Shown in pieces: positions 1 to 32,911 of a stretch of DNA of 32,911 bases; within the stretch, counting starts at the first letter, position 1; each line of letters starts with the position of its first letter. A program made the position numbers and the translations under genes. Source of the stretch: a virus. The DNA is taken from the IMG/VR virus record IMGVR_UViG_3300033052_000111, positions 1 to 32,911 of that record; one strand, given 5' to 3'. The notes below the pieces were generated by a model. That model did no database searches, was not told the origin of the DNA, and saw only the letters and a program-made list of their open reading frames with translations.

Positions 1-309
1 ATGATCTCGGAAGCCGAACTCACCGACCTTCACGCCCGCCTTGGCGTCATCGTCACCAACCTGAACGACATCAGCGCCACCGCCGCCTACCGACACGGTG
101 AAGTCGAGGATCGCGCCAACGCCCTTGCCGCCATGGTCGCAGCCGTCGTGGACGACATCGCCACCCTCTATGCTGGGCACCGCGAGGAAGCCGGCCGCGC
201 CCACGATCGCTACGAGGCCCTATCCGAGCAGGTCGCCGAACAGTCGGCCCTGCTGCGGGGGCTCATTGAAACCATCATCGCGATAGGCGACGAGGAGGAT
301 GGCGAATGA
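1..309 (+). CDS. Small helical protein of unknown function
   Basis: The frame encodes 102 residues and starts at the first base of the window, so a longer N-terminus cannot be excluded. I do not recognise the family. The composition is rich in Ala, Glu, Asp and Leu with regularly spaced hydrophobic residues, which suggests a mostly alpha-helical, possibly coiled-coil, acidic protein. There is no signal peptide and no membrane segment. Its stop overlaps the start of the next gene by four bases (ATGA), so the two are probably translationally coupled in one operon at the end of the early or middle region. Confidence 0.6.
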   Translation: MISEAELTDLHARLGVIVTNLNDISATAAYRHGEVEDRANALAAMVAAVVDDIATLYAGHREEAGRAHDRYEALSEQVAEQSALLRGLIETIIAIGDEEDGE

Positions 310-761
310 CCAGCCAGCCCACCCAAGCCTTCGCCAAGGCCATTTTCGACCAGTTGCCCGGCCACACCCGGCGCGAGAAGTCCGCAGCCCTGACCGCCCT
401 CATCGGGATGCTGCGGGCCGAACGCGACACCTCACCTCGGGCCTCACGATCAGCACGCACGCTAACGCTCATTCGTGACCAGCTCGTCGGTAAAAGTCTC
501 GCCGACCTGCACCAGCGCACGGTGAACGTTGACGGTGTGACGATCACCGTGGCGGCGCTGGCCGCCGCGTACCTGATGCCTCAGCACGCCCTGCACGGCC
601 CAGCCAAGAAGCTGTTCGCCGAGGCGCGACTTGCCGTAGCGATCGAGCCCACCGGTCGCCGGCCAGCCCGTCGCATCGTCGAGATCAAGACGCCGGGCGA
701 CTATCTGACCGAGTTCCGCGCTGAACTGGCCGCCCGCGACGCGAAAGGCGGTGCAGCATGA
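306..761 (+). CDS. Hypothetical phage protein, 151 residues
   Basis: This frame is coupled by ATGA overlaps to the gene before it and to a tiny ORF after it. The product is basic and Ala/Arg-rich, with no membrane segment and no motif I can name. The central part (around residues 70-90) is hydrophobic and Ala-rich. It precedes the HNH and terminase genes, where small DNA-metabolism or regulatory phage genes are common, but no function can be assigned from the sequence. Confidence 0.6.
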   Translation: MTSQPTQAFAKAIFDQLPGHTRREKSAALTALIGMLRAERDTSPRASRSARTLTLIRDQLVGKSLADLHQRTVNVDGVTITVAALAAAYLMPQHALHGPAKKLFAEARLAVAIEPTGRRPARRIVEIKTPGDYLTEFRAELAARDAKGGAA

Positions 762-832
762 TCGCCCGGACGTTCTGGAAGGCCGTCATCTGGACGGCCT
801 ATGCGATGCTGCGGGCGGCTGGCGCTCGATGA
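758..832 (+). CDS. Tiny ORF, possible 24-residue membrane peptide
   Basis: The ATG lies in an ATGA overlap with the stop of the preceding gene, the same arrangement as between the two genes before it, which supports translation by coupling. The 24-residue product begins MIARTFWKAVIWTAYAML and is mostly hydrophobic or aromatic with a few Arg and Lys, compatible with a very short membrane-associated peptide. No family is recognised. A perfect inverted repeat starts 15 bases after the stop, so this is a plausible last gene of the plus-strand operon. Without comparative data it could be a chance frame. Confidence 0.35.
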   Translation: MIARTFWKAVIWTAYAMLRAAGAR

Positions 833-846
833 TTGGCCACGGCGAA

Positions 847-872
847 GGACCGCAGGCACAGACCTGCGGTCC
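847..872. terminator. Stem-loop between convergent genes, possible terminator
   Basis: GGACCGCAGG and CCTGCGGTCC form a perfect 10-bp stem around a 6-base loop (857-862). It sits exactly between the end of the plus-strand operon (832) and the end of the minus-strand gene (881). No clear T-run follows on either strand, so it may be a weak bidirectional terminator or a 3'-end stabilising hairpin. Confidence 0.45.
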
Positions 873-880
873 TCGTCCGG

Positions 881-1255
881 CTATTTCTTCAGGTGGTCCT
901 GACGGATGCCGTAGCCCGGAACATCGAATTCCTCGACATCCAGACCATCCGAGCGGCGCCGCTCCAGATCATCACGCCACCGGTCCGCCGACTGGGGACC
1001 AATGGCCTGCTCGACCACCACGACAATTTCAGAGAGCGACCCACGCTCGTCACCATTCGCGAAACCGCCAGTGTGGGGATAGTGTAACTGCCACCACACT
1101 TTTCGGACGACGTAATCTTCAGTCCACGGCTGGTCGTCCGGTCGCGTGACAGAGATGTAGTCGCCAACTTTCGGAACTTCAGGCAGATCAAAAACGATCT
1201 GATAGTCGAGTTTTTTGCGGCCGATTTCACGGACCGCGATCGTAACTTTTGGCAT
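881..1255 (-). CDS. Hypothetical protein, about 124 residues
   Basis: The product looks like a real soluble protein: a beta-rich N-terminal half with a segment reading VFDLPEVPKVGDYISV, an acidic C-terminal half, and no membrane segment. I chose the ATG at 1255 over a GTG two codons upstream because an SD-like GGGATAGG lies about 5 bases before the ATG and overlaps the GTG. The overlapping frames on both strands here have Arg/Pro/His-rich shadow composition. It lies downstream of the AlbA_2-domain gene on the same strand, 85 bases away, so they may be co-transcribed. No function is assigned. Confidence 0.6.
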   Translation of the reverse strand: MPKVTIAVREIGRKKLDYQIVFDLPEVPKVGDYISVTRPDDQPWTEDYVVRKVWWQLHYPHTGGFANGDERGSLSEIVVVVEQAIGPQSADRWRDDLERRRSDGLDVEEFDVPGYGIRQDHLKK

Positions 1256-1340
1256 ATGCACCTATCCCTTTGGGCCGCGACCCACATCCTCCGGTGCAAA
1301 CTTAGGTATAGCGGCAGCAGACCGCTAGAGGTCGCAGCGC

Positions 1341-2258
1341 TCAAAACTCCCGATCGATCCGCGCCATGACGCGGCCGCCGATGCAACTGATTTGAACCAT
1401 CCAATGACCGTGAAAACTTGGCGCGGAAACGGTAATCGCAGCAAAATACAGCCGACCGTCGAGCAGTTGCCCGCTCCACTCGGCGATTATGTACTTCCTA
1501 GGCTTGAACAGAGGCACGATGTGCGGCGTGATAAAGTTCCGAGACGGGGAATCCACACTTACGACCCCACTGGGCGTTAGCAGCGTCGTCAACGCACGAT
1601 GGAAGTTCGCCGGCACGCTCGCCATCATTCCTTCATCCGTGAGCAAGTCCACGGTGAAGTAAAGTACAGGCTCATCCGATTGATTTGATAGAAGAAGCTT
1701 GAAATCGTAGCCGCTATTACCAGTCGGATGGATGGTGATTTCCGGATCGATTTCAGGAGCAACGGAACGCCGCATAACGTCCCTGATTTCGTGGTCGAAC
1801 ATCGGCAGCACGCTCCGGTCGTGCCGCCGATGATATTTACGGTCGAGGCGGCTCTGGTGCGGCGCCAGCGTGGTGGCCTGCGGGACATCGATGACACAGG
1901 CGTTGCGGCCCGTCGCCAACGGGATAAGCCGCACCTCTACGCCGCGAATTAGCGGCTCAACGTTGCCGGTCAAAACGTTGCCGACTTGGTCGGCGTTCAA
2001 CTCCTCCGCCGTAAAACCCTCATCAAGGCTTTCCGCCCTGCCCGTCGCGCGGTCTTCGACGACGCCGTAAAAGATGCGGCCGCCCGCAGCATTCGCCATG
2101 GCCGTCACATCTTTCACGAGTTCAGCGACACGCCTGTCTCGCTCTTGCCCGCGCAGGATTAGCGCCTCGGACCGCTTGAACTCGATCCCTTGGTTTTCCT
2201 GCTGGCCAATCAGTTCTTGAAGGTCAACCTCGGTCAAATCGCCCAACGGCTTCAGCAT
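1341..2258 (-). CDS. AlbA_2/Schlafen-like domain protein
   Basis: The N-terminal half matches the AlbA_2 (Schlafen AlbA_2, divergent AAA-4) domain. It has a QENQGIEFKRS segment at residues 20-30 and the hallmark ANAAGGRIFYGV near residue 55, followed by the usual 'valid cofactor-like' beta segments to about residue 150. The C-terminal half (about 160-305) is unlike anything I recognise and is beta-rich. AlbA_2 domains are known as nucleic-acid-binding or RNase-like modules in transcription regulators and in some defence proteins. An SD-like GGAGGGG sits just before the ATG. The gene is reversed relative to the late genes, as expected of a cargo gene (moron). Role in defence or regulation is inference. 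Confidence 0.7.
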   Translation of the reverse strand: MLKPLGDLTEVDLQELIGQQENQGIEFKRSEALILRGQERDRRVAELVKDVTAMANAAGGRIFYGVVEDRATGRAESLDEGFTAEELNADQVGNVLTGNVEPLIRGVEVRLIPLATGRNACVIDVPQATTLAPHQSRLDRKYHRRHDRSVLPMFDHEIRDVMRRSVAPEIDPEITIHPTGNSGYDFKLLLSNQSDEPVLYFTVDLLTDEGMMASVPANFHRALTTLLTPSGVVSVDSPSRNFITPHIVPLFKPRKYIIAEWSGQLLDGRLYFAAITVSAPSFHGHWMVQISCIGGRVMARIDREF

Positions 2259-2289
2259 TCACCCCTCCGCGTCGAAGCATAACTATGGG

Positions 2290-2628
2290 ATGGACTACCG
2301 CAGCAAGGAAGCCACCGCCTACCGCCTTTGGTACGGATGGGCCGCATGGAAAGGCCCCAAGGGCCGCCGAGTCCAGCAGCTACAGGCGGAACCGCTATGC
2401 CGGTTCTGCGTGGCCGCCGGCGCCGTGACGGCTGCGACCGTCGCCGACCACATCACACCGCACCGTGGCGACTACGACCTATTCTGGACCGGGCCGTTGC
2501 AATCGCTGTGCAAGCACTGCCACGACATCGCCAAGCAGCAGATCGAGCGACGCGGCTATCACGACATGAGCGACGCGGCCGGCTTCCCGCTCGACCCGAA
2601 CCATCCGGCGAATAAACGTCGGAGTTAA
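2290..2628 (+). CDS. HNH endonuclease of the terminase-adjacent type
   Basis: The 112-residue product has paired zinc cysteines C37-x2-C40 and C74-x2-C77, and a beta-beta-alpha metal core with D53-H54, H58 and a CHD motif at 77-79. This is the small HNH protein found beside terminase genes in cos phages (HK97 gp74 type), which assists large-terminase cleavage during packaging. The Asn usually found before LQ-x-LC in the second half is replaced here (GPLQSLC), which is unusual. No convincing SD is visible. The gene starts 31 bases from the divergent AlbA_2 gene. Confidence 0.85.
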   Translation: MDYRSKEATAYRLWYGWAAWKGPKGRRVQQLQAEPLCRFCVAAGAVTAATVADHITPHRGDYDLFWTGPLQSLCKHCHDIAKQQIERRGYHDMSDAAGFPLDPNHPANKRRS

Positions 2629-2646
2629 GTCGCTACACTGTTTAGC

Positions 2647-2652
2647 TAAATA
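2647..2652 (+). promoter_or_regulatory. Start-associated TAAATA motif before HNH/AP2 gene
   Basis: GCTAAATACTGG directly precedes the ATG at 2657, with 4 bases between TAAATA and the start codon and no SD. The identical nonamer CTAAATACT recurs just after this gene. Confidence 0.55.
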
Positions 2653-2656
2653 CTGG

Positions 2657-3142
2657 ATGCGAACAACATCCAGCAACGCCAATCATATCTATGAATACTT
2701 CGCCTCGTACTACCACTACGACGCGGAGACCGGCCTTCTCTACAGTCGCCGAACAGGACGCCCGATCGGATCGAAGGTCGGCGCCGGATACCTGCGAGTC
2801 AGCCTCGCCGGCCACACCTACATGGTCCATCGGCTCGCTTGGCTCTTGGTCCACGGCCGATGGCCTGCTGAGCAGATCGACCATATCAACGGAATCCCTG
2901 ACGACAATCGCCTGTGCAATCTCCGAGAGGCGACGGCTCAGCAGAACTTGCAGTCCCGGCCGATGCACAAACGCAATCAGCTTGGCGTAAAAGGCGTCTG
3001 CGAGGTCAGAGGTCGATACCGCGCCCAACTCTGGACCAACGGCAGGTTCGTCCTGAACAAATACTTCGACACCATCGACGACGCGAGCGCGGCCTATCTA
3101 GCAAAAAGTCGCGAGGTCTTCGGCGAATGGCATCGCGCGTGA
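2657..3142 (+). CDS. HNH homing endonuclease with AP2 DNA-binding domain
   Basis: The 161-residue product carries an HNH_3-type core: H58-R59, then DHINGIPDDNRLCNLR with D75-H76, N78, N84 and N88. A C-terminal AP2-like DNA-binding domain follows at about 108-158 (LGVKGV ... YFDTIDDASAAYLAKS). This is the standard architecture of free-standing phage homing endonucleases, which cut cognate sites lacking the gene. It is a likely selfish insertion in the cos/terminase region. It has its own TAAATA motif at the start, and a second copy follows its stop. No partner intron or intein is visible. Confidence 0.88.
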   Translation: MRTTSSNANHIYEYFASYYHYDAETGLLYSRRTGRPIGSKVGAGYLRVSLAGHTYMVHRLAWLLVHGRWPAEQIDHINGIPDDNRLCNLREATAQQNLQSRPMHKRNQLGVKGVCEVRGRYRAQLWTNGRFVLNKYFDTIDDASAAYLAKSREVFGEWHRA

Positions 3143-3143
3143 C

Positions 3144-3149
3144 TAAATA
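3144..3149 (+). promoter_or_regulatory. TAAATA motif without an ORF, upstream of tRNA-like element
   Basis: ACTAAATACT follows the stop of the HNH/AP2 gene. No credible protein-coding frame starts at the usual 4-5 base distance. The next feature is the tRNA-like fold at 3169-3243, so this copy may drive a structured RNA. Alternatively it may be a duplicate left by insertion of the homing endonuclease. Confidence 0.4.
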
Positions 3150-3168
3150 CTAATGTCTAGGACAGGAT

Positions 3169-3243
3169 GCGGCTCGCCGTCGCTTATGGCAGGCAAGAGC
3201 ACTGGACGCAGGTTGTGGGTTCAAATCCCACCGCGCGAGCCGC
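3169..3243 (+). tRNA. Degenerate tRNA-like element
   Basis: GCGGCTCGC (3169-3177) pairs perfectly with GCGAGCCGC (3235-3243), like an acceptor stem. Inside lies a perfect T-arm: GTGGG, loop TTCAAAT, CCCAC (3215-3231). GAGCACTGGAC at about 3197-3207 resembles the end of a D-arm plus the 5' half of an anticodon stem. The 3' half of the anticodon arm appears to be missing: only about 14 bases separate GAGC from the T-arm. Three bases intrude between T-arm and acceptor stem, and no CCA follows. It is therefore not a normal tRNA. It may be a decayed phage tRNA, a tRNA mimic, or part of a structured RNA. Confidence 0.4.
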
Positions 3244-3247
3244 CTCG

Positions 3248-3302
3248 CCCACCCCGGAGGGGGTGGGTCCGAAGGTCAGGACCGCCCGGCCGGACACCGG
3301 CC
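3248..3302. other. Two GC-rich inverted repeats, possible cos/packaging or RNA structure
   Basis: CCCACCCC (3248-3255) pairs with GGGGTGGG (3260-3267) around a GGAG loop. GGCCGG (3288-3293) pairs with CCGGCC (3297-3302) around ACA. No T-run follows, so they are not ordinary intrinsic terminators. They lie between the HNH genes and the small terminase gene, where cos sites are found in HK97-like phages. They also follow the tRNA-like element and could extend a single structured RNA. No gene is seen at 3244-3330. Confidence 0.3.
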
Positions 3303-3330
3303 CTCCCCACCGCGTAAAACTCCGCGAAAT

Positions 3331-4179
3331 TCAGACCTCTTTTTTGACCTCAACTTTATAGGCGCTGATCACCACCAAGTTGCCTTCCGGGTTTTCTATC
3401 TCAAATGCACCGTTCGGCTTGAACTTTCTCAGCCTCGCTTGGGTGATAGCAACTATCAGTTCGTACGCGTTCTTAGCCTCCCGGTCAGACGAAACACGAA
3501 GTATATCAACCAGAGTGTCTAGCGCATTCAATTTTGGCCTCAGCATCGCCTCCTGCTTGGCCGTCCAAATGTGGTTGAAAACGCCGCTTGGTTCGCTTGA
3601 ATGCGGCACTATGTGCCTCTGAACTTCGCTCCACTGTTCGCGATACGCATCAACCAAGTCCATTGATGTGTTGTGATACGAGTCGATTTGCATCAAAACG
3701 TTCAAAACCTCATCACCCACGAACTTCCCAACACGGATAACTTCGTCCGGCGAAAATCTGACCCGCTCAGGAGTGTTTGCGTAAGGGCTCACTGCGAGTG
3801 ACAGGCTAACAAAATTGCCTTTCTCGTAGATTTCCATCGATTCTTTTACGCGTAATACCATCGCAGAGTTAGCGGCATAGATGCTCATCAACTTCAGAAC
3901 GACTGCGAACGACTGAAATTCAATTCTCTCGTCCTCGGCCGCCGCGCTGGCCTTTCTCGCTTGCCGGTTCGTGAACCAGTAGGTCGCAAGCGCGCCAATG
4001 AGGGCACCACAGACACCAATCCCACCACTCACGAGATCACCTGTGATGTCAGATTTCTCAGGCGGCATATGGACCGCGACGGTAACGGGTTGCGCGCTCA
4101 CCGCCGGTGCCGGCGTAGCGGCCACGGCCGGAGGAACTTGGGGCTGAACGACGGGCGCGGCAGGCTTGGGCGTACTCAT
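3331..4179 (-). CDS. Single-pass membrane protein moron of unknown function
   Basis: The 282-residue product has a Pro/Ala/Val-rich N-terminal stretch (about 1-40), one membrane segment (about 50-68, GGIGVCGALIGALATYWF), and then a long soluble helical domain of about 210 residues rich in Glu, Lys and Asn. I do not recognise the family. The topology (anchor plus large cytoplasmic domain) resembles some phage exclusion and abortive-infection proteins, but that is inference only. The gene is reversed relative to the terminase operon, reads visibly richer in A and T than its neighbours, and splits the endonuclease block from the terminase genes. All three are typical of a recently acquired moron expressed from the prophage. 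Confidence 0.65.
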   Translation of the reverse strand: MSTPKPAAPVVQPQVPPAVAATPAPAVSAQPVTVAVHMPPEKSDITGDLVSGGIGVCGALIGALATYWFTNRQARKASAAAEDERIEFQSFAVVLKLMSIYAANSAMVLRVKESMEIYEKGNFVSLSLAVSPYANTPERVRFSPDEVIRVGKFVGDEVLNVLMQIDSYHNTSMDLVDAYREQWSEVQRHIVPHSSEPSGVFNHIWTAKQEAMLRPKLNALDTLVDILRVSSDREAKNAYELIVAITQARLRKFKPNGAFEIENPEGNLVVISAYKVEVKKEV

Positions 4180-4202
4180 CCAGCCAAGCTAAGCCACAAC
4201 CA

Positions 4203-4208
4203 TAAATA
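4203..4208 (+). promoter_or_regulatory. TAAATA motif before terminase small subunit
   Basis: CATAAATACCGCT precedes the ATG at 4214 with a 5-base gap and no SD. It lies in the 34-base gap between the divergent moron and terminase genes. Confidence 0.55.
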
Positions 4209-4213
4209 CCGCT

Positions 4214-4663
4214 ATGCCCGCAGGACGACCCGCAAAACCCACCAAAATAAAGAAGCTGGAAGGCAACCCCGGCAAGCGCGCCATCAACAAGGCCGAGCCC
4301 ATCGTTGCCGGCCAGCCCTACCCGCCCCGCACGATGTCGAAGGCCGCTGCCACCATCTGGAAGCGCGTTATCGGCGCCATGCCGGCAGGCGTATGGACGA
4401 CGGGCGACGAGAACCTGTTGGCCGCTTATTGCGAGGCCGCCGCCCTCCACCACGAGGCCGCCGACAAGCTTAAGACCGAGCCCAAGGTCAGCGTCGGCTC
4501 GACTGGTCAGGCTGTCGTCAGCCCGTGGGTGAAGATCATGGCCGATCAAGCACGCCTGATGGCCAGCCTCGGCGCCCGCCTTGGCCTAGACCCGCTGGCG
4601 CGTCAGGCCATCAACATTACGCCTGACGACGACAGGCCTGCGAGCCGCTTCAACTTCAACTGA
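4214..4663 (+). CDS. terS: Terminase small subunit, P27 family
   Basis: The N-terminus GRPAKPTKIKKLEGNPGKR (residues 4-22) is the signature of P27-family small terminases (Terminase_4). The length of 149 residues is normal for the family. The protein recognises the packaging site and recruits the large subunit, whose gene follows 22 bases later. The C-terminal part contains the usual helix ending in a GLDPLAR segment. The start is fixed by the TAAATA motif 5 bases upstream and by the family N-terminus. Expression is presumably late. Confidence 0.93.
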   Translation: MPAGRPAKPTKIKKLEGNPGKRAINKAEPIVAGQPYPPRTMSKAAATIWKRVIGAMPAGVWTTGDENLLAAYCEAAALHHEAADKLKTEPKVSVGSTGQAVVSPWVKIMADQARLMASLGARLGLDPLARQAINITPDDDRPASRFNFN

Positions 4664-4675
4664 TCGCCCGCCGGG

Positions 4676-4681
4676 TAAATA
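4676..4681 (+). promoter_or_regulatory. TAAATA motif in a palindrome before terminase large subunit
   Basis: CCGGGTAAATACCCGG (4671-4686) is a perfect inverted repeat of CCGGGTA around AA. It is followed by a GTG start at 4686, 4 bases after TAAATA. The symmetry suggests possible binding by a dimer, but other copies of the motif are not symmetric. Confidence 0.55.
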
Positions 4682-4685
4682 CCCG

Positions 4686-6317
4686 GTGAGTATAGAAGTT
4701 GAATACAAGAATGAACGCGTTGAACGCGTCATCGATTTCGTCGAAAAGCTGACCGTTACGATCGGCGACGGCATTGGCCAACCGCTCAAGCTGCGGCCCT
4801 TCCAACGCGATTTCATCTACGCGGTCTACGCGCCACACGCTAAGGCGACAAGCAAGCGGCTTGTCCGCCGCGCGGTTTATTCGGTCGCTCGCAAAAACGG
4901 CAAGACTGAACTCGCCGCTGCACTGATTCTCGCGCACCTCATCGGCCCTGAATCTGAGCCGAACGGAGAAATCTACTCAGCCGCCAACGACCGCGCTCAA
5001 GCCGGTATCGTGTTCAAGGCGGTCGAGCGCTTCATCATGGCCGAGCCTGAGCTTCAGCAGGTTCTGAAGGTCGTTCGCAGCACGAAGACCATCTATGTGA
5101 CCCGAAGTGACATCAAGGCATCGGGATCAGTATTTCGCGCACTATCCAGCGATGCGGGCCGCCAGCATGGCCTAAACCCGTCCCTGATTGTCTACGACGA
5201 GCTTGCCCAAAGCCGTTCGCGGGAATTGTTCGACACGCTTGCGACCTCTCAGGCCGCCCGCTTCGAACCGCTGCTGATGGTCACCAGCACGCAGAATGAT
5301 GACCCCACGCACGTACTGTCGGAAATGATCGACAGCGCGGACGAAGACCCGACGCGCGTGGTCGCCCTGCATTCGGCGCCAGAGGGTTGCGACCTTCTCG
5401 ACGAGGCCGCATGGCTGGCCGCCAACCCTGCCCTCGGTGAATTCCGCGACCGCGACGAACTGGTGGCCATGGCTGCGGAAGCCGTTCGCCTGCCGTCGTT
5501 CGAACAGCAGTTCCGGTTGTTGTATTTGAACCAACGCGTCCCGCTGCACTCGTCGCTGATCACAGCGCAGGACTGGCGAGCGTGCGGCCCGGTCGTCGCC
5601 GATCCGCACCGCTTCAGCATCGCGGACACGTGGGATTTCGAGGCCGGCGAACGCGTCTACCTCGGCCTCGACATGTCGTTGCGGACCGACCTCACCGCCC
5701 TCGTCATCGCGTCGGCCGAGAACGGCTCGCGCGTGAAATCCCACTTCTACAAACCCGAGGATCACCTTCGCGACCATGGCGCCCGCGACCGCCAGAACTA
5801 CGAGCTATGGCGAAAGCAGGGTTGGCTGACGGCGACGCCCGGCCGGTCGGTCGATCCGAAGTTCGTCGCCCACCGCATTCAGGAAATCCACGCCCGTAAC
5901 CCCATCGCCGGCATTGCCTACGACCGCGCGTACATCGGCGAACTGCTCCGGTGCTTGGCTGAGATCGGCGTTGAAGCTCAAGAAGGCGACGGACCCGGCA
6001 TCCGGCTCGTGCCGTGGGGACAGGGCTTCGTGTCTATGGGCATCGCGGTCAACGCGTTCGAACACGCCGTTCTTCAGGGTGAACTTGCCCACGATGGCAA
6101 CCCGGTCCTGACGTGGAACATCATGAACGCGGTCAGCGTCAGTGACCCAGCCGGCAACCGGAAGCTCGATAAGACCAAGGTCCGCTTCAGGATCGACGGC
6201 GCCGTTGCGCTGGCCATGGCGCTCGGCCTGAAGGCTCAAGACCGTCAGGCGGCGCCCGCATCCAACCCGTGGGATGATCCCAACTTCAGCCTGTTTGGAG
6301 ACAGCCGGGCCGCCTGA
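4686..6317 (+). CDS. terL: Terminase large subunit
   Basis: The 543-residue product is a Terminase_1-family packaging motor. The ATPase half has a Walker A-like SVARKNGKTE (66-75) and Walker B LIVYDE (167-172). The nuclease half has the acidic residues expected for the RNase H-like fold: D329 in GLDMSLRTD, D413 in AYDRAY and D504 in DGAVALA. It translocates DNA into the prohead and cuts concatemers. The start is GTG, chosen because it stands 4 bases after a TAAATA motif like its neighbours. The gene lies between the small terminase and portal genes, as in HK97-like phages. Confidence 0.95.
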   Translation: MSIEVEYKNERVERVIDFVEKLTVTIGDGIGQPLKLRPFQRDFIYAVYAPHAKATSKRLVRRAVYSVARKNGKTELAAALILAHLIGPESEPNGEIYSAANDRAQAGIVFKAVERFIMAEPELQQVLKVVRSTKTIYVTRSDIKASGSVFRALSSDAGRQHGLNPSLIVYDELAQSRSRELFDTLATSQAARFEPLLMVTSTQNDDPTHVLSEMIDSADEDPTRVVALHSAPEGCDLLDEAAWLAANPALGEFRDRDELVAMAAEAVRLPSFEQQFRLLYLNQRVPLHSSLITAQDWRACGPVVADPHRFSIADTWDFEAGERVYLGLDMSLRTDLTALVIASAENGSRVKSHFYKPEDHLRDHGARDRQNYELWRKQGWLTATPGRSVDPKFVAHRIQEIHARNPIAGIAYDRAYIGELLRCLAEIGVEAQEGDGPGIRLVPWGQGFVSMGIAVNAFEHAVLQGELAHDGNPVLTWNIMNAVSVSDPAGNRKLDKTKVRFRIDGAVALAMALGLKAQDRQAAPASNPWDDPNFSLFGDSRAA

Positions 6318-6327
6318 TCGATTTTCC

Positions 6328-6333
6328 TAAATA
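6328..6333 (+). promoter_or_regulatory. TAAATA motif before portal gene
   Basis: CCTAAATAGCTTC precedes the ATG at 6339 with a 5-base gap and no SD. The copy lies in the 21-base gap after the large terminase gene. Confidence 0.55.
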
Positions 6334-6338
6334 GCTTC

Positions 6339-7622
6339 ATGAGCTTTTTTGGTTTTTTCGGAGGCGAGACCCGCTCCAATTCTCTTGAGAGCCCGTCTGT
6401 TTCTCTAACTGACGCCAACGCCTTTCGCTTGGCTTTCAGTGAGAACTTCAGCGGCTTTACAGACGAAGAGGTCAACGAACACGCGGCACTAGGCGTCCCG
6501 GCCATTTGGGACGCTGTGAACTTCGTGTCGGGTGCAATCGCCTCACTGCCCCTTCACGTCTACCGCAATGCCGATGGCGGGCCGGTCAAAGCCGATGGCG
6601 ATCCGGTCTATCCGCTCCTTTCCACGACCGTGAACGACGACTTCCTGACCAGCTTCCAGTTCCGGAAGTGGCTTGTCAGCCGACTGATGCTGGAAGGCCG
6701 GGCGGTCGTGTGGATCGAGCGCAATCGCGCCAACCGACCCATGAACCTTTGGCCGCTTGAACTGTCCTCACTGACCATCAAGCGCGTTGACGGCCGCCTC
6801 GCCTACGAGCGCCGCCGGAAGAACGGCGCGCTGGACACCTTCGCCGCCGCTGAAGTCCTCGACTTCGTATGGATGCCGAAGGGCGACGGCATCAGCCACA
6901 TCAACCCGGTCCAGCAGCACCGAAACAGCATCGGACTGACCATCGCGGCCGAGCGCTACGCGGCTGGGAACTTCGCCAGCGGCGGCATCCCTCCGATTGT
7001 CGCCCGTATGCCGGCCGGCTCCCCGGCGGCCATGGATCGCGGCGCGTCCGAGATCAACGCCCGTCTACGCGCCCTAGCCAAGAGCAAGACGCCCGTCCTC
7101 CCCCTGCCGAACGAAGTGGACCTGAAGGCCATCGGCCTCAACCACGCCGAACAGCAGATGATCGAGGTCCGCAAGTTCCAGATCACGGAAGTTGCTCGCA
7201 TCTGGAATATCCCGCCGGCTTTCCTGAAAGACCTGACCGCCGGGACGTTCAACAACAGTGAACACCAAGACTTGGCCTTCGTGAAGCACACGCTTCGCCA
7301 ATGGCTCACGATGATCGAGCAGGAACTGAACGCCAAGCTCTTTGGCCGAAAGTCCACGAACTACGCTGAGTTCAACCTTGCGGGCCTGCTGCGCGGCGAC
7401 TTCAAGACGCAGATGGAGGGCCTGCGGACCGGCGTGTTCGGCGGCATCTACAAGCCGAACGAAGCCCGCGGCTATCTCAACCTGCCGGCGGCCGAAGGCG
7501 GCGACCAACTTCTAATTCAAGGCGCGACTATCCCGCTGATCGACGCCGGCAAGACGCCCGCGCCCTCCCCCACCATCACCCCAGAAGAAGACCCGGCCGA
7601 ACCGGGCGAGGACGATCAATGA
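6339..7622 (+). CDS. Portal protein, HK97 family
   Basis: The 427-residue product matches HK97-type portals (Phage_portal). PAIWDAVNFVSGAIASLPLHVYR (about 53-75) is the typical N-terminal helix. GNFASGGIPP marks the mid-region, EVARIWNIPPAFL the hinge region, and NYAEFNLAGLLRGD the C-terminal wing/crown boundary. Twelve copies form the DNA entry ring at one head vertex and bind the terminase and connector. The tail of the protein is acidic and Pro-rich. Its stop overlaps the protease start (ATGA), so the two are coupled. Confidence 0.95.
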   Translation: MSFFGFFGGETRSNSLESPSVSLTDANAFRLAFSENFSGFTDEEVNEHAALGVPAIWDAVNFVSGAIASLPLHVYRNADGGPVKADGDPVYPLLSTTVNDDFLTSFQFRKWLVSRLMLEGRAVVWIERNRANRPMNLWPLELSSLTIKRVDGRLAYERRRKNGALDTFAAAEVLDFVWMPKGDGISHINPVQQHRNSIGLTIAAERYAAGNFASGGIPPIVARMPAGSPAAMDRGASEINARLRALAKSKTPVLPLPNEVDLKAIGLNHAEQQMIEVRKFQITEVARIWNIPPAFLKDLTAGTFNNSEHQDLAFVKHTLRQWLTMIEQELNAKLFGRKSTNYAEFNLAGLLRGDFKTQMEGLRTGVFGGIYKPNEARGYLNLPAAEGGDQLLIQGATIPLIDAGKTPAPSPTITPEEDPAEPGEDDQ

Positions 7623-8272
7623 CCATCGAGTACCGCACCTTCCAGTTCACGCCGGCGCCGATAACCGAAACGCGCAGCGCCGATGCCACCGGCGACAAGC
7701 TGGCCGGCCACGCCATCGTTTTCGACCGTGACAGCCATGACCTTGGCGGCTTCATCGAGCGCGTGGCGCCGGGCGCCCTTGACCGCTCGCTGACGGCTGC
7801 GGCGGCAGGCGAACTCAACATTCACGCCCTTTGGAGCCACGACAGCGCCCAACCGCTGGGTTCGACCAGAGGCGGCAAGCTGGTGCTCGAACAGGACGCC
7901 ACCGGCCTTGGCTTCGTCCTCGATACGGCTCGCTTCACGCCGGCCCAATTGGACGCTGCACGTGACGGCGATCTTCAGATGAGCTTCGGCTTCCAAGTTC
8001 GCAAAGACTCGTGGGTCACGCGTGACGACGGCATGGCCGAACGGACGCTGATTGACCTCGACCTGTTGGAGATCAGCCCGGTTGTCTCGCCGGCCTACCC
8101 AGACACAACGGCGGCCGTCCGATCCCTAGAGGCGTGGAAGGCGGATGCCGCCCAAGACATCGAAGCCCAAGGCGAACACGACCAACAAGCAATCATGATC
8201 GCCAAAATTAAACGAAAACTTACCGCACGCGCCATAGATCAGCACATAAGACACCTCGACGCGAGCAAGTAG
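7619..8272 (+). CDS. HK97-family prohead maturation protease
   Basis: The 217-residue product is a serine protease of the HK97 prohead family (peptidase U35/S78). The catalytic triad can be placed as H74 in LWSHD, S122 in MSFGF and E151 in DLLEISPV. The segment ISPVVSPAYPDT is a family hallmark. It removes the capsid delta-domain and scaffold during head maturation. It starts in an ATGA overlap with the portal gene and has no motif of its own. The C-terminal 50 residues are hydrophilic and charged, as in self-cleaving members. Confidence 0.94.
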   Translation: MTIEYRTFQFTPAPITETRSADATGDKLAGHAIVFDRDSHDLGGFIERVAPGALDRSLTAAAAGELNIHALWSHDSAQPLGSTRGGKLVLEQDATGLGFVLDTARFTPAQLDAARDGDLQMSFGFQVRKDSWVTRDDGMAERTLIDLDLLEISPVVSPAYPDTTAAVRSLEAWKADAAQDIEAQGEHDQQAIMIAKIKRKLTARAIDQHIRHLDASK

Positions 8273-8282
8273 AGCACGAAGA

Positions 8283-8288
8283 TAAATA
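8283..8288 (+). promoter_or_regulatory. TAAATA motif before major capsid leader
   Basis: GATAAATAACTCC lies 34 bases before the capsid ATG. It partly overlaps the 5' arm of the long stem-loop at 8284-8317. It is one of four copies followed by a leader instead of an immediate start codon. Confidence 0.5.
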
Positions 8289-8317
8289 ACTCCGAGAAAT
8301 CAAACTCGGAGTTATTT
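8284..8317 (+). promoter_or_regulatory. Hairpin leader of the major capsid gene
   Basis: AAATAACTCCGAG (8284-8296) and its perfect complement (8305-8317) form a 13-bp stem with an 8-base loop AAATCAAA. The only SD candidate for the capsid gene, CGGAG (8307-8311), lies inside the 3' arm, 11 bases before the ATG at 8323. The structure could stabilise the mRNA, gate translation, or (GC stem followed by TTATTT) act as an attenuator for transcripts coming from the protease gene. Confidence 0.6.
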
Positions 8318-8322
8318 CACAA

Positions 8323-9540
8323 ATGTCGAACTATAAGGACTTGCTCACTCAGAGCATCCAAGCCGCCCATGAAGCCCGCGCCCTGATCGACCAGATCACG
8401 GACAAGACTGACGAAGCCCGCGCGCGCGAGCTTGATGAGGCTGCAAACAAGGCCTTTGCCCACTCGGACGCCCTGCAAAAGCGCGCCGAAATGCTGAAAA
8501 GCATCGAGGAGCGCGAGGCCGTGCTGAATGCGGCCGATCCGCGCCGCGAAACCGAAGACCGCTCGGCCACAGCCACCGGCGCCCTGACGAAGGAAGAACG
8601 CCACACTCGCGTGTTTGAGGCGGCCATGCGCGGCCAAGAACTGCCGGAGAGCGGTCGCGAATTCCGTGACCAGAACGTCGGCACCAACTCGGCTGGCGGC
8701 TACCTCGTCCCGGCTCAGTTCCAAGCGTCCCTGATCAAAGCAATGAAGGCCTATGGCCCGATGAACGATGACACCGTCATCGACCGCCTGACCACCAACA
8801 CCGGCGCCAAGCTGACTTGGCCGAAGATGGACGACACGGCCAACAAGGGCCGCATGATCGGCGAAGCGACCCAAGTTTGGTCGAATGCCGGCGTCACCTT
8901 GGGCACGATCGACCTCGACGCCTACAAGGGCACGTCTGACGCCATCCTCGTCTCGGCTGAACTGTTGAACGACGCGGAAATCAGCGTTGAAGCGATCCTG
9001 AACGAGGCAATCGCCGAACGACTGGGCCGTCTGGTCAACTATCAGCTGACCCTCGGCACCGGCGCCAGCGCTCCGAACGGTATCGTCACCTCAGTGGGCA
9101 CGCCGTCTCTGGTCACGGTCGCCAACGCCGCCATCGCCACCGACGACGTGCTGAGCCTGTCGCACGACGTTGACCCGGCCTATCGTGGCAATCCGGGCGT
9201 GGGCTTCATGTTCAACGACAAGACGCTTCTCGACCTGAAGAAGAAGAAGGACAACAACGGCAATTACATCTGGCAACCGGGCACGGTTGGCGGCGCCGCT
9301 GCGACCATCTTCGGCCACCGCTACTTCATCAACCAAGACATGGCCGACATCGCCACCGGCGCCGTCCCCATGCTGTTCGGTGATTTCAAGAAGTACCGCA
9401 GCCGCTTCGTGAAGAACGTCGTCATCAAGCGCCTCGACGAGCGTTACGCCGACACCGATCAGGTCGCCTTCCTCGCGTTCATCCGCTTCGACGGCGAGAC
9501 GATGGACACGCGCGCCATCAAGGGCCTGCGCGTCAAGTAA
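8323..9540 (+). CDS. Major capsid protein, HK97 fold
   Basis: The 405-residue product has a highly charged, helical N-terminal region (about 1-120) resembling the HK97 delta/scaffold domain. The capsid domain follows, with NSAGGYLVP (about 125-133) where mature HK97-type capsid proteins begin, then TGASAPNGI and a conserved C-terminal FIRFDGETMDTRAIKGLRVK. Cleavage near residue 115-120 by the upstream protease is expected from the family. The gene forms its own unit: TAAATA motif, hairpin leader with hidden SD, capsid, a coupled 44-residue ORF, and an intrinsic terminator. That layout suits very high expression. Confidence 0.95.
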   Translation: MSNYKDLLTQSIQAAHEARALIDQITDKTDEARARELDEAANKAFAHSDALQKRAEMLKSIEEREAVLNAADPRRETEDRSATATGALTKEERHTRVFEAAMRGQELPESGREFRDQNVGTNSAGGYLVPAQFQASLIKAMKAYGPMNDDTVIDRLTTNTGAKLTWPKMDDTANKGRMIGEATQVWSNAGVTLGTIDLDAYKGTSDAILVSAELLNDAEISVEAILNEAIAERLGRLVNYQLTLGTGASAPNGIVTSVGTPSLVTVANAAIATDDVLSLSHDVDPAYRGNPGVGFMFNDKTLLDLKKKKDNNGNYIWQPGTVGGAAATIFGHRYFINQDMADIATGAVPMLFGDFKKYRSRFVKNVVIKRLDERYADTDQVAFLAFIRFDGETMDTRAIKGLRVK

Positions 9541-9674
9541 TGGTCCGAGCCCTGCACAAGGCCACGGGCAAGGTTCTCAGCGGCGAGGATGCAGTTCGCG
9601 CCCTCGCCGCTGGCGCCGCGACACCGATCCGAGAGGCCCGCTCACTCGAATACGCCTCTCTTCGCCATCGCTGA
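9540..9674 (+). CDS. Small ORF coupled to capsid gene, 44 residues
   Basis: The start overlaps the capsid stop (TAATG), the same coupling used elsewhere in this late operon. The 44-residue product is basic, with no membrane segment: it begins MVRALHKATGKVLSGEDAV and ends in RHR. No family is recognised. It ends 8 bases before the intrinsic terminator, so it would be co-transcribed with capsid. A head-decoration or accessory role is possible but is not shown by the sequence. Confidence 0.55.
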   Translation: MVRALHKATGKVLSGEDAVRALAAGAATPIREARSLEYASLRHR

Positions 9675-9682
9675 TCTCCCCG

Positions 9683-9715
9683 AGCCCCGGACGGCCTTGC
9701 CGCTCCGGGGCTTTT
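9683..9715 (+). terminator. Strong intrinsic terminator after capsid
   Basis: AGCCCCGGA (9683-9691) pairs perfectly with TCCGGGGCT (9704-9712), with further CGGC/GCCG pairing inside, and is followed by TTTT on the plus strand. It closes the capsid transcript right at the 3' end of a convergent gene. The minus strand lacks a T-run after the stem, so it acts on plus-strand transcripts only. Confidence 0.88.
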
Positions 9716-10159
9716 CTATGCGCTTAATGCTCGCCAATACATCTCGTTGACCTGCCACGCGACGTAGGACAGCGCGCCAAATATAACGAGCCTGTATTGC
9801 AACCGGCTACGCTTGCCACCCTTGGCATCAACCTTGCTAAACGCCTTCTCTCCCTCCTCGCGGATCATCATTTTCTCGACAGGACCCAACCCCGTCTCAC
9901 TCAGGCTTTCATTCAAGATGATGTTTATCCAAATCGAATGACGAACAAACGAGAGACGCTCACACCCAAAATAGAAGCTAAGCCCCCAACTGAGGACGGC
10001 CACCCCCAAGCACACTTGAGACCACGAAAGCGCTAGACCCTTCGCTTGATTGAGCGCGTAGGCGATGGAAGCCCCTGCCGCCGCAAGCAAGAAATAGTCA
10101 AATTTGTCATCATGCGCGCGCATCGCCTTCTTAAGTTCGATACCTACTTGGCCTGCCAA
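9716..10159 (-). CDS. Multi-pass membrane protein moron
   Basis: The 147-residue product has about three membrane segments (about 21-37, 46-65 and 122-140), with a charged cytoplasmic loop between the second and third. The chosen start is TTG at 10159 because a very strong SD (AGGTAGGGGG) lies 7 bases upstream; the first ATG would lose 12 residues. It is reversed inside the head-gene cluster, between the capsid terminator and the connector gene, and reads less GC-rich than its neighbours. I recognise no family. Small membrane proteins in such positions often block superinfection, but this is inference. Confidence 0.65.
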   Translation of the reverse strand: MAGQVGIELKKAMRAHDDKFDYFLLAAAGASIAYALNQAKGLALSWSQVCLGVAVLSWGLSFYFGCERLSFVRHSIWINIILNESLSETGLGPVEKMMIREEGEKAFSKVDAKGGKRSRLQYRLVIFGALSYVAWQVNEMYWRALSA

Positions 10160-10184
10160 GACGATGCCCCCTACCTTTCCCGCC

Positions 10185-10190
10185 TAAATA
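10185..10190 (+). promoter_or_regulatory. TAAATA motif before head-tail connector
   Basis: CCTAAATATCGG precedes the ATG at 10195 with a 4-base gap and no SD. It restarts the plus-strand run after the capsid terminator and the reversed moron. Confidence 0.6.
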
Positions 10191-10194
10191 TCGG

Positions 10195-10779
10195 ATGGAC
10201 TTTCACCGCACTGCCCTCGTTATCCCTCCGACCGAACCCGCCATCAACCTCGACCGCGTGAAGCAACACCTTGGCGTCAGCTTCGACGCCGACGATGACC
10301 TGATCAGCATCTTTCTCGACGCAGCGACTGCGGCCGTCGAAGGCCCCACCGGCATCGGCATCGCCCTTCGCCCGGCGACCTATCGGCTGACGCTGGATTG
10401 CTGGCCAGCAGGCCCGATCCGCCTGCCGCTACGCCCCGCCACCGGCGTCACATCGATCACCTACAAAGACACCGCCGGCGCCATCCAGACACTGGACCCC
10501 GCCACGTACTCGATCGACCTCGACACGGGGACGGTCTGCCGCGCCATCAACGCTAGCTGGCCCTCACTCGCCAACCTTCCGGGCGCCGTCACGGTCACCT
10601 TCACGGCCGGCTTCGCCACCATCCCGGCAGACCTGAAGGCGGCCATTCTGCTGATCGTCGGCCACTACTACGCCAACCGCGAAGCCGTGGTCGGAACGAC
10701 CGGGTCCATCACACCGAAGGAACTTCCGTTCGGCGTCGAAGCCATCTTCAGCCGCTACCGGGTCACGACCTTCGGCTGA
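10195..10779 (+). CDS. Head-tail connector, gp6 / phiE125 gp8-like
   Basis: The 194-residue product has the gp6-like connector features: an N-terminal helix LDRVKQHLGVSFDADDDLISIFLDAATAAVE (in two halves, about 20-50), a beta-rich middle with a TYRLTLDCWPAGPIRLPLRP segment, and the C-terminal IPADLKAAILLIVGHYYANRE helix. Members form the ring under the portal. Position between capsid and head closure agrees with this. The start is set by the TAAATA motif. Confidence 0.88.
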   Translation: MDFHRTALVIPPTEPAINLDRVKQHLGVSFDADDDLISIFLDAATAAVEGPTGIGIALRPATYRLTLDCWPAGPIRLPLRPATGVTSITYKDTAGAIQTLDPATYSIDLDTGTVCRAINASWPSLANLPGAVTVTFTAGFATIPADLKAAILLIVGHYYANREAVVGTTGSITPKELPFGVEAIFSRYRVTTFG

Positions 10780-10790
10780 CGGCCCGCCGA

Positions 10791-10796
10791 TAAATA
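10791..10796 (+). promoter_or_regulatory. TAAATA motif before 55-residue ORF
   Basis: GATAAATACGAAGGCC precedes the ATG at 10805 with an 8-base gap. This is the only intermediate spacing in the set, and a weak SD (GAAGG) fits into the extra bases. Confidence 0.5.
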
Positions 10797-10804
10797 CGAA
10801 GGCC

Positions 10805-10972
10805 ATGACCCTCGTGACCTTCATTCGGGATTTCGACTACGTCCCTACAGACCACACCCACCTGACTTACGTGTACACGGCCGGCGACACCGTCCCCGTG
10901 CCCGATGAATGCGCGAAGCGCGCTGTCTCGCTTGGCTTCGCTGACTACGAAATCGACGAGGACGACGCCTGA
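10805..10972 (+). CDS. Small acidic protein, 55 residues
   Basis: The frame reads MTLVTFIRDFDYVPTD ... FADYEIDEDDA and ends in a TGATG overlap with the head closure gene. It has its own TAAATA motif and a weak SD, so it is very likely real despite its size. The sequence is acidic, with an aromatic N-terminal strand (FDYVP) and a VYTAGDTVPVPDE segment. Similar tiny proteins sit at this place between connector and closure genes in many HK97-like phages. Their function is unknown to me. Confidence 0.75.
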   Translation: MTLVTFIRDFDYVPTDHTHLTYVYTAGDTVPVPDECAKRAVSLGFADYEIDEDDA

Positions 10973-11319
10973 TGGCGCCCCGCCAGCCGGGCGCGGGCGA
11001 ACTGCGTGAGCGTGTGAAGATCGAGCGGCCGGGGGCTGATAACGGACGCGGCGGCGCGCCCCAGTCATGGCTTCCGGTCGTTGAAGGCATCCCGGCCAAG
11101 ATCACGCCGGCACAGGGCGGCGAACAGGTCCGCGCTGCTCGCCTGACCGGCGTCAACACCTTCGATGTGACCGTCAGGCAGTCGCCTGAACTGGCCGCCG
11201 TCACGGCCGACATGCGACTGACCAACGAGCGCACCGGCAAGGTCTACAACGTCGTCTGGGCGGCCAATCTCGACGAGCGTGGCAGGTTCCTGACCATCAC
11301 GGTGATGGCCGATGGCTAG
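10972..11319 (+). CDS. Head closure / head-tail joining protein
   Basis: The 115-residue product fits the Phage_H_T_join (SPP1 gp16 / HK97 gp7) family. It has an N-terminal GELRERVKIERPG motif, a central SWLPVVEGIPAKITPAQGGE region, and a C-terminal RTGKVYNVVWAANLDERGRFL beta segment. It seals the connector and receives the tail. It is coupled on both sides: TGATG with the previous gene and an 8-base overlap with the next. Confidence 0.88.
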   Translation: MAPRQPGAGELRERVKIERPGADNGRGGAPQSWLPVVEGIPAKITPAQGGEQVRAARLTGVNTFDVTVRQSPELAAVTADMRLTNERTGKVYNVVWAANLDERGRFLTITVMADG

Positions 11320-11707
11320 ACGCAGCGCTTTCGAGCGTCAGGCCGCGTTTGAGGCCGCGCTGGCAAAGCAGCCGGCCGCCATGCGCGAAGCCATCCGGCT
11401 CGCCAACAACCGCACCGCCCTCGCCCACGCCGCGCGCCTTCGTCGTAACGTCCCGAAGGGCTCGCCGAACCGTGGGCACATCGTCTCGTCGGTACGCGTC
11501 CGCGCGGGCTCGAACGATCTAGAGGTCATCGTCTCGGTCGGCTCGCCCGAGTTCCCGTATGCCGCAGCGCTAGAGTTCGGCCACAAGAACCGGGACGGCT
11601 CGCAAACCGCCGCCGTCAAATACTACTTCCCGCTAGTCAAACTGATGCGTCGCAAGCACCGCGCCGCCCTGATCCGGGCCGCTCGTAAGGTGTGGCGGGG
11701 TAAATAA
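11312..11707 (+). CDS. HK97 gp10-like tail/neck protein
   Basis: The 131-residue, strongly basic product has the hallmark EFPYAAALEFGHKNRDG segment (about 75-90) of the HK97 gp10-like family. The N-terminal half is helical, followed by a VSSVRVRAGSNDLEVIVSVG beta hairpin. Family members complete the head-tail interface or tail end. The gene overlaps the closure gene by 8 bases, and its TAA stop is part of the next TAAATA motif. Confidence 0.85.
   Translation: MARRSAFERQAAFEAALAKQPAAMREAIRLANNRTALAHAARLRRNVPKGSPNRGHIVSSVRVRAGSNDLEVIVSVGSPEFPYAAALEFGHKNRDGSQTAAVKYYFPLVKLMRRKHRAALIRAARKVWRGK
11701..11706 (+). promoter_or_regulatory. TAAATA motif before DUF3168 gene
   Basis: GGTAAATAAGGC precedes the ATG at 11711 with a 4-base gap. 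It overlaps the last two codons and the stop of the gp10-like gene. Confidence 0.55.
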
Positions 11708-11710
11708 GGC

Positions 11711-12121
11711 ATGTCCGCCGAACCATCCCTAGCCATTCAGTACGCCGTCGAGACCGCCCTGATCAATGCCGACGTGGCCGCCGGTCGCGTCTACCTACGA
11801 GTTCCAGCGCGAACACCCCTGCCCTACGTCGAGTTCGGCCAAGATCACGTCATCGGCGCCCACGATGAGGGTGGCGACATGTTCGAGGCCGACATTGAGG
11901 TCACGGCCTATGCCGCGACCATGGACGACCTGAAGGCGGTCGTCGGCGATATCTTCACCGCCCTGTTCCGCCCGATCCCGACCGAAGGCTTCAACGTCTT
12001 CGAGTTCCGATACGACGGCACGTACTACCGACCTGCGCTCGACAATACTTCATCTACAGGCACAGCTGAAGAAGGCACCATTTCCTTCAGCTATATGCTG
12101 GAACGCAAGCCAACTATCTGA
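11711..12121 (+). CDS. Tail completion protein, DUF3168 family
   Basis: The 136-residue product matches DUF3168 (gp17-like tail terminator). It has an LAIQYAVETAL N-terminal helix, the YVEFGQDHVIG strand, and FEADIEVTAYAATMDDLKAVV followed by FRYDGTYYRPALDN. Family members form the ring that ends the tail tube and joins it to the head. It lies directly before the tail tube gene, as usual. Confidence 0.88.
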   Translation: MSAEPSLAIQYAVETALINADVAAGRVYLRVPARTPLPYVEFGQDHVIGAHDEGGDMFEADIEVTAYAATMDDLKAVVGDIFTALFRPIPTEGFNVFEFRYDGTYYRPALDNTSSTGTAEEGTISFSYMLERKPTI

Positions 12122-12127
12122 CGCAGA

Positions 12128-12133
12128 TAAATA
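12128..12133 (+). promoter_or_regulatory. TAAATA motif before tail tube leader
   Basis: GATAAATACCTCC lies 32 bases before the tail tube ATG and is followed within two bases by the hairpin at 12135-12158. The flanking bases closely match the capsid copy (GATAAATA, then CTCCGA). Confidence 0.5.
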
Positions 12134-12134
12134 C

Positions 12135-12158
12135 CTCCGACCACTTTCAACGTCGGAG
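12135..12158 (+). promoter_or_regulatory. Hairpin leader of the tail tube gene
   Basis: CTCCGAC (12135-12141) pairs with GTCGGAG (12152-12158) around a 10-base loop. Flanking ATAAA and TTTAT could extend the stem across a 3-base bulge. The SD CGGAG is in the 3' arm, 7 bases before the ATG at 12166. The arm sequences CTCCGA and TCGGAG are nearly those of the capsid leader, although the loops differ. Confidence 0.6.
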
Positions 12159-12165
12159 TTTATAC

Positions 12166-12600
12166 ATGCCTGCAAACTATATTGATCCGATCCTTGGCGA
12201 AACGCTGATGATCAAGGTTCAAGACACCGCCAACGCTGCGATTTACGCTCACCCCGCAATCATCAACAAGTCGCGCGCCATCTCGTTCTCGACCAAGACC
12301 GTTGATGACGAGCTTGTTGACCTGAACGATCAGGCGGCCCCGGCTCAGACCATCCGCCGCGTCGCCAGCTTTGACACCAAGATCGACGGTTCGGGCTCGA
12401 TGCCGAAGACCTCGGCCGCCGAGTACACGGATTGGGCCACGAAGGGCACGATCCGCAACATCAAGGTCAGCTACGCCAACACCACGATCACCGGCGCCTT
12501 CGTCCTGACCTCGTTCAGCGTCACTGGCGAGCGACTGGAGTCGGTGCAAGCACAGATCACGCTGGAACAAGCCGGCGCCGTGACGGTGCTGAGCGTCTAA
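12166..12600 (+). CDS. Major tail tube protein
   Basis: The 144-residue, beta-rich product fits phage tail tube subunits in size, composition and position: after tail completion and directly before the tail chaperones and tape measure. Motifs seen are LGETLMIKVQDTANAAIY near the N-terminus, TIRRVASFDTKIDGSGSM in the middle, and a C-terminal GAFVLTSFSVTGERLESVQA beta pair. Together with capsid it should be the most abundant virion protein, and it shares the hairpin-leader design with capsid. Confidence 0.85.
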   Translation: MPANYIDPILGETLMIKVQDTANAAIYAHPAIINKSRAISFSTKTVDDELVDLNDQAAPAQTIRRVASFDTKIDGSGSMPKTSAAEYTDWATKGTIRNIKVSYANTTITGAFVLTSFSVTGERLESVQAQITLEQAGAVTVLSV

Positions 12601-12601
12601 T

Positions 12602-12958
12602 ATGGCTGCACCTCGATCGGCAAAGATCACGCGCTTTGTCCATGAAGACGACCACGAGCTTTGCCTTCGCATCGGCGAACTGATCGAGCTTTCGGAGGTC
12701 CGCGAAAGCGGGCCTCCGGCCATTCTGTCCCGCCTGCAAAACGGCGCTTGGTTCGTACAGGACATCACCGAGACGGTCCGCTTGGCCCTGATCGGCGGCG
12801 GTATGCACCCGACTGAGGCCAAGGCCTTGGTGAAGCGGGCCATCAAGGAAGCCTACCTTCACGATTATCTAGCAATCGCGCTGGAATGCCTGTTCGCGGC
12901 GCTGGTCGGCGTTCCCGAGGACACCCCTGAGATCGCGGACGACGAGCCGGGGGAGTAG
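12602..12958 (+). CDS. Tail assembly chaperone, GTA-gp10-like (G part)
   Basis: The 118-residue product resembles the Phage_TAC_11 / GTA-gp10 family: the LCLRIGELIELSEV strand-helix (about 19-32), a helical middle with DITETVRLALIGGG, and VKRAIKEAYLHDYLAIALECLFAALVG, ending in an acidic tail DDEPGE. It coats the tape measure during tail assembly. It starts one base after the tail tube stop. The zero frame ends in GGG-GAG-TAG, and the -1 frame continues with protein-like sequence, so a G-GT fusion is likely. Confidence 0.85.
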   Translation: MAAPRSAKITRFVHEDDHELCLRIGELIELSEVRESGPPAILSRLQNGAWFVQDITETVRLALIGGGMHPTEAKALVKRAIKEAYLHDYLAIALECLFAALVGVPEDTPEIADDEPGE

Positions 12959-13254
12959 CTGACCCCGCCGATGGAAGCAGGCCCGCCCAATGGTCGAGCT
13001 ACTTCCAGTTCGCCGGGGTCGCCGGATACACGCCCGCCGAAGTCAAGGCGATGAGCCTCTATGAGTTTCATTGCATCCGCTCGGGCTGGATGCTGACCAA
13101 AGAGTATCAAGAACCAGACAAGGCTGAAGCTCTCAGCGATGACGACTTTGACCGCCTGTTCGCGGCCCATGAAACCAACATGGAGCAAGCGACCCGCGAG
13201 CTATCAGTCTCTGAGGTGATCGCAGCCAACAAGGACAAGCTGCGATCTACCTAA
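12931..13254 (+). CDS. Tail chaperone T part, read by -1 frameshift
   Basis: This frame is open from 12931 (after a TGA at 12928-12930) to 13254. It contains no ATG, GTG, TTG or CTG start until 13051. The peptide before that ATG is clearly protein-like: RPAQWSSYFQFAGVAGYTP followed by AEVKAMSLYEF. The only way to translate it is by slipping -1 from the upstream chaperone inside 12931-12958, where GGGGGAG (12949-12955) offers a slippery run just before the zero-frame TAG. This matches the G/GT frameshift of long-tailed phages. Expected fusion: about 118 residues plus about 100. The exact slip point is inferred. Confidence 0.75.
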   Translation, partial: DRGRRAGGVADPADGSRPAQWSSYFQFAGVAGYTPAEVKAMSLYEFHCIRSGWMLTKEYQEPDKAEALSDDDFDRLFAAHETNMEQATRELSVSEVIAANKDKLRST

Positions 13255-13257
13255 ATA
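13252..13257 (+). promoter_or_regulatory. TAAATA motif before tape measure
   Basis: CCTAAATATTCG precedes the ATG at 13262 with a 4-base gap and no SD. Its TAA is also the stop codon of the T-part chaperone frame. Confidence 0.6.
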
Positions 13258-13261
13258 TTCG

Positions 13262-16225
13262 ATGGCAACGATCATCGATACTCTAGAGACCAGATACGCA
13301 GCAAACATCATTAGTTTCGAGCGTGAAGTTGCTCGAATGCAGAAGATCAGCCGGGCCGCAGGTGAGCGGATCGCGGCTGATCAAAACCGCCAAGCCGTTG
13401 CTACGAAGGCCGCTTGGCAAAAGGCCGACATCGGCGGCGCCCTTCAGAAATCGGTGTCGAGTGGCGTCAGCGGCGCGGCCATCGAACTGGCCAAGCTGGC
13501 GCCGATCTTGGCGGCGGCCTTCGCCGGCAGCGCGGCCATCGGCGCGGCCGACACGTACAACCGCTTCACCAACCAACTGAAGGTCGCCGGGCTTGAGGGC
13601 GCCAAGCTCACGGCCGTACAGGAGCACCTGTATCAGGCCGCCTTGAAGAATGGCGCGGCGCTAGAACCGCTCGGCCAACTTTACGGCCGTGTCAGCCAAT
13701 CGGCCAAGGAACTCGGCCTTTCACAATCGGGCATCCTCAACATCACCGACGCCGTCGCGGCGGCTGTTCGCGTGTCCGGCGGATCGGCCGAACAGGCGTC
13801 GGGCGCCCTGCTGCAACTGTCTCAGGCGCTCGCCGCCGGGACCGTCCGGGCAGAGGAATTCAACAGCATCAACGAGGGTCTAACTCCCCTGTTGCAAGCC
13901 GCCGCCGGCGCCTCCGAGAAGTACGGCGGCAGCGTCGCGAAGATGCGCGCGGATGTGCTGAAAGGCGCCCTGTCGTCGTCCGAGTTCGCCCGCCTCATTC
14001 AGGCCGGCCTTGGCGATCTTGAGAAGAAGGCCGCCAGCGCATCCCTGACCGTCGAGCAGTCGATGCAGAACGTCCAGACCGCGCTGATCAAAGGCATTTC
14101 GACCGTCGATCAGACGTATGGCGCGACGCAGAAACTGTCCGAAGCCCTGACGTGGCTGAGCCAGAACCTCGACATCATCGGCAAGTCGCTGCTCGTGCTT
14201 GGCGGCATCTTCGCCGTCACCGCCGCCCCGGCGATCGGTCAGGCCGCCGCAGCGCTCGGAACCTACACGGCTGGCGCTGTCGGCGCCGGCGTCGCCTCGG
14301 TCCGTCTGGCGGCCTTCCAAACAGCGATGGCCGCCAGTATGCGCGGCACGACTGTCGCAGCAGAATCCGCCGCGCTGGCCATGCGCGGCCTGATGTCCTC
14401 GACCGGTCTTGGTCTCGCGATCGTCGCGGTGACAGCCGCCCTTGGCCTGTTCGCCGCCAAGGCGATGGAGTCGGCCGAAGCTGAACGGCAGTTCGAGGCC
14501 CGGCTGAAGGCAGGCAACTCAGCCCGAGCTGAGGCGAAGAAGGCTGCGGATCAGGCCCGCGTCGCGACTGGCGACCTGTCCAAGGCCGAAATGGACGCCC
14601 TTACCCACACGGCCAACCTGACGGGTCAGGCCGACAAACTGGCGGACGCCCGTTATCGCCAAGCCGCCGCCACGAAGGCCGCAGCGCTGGAGGAAGCGCG
14701 CCTTGCCACGGCTCAGGCCGGCACGGATGTGAAAACGGCCCGGAAAGCCCTCGCCAAAGCTCAAGAGACTGAGGTTCGCAAGACCATCGGTCCGATCGGC
14801 GATGCGGGCGAGCGCGGGATGCGTGCCGGTCAGGCAACCGCCGGCGCCGATCCTCTCGCCACCATCCGCGAAGGCGCCGCGCAGAACGAGGCCGTCGTCA
14901 AAGCACAGGCGAACCTCGACGCCGCACAGGCCAACAACAAGGACGCTTGGGACAAGTTCTACGCCATCCAGTCCAGCAAGCTGGAGACCTACGTTCCCAA
15001 GCCGCCCGCAGCCGCTGCGGGGAAGCCTGAAAAGGGCGCTGCTGGCCGCGAGCGTCGCGGTGACACCGCCATCGAGGCGGCCGAGACCGAGCTTCGGAAC
15101 GCCACCCGCAGCCTCGCCTACACCCGGCAGGAACAGCATGAAGCCACGCTGGTCAGCCTGCGGGAGGAATACGAGCAGCAGACCCGTAAGCTCGACGAGG
15201 CGGTTGCTGACAAGCAGCTTCTGGACGCCGACGCACAGATTGCGAAGGGCAAGTACAAGGAAGCCTACGAGCAGAAGCTGAAGGCTGAGAACGCCGCCTA
15301 TCAGCGCGATCTCGACGAGCAGCGTCGCGCCGTCGCCGCCCGCGATCTCGACACGCAGCTTGAAGCGCTCCGGGTGCAGGAGGGCGAACTTGGCTCGCTG
15401 GCCGACCATGCCAAGACGCTCAAGCAAAAGCAGGCCTATGAAGCCGCCGCCTTGGCCAAGCGCCAAGAAGCTGACCGCCTATCGTTTGCGGCGGCTCAAG
15501 AACAGCTTCGCCTCGACCTGCAAAAGCTCGGGCTGACCAAGCAGGAAATCGACACCCGCCTAGCGGCACGTCAGTCGGTCTTCGACCAAGGCCAGAAGAA
15601 CGAGCGCGGCAACCTTGTGGCTGACCAGCGCAAGGAAGCGCCGGGCTGGGGTGACTGGCTGAAGGATTTGGGCACGTCGTCGGACGGCATCACCCAGAAG
15701 CTTCAGGGGATCGCCTCGAACGGCCTGAACAGCATCGTGGACGGTCTGGCCAACGCCGCCGTGGGCGCCGGATCGCTCAAGGACGCCTTCGCCGACACCG
15801 TGAAGTCGATGATTGCGAACCTGATCAAGCTCGGCATCCAGTTCCTGATTTTCGAGACCCTTGGCCGCGCGTTCGGCGTGCCGGGCCTCGGCAAGGCGGC
15901 GATTGGCCTCAACAAGCACGCCGCCGGCACCAACTTCTCACCCGGCGGCCTGTCGCTCGTCGGCGAGGCTGGGCCGGAGCTTGTCGCCCTGCCCCGTGGC
16001 GCTCAGGTCGTGCCGAACAACTTGTTGAAGACTGCCTTCCAGTCGCCTCGCGGTTCAGGCGCCACGCAGATCGTCCAGAACTTCACGACCCACGTGGATG
16101 CGACGAACGCGGTGCTGCGCTCGGATATCGACCGCCAAATCTATCAGGCCAACCTTCAGACCTTGCAGGCGGCCCGACAGATGGCAGCGAAGGACAGCGG
16201 TCGCGCAGGTCGAAACCGGCTGTGA
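13262..16225 (+). CDS. Tail tape measure protein
   Basis: The 987-residue product is the largest tail shaft gene and directly follows the chaperones. It has a tape-measure N-terminal domain (about 95-260) with NRFTNQLKVAGLEG and AGTVRAEEFNSINEGLTPLL. Two hydrophobic regions follow (about 300-345 and 375-400). A long Ala/Lys/Glu/Gln helical region spans about 400-780. The family-typical C-terminal motif GLSLVGEAGPELVALPRGAQVVP closes it. It sets tail length and probably assists DNA passage through the inner membrane. By the usual ruler relation it predicts a tail of roughly 150 nm. Confidence 0.95.
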   Translation: MATIIDTLETRYAANIISFEREVARMQKISRAAGERIAADQNRQAVATKAAWQKADIGGALQKSVSSGVSGAAIELAKLAPILAAAFAGSAAIGAADTYNRFTNQLKVAGLEGAKLTAVQEHLYQAALKNGAALEPLGQLYGRVSQSAKELGLSQSGILNITDAVAAAVRVSGGSAEQASGALLQLSQALAAGTVRAEEFNSINEGLTPLLQAAAGASEKYGGSVAKMRADVLKGALSSSEFARLIQAGLGDLEKKAASASLTVEQSMQNVQTALIKGISTVDQTYGATQKLSEALTWLSQNLDIIGKSLLVLGGIFAVTAAPAIGQAAAALGTYTAGAVGAGVASVRLAAFQTAMAASMRGTTVAAESAALAMRGLMSSTGLGLAIVAVTAALGLFAAKAMESAEAERQFEARLKAGNSARAEAKKAADQARVATGDLSKAEMDALTHTANLTGQADKLADARYRQAAATKAAALEEARLATAQAGTDVKTARKALAKAQETEVRKTIGPIGDAGERGMRAGQATAGADPLATIREGAAQNEAVVKAQANLDAAQANNKDAWDKFYAIQSSKLETYVPKPPAAAAGKPEKGAAGRERRGDTAIEAAETELRNATRSLAYTRQEQHEATLVSLREEYEQQTRKLDEAVADKQLLDADAQIAKGKYKEAYEQKLKAENAAYQRDLDEQRRAVAARDLDTQLEALRVQEGELGSLADHAKTLKQKQAYEAAALAKRQEADRLSFAAAQEQLRLDLQKLGLTKQEIDTRLAARQSVFDQGQKNERGNLVADQRKEAPGWGDWLKDLGTSSDGITQKLQGIASNGLNSIVDGLANAAVGAGSLKDAFADTVKSMIANLIKLGIQFLIFETLGRAFGVPGLGKAAIGLNKHAAGTNFSPGGLSLVGEAGPELVALPRGAQVVPNNLLKTAFQSPRGSGATQIVQNFTTHVDATNAVLRSDIDRQIYQANLQTLQAARQMAAKDSGRAGRNRL

Positions 16226-16248
16226 TCCGGCCCAAATGGTCGCCACCC

Positions 16249-16254
16249 TAAATA
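16249..16254 (+). promoter_or_regulatory. TAAATA motif before distal tail gene
   Basis: CCTAAATACTGG precedes the ATG at 16259 with a 4-base gap and no SD. It is the best match to the apparent consensus and is identical over 11 bases (CTAAATACTGG) to the copy before the HNH/AP2 gene. Confidence 0.6.
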
Positions 16255-16258
16255 CTGG

Positions 16259-16846
16259 ATGGCGATTTCATTCCCGTCCCTTCCACAGCACGAGACCCAA
16301 GAACTTAAACTTACTTCGTCGGCGACAAACAACACGCCGCAGTTCGGCGGACCAGTTCAGCGCGTTGCTCGACTTGGCGACCGTTGGACGCTTACGGCGA
16401 CCACTCGAAAGCTGAGCTACACCCAAGGCATGAGCGTGGTCGCCGCGCTCATGCAAGGCCTCTCGAACAAGGTCGTGTGCCCGGTCCAACAGCCGGGCCT
16501 AGCGATCGGCTCGTCCGGCAGTCCGGTCGTGGTCAGCGGGTCGGGCACGACGCTGACCGTCAACGGCTTCGCGGCCAACTACCCGATCCGCCCCGGCCAA
16601 CTCTTCAGCATCGTCCACGGCGGTAAGCGCTACCTGCATCAGGTCACCGCCGCCGCCACGGCCAATGCCACGGGCGCCGCGTCCCTGTCGATCTATCCGA
16701 TGCTGCGGACGGTCGTCAGCGCCGGTGACGCCTGCGAGTTCTCGGTCCCGAAGATCGAAGGCTTTCTGTCCGACACCTCCCAAGGGTGGTCGGTTGGTTT
16801 GGCTCAGTCCATCGGCCTGACCTTCAGCGTGGTCGAGGCCCTGTAA
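16259..16846 (+). CDS. Probable distal tail protein
   Basis: The 195-residue product is beta-rich. It begins with FPSLPQHETQELKLTSSAT and has SIVHGGKRYLHQVTAAATAN in the middle. Position just after the tape measure corresponds to distal tail or baseplate hub proteins in related phages. I do not recognise a named family with certainty. The stop overlaps the next start (TAATG), so the two are coupled. Confidence 0.7.
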   Translation: MAISFPSLPQHETQELKLTSSATNNTPQFGGPVQRVARLGDRWTLTATTRKLSYTQGMSVVAALMQGLSNKVVCPVQQPGLAIGSSGSPVVVSGSGTTLTVNGFAANYPIRPGQLFSIVHGGKRYLHQVTAAATANATGAASLSIYPMLRTVVSAGDACEFSVPKIEGFLSDTSQGWSVGLAQSIGLTFSVVEAL

Positions 16847-17526
16847 TGGCGCTGCACACCGCGCTGGACGCGGCCATTCAGGGTCAGTCGCTGCGGGTCT
16901 TCACCGCTGTGCAGATCGCCCTGCCGCAGACCCCGACCTATCCCGCATACAACATCAACCTTATCGACGGCGCCGGCTCGATCACATTCGCCGTTGGTGC
17001 CGTCTCGACGACATTCACCGGCGATGATCCGACCTTTGGGACCATCGGCACGATCAGCGCCGTGAGCGAGGCCATCGCCACCGAGGCGCCGCGCGTCACC
17101 GTCACGCTGTTGCCGCCATCGGAGGTCGCCGTTGGGCAGTTGAACCAGCCTCAGTACCAAGGCGCCCCGGTCAAGATTTGGTTCGGGCTCGTCAGCGAAC
17201 TCGACGGCGCGGTGATCGGCGTCCCCGAACTGCTTTTCAGCGGCCGGCTCGACACGGCCAAGACGACCGCGCAGGCCAACGTTCGGATGGTCGAACTCGA
17301 CGTGGCCAGCGTGTTCGAGCGTCTGTTTATCGCCTCCGAGGGCGACCGCCTGACGCTGCGCTGGCAGCAGACCGTTCATCCGGGCGAGACCGGCCTAGCC
17401 CTCAACAATTCGGCTCTGAACGATCCGATGTGGGGCGCCGAGACAGCCAAGAACGGCGGCATCAGCCAAGGCGTCGCGACCATCATCAAGTACATCGCAC
17501 CGGGTATCGGCGCTCGCCTCGACTAG
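16846..17526 (+). CDS. Tail tip protein, DUF2163-like position
   Basis: The start chosen is the ATG overlapping the previous stop (TAATG). A longer frame opening at 16786 would add 20 unlikely residues. The product has 226 residues with a beta-rich body; PVKIWFGLVSELDGAVIGVP and VRMVELDVASVFERLF are the most conserved-looking segments. Genes at this site (between distal tail protein and the NlpC/P60-like gene) encode baseplate hub proteins in alphaproteobacterial siphophages and GTAs. A specific family is not proven. Confidence 0.7.
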   Translation: MALHTALDAAIQGQSLRVFTAVQIALPQTPTYPAYNINLIDGAGSITFAVGAVSTTFTGDDPTFGTIGTISAVSEAIATEAPRVTVTLLPPSEVAVGQLNQPQYQGAPVKIWFGLVSELDGAVIGVPELLFSGRLDTAKTTAQANVRMVELDVASVFERLFIASEGDRLTLRWQQTVHPGETGLALNNSALNDPMWGAETAKNGGISQGVATIIKYIAPGIGARLD

Positions 17527-17534
17527 CCTCGGCC

Positions 17535-17540
17535 TAAATA
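17535..17540 (+). promoter_or_regulatory. TAAATA motif before peptidase-like tail gene
   Basis: CCTAAATAGTCG precedes the ATG at 17545 with a 4-base gap and no SD. Confidence 0.6.
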
Positions 17541-17544
17541 GTCG

Positions 17545-17988
17545 ATGCTGCTGCTTACTCGTAATGAGGCCGTCCAATCCACTATTGACCGCTTTCATGA
17601 TCGTGACTTCGCGTGGGGCTCGCACGACTGTGCCCAACTCGTCGCCTATCACCTTCGCGCACTCGGTTACGCTGACCCTCTAGCCAACGTCCAGACCTAC
17701 GCCACCCGCCGCAACGCCCTGAAAGCGATGCGGAAGGCCGGCGTCAAGGACATGGCCAGCCACCTTGAACACGGCCTTGGGTTCGAGCCGATCCCGCCGG
17801 CCATGGCCTTGCCGGGCGACATCGTCGGCATCCCGGCCGAAGAAGAAGATGCGGCCAAGGGTTGGGTGACGCTTGGCGTCGCCATTGGCCTCGACCGGGT
17901 TCTAGCCTTCGCCAACGGCCGTTGCGGCTGGGCGCCAACGTCGGTCGCCTCGCACGCTTGGCGCGTGGCTCCCGTGGGGGCCGCGTAG
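17545..17988 (+). CDS. NlpC/P60-like tail cysteine peptidase (DUF6950-like)
   Basis: The 147-residue product has FAWGSHDCAQLVAYHL with Cys29 at the catalytic position of NlpC/P60-type folds, and a LPGDIVGI segment near residue 90 typical of these tail-tip enzymes. The catalytic His normally seen in a GHVGI-type motif is not obvious (here GVAIGLDRVLAF), so activity is uncertain. Homologous GTA and phage proteins sit at the tail tip and are thought to cut peptidoglycan peptides during DNA entry. It overlaps the next gene by one base (TAGTG). Confidence 0.75.
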   Translation: MLLLTRNEAVQSTIDRFHDRDFAWGSHDCAQLVAYHLRALGYADPLANVQTYATRRNALKAMRKAGVKDMASHLEHGLGFEPIPPAMALPGDIVGIPAEEEDAAKGWVTLGVAIGLDRVLAFANGRCGWAPTSVASHAWRVAPVGAA

Positions 17989-20900
17989 TGCCTCAAGCAG
18001 CCCTCGCGGTCGCAGCCGCTTTCTCGACCGCCGCCGCAGCGGTCACCGCCGTCACCTCGACCGTCGTCCTCGGCCTGACCGTGGGCACATGGCTGACGCT
18101 GGGCGCCGTGGGCCTGAGCGTCGGCATGGCCATGAGCGCCGCCGCCGAAGCGAAGAAGGCGGCCAAGGGCCTCGAAAGCTCGGGCCAGCAGCTTCAGCTT
18201 AAGGCGGCCGGCGACAGCGCGCCCGTGCCCTTCCTGTTCGGTCGATCGGCAACCGGCGGCTTTCTAGTCTACCGCGACACCTACGGGTCAAAGAACTCGG
18301 AACTGGCGATGCTGACCGTCCTGTCGGGCGGCGGTCCAATCGCGGGTGTCGAGAGCTATTCGCCCGGCGAGTACGGCGTTGCCTTCGCGGGCAATCCGAA
18401 CAGCACGCTCGCCAGCGTCACCGGCACGTCGCCGGCCTCCGACCTCTACACCGGGAAGATGCGTCAGCGCTGGCTGACCGGCGCCAGCACTGACGGCGCC
18501 CCGCCGACCTACAGCGGCCAGCCCCTGCCCGGCTTGTCGTCTGCATCGAAGCTGTCCGGCCTCGCGCATGTGCTGATGCTGTGCAGCTACGACACCAAGC
18601 GATACCCGTCCGGCCTCCCGTCCAAGAACCTTTGGGTCGCCAATGGCCTGAAGCTCTACGACCCGCGCAAGGACAGCACCTATCCGGGCGGTTCGGGGTC
18701 GCAGCGTTGGGGCCAACCGTCCACCTACGCCTTCAGCGAGAACCCCGGCGTCGCGGCCCTGAACTGGTCGCTGGGCATCTTCGACAACGGCGTTCGGGTT
18801 GGCGGCATCGGCGCGCCCATGGCCGACATCGATGTTCCGGCCTTCGTCTCGATGGCCAACATCTGCGACGCCAACAACTGGAAAATCGGCGGCGTCGTCA
18901 CCTCAGACGACAATAAATTCAGTGTTCTAAATGCGCTTCTTCAAGCTGGCGGCGCGGTCGCTGTGGCGCGTGGCGCTCAGCTTTCGGTGATCGTCAACGC
19001 GCCGGTCGCCAGCGTCTACACGCTCGGCACTGACGACATCGTCGGCACCGTCGAACTGACCAACTCGGCCGGCTGGCGCGACCGCAAGAACACGATCGTC
19101 CCACGCTACCGGGCAGAATCCCAAGGCTGGGAACTGATCGCTGGCGAGACGGTCTCGGCCGCTACCTACGTCACTGAGGATGGCGCTGAGGTCCGCTCGA
19201 CCGAGGTTCAGTACAGCCTCGTTCAGCAGGCTGCTCAGGCCCACCAGCTCGCCGCGTATGACATGGTCAACGGGCGCGAGTTCCTTCAGGCGACCGTCGT
19301 CTGTAAGCCGCGCCTGCTCGGTGTTCGTGTTGGTGACGCGATCACCGTCAACGTCCCGGATGTGGCGATCACCGGGAAGAAGATGCTGGTGGTCGGGCGC
19401 TCGCTCGATCCCGCCTCCCTTCAGGTTACGCTGAACCTGCGGAGCGAGACCGACGCCAAGCACGCCTATGCGCTCGGCCAAAGCCAGACAGCCCCGCCGT
19501 CTCCGACCTTCAACGGCTACGACCCCAGCAACCCGGCCGCACCGGGCGCGACCGCATGGGCGATCACGGGCAACGCCGTGGTCGATGCCGGCGGCGTCAG
19601 CGTGCCGGCTATCGTGGTCGAGGGTCAAAGCGACGATCCGAACGCCGCCAGCGTCATCGTCGAGTACCGCCAGTTCGCGCCCGACAACACCGCTAGCGAT
19701 GACTTCGGATGGTCGTCGTGGTCGGAGACGCCGGCTGCGACCACGACCAAGGCCGCCATTGTCGGCGCCCTGTACCCGGACACCGCCTATCAGGTCTCGC
19801 TCAGCTACCGGACCGTTCGCGGTGTCGTCTCCAAGCGCCTGATCCTCGGCCCTGTGACGGTCGGCCAATCCGTCGCCGGTGGGGTCGTTGACGGCGGGAT
19901 CGACTGGCAGGGCAACACCATCATCAACGTGCCCCCGGCGCTCCAGACGGACGCCAATGGGATGCTGTCGGCCGACTTCATCAAGTTCGACGGCGCCGGC
20001 ATGACGGCCAACGCCATCGCGAACGCTGTCGCCGCAGTCTCCGATTTCGAGCAGCAGCTTTCCGACGCCTCGAACGCAGCGCTGCAAGCCGGCACCTCGG
20101 TCCTGAACCTGCGGACCTATACGGACAACCTCGTCTTCACGAATGGCGTGGCGGTCGGCACCGCGATCATCAACGAGGCTGCTGCGCGACAGGCTCAAGA
20201 CGCCGTCATCGCCAACAGCATCACCGGCCTTCAGGTCCGCCTCGTCTCAAACGTCGCAACGCTAACCGGGCTGGTCTCGAACGAAGCCAACGCCCGTGTC
20301 GCGGCTGACGGCGTCCTGACGACGAGCATCGACACAGTCGCTGCTCGACTGAACAGCAACACGGTGACGCTGACGGGTCTTGTGACCAACGAGGTCAACG
20401 CCCGCGCCAACGCTGTCGCGGCCGAAACGGCTGCTCGCAGCACGGCGATCTCGCAGGTCTACACGGCCATCGGGTCCAACACCTCGACGGTCACCGGGCT
20501 GATCAACAGCGAGGCCACCACGCGGGCGAACGCTGATGCTGCCGAGACCACCGCCCGCAACTCCGCGATCTCGCAGGTCTATACGGCGATCGGCGCGAAC
20601 ACGACGGCGCTGCAAGCCAGCATCACCAACCTCTCGACCACGACGACAAACGCCAACAACGCCCTGTCGTCGCGCATCGAGGGGCTGTCCGCCACGGTCT
20701 CCAACAACTTCAACAACCTCGACGGCCGGGTCACATCGGCGGTCAACGCTCAGGCCTCAGCCAACAGCGTCATGTCGGGCCGGGTGGATGGCCTGTCGTC
20801 CACGATCACCGGAAACTTCAACTATCTCGATGGCCGGATCACCACCGCTATCAACACGGCAGCTAGCGCCAACAGCGTAACCGCCACCCGCATCGACAAC

Positions 20901-21893
20901 CTGTCCGCTTCGCTGACGAACAACTTCAACACGCTCAACTCGTCGATCTCGAACCTTCAGACCGCGACGGTGACGAACACGAACGCCCTCGCGGGCCAGA
21001 TCACGACGCTGAACAGCAACGTCGGCGGCATTTCGGCGACCGTCTCCGGCCAAGCCTCGGCCATCACAAACCTTCAGGGGCGGACCGAGGCCTATCTGAA
21101 ATGGACCGCCGCCGCTGGTGGTCAGGAAGCCAAGGCCGAATTGACTGCCGGCAATGACGGCTCGCTGATCCGGTTGGTGGCTAGCAAGCTCGCGCTCGCG
21201 ACGAACAGCGGCGGCGTCCCATACGACATCCTGTCGATCATTGGCACGGTCGTCCGCTTCAGCCGCCCGGTCGAGATCAGCGTTGGCTCAGCAACGCTTT
21301 GCCTTGGCCCCGGCTTCGGCGCCTCCAACGACCTTCTGATGTGGTTCGGCCCGGCTGTCGCGCAGTCGGCAATGACCAAGGGCAACGCGACGTTCTGGAT
21401 GGACACCGGCGGCGCCGCTTACTTCGGCGGGGCGCTTCTATCGGGCACCCTCTCGAACTCCTCGACCGGGACCGAAACAAACGTACCGGTCTCGAATACA
21501 CTCGGCCCCTTCGGCACGAATGGCAACCCGATCGGCGTGAACTGGTCCTACACGTGGACTCGGCAGGGCTATCGAACCGGCAATTCGACGCCCTCGGGCG
21601 GCTTCAGCGCTGTCGTCAGGCTTTACCGGACCATCGCAGGCGGCGCTGAAACGCTGGTAGACACGAAGACCGTCACAGGCTCGATCTCCTACGAGTACGA
21701 CGCCGGTGAAGGCATCACGTCCTTCCTCGAAACTGCTTCGCAGGGCTTCACCTACACCGACACGGCCGGCGGCACACAAGCGCGGACCTACCGCGTCGAG
21801 GTTGCTTCCCGGTCGAGCTATTCGGTTCCGGGCGGATCGAGCACGCTGGACGGCATTGTCCAACGCTACGGCATCGCCACTCGTGAGACCTAG
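17988..21893 (+). CDS. Central tail tip / host specificity protein
   Basis: I place the start at the GTG that overlaps the previous stop, which gives 1301 residues; a longer frame from 17862 would begin with an Arg-rich shadow. The N-terminus has hydrophobic segments (about 2-55), followed by LKAAGDSAPVPFLFGRSATGGF. The middle (about 300-520) resembles tail-tip J-like proteins, with TAAATY-rich beta domains and SLQVTLNLRSETDAKHAYALG. A fibronectin-like stretch follows. A long Asn/Ser/Thr heptad-like region (about 690-1070) suggests a trimeric coiled fibre, ending in a beta domain. It likely contacts the receptor. Confidence 0.85.
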   Translation: MPQAALAVAAAFSTAAAAVTAVTSTVVLGLTVGTWLTLGAVGLSVGMAMSAAAEAKKAAKGLESSGQQLQLKAAGDSAPVPFLFGRSATGGFLVYRDTYGSKNSELAMLTVLSGGGPIAGVESYSPGEYGVAFAGNPNSTLASVTGTSPASDLYTGKMRQRWLTGASTDGAPPTYSGQPLPGLSSASKLSGLAHVLMLCSYDTKRYPSGLPSKNLWVANGLKLYDPRKDSTYPGGSGSQRWGQPSTYAFSENPGVAALNWSLGIFDNGVRVGGIGAPMADIDVPAFVSMANICDANNWKIGGVVTSDDNKFSVLNALLQAGGAVAVARGAQLSVIVNAPVASVYTLGTDDIVGTVELTNSAGWRDRKNTIVPRYRAESQGWELIAGETVSAATYVTEDGAEVRSTEVQYSLVQQAAQAHQLAAYDMVNGREFLQATVVCKPRLLGVRVGDAITVNVPDVAITGKKMLVVGRSLDPASLQVTLNLRSETDAKHAYALGQSQTAPPSPTFNGYDPSNPAAPGATAWAITGNAVVDAGGVSVPAIVVEGQSDDPNAASVIVEYRQFAPDNTASDDFGWSSWSETPAATTTKAAIVGALYPDTAYQVSLSYRTVRGVVSKRLILGPVTVGQSVAGGVVDGGIDWQGNTIINVPPALQTDANGMLSADFIKFDGAGMTANAIANAVAAVSDFEQQLSDASNAALQAGTSVLNLRTYTDNLVFTNGVAVGTAIINEAAARQAQDAVIANSITGLQVRLVSNVATLTGLVSNEANARVAADGVLTTSIDTVAARLNSNTVTLTGLVTNEVNARANAVAAETAARSTAISQVYTAIGSNTSTVTGLINSEATTRANADAAETTARNSAISQVYTAIGANTTALQASITNLSTTTTNANNALSSRIEGLSATVSNNFNNLDGRVTSAVNAQASANSVMSGRVDGLSSTITGNFNYLDGRITTAINTAASANSVTATRIDNLSASLTNNFNTLNSSISNLQTATVTNTNALAGQITTLNSNVGGISATVSGQASAITNLQGRTEAYLKWTAAAGGQEAKAELTAGNDGSLIRLVASKLALATNSGGVPYDILSIIGTVVRFSRPVEISVGSATLCLGPGFGASNDLLMWFGPAVAQSAMTKGNATFWMDTGGAAYFGGALLSGTLSNSSTGTETNVPVSNTLGPFGTNGNPIGVNWSYTWTRQGYRTGNSTPSGGFSAVVRLYRTIAGGAETLVDTKTVTGSISYEYDAGEGITSFLETASQGFTYTDTAGGTQARTYRVEVASRSSYSVPGGSSTLDGIVQRYGIATRET
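20330..21080 (+). repeat. Degenerate heptad-like repeats inside tail tip gene
   Basis: The coding sequence repeats short units such as ISQVYTAIGSNT / ISQVYTAIGANT, and NNFNNLDGRVTSAVNAQASA / GNFNYLDGRITTAINTAASA, about 15 to 40 residues apart. The pattern suggests internal duplication of coiled-coil fibre segments, which lets fibre length vary by recombination. Confidence 0.7.
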
Positions 21894-21913
21894 CGCTGAG
21901 CACCAGCGCTAGG
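21889..21913 (+). other. Stem-loop across the tail tip stop codon
   Basis: CCTAGCGCTG (21889-21898) and CAGCGCTAGG (21904-21913) form a perfect 10-bp stem with loop AGCAC. The TAG stop lies in the 5' arm. No T-run follows, so it is more likely a 3'-end stabiliser or a barrier to transcript decay than an intrinsic terminator. The next TAAATA motif begins 6 bases later. Confidence 0.5.
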
Positions 21914-21918
21914 CCGCC

Positions 21919-21924
21919 TAAATA
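21919..21924 (+). promoter_or_regulatory. TAAATA motif before small coiled-coil gene
   Basis: CCTAAATAAAGG precedes the ATG at 21929 with a 4-base gap. The AAGG in the gap is too close to the ATG to be an effective SD. Confidence 0.6.
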
Positions 21925-21928
21925 AAGG

Positions 21929-22135
21929 ATGCAAAACCAAGCCACCTACCTCGAACAGGTCCATCATGCCGAAGTCGAACAACAACAACTCACCCGCACC
22001 ATCTTCGAACTGTCCGAGCAGATCGACGCCCACAAAGACCGCTTGAAGGTCATCCGAGCGTTCGTGCAGGGCGTGAACATCGGCGCCGGCGCGAAGGGTG
22101 AGGAGATCGAGCAGGCCAAGGGCGACCAAGCCTAA
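21929..22135 (+). CDS. Small coiled-coil protein between tail fibre genes
   Basis: The 68-residue product is Gln/Glu-rich with a helical heptad pattern in about residues 8-45 (LEQVHHAEVEQQQLTRTIF ... LSEQIDAHKDRLKVI). It has no membrane segment. It lies between the tail tip and the S74 tail fibre, has its own TAAATA motif, and ends 3 bases before the fibre start. A fibre attachment or assembly helper role is plausible from position only. Confidence 0.7.
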   Translation: MQNQATYLEQVHHAEVEQQQLTRTIFELSEQIDAHKDRLKVIRAFVQGVNIGAGAKGEEIEQAKGDQA

Positions 22136-22138
22136 GCC

Positions 22139-25036
22139 ATGGCGATCGACCCCAACGTTCCGGCCATCGCCAACGCCGTCACGGGCATGGCGGTGTTTAT
22201 TCAGAACACCATCGGCGACCTTGCGAACTTCAGCGCTGGCGCGGCCAATGGCGGCCCGAACGGTGACGGCTACTTCCCGCTGACCAGCAGCACCGGGGTC
22301 ACCCGCCTTGTTCTCTCGCCCGACGCACTGAACGCCCGGACCTTCGGACCAATGTCGCAAGCCACGGTTCTTCGCGAAGATGTAGCAAACGCCAAGGCGA
22401 TCGTCCTGACGCAGGCCAACACCGTCGCGCTGAACCTGACCTATGTCCTAGCCAACACGGCGGCGGCGGTAGGTTCAGCACAAACCTCCGCGACGTGGGC
22501 CGCCAACGCTCTGGCACAGGCGGGCCTCGCCCTCACCTACCGAAACACGGCCCAAGCCGCTTCCAACACGGCGGTGGCAGCGAACGCGACGGTCGCCGTC
22601 AATCTCGCGACCTCTCAGAGCATCCTGAGCCAAACCCTCACAGCCAACACGATCATCCAGCAGGCCAAGGCGGATGCAGTGGTTGCGGCTGCCCAAGCCA
22701 ACGCTGCGGCGGCCAGCGTGAGCCCGAGCGCGATCCATGGAGCTATCAGCAGCAACGTCGCGACGCTCAACGCCTCGATCAACGGCAAGCTCGACACCTC
22801 CGCATTCACATGGTCGGGCCTCACCGGGAAGCCGACGACGTTCACCCCTTCCGCCCACACCCATGCCATCAGCGAGGTGGCGAACCTTCAGACCACGCTC
22901 GACGGCAAACTTGGCGTCTATCAGGGTATCGCGACCAGTTACGCGGCCTTCCGCATCAATGCCCTCAACATGGACATGACGCAGGGCGACGGCCTCGTGA
23001 ACATCGTCGGCAACGGCGATCACGCCCACATGTCGAACGCCTCTACGACCGGTTACCGAGCGCAGATCACGGGCCGGGGCTCCAGCCGCATCGGCCTTCA
23101 TGACTCAACGATCAATTTCTACACGGCAAGCGCCGACACGCTGACGGCGGGCGACCCCATCACGTGGGTTCAGACCCTCAGCATGAACCGCAACGCCGCT
23201 CAGTTCCTCGTTCAGCCGCAGTTCAACGGCGTGAACCTCATCACCTCGAACGACATGGCCTCAAGCCTGTCCGCCAAGGCCAACAAGGCGGGCGACACCT
23301 TCACCGGCAACGTCACCTTCCCGGCTGGTGTCATGGTTGGCAGTGGCGTTCCGACCGGCCTCTATGGCGACGGTGGCAACGTCGCCCTGCGTGGTTACGC
23401 CACCGGCTCGCTGTACCTTCAAACTCAGGCCGGGGTCGTGACGAACCTGCTGCTTGAGCCGACGAAGAACACCGTTTGGAAGCCCACGACGTTCGTTGAC
23501 GCCGCCACGTTCAGTTCAACCGTCAGCATCGCAGGCGCCACGACGGTCACCGGCGCCGCCAACCTCCAAGGCGGGGCCACCGTGACCGGCAATCTCAGCG
23601 CTACAGGCTCGCTGTTCGTCGGCAACGGCGGCGGCATGTTCGTCAGCGGACAGAACCACCGTCTTATGTTCGACGGTTCCGGCGGTACGCGCTTCACCTA
23701 TCGGTCGGATCACGCCTCGGCCGTGGGCATGAACCTGCTCACCAGTGACGGCAACCTTCGGGGCGTCCTCTACTCAGACGGTTCCGGCACCAATATCGGC
23801 TTCTTGAGCCCAGCCCAAGTCTGGAGGCTGCGGGTAGACGCATCGAACCTCTACGTCGGCGACAGCCAGTGGACGGCATGGCACACGGGCAACCTCTCGC
23901 CGGCCACGAACAACACCGGTCAGGTGTTCCCGAACTCCATCGTGAAGGAATTCCAGACCAAGGCGGGCGACGTGCTCGGCTCCTCGGCGGGGCAGTCCTA
24001 CAGCGGCGCCTTGGGCGTCATCGGACCGGGCTCGACGGACAGCCACAACCAAGCCCTGATGAGCTTCCATCGCCCCGGAAACTTCGCCGCCCATTTCGGT
24101 CTGAACTCGTCAAACCGATGGGTCGTCGGCGGCTGGAGCTACGGCAACGGCGTCCAGCATCAGCTTTGGCTCAATGGCCAGATTCCAACCGGTGTGTGGC
24201 AACGGACCGATGACGGCGTTGGGCGCTTCCACTTTATGAGCGGAAGCGACACGCTGTACGGGACGGCCAATGGCCATGCTTGGCGAAATGGCGCCGACGC
24301 TACGGTCATGTCGCTCACCGGCGGTGGCCAGCTAACCACCAGTCAGAACGTCCGAGCCCAAAACACCAACGGCACCGGTCAGTTCACCGCCGTCAGTCCG
24401 AACGGCTCGACCATGTTCGGCTTCTATAATGACGGAACGCAGGCCTATCTGCTCAAGCACGCCAGTAGCTCAACTGGCTATGACGCTCACCGCCCCTTCT
24501 ACGTGAACCTGTCGGGCGGTGGCGTGACTCTCGACGGCACGGGGGCCGGCGGCGTGACCACTGGCGGCACGCTCACCGTCAACGGCGTCCTGTACGCTCA
24601 GTCGGAGATCATCACGCCCGGCTGGATCAGGGTGAACGGAAGCAACGGCATCTATTGGCAGACCCACGGTGCTGGCTGGTACGCGTCGGATACGACTTAT
24701 ATTCGCAGCTATAATGACCGCACGATTTATAGTGGGGGCGGCTTCCTTGGCGGAGCCATTCAGGGCTCAACAGTAACCGCCACCAGCGATGCAAAATTCA
24801 AGTCGCGGATACGCCAACTCGAACCTGTTGCGGGCCTTGTGCCGAAGCGGTTCATCAAGGACGGCAAGGAACGCCTCGGCTACATCGCCCAAGACGTTCA
24901 GGCCGTGGTGCCGGAAGCGGTCCACTATCAGTTCGGCCCGAACGGTGAGCACAGCCTGTCGCTCGAACCGCTGGCGATGATCGCGGCCGTTCACGCGCAG
25001 CTTGAGGCCCGCATTGCAGCGCTGGAGGCACGCTGA
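22139..25036 (+). CDS. Tail fibre with C-terminal S74 intramolecular chaperone
   Basis: The 965-residue product has an Ala/Thr/Asn-rich helical N-terminal part (about 1-200), fibre repeats including GLTGKPTTFTPSAHTHAI (about 220-240), and beta-rich shaft and head domains (for example SQWTAWHTGNL near 580). It ends in a peptidase S74 chaperone domain: SDAKFKSRI with likely Ser883-Lys888 dyad, LGYIAQDVQAVVPEAV, and LEPLAMIAAVHAQLEARIAALEAR split by helices. The chaperone trimerises the fibre and cleaves itself off. It starts 3 bases after the small coiled-coil gene. Confidence 0.92.
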   Translation: MAIDPNVPAIANAVTGMAVFIQNTIGDLANFSAGAANGGPNGDGYFPLTSSTGVTRLVLSPDALNARTFGPMSQATVLREDVANAKAIVLTQANTVALNLTYVLANTAAAVGSAQTSATWAANALAQAGLALTYRNTAQAASNTAVAANATVAVNLATSQSILSQTLTANTIIQQAKADAVVAAAQANAAAASVSPSAIHGAISSNVATLNASINGKLDTSAFTWSGLTGKPTTFTPSAHTHAISEVANLQTTLDGKLGVYQGIATSYAAFRINALNMDMTQGDGLVNIVGNGDHAHMSNASTTGYRAQITGRGSSRIGLHDSTINFYTASADTLTAGDPITWVQTLSMNRNAAQFLVQPQFNGVNLITSNDMASSLSAKANKAGDTFTGNVTFPAGVMVGSGVPTGLYGDGGNVALRGYATGSLYLQTQAGVVTNLLLEPTKNTVWKPTTFVDAATFSSTVSIAGATTVTGAANLQGGATVTGNLSATGSLFVGNGGGMFVSGQNHRLMFDGSGGTRFTYRSDHASAVGMNLLTSDGNLRGVLYSDGSGTNIGFLSPAQVWRLRVDASNLYVGDSQWTAWHTGNLSPATNNTGQVFPNSIVKEFQTKAGDVLGSSAGQSYSGALGVIGPGSTDSHNQALMSFHRPGNFAAHFGLNSSNRWVVGGWSYGNGVQHQLWLNGQIPTGVWQRTDDGVGRFHFMSGSDTLYGTANGHAWRNGADATVMSLTGGGQLTTSQNVRAQNTNGTGQFTAVSPNGSTMFGFYNDGTQAYLLKHASSSTGYDAHRPFYVNLSGGGVTLDGTGAGGVTTGGTLTVNGVLYAQSEIITPGWIRVNGSNGIYWQTHGAGWYASDTTYIRSYNDRTIYSGGGFLGGAIQGSTVTATSDAKFKSRIRQLEPVAGLVPKRFIKDGKERLGYIAQDVQAVVPEAVHYQFGPNGEHSLSLEPLAMIAAVHAQLEARIAALEAR

Positions 25037-25590
25037 TGGCGCTTCCCACTTCCGGCACCATCACCTTGGCGATGATCGCCGCTGAACTTGGGGTCGGCCT
25101 CCCGCTCGACCTCAACGCGGCGAACGTCCGGGCGCTGGCAGGCAAGCCCTCCGGCAACATCATCATGCCCAACGACTTCTATGGAAAGTCGAGCTACGAC
25201 CCCTACCCCGATCCGGTGACATTCGCGGACCTCACCGTTTTCGAGTACGGCAACGCGAGCGGTACTAGCTCGGCAACGATCACGGGGATTTCGAGCGCGA
25301 TCACCTTGCGGGTGTCGATCAACAATCCGCCCGGCGTGCGTAAGCGCATCGCCATCAGCGTCGGCGGCTCAGGCGTTGTGAACTCGATCGCGACTTCACC
25401 CATGTCGTGGGATTTGACCGTCAACAACGGGCAGACAGTCGCCATCACCCTGACGGCCACAGCCACACAGAACCTCAGCCAGTATTGGCAGGGCTCATGC
25501 GTGATCACCAACCAGACGACAAGCGGCGATACCCTCGGCACGTTCGCCTTCGACCTTCAGGCGCTCAGCGATAACGGGACGATTTCATAA
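25036..25590 (+). CDS. Tail-associated protein, 184 residues
   Basis: The N-terminus has the pattern SGTITLAMIAAELGVGLPLD, then NVRALAGKPSG and MPNDFYGKS, a small conserved module found at the start or end of many phage tail and fibre proteins. The rest (about 60-184) is a Ser/Thr/Val-rich beta-sandwich-like domain, perhaps carbohydrate-binding. It starts in a TGATG overlap with the fibre stop, so it is made together with the fibre. Its TAA stop belongs to the next TAAATA motif. A virion location is likely; the exact role is unknown. Confidence 0.75.
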   Translation: MALPTSGTITLAMIAAELGVGLPLDLNAANVRALAGKPSGNIIMPNDFYGKSSYDPYPDPVTFADLTVFEYGNASGTSSATITGISSAITLRVSINNPPGVRKRIAISVGGSGVVNSIATSPMSWDLTVNNGQTVAITLTATATQNLSQYWQGSCVITNQTTSGDTLGTFAFDLQALSDNGTIS

Positions 25591-25593
25591 ATA
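25588..25593 (+). promoter_or_regulatory. TAAATA motif before 132-residue tail gene
   Basis: CATAAATACGTCC precedes the ATG at 25599 with a 5-base gap. It overlaps the stop codon of the gene before it. Confidence 0.55.
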
Positions 25594-25598
25594 CGTCC

Positions 25599-25997
25599 AT
25601 GACCACAGAACCCACCTGCATCCTGACCATCGACAAGGCCAACGTCGAGTTTCTGCCCGACGTGGACGGCCTGCCCAACGTCGTCACCCGCGTTCCCTAT
25701 CACTGGACCCTGACGCCGCTCGTCGGCGATCCGCTGAACTGGCCGGGCGTCGTCGAGCTTGGCCCGGTTGATCCTGACGATTTCATCGACGTGACCAGTC
25801 TCGACGATGAGGGCTTTCAGGATGTCGTCAGCGGTTGGGTGAAGGCAGAACTCGGCCGTGCCCACCTCCGGGCGGTGAAGGCCAACATGACGGCGGTCAT
25901 CGCCTCACGGGCGACCGAAACCGTGAAGCTGTTCGCCCCTGAGCTTCCGCCGGCCGTCGTGTCCGATCCTATCGAGGAAGGCCCTTCCGAGGAGTGA
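25599..25997 (+). CDS. Possible tail fibre assembly protein
   Basis: The 132-residue acidic product has an N-terminal beta segment (TCILTIDKANVEFLPDVDGLPNVV), a conspicuous PYHWTLTPLVGDPLNWPGVVELG stretch, and a helical C-terminal half. Its place right after the fibre genes suggests a fibre assembly chaperone or tail accessory protein, but I recognise no family. Confidence 0.6.
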   Translation: MTTEPTCILTIDKANVEFLPDVDGLPNVVTRVPYHWTLTPLVGDPLNWPGVVELGPVDPDDFIDVTSLDDEGFQDVVSGWVKAELGRAHLRAVKANMTAVIASRATETVKLFAPELPPAVVSDPIEEGPSEE

Positions 25998-26003
25998 TCC
26001 AGC

Positions 26004-26009
26004 TAAATA
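26004..26009 (+). promoter_or_regulatory. TAAATA motif before holin leader
   Basis: GCTAAATACTGG is identical to the core before the HNH/AP2 gene, but the start codon is 47 bases further on at 26057. It is one of the four hairpin-leader copies. Confidence 0.5.
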
Positions 26010-26032
26010 CTGGCGCCGGTTTCATTGTGTTC

Positions 26033-26054
26033 TCGGCTCAGTAGTTAGGGCCGA
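26033..26054 (+). promoter_or_regulatory. Hairpin leader hiding the holin SD
   Basis: TCGGCTC (26033-26039) pairs with GGGCCGA (26048-26054), including one G-U pair, around an 8-base loop. The SD candidate AGGG (26047-26050) lies in the loop edge and 3' arm, 6 bases before the ATG. Confidence 0.45.
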
Positions 26055-26056
26055 TT

Positions 26057-26326
26057 ATGGACACCAACCCCATGGAAACACTCGCAGTTCAGATCACTCG
26101 CATGGAAGGTAAGATTGACCTGCAGACCAGCGAGGTGACGCACCTACGCCGGGCGCTGGACGACCAGCGCGCCGACGTGAGCAGCCTTCGGCAGGAACTG
26201 GACGGCAAGGCCGACAAGTCCGAGTTCAAGGCGCTCTGGGGTCAGATCACCAAGGGCGTTTGGATCGTACTCGGCGCCGTCATCACCGCACTGGTGGCGA
26301 TGGTGCTGAAGACGCACGCGGGCTGA
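26057..26326 (+). CDS. XhlA-type holin / haemolysin-like membrane protein
   Basis: The 89-residue product has an N-terminal coiled coil (about 6-55, with METLAVQITRMEGKID and DDQRADVSSLRQELDGK) and a single C-terminal membrane segment (about 67-85, GVWIVLGAVITALVAMVL). This is the XhlA (haemolysin) architecture of phage lysis cassettes. It probably helps permeabilise the inner membrane for the endolysin. Its stop TGA abuts the stop of the convergent gene, forming the palindrome TGATCA at 26324-26329. Confidence 0.75.
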   Translation: MDTNPMETLAVQITRMEGKIDLQTSEVTHLRRALDDQRADVSSLRQELDGKADKSEFKALWGQITKGVWIVLGAVITALVAMVLKTHAG

Positions 26327-27133
26327 TCAGTCCACCGCCACCGGCGTGCCGACGTACTCCTTCAGCACCTCTTTCGTGGCGGCATCCACATACGCGATCC
26401 GCGTAATGGTGGCGCCTACCCAACAGATATCTTGATAGATTTCTAGCGGGCTATCGACCCGAGGGCCGGAGTAGGAACTTGTGCAGTCCGTGAGCTTGTC
26501 CCCCTTGAGCGGCGTGTACGTTCCTTCGACGACGATCCGCATGTTGGTCACGAGCTTTTTCGCTTCCGGGCCGCTGACCTTCACCTCGTAGATGTAGCTG
26601 TCTTTGCTGACCGCAGGGGGCTCAAGACCGAGCGCTTTGTAAGGTGTGGCTTGATCACGCATGTAGGGCGAGCCCTCGCCTTCGACGATGGCGACAGCAG
26701 CAAGGGCGTCGCGACGCCATTTCTCGACGGTGACCCGCGCGGCCGCACCATAAGCGTTCGAGCCGACATACGGTTTGCCCGGCGTCAGGGCGGCGTTGAA
26801 GTAGAGAACCTTGGGCGACGTGTCCCGATTGCGGGTCGTGAACGTCCCCCGTTCCACGTCGAAGAAGAACAACAGCGTGCCGTCCACGTAGGTCCAAAAG
26901 CTGTCGTTCTGGCTGATGCCGCTGCTGTCACCCGATCGAATCCGAAGGGAAAGGCTGAAGGTCTGCCCGGCAGTCGCAGGCACAGGCGGCACCTCGGCAA
27001 ACTTGTCGGCTCTTTGAGCCGCAAACCCGGCATGTGCAGCGCGCATCGTCGCCGTGAGCGTCGGCGAATTTGGCGGCATGGTCGCGACAGCAGGCGCCGC
27101 AGCGGCGAGTACAGAAATCAACGTAGAGATCAT
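26327..27133 (-). CDS. Secreted protein of unknown function (moron)
   Basis: The start chosen is the ATG at 27133, 5 bases after a GGGGG SD; a TTG four codons upstream is less likely. The 268-residue product begins with a short signal peptide (MISTLISVLAAAAPAVA, cleavage near 17) and has no lipobox. The mature part is beta-rich, with two Cys about 40 residues apart near the C-terminus (TDCTSS and DICWVG) that could form a disulfide. No family is recognised. A reversed secreted-protein gene inside the lysis region is typical of a lysogenic-conversion moron or an envelope-modifying factor. Confidence 0.65.
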   Translation of the reverse strand: MISTLISVLAAAAPAVATMPPNSPTLTATMRAAHAGFAAQRADKFAEVPPVPATAGQTFSLSLRIRSGDSSGISQNDSFWTYVDGTLLFFFDVERGTFTTRNRDTSPKVLYFNAALTPGKPYVGSNAYGAAARVTVEKWRRDALAAVAIVEGEGSPYMRDQATPYKALGLEPPAVSKDSYIYEVKVSGPEAKKLVTNMRIVVEGTYTPLKGDKLTDCTSSYSGPRVDSPLEIYQDICWVGATITRIAYVDAATKEVLKEYVGTPVAVD

Positions 27134-27222
27134 CACAGCCCCCAAAACTCGACTTTAGGGTGCCGAAACGAACTGAGGTAGAGAAGCAAAATCTGTCGAT
27201 CGACGGGAGAACTTCCGTCTGA

Positions 27223-27465
27223 CTAGGCCCCGCCTGTCTCGACCGCCGCATCAGTATCCGCCGAAGCCTCTGCCGCAACGGAAGCCGGCTTATGGTCCTT
27301 CACCACCACCTGAATGATGCTCGCGACCGTGGCTCCCACCGTCGCGACGGCAGCAGCGTGTTCGGGTGAGAACACTACTCCAAGAACGCTCGCCACGCCG
27401 GTGATACCGACCCACGTACTACGCTCGGACAGGCGTTGAAGGATGTATTCGACGACGAATTGCAT
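27223..27465 (-). CDS. Second holin candidate, two membrane segments
   Basis: The 80-residue product has two membrane segments (about 15-33, STWVGITGVASVLGVVF; and 37-56, AAAVATVGATVASIIQVVV) and a charged, Ala-rich tail, which fits a class II holin or antiholin. It has a good SD (GGAGGA, 5 bases before the ATG) and a TAAATA motif 27 bases upstream on its own strand, so it seems to be controlled with the late genes despite its opposite orientation. It may pair with the XhlA-type protein. Confidence 0.7.
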   Translation of the reverse strand: MQFVVEYILQRLSERSTWVGITGVASVLGVVFSPEHAAAVATVGATVASIIQVVVKDHKPASVAAEASADTDAAVETGGA

Positions 27466-27473
27466 GGTGATCC

Positions 27474-27491
27474 TCCGGTTTTTCTTCCGGA
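27474..27491 (-). promoter_or_regulatory. Hairpin leader of the second holin
   Basis: On the minus strand TCCGG (27491-27487) pairs with CCGGA (27478-27474) around an 8-base loop AAGAAAAA. The SD GGAGGA begins inside the 3' arm. This is the shortest of the four hairpins and leaves part of the SD exposed. Confidence 0.45.
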
Positions 27492-27492
27492 C

Positions 27493-27498
27493 TATTTA
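27493..27498 (-). promoter_or_regulatory. TAAATA motif on minus strand
   Basis: Read on the minus strand this is CCTAAATAGTCC, 27 bases before the holin ATG. It is the only gene-associated minus-strand copy and lies in the divergent region shared with the MucR-like gene. Confidence 0.5.
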
Positions 27499-27544
27499 GG
27501 ATCGTGGCACCGTGCCCCTCTGTCGATTCTTGGGAGGCCCTACG

Positions 27545-27994
27545 ATGGCCGAAACGAACACGAAGCTGATTGAACTCACGGCCGAGATCGTGGCCAACTA
27601 CGTGGCCAACAACGCCACCGCCGTCAGCGACCTTCCGAGCCTGATCAAGGCGACCCACGATGCCCTTGCCGGCGTCGAAAGCGGCGGCACCGTCGAGAGC
27701 AAGGCCAACGACGTTCAGAAACCGACGCCGGCCCAAATCCGCAAGTCGATCACCCCTGACGCCCTGATCAGCTTCGAAGACGGCCGCCCCTACAAAACGC
27801 TGAAGCGCCACCTGACGACGCAGGGCCTGACCATCGCCGAATACAAGGCGAAGTGGGGCCTGCCGAACGACTACCCGACCACGGCGCCCGCCTACAGCGA
27901 AGCCCGTTCGGCGATGGCGAAAGCCCTCGGCCTCGGTCAAGGCGGCCGGAAGGCAAAGGCTCCGGCGGCTAAGGGCCGCGCGAAGAAAGCCTGA
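27545..27994 (+). CDS. MucR/Ros-family regulator lacking zinc ligands
   Basis: The start chosen is the ATG 7 bases after GGGAGG; a GTG at 27512 is less likely. The 149-residue product follows the MucR pattern: LTAEIVANYVANNATAV-SDLPSLIKATHDAL (11-41), then KSITPDALISFEDG, LKRHL, AEYKAKWGLPNDYP and SEARSAMAKALGLGQ (about 67-132). The Cys of the family zinc finger is Ser76 here. The second His region is TTQG instead of THH or THY, leaving His89. The tail is basic (KAKAPAAKGRAKKA). MucR/Ros proteins bind AT-rich DNA with TA steps and act as H-NS-like regulators. Confidence 0.88.
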   Translation: MAETNTKLIELTAEIVANYVANNATAVSDLPSLIKATHDALAGVESGGTVESKANDVQKPTPAQIRKSITPDALISFEDGRPYKTLKRHLTTQGLTIAEYKAKWGLPNDYPTTAPAYSEARSAMAKALGLGQGGRKAKAPAAKGRAKKA

Positions 27995-28112
27995 CAGCCA
28001 CGCTTCACCACGCGCCCCCTCTCGGCTACTCTTTTTACGTCAGGCCCAACGAGGCCTCAATCGAACCGACTTGCTCGGGGGCAGAAAGACGAAAGAAGAG
28101 AACGACGACTAA

Positions 28113-28208
28113 ATGACTGCATTTATGGCAGCCGTCCTAACGTACGGCCCACTTGCCATCGTGATCATCGAAATCGCTACGGCGATTAAGAAGTTCATCA
28201 AGGCCTAG
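28113..28208 (+). CDS. 31-residue membrane peptide
   Basis: The frame reads MTAFMAAVLTYGPLAIVII ... KKFIKA, with one membrane segment (about 5-22) and a basic C-terminus, followed 6 bases later by an intrinsic terminator. A purine-rich SD-like stretch (GAAAGAAGAG) lies about 12 bases before the ATG, rather far. The hydrophobic helix plus Lys tail resembles small lysis or type I toxin-like peptides, but no family is recognised. The 118 bases between the MucR-like gene and this ORF hold nothing else that I can support. Confidence 0.5.
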   Translation: MTAFMAAVLTYGPLAIVIIEIATAIKKFIKA

Positions 28209-28214
28209 ATACCG

Positions 28215-28243
28215 GGCGGGGCTTAGTCCCCGCCTTTCTTTTT
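28215..28243 (+). terminator. Intrinsic terminator after small membrane ORF
   Basis: GGCGGGG (28215-28221) pairs with CCCCGCC (28228-28234) around CTTAGT and is followed by TTTCTTTTT. It lies between the plus-strand 31-residue ORF and the end of the minus-strand methyltransferase gene, and terminates plus-strand transcripts. Confidence 0.88.
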
Positions 28244-28245
28244 GC

Positions 28246-29193
28246 CTAAGCCGCCGCAGCAAGTTCCTCGACCGTCGCGTCCTCGCCGGCGCCGATCCGC
28301 TCGACCGCTCGGGCGAACCATCTGGCGTCCTTCTCGATGCCGACGAACCGCCGGCCTTCCTGCACCGCCGCCACGCCGGTCGTGCCGCTCCCCATGGTCG
28401 GATCAAGCACCACGTCGCCGGGATTGCTGTAACTGCGGATGATCCACGCCATCAGGTCCACCGGCTTTTCAGTCGGGTGGCGGCCGCGCCCGCCGACGCT
28501 GGCGAACTCCAGCACGGACGTGGGAAACCCAGTATGGGTCTGAGCCTTACCCTTGTAGGTCTTCAGGCCGTAAACCTCGGACGCGTGGACCGTGCCGTTC
28601 ACCCGCTTCAGGTTCGGCTCGGCCAGTTCAACGACGCCCTGCGGGTGATACGTCATCTGGCGGTTCGAGCGGTGCGCGTGGATCGTCGTGCCGGGGCTGA
28701 AGACGCAGATGTCTTCATGCTCGCTCAGGGGCTTCAGCCACGCGTGTTGGAAGCCGGTCTTGCGCGTCTTCTTCCAGACGAGCCGGTACTTCAGCCATTC
28801 CGGCCGGGACATGCACAGGGCGGCCGTGAACATTCCGCTCGCCGTCAGCACGACCGCGCCGCGCGGCTTCAGCACCCGCTCGAACTCGGCCCACATCTCG
28901 TCGAAGGGAATGACCGCATCCCACGCGCACGCCGTCGAGCCATACGGCAGATCAGCGGCGATCAGATCGACGGAACGGTCAGGCAGGTCACGCAGCCGGG
29001 CGAGGCAATCGCCTTCCATCAGGCGGACGGTCGCCGGCGCCGGGTCAGCGGCAGGCTGTTGGATGTTGTCGTTGGCGGGACGCGTTCGGCGGGCCTGTCG
29101 GCGGGCAACTCGTCGGTCAATCTGCCTTTGCAGCGTCCGCGCCTCCAAGCGCGAGAGACCGTTGATGCGAAAACCCATCGCCCGTCGCGTCAT
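28246..29193 (-). CDS. Orphan DNA methyltransferase, N4/N6 beta-class
   Basis: The 315-residue product has motif IV as DLPY (81-84), HPTEKP (239-244) and motif I as DPTMGSGTTG (264-273). The catalytic-before-SAM-site order is that of beta-class amino methyltransferases (N6_N4_Mtase family). The first 50 residues are Arg-rich and may bind DNA. No restriction enzyme is next to it, so it probably protects phage DNA or alters gene expression. An SD-like AAAAGGA stands before the ATG. The recognition site cannot be read from the sequence. Confidence 0.92.
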   Translation of the reverse strand: MTRRAMGFRINGLSRLEARTLQRQIDRRVARRQARRTRPANDNIQQPAADPAPATVRLMEGDCLARLRDLPDRSVDLIAADLPYGSTACAWDAVIPFDEMWAEFERVLKPRGAVVLTASGMFTAALCMSRPEWLKYRLVWKKTRKTGFQHAWLKPLSEHEDICVFSPGTTIHAHRSNRQMTYHPQGVVELAEPNLKRVNGTVHASEVYGLKTYKGKAQTHTGFPTSVLEFASVGGRGRHPTEKPVDLMAWIIRSYSNPGDVVLDPTMGSGTTGVAAVQEGRRFVGIEKDARWFARAVERIGAGEDATVEELAAAA

Positions 29194-29213
29194 CCAACAT
29201 CCTTTTGGCCATT

Positions 29214-29247
29214 TTAGGGGAAGCGAAAGCTACACCATCGCCCCTAA
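29214..29247. other. Inverted repeat TTAGGGG/CCCCTAA upstream of methyltransferase
   Basis: TTAGGGG (29214-29220) and CCCCTAA (29241-29247) are perfect inverted copies 20 bases apart, in the gap before the methyltransferase start. On the minus strand one copy reads CCCCTAAAATGG, a near-match to the CCTAAATA motif. It could be an operator or a variant promoter. Confidence 0.3.
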
Positions 29248-29278
29248 TTTCCGGTTCAGATGTTGGGTTGCCGGGCGA

Positions 29279-29554
29279 TTAGTGAAGTTTGGGCAGAAAG
29301 CTCCAATCGACGTTGTCGATGGCCGCTCGCGACCATTCGCGAACTAGCTCCTCGTGCTCATCTTCCGGGTAGTCATCCAGCGCGTCGGCGACAGCGGTTG
29401 CCGCTCCAAGGATGCTCTTTCGCAGCCCTGCCCATGCCTCGACGGTTTCGGGGTCAGCGCGGCCGGACGCTACGTCGCCGCCGACTTCCAGAAGGCGTTG
29501 AAAGAGCGGACTGCTGACCAGTTCCAGCCATTCGGCTTCCGTGATCCGGGCCAT
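29279..29554 (-). CDS. Small acidic helical protein
   Basis: The start chosen is the ATG at 29554, which overlaps the stop of an upstream 39-residue membrane ORF (TGATG); a longer frame from 29620 is in an Arg-rich shadow. The 91-residue product is acidic and helical (MARITEAEWLELV ... DDYPEDEHEELVREW). No family is recognised. Small acidic phage proteins can be DNA mimics or toxin neutralisers, but nothing here shows that directly. Confidence 0.6.
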   Translation of the reverse strand: MARITEAEWLELVSSPLFQRLLEVGGDVASGRADPETVEAWAGLRKSILGAATAVADALDDYPEDEHEELVREWSRAAIDNVDWSFLPKLH

Positions 29555-29673
29555 CAGTAAGCCCCGTGGAACATGCTCGCGACGATCAGCGCCAGCACGA
29601 GGCCGGAAGCGACGACACACGCCACACCAACGGGAGTAAGGAGCCCACGCGAACGCCTACACCGAACCGACAT
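29554..29673 (-). CDS. 39-residue membrane peptide
   Basis: The frame has an SD (GGGAG, 7 bases before the ATG) and overlaps the next gene by one base (TGATG). The product has a basic N-terminus (MSVRCRRSRGLL) and one membrane segment (about 14-34, VGVACVVASGLVLALIVAS). The SD, coupling and hydropathy together make it likely to be real. It could be a small inner-membrane toxin, holin-like peptide or regulator. No family is recognised. Confidence 0.6.
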   Translation of the reverse strand: MSVRCRRSRGLLTPVGVACVVASGLVLALIVASMFHGAY

Positions 29674-29874
29674 TCAATACTCCCAAAAGTTGTATCGAAC
29701 GTAGCTGTCGATTCCTGACCCGTCCAGCACCCCCCTAATTCTGGGGGATTGCGCGCCCTGCCCGTCTGCGGGATCGTTCGTCGTCGCCGGTTGCTTGAGA
29801 ACAGCCGACGACAGGCCCGGCGCGTGAGAACGTCGGGCCACCCGCTCAACCCCGAGAACTGGCGTCGGTCACGC
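29674..29874. other. Gap of about 200 bases without a supported gene
   Basis: This stretch lies between two minus-strand small genes. The only structure seen is CCCCC (29731-29735) with GGGGG (29743-29747) around TAATTCT, without a T-run. A plus-strand frame crosses it but is Arg-rich shadow sequence. Confidence 0.4.
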
Positions 29875-30066
29875 CTAGTTCAGAGGTTCGCGGAACTTCT
29901 TCACTGTCTCCAGTTGCAGGCCGTTGGCAGCGAGTATGATCTTGTACCCGCCATCAACGTCGCGAGAAACGAGTTCAAGCTGTTCGAGTGAATTGCGGGT
30001 GGCACGCCACGCCTCAAATTCGGCATTGCGGCTCGGGTGAATTTTGACCGTTGTAAATGAAAGCAC
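29875..30066 (-). CDS. Small protein expressed from a host-type promoter
   Basis: The 63-residue product starts at a GTG, 7 bases after AAAGGA. It reads like a compact alpha/beta protein: LSFTTVKIHPSRNAEFEAW, then a DVDGGYKIILAANG segment and a basic end. No family is recognised. A sigma70-like promoter with a perfect TATAAT lies about 50 bases upstream on the same strand. That fits expression from the prophage state, unlike the late genes. It is the first gene of a minus-strand series running toward the methyltransferase. Confidence 0.6.
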   Translation of the reverse strand: MLSFTTVKIHPSRNAEFEAWRATRNSLEQLELVSRDVDGGYKIILAANGLQLETVKKFREPLN

Positions 30067-30119
30067 TTGAAATCCTTTACTGAAAATGCCTGCCCGAATG
30101 GGGCGGTTATAAAGTCTAC

Positions 30120-30147
30120 ATTATAGCACAATTGTAACTTTCCACAA
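30120..30147 (-). promoter_or_regulatory. Sigma70-like promoter for small minus-strand genes
   Basis: On the minus strand TTGTGG (30147-30142) and a perfect TATAAT (30125-30120) are 16 bases apart, in a locally AT-rich stretch. The transcript would run into the GTG-start gene at 30066. The -35 match is partial. Confidence 0.55.
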
Positions 30148-30169
30148 GTTGACGCTCGTCAAATTCCCC

Positions 30170-30175
30170 TAAATA
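30170..30175 (+). promoter_or_regulatory. TAAATA motif before endolysin
   Basis: CCTAAATAGCGG precedes the ATG at 30180 with a 4-base gap and no SD. It restarts late plus-strand expression after the reversed cluster. Confidence 0.6.
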
Positions 30176-30179
30176 GCGG

Positions 30180-30602
30180 ATGCCACAAGTATCCGAGCAT
30201 TTCTCCCTTGCGGAACTAACAGTCACCAAGACCGGCTTGTCCAACACGCCCGGCCCTGCCGAACTAGCCAACTTGAAGCGCCTTGCGGGCGTCCTCGAAC
30301 AGGTCCGCGCGCTGCTCGGCAACCGCCCAATCACCATCAACTCGGGCTACAGGTCGCCAGAGGTAAACCGGAAGGTCGGCGGGTCCACGACCTCAGACCA
30401 TCGCCACGGATTGGCTGCGGACATCATCTGCCCGGCCTACGGCTCGCCCCACGAAATCGCCAAGGCCATCGCCGCTAGCGGCATCGGCTTCGATCAGGTC
30501 ATTCAAGAAGGCACATGGGTCCACATAGGCGTTGGCCCGCGTATGCGGCGGCAGGCGCTGACCTACAAAGGCGGAAAGTACCTGCCGGGGATCAGTCGCT
30601 AG
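30180..30602 (+). CDS. Endolysin, M15-family zinc peptidase
   Basis: The 140-residue product is a peptidase M15 (VanY/D,D- or L,D-peptidase-like) endolysin. It has SGYRSPEVN (55-63), STTSDHRHGLAADI (69-82) with zinc ligands His74 and Asp81, and WVHIG (113-117) with the third ligand His115. It has no signal peptide, so export needs a holin; two candidates are upstream. It would cut peptidoglycan peptide cross-links at the end of infection. It has its own TAAATA motif and is probably leaderless. Confidence 0.92.
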   Translation: MPQVSEHFSLAELTVTKTGLSNTPGPAELANLKRLAGVLEQVRALLGNRPITINSGYRSPEVNRKVGGSTTSDHRHGLAADIICPAYGSPHEIAKAIAASGIGFDQVIQEGTWVHIGVGPRMRRQALTYKGGKYLPGISR

Positions 30603-30651
30603 CCCAGCCAAGGGCATTGCGTTTCGCCCGCAGGCACTGCTTCATCTGGGC

Positions 30652-31236
30652 ATGTCCGCCGAACTCGACGCCCTGCCACCCGCCCTTGAAAAGCTGCTGC
30701 TGGGTCGCGTCTGGCACGCCACTAGCTTCGACCGGTACGAGAGAATAATCGAAGCAGAAGAGATCAGGCCGGACGCGGAAAGCGTTTATGGCACCGCTTT
30801 CTGCCGGCAGTCTGGCGGCGTCAGCTTGTTCGATTTCCGAGCGCCACTGACCACTATTCAACAGCAGTCCATCAACTGGCACGGATGGCTTGGCCCGAAC
30901 TTCGCCCAATCGAATGGGGTGGCGGTTTGGTTCTGCATTGATCCGACCGGCACCGTGATCGAGGATGCTGCCTCCCTCCTGCATCGGTGGAAAGAAACTC
31001 CGGCAATCCAACGTGCCGATGGTTCGTCCTACAAGCCGAACATCATTCCCGGCGTTGAGGCCTGCCACGTTGGCCCGATCCCCCTCGCGTGTATCGAGGG
31101 CGTCGCCGTCATTCGGGGCGACCGCATGGCTGCCTACGATCTCGTGCCAAACAACGAAACCCTAGAACGCTCAGTCGCCAACCGGCACATAGCCCTTCTA
31201 TCCCTTGCTACAGCGTCAGTTCAGGAAACCGGATGA
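30652..31236 (+). CDS. Hypothetical protein with ART-like N-terminal motif
   Basis: The 194-residue product begins with VWHATSFDRYERIIEAEEIRP (in two halves, about 20-40), which weakly resembles the entry motif of ADP-ribosyltransferase-like folds (a His followed by a helix leading to 'I...G.I.P'). FCRQSGGVSLFDFR and VAVWFCID are further beta segments. The rest is unremarkable and soluble. No SD or TAAATA motif is seen. It overlaps the end of the integrase gene by 29 bases, tail to tail. Toxin, defence or accessory function is possible; none is shown. Confidence 0.6.
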   Translation: MSAELDALPPALEKLLLGRVWHATSFDRYERIIEAEEIRPDAESVYGTAFCRQSGGVSLFDFRAPLTTIQQQSINWHGWLGPNFAQSNGVAVWFCIDPTGTVIEDAASLLHRWKETPAIQRADGSSYKPNIIPGVEACHVGPIPLACIEGVAVIRGDRMAAYDLVPNNETLERSVANRHIALLSLATASVQETG

Positions 31237-32911
31237 GGCCCATGGCCGTCGCCAACGGCTGGATGTCGGCCCCTTCGCCATAGCTTCGGCCGACCGTGGC
31301 GCCCTTGTGGCCGGACAGCACGTCGTGAAGTTCCTCCTTCACCTCGGACTGGCGAGCCCGACGCTTCCACGTGTGGCGGAAGCTATGAAACGTGATCTCG
31401 GGATCGGTCAGCCCGATCGACGTGGTCCAGCGACCGAACCACTTACTGAAACCGTGTCCCGGCCCAACCTTTGCTTCGTGATCGAGGTCGGGAAATAGCC
31501 AAACCTGCTCTCGCTCACGCAGGTCCGCGACATAGTCGAGGAAGCCGAGTGCGATCAGTTGCGGGTGCAATGGAATGACGCGCTGGCTGGTGACGTTCTT
31601 CACCTGCCGGTCGGTCAGGTCGAAGTACCATGTCCCCTCGGGGGTCTGCCTCACGTGCTCGACCGGCATAGCAGCCAGTTCCGTCAGGCGCGCGCCGTGC
31701 AGCAACGCCAGAACGGGAAGCCACCATTTTGAATCGCGGGTGATCGTCTCGCCCGGAAGCTTCCGGCTCCCCTTGGGTCCGGCGGCGTCGTAGCCCCGGA
31801 ACACCGGGCTATCGAAAATCGTCGCCAGTTCATCGGCGGTGAAGGCGCGCCGCGTCGTGCTTTCCGCTCCTCGCACCACGTACTTCTTCAGGCCGGCCAT
31901 TGGATTGGCCGGCAGGATGTCGTTCGCAACGGCGTAGTCGAACATGCGTCGATAGCCAGAGAACCACTCGTCAGCAGTGAAGGCCGTCAGCGGGGCGTGC
32001 CTCTCTCCCTCCGGCCGCTTGGCGTTCTCCGCTTCGAACTGCTCGATTAGCTCGCGCATCGGCATGGCGTTCAGCGCTTCCGACCGTTTGCGACCGGGAA
32101 ACCGGGCCACCAGCCCCATGTGTTCGGAGATCATCGCCTTCGTGATGTGGTTCGCCGGCAGATCGCCAACGGTCTCGACTAGGCGCCGCTGTTGGTGATC
32201 AAGGCGCCCGAGTTCCTTGTCAGCGACCTTCAGGGTGGCTTTCCAAGCCTCGTACAGGGCAGAAAGCCTGATAGACGGGGCGACGGCAGGCTTCGGGGTT
32301 ACATCGACCCCTCCGATGTCCTCCAGCGGGATGGCTCGCACGCTGTGTGCCAACCGCTCACGCTCTAGAAAGCGATAGGCCGTCGCTAGGTGCAGAGCAG
32401 CCTGCCGACCAACGGCGGCGATGACCGGATTGCCCGGCGCGATAAGCAGGCCGCCGAGCAGCAACATCCGGCGGGTCATTTCCGGCAGCGGCGGCAGCGG
32501 CGAAATCGATTCATCCGGCAAGACCGCCTCGTCCCCGGTTTCGGCGAAAGCCTGAAACCCGGCGATCATGGCCAACATCGCCGGGGTGGTCGTCAGCGAG
32601 GTCTGATCGGGCACGATCCATTTCGCCGGATCGCCGGTGACGATCGCCGCCCATTTCGCAAGGGCGACCTCAGCCGGACCCGTGTCGAGCTTCGCGGCCG
32701 GCCGCCCGACCTGTCCTCGTGCTTCCGCGATCAGCTTTTTGAACTTAGCCAGAACGGCGGGGTGCAGCTTGGCCGCATCCTTCGCGTCACCTGTCCCCAA
32801 ACTTTCGATCAGTTCACGCTTACCGATGACCGCTCGAACGTCCTTCGGCACGACCACGCGCACCAAGTAGGTGTTCCCCTGACGGGTCAGGCCGACGAGT
32901 TTGGAGCCCAT
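31208..32911 (-). CDS. int: Tyrosine recombinase (phage integrase)
   Basis: The 567-residue product has an N-terminal arm (VGLTRQGNTYLVRVVVPKDV, DUF6538-like), a helical core-binding domain (about 215-360), and a C-terminal catalytic domain. The active site residues can be placed as R408 in HGARLTEL, about K438, H509 and R512 in HSFRHTW, H535 in LSGHKG and nucleophile Tyr544 in GRSYGEG. It integrates and excises the phage genome. The start codon is the last base triplet of the window, so a longer N-terminus cannot be excluded. No attachment site is visible inside the window. Confidence 0.95.
   Translation of the reverse strand: MGSKLVGLTRQGNTYLVRVVVPKDVRAVIGKRELIESLGTGDAKDAAKLHPAVLAKFKKLIAEARGQVGRPAAKLDTGPAEVALAKWAAIVTGDPAKWIVPDQTSLTTTPAMLAMIAGFQAFAETGDEAVLPDESISPLPPLPEMTRRMLLLGGLLIAPGNPVIAAVGRQAALHLATAYRFLERERLAHSVRAIPLEDIGGVDVTPKPAVAPSIRLSALYEAWKATLKVADKELGRLDHQQRRLVETVGDLPANHITKAMISEHMGLVARFPGRKRSEALNAMPMRELIEQFEAENAKRPEGERHAPLTAFTADEWFSGYRRMFDYAVANDILPANPMAGLKKYVVRGAESTTRRAFTADELATIFDSPVFRGYDAAGPKGSRKLPGETITRDSKWWLPVLALLHGARLTELAAMPVEHVRQTPEGTWYFDLTDRQVKNVTSQRVIPLHPQLIALGFLDYVADLREREQVWLFPDLDHEAKVGPGHGFSKWFGRWTTSIGLTDPEITFHSFRHTWKRRARQSEVKEELHDVLSGHKGATVGRSYGEGADIQPLATAMGLIRFPELTL

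Follow-up and report, generated by a model that had tools for sequence, protein, structure and literature searches.

The window, as we call the whole 32,911-nt stretch of IMG/VR virus record IMGVR_UViG_3300033052_000111, carries a mucR-like gene whose product lacks two zinc ligands, and the hexamer TAAATA stands at many of its gene starts. A preliminary description joined the two, proposing that the MucR protein could bind TAAATA as a late-gene regulator or else antagonise host MucR. The question is whether protein and motif belong together and, if they do not, what each of them may do.

The mucR-like gene and its product

The open frame at 27545-27994 on the plus strand was intact, and PF05443 (ROS_MUCR) matched its product over residues 8-131 with an E value of 2.4e-40 and a score of 137.8 bits against a curated cut-off of 25.4, bearing out the MucR layout that had been read from the sequence. 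The genome search likewise returned a Ros/MucR family match (E 4.5e-42). In the AlphaFold2 model, two N-terminal helices (residues 2-22 and 27-45, pLDDT about 95) preceded the DNA-binding domain, and structure prediction, which had been suggested as a check of the finger region, gave that domain a pLDDT of about 93. The best PDB match of the predicted fold was Ros (2jsp), with a probability of 1.00 and a TM-score of 0.56 by target length but a Foldseek E value of only 2.6e-3; at the sequence level the two proteins matched with E 3.7e-21. The hydrophobic triad L30, L33 and I34 was intact in both sequence and model, corresponding to L36/L39/I40 of MucR and L34/L37/I38 of the Mesorhizobium loti protein Ml5 (PMC11662661). 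A phage homologue (L155 in record G001) was 79-81% identical, its gene also lying next to a holin-like gene. No sigma-70-like promoter was found before the window mucR, which starts behind a Shine-Dalgarno sequence. An N6/N4 DNA methylase gene (28246-29193) lies downstream of mucR and has homologues in several related phages.

Zinc-ligand positions and serine-type relatives

Agrobacterium Ros and Brucella MucR share the Pfam family and the two-domain layout with the window protein but hold zinc through Cys-(Cys or Asp)-His-His. When aligned with Ros (2jsp) and about 125 family members, the four zinc positions of the window protein were Ser76, Asp79, His89 and Gln93, the last followed by Gly; two ligands of the typical set were gone and Asp79 and His89 retained, which confirmed the two substitutions first described (Ser76 for the finger Cys, Gln for the second His). 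The sister protein in G001 has Ser for Cys as well, but its last His is present.

Viral contigs scanned with the family alignment gave at least 185 relatives, 79 loci were retained, and zinc positions were compared in 82 aligned virus-borne proteins, the window protein included. In this sample, which was seeded with the window protein and is biased towards it, Ser for the first Cys was the commonest form among the matches listed (51/82), and Ser-Asp-His without the last His, the type of the window protein, was the biggest class (27 of the 82 among those listed). In the Novosphingobium chloroacetimidivorans genome (G014), five of the eight MucR-family matches also carried serine at the zinc Cys position. 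Two phage-borne MucR proteins, gp61 of Erythrobacter phage vB_EliS_R6L and the homologue in phage ZS04, have the same serine; they are about 42-45% identical to the window protein and keep the last His. In the tree, the window protein clustered with L155 and L156 (support 97/95) inside a wider virus-borne serine-type group that was weakly supported (61/96). L156 is a close MucR homologue (65%) on the 561-kb viral contig IMGVR_UViG_3300046616_000314. Clustering of the genes around viral mucR was dominated by antisense reading frames. Judged from the alignments, missing zinc ligands are not unusual among phage-borne MucR proteins; the zinc-less form is common on phages and prophages and is no curiosity.

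M. loti Ml5 has Ser for the first Cys, folds without zinc, forms rings and oligomers and bridges DNA (PMC11662661). It resembles the window protein in this serine, in the N-terminal hydrophobic triad and in the Ros-type DNA-binding domain; it differs in being chromosomal, and oligomer formation and DNA bridging have been measured for Ml5, whereas for the window protein they are predictions. The window protein is probably a zinc-free MucR of the serine type, like Ml5. The earlier suggestion that such a protein may still bind DNA gained support, as Ml5 does so with the same Cys-to-Ser change, the triad is intact and the predicted fold points to Ros.

TAAATA at late gene starts

The window contained 19 copies of TAAATA where shuffled sequence would give 1.25; 17 of these copies were on the plus strand, and 12 plus-strand sites sat 4-5 nt ahead of an ATG or GTG, mainly of late genes (Table 1); the motif had rightly been called conspicuous at gene starts. 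The genes bearing it include those for terminase, portal, capsid, tail proteins and peptidase, late genes of structural or lysis function. Across 11 phages we collected 185 distinct sites, with 67 at 4 nt and 33 at 5 nt from the start codon. Among hexamers at a distance of 4-5 nt from ATG, TAAATA was counted 95 times and the next non-overlapping one 13 times. The logo of 97 aligned sites consisted of C or A and then TAAATA, with no upstream signal or -35 element, and the TA that opens the T4 octamer was not conserved in it.

Table 1. Positions in the window of the mucR-like gene, its domains and neighbours, and of TAAATA sites.
Feature	Position	Strand	Basis
TAAATA, 4 nt to ATG of HNH endonuclease gene 2657	2647..2652	+	
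TAAATA, 5 nt to ATG of small-terminase-like gene 4214	4203..4208	+	
TAAATA, 4 nt to GTG of large terminase gene 4686	4676..4681	+	
TAAATA, 5 nt to ATG of portal gene 6339	6328..6333	+	
TAAATA and 8-bp hairpin ahead of major capsid gene 8323-9540	8283..8312	+	shuffle p 0.01
TAAATA, 4 nt to ATG of gene 10195	10185..10190	+	
TAAATA, 4 nt to ATG of gene 11711	11701..11706	+	
TAAATA and 7-bp hairpin ahead of major tail protein-like gene 12166-12600	12128..12158	+	shuffle p 0.01
TAAATA, 4 nt to ATG of tape-measure gene 13262	13252..13257	+	
TAAATA, 4 nt to ATG of gene 16259	16249..16254	+	
TAAATA, 4 nt to ATG of gene 17545	17535..17540	+	
TAAATA, 4 nt to ATG of gene 21929	21919..21924	+	
TAAATA, 5 nt to ATG of gene 25599	25588..25593	+	
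Putative membrane (holin-like) protein, 80 aa, divergent from mucR	27223..27465	-	sequence reading
Inverted repeat TCCGG...CCGGA 3' of the TAAATA at 27493-27498, overlapping the Shine-Dalgarno sequence	27474..27491	-	5 bp, shuffle p 0.08
TAAATA facing the divergent 80-aa gene, away from mucR	27493..27498	-	motif scan
Shine-Dalgarno sequence GGGAGG of mucR	27532..27537	+	sequence
mucR-like gene, 149 aa, Ros/MucR family	27545..27994	+	PF05443 profile match
N-terminal two-helix oligomerisation domain (predicted), residues 2-45, L30/L33/I34 triad	27548..27679	+	AlphaFold2
Ros-type DNA-binding domain (predicted), residues 62-127	27728..27925	+	AlphaFold2 pLDDT about 93
Ser76 codon, where the first zinc-ligand Cys stands	27770..27772	+	alignments
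Gln93 codon, where the last zinc-ligand His stands	27821..27823	+	alignments
TAAATA, 4 nt to ATG of M15 peptidase (endolysin-like) gene 30180	30170..30175	+	

MucR as a candidate reader of TAAATA

The preliminary description placed one TAAATA 47 bases upstream of mucR. A site is indeed there (27493-27498), but it belongs to the minus strand, where it stands in front of the divergent 80-aa gene, a hairpin and a Shine-Dalgarno sequence standing between it and the ATG of that gene. No TAAATA was found upstream of mucR in the direction of mucR itself. A family search with the 80-aa holin-like protein returned nothing except phrog_8494 (E 0.022).

Relatives of the window large terminase split into motif-rich and motif-free groups. 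PF05443 had no match in ten motif-bearing terminase-related records (G002-G010 and G012), five of them 28-42 kb and the rest 4-24 kb long, viral records that may be incomplete. MucR copies were present in a Novosphingobium genome, but contig C11, where the motif-rich prophage stretch L018 lies, carried none. Among the other records compared, G001 was the only one with both motif and mucR; it shares mucR, the tail-fibre genes and the HNH gene with the window, and its head genes differ. The HNH endonuclease gene (window 2657-3142; L014:10779-11258) has its own TAAATA start and is common to phages with otherwise different head genes; it may spread together with its promoter. At the 79 MucR-bearing viral loci, which cover only about 5 kb on either side, TAAATA was not enriched among the matches listed (65 vs 57 expected, 6 near ATG). 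No enrichment was seen in the first 30 kb of Rhizobium phage 16-3, a terminase relative, and a 35-kb stretch of R6L held no TAAATA.

As a reader of TAAATA, MucR was rejected and is unlikely on sequence grounds, since its gene has a Shine-Dalgarno start and no TAAATA start, the nearby site is on the opposite strand and points to the other gene, the ten motif-bearing relatives compared are without a PF05443 match, and the 79 MucR loci are without enrichment of the motif. The logo and the spacing also have the look of a core promoter, not of an activator site. A role of phage MucR as a TAAATA-binding activator of late genes has very little probability left, even though TAAATA holds the core that M. 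loti Ml proteins prefer (AAATA, including a T-A step; PMC9779718), 19 of the 31 AAATA/TATTT pentamers of the window lie within TAAATA, and one site falls between mucR and the next gene both here and in G001. Because the AAATA core lies within TAAATA, binding in an EMSA alone would not make MucR the reader. The host protein is a separate matter: 254 of 296 sampled genomes of the Sphingomonadales, a plausible host order, matched the window MucR at E <= 1e-20, so that likely hosts have a MucR of their own, which could play a role at TAAATA sites.

Proposed late promoters resembling those of T4

The TAAATA sites resemble T4-type late core promoters, forming a system separate from MucR. A TATAAATA-like core without a -35 element was found, and it was placed at late genes, as is the TAAATA core of T4 late promoters (TATAAATA, gp55). 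We infer transcription start positions at these sites from sequence.

Regular exceptions to the short spacing were the major capsid and major tail genes, in which an inverted repeat of 6-10 bp began 0-1 nt past TAAATA and its 3' arm held GGAG, 5-12 nt ahead of the ATG. Eighteen leaders, chosen by eye, were tested (capsid, major tail and the holin-like gene of the window). GGAG lay in the arm or at most 2 nt from it in 17 of the 18, and the arms formed 16 distinct pairs, G-U pairing occurring in several of them. The shuffle p was below 0.05 in 16/18 leaders, values that are descriptive and not proof because the leaders were picked by eye. In T4 gene e, the read-through mRNA hides the Shine-Dalgarno sequence in a hairpin, and a late promoter in the 5' arm region yields mRNA free of the hairpin (PMC3014915). 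The capsid and major-tail leaders here are arranged alike, and under a late-promoter reading their hairpins would stop translation of read-through transcripts as in gene e. The phages themselves are unlike T4: they are small temperate HK97-type siphophages with mostly leaderless-like starts, their hairpins stand at capsid and major tail genes, and a gp55-like gene was found in only one of them.

That gene (L028:5243-6037) is in G007, which belongs to the same clade and is 36.8 kb long. Its 264-aa product matched phrog_12791 (sigma factor for late transcription) with E 1.2e-63 and phrog_234 with E 9.7e-21, and its near relatives include giant-phage genes (Sinorhizobium 41%, Agrobacterium 35%). 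The G007 sigma is a candidate reader of TAAATA. A family search, phmmer without filters and a six-sequence profile found no gp55-like gene in the window or the other motif-rich records, which may be fragments, and a gp55-like sigma as universal companion of the motif was rejected, being present only in G007 among the motif-rich records searched. As the 42-kb records G009 and G012 are without a gp55-like gene, another reader may exist. A comparison with PHROGs of part of the early-region proteins from G006, G009 and G012 revealed no other sigma. Early-region proteins at L028:575-1318, L027:3338-4057 and L018:1812-2645 have a short common pattern around W/F-D-N, recognised by eye; a family search with one of them gave no match, and they are a possible phage-specific family.

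The window record begins and stops exactly at ORF boundaries (1 and 32911). An integrase lies at its right end, and no replication genes were recognised in it. It resembles a provirus prediction that has been trimmed, and given these ends and the lack of recognised replication genes, the early region may lie outside.

We give even odds to the following picture of a small temperate HK97-type phage clade, at least in part infecting alphaproteobacteria: late promoters of T4 type, a gp55-like sigma reading them in G007 at least, mostly leaderless late mRNAs, a promoter at the base of a translation-blocking hairpin at capsid and major tail genes, and MucR as a separate and optional silencer. To our knowledge, T4-type late-promoter systems come only from T4-like and jumbo phages, with which the relatives of the G007 sigma agree. 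No report of TAAATA as a late promoter was found within the literature searched.

Proposed role of the phage MucR protein

We favour, at a rough probability of 0.55, a serine-type, probably zinc-free Ros/MucR protein that is a phage-borne homologue of an H-NS-like silencer, expressed outside the late regulon, with the TAAATA sites separate from it. Comparison established the family, the loss of two zinc ligands, the intact triad, the Ros-like predicted fold, the serine-type placement and the lack of a TAAATA link; silencing is the best reading because mucR is not a TAAATA-type gene and has no link to the motif. From its layout, the protein would assemble into MucR-type oligomers and bind AT-rich DNA with T-A steps. 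It would be made from its own transcript, not as a late gene, and would silence parts of the prophage or host genome, by itself or together with host MucR. The reading follows the analogy of silencer homologues already described from phages (PMC7074111, PMC8612146). The CGP3 prophage protein CgpS and the Lsr2 homologues of actinophages are likewise phage-borne homologues of a host xenogeneic silencer, but they belong to an unrelated protein family, and prophage silencing by CgpS has been demonstrated (PMC7074111). Counting against a silencer, long AT tracts are not abundant in the window, and the search for a sigma-70-like promoter ahead of mucR found none. The flexible T-repeat pattern of S. 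fredii MucR1 was not enriched in it (9 vs 7.2 expected), and this pattern was rejected as a target marker in the window.

Three other roles were weighed. The protein might work mainly through host MucR by joining host oligomers and weakening or redirecting host silencing, which we hold to be unlikely; the intact triad and the near-universal MucR of the Sphingomonadales would allow it, as would the lower heat stability of the DNA-binding domain of Ml5 compared with that of MucR (PMC11662661), but the protein is only about 45-55% identical to host MucR and this order is only a plausible host. It is rather less likely that phage or host MucR covers the AT-rich late-promoter core in lysogeny and so silences it. 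MucR is recruited more strongly the more AT-rich a target region is (PMC8857273), and AT makes up only 41% of the sequence flanking the sites vs 37% genome-wide, which, like the unenriched T-repeat pattern, is mild evidence against such silencing; MucR proteins do silence AT-rich foreign promoters (PMC8857273), and TAAATA includes the AAATA core for which Ml proteins have a preference (PMC9779718), and both points keep this kind of silencing among the readings. Improbable, finally, is a mucR that is passive cargo (a moron) and does nothing for the phage: the gene occurs in two otherwise different phages, beside a holin-like gene and near one record end, and is absent from the remaining terminase relatives, yet its frame has been maintained at 79-81% identity with the domain residues conserved.

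The frequent occurrence of zinc-less MucR on phages means that phage-borne MucR merits study as a counterpart of the phage-borne Lsr2 and H-NS homologues. Separating MucR from TAAATA removes a false pair of regulator and target and puts a testable late-promoter system in its place. If that system is real, a T4-type late-promoter system would operate in small temperate siphophages, which would be a more interesting result than the MucR protein itself.
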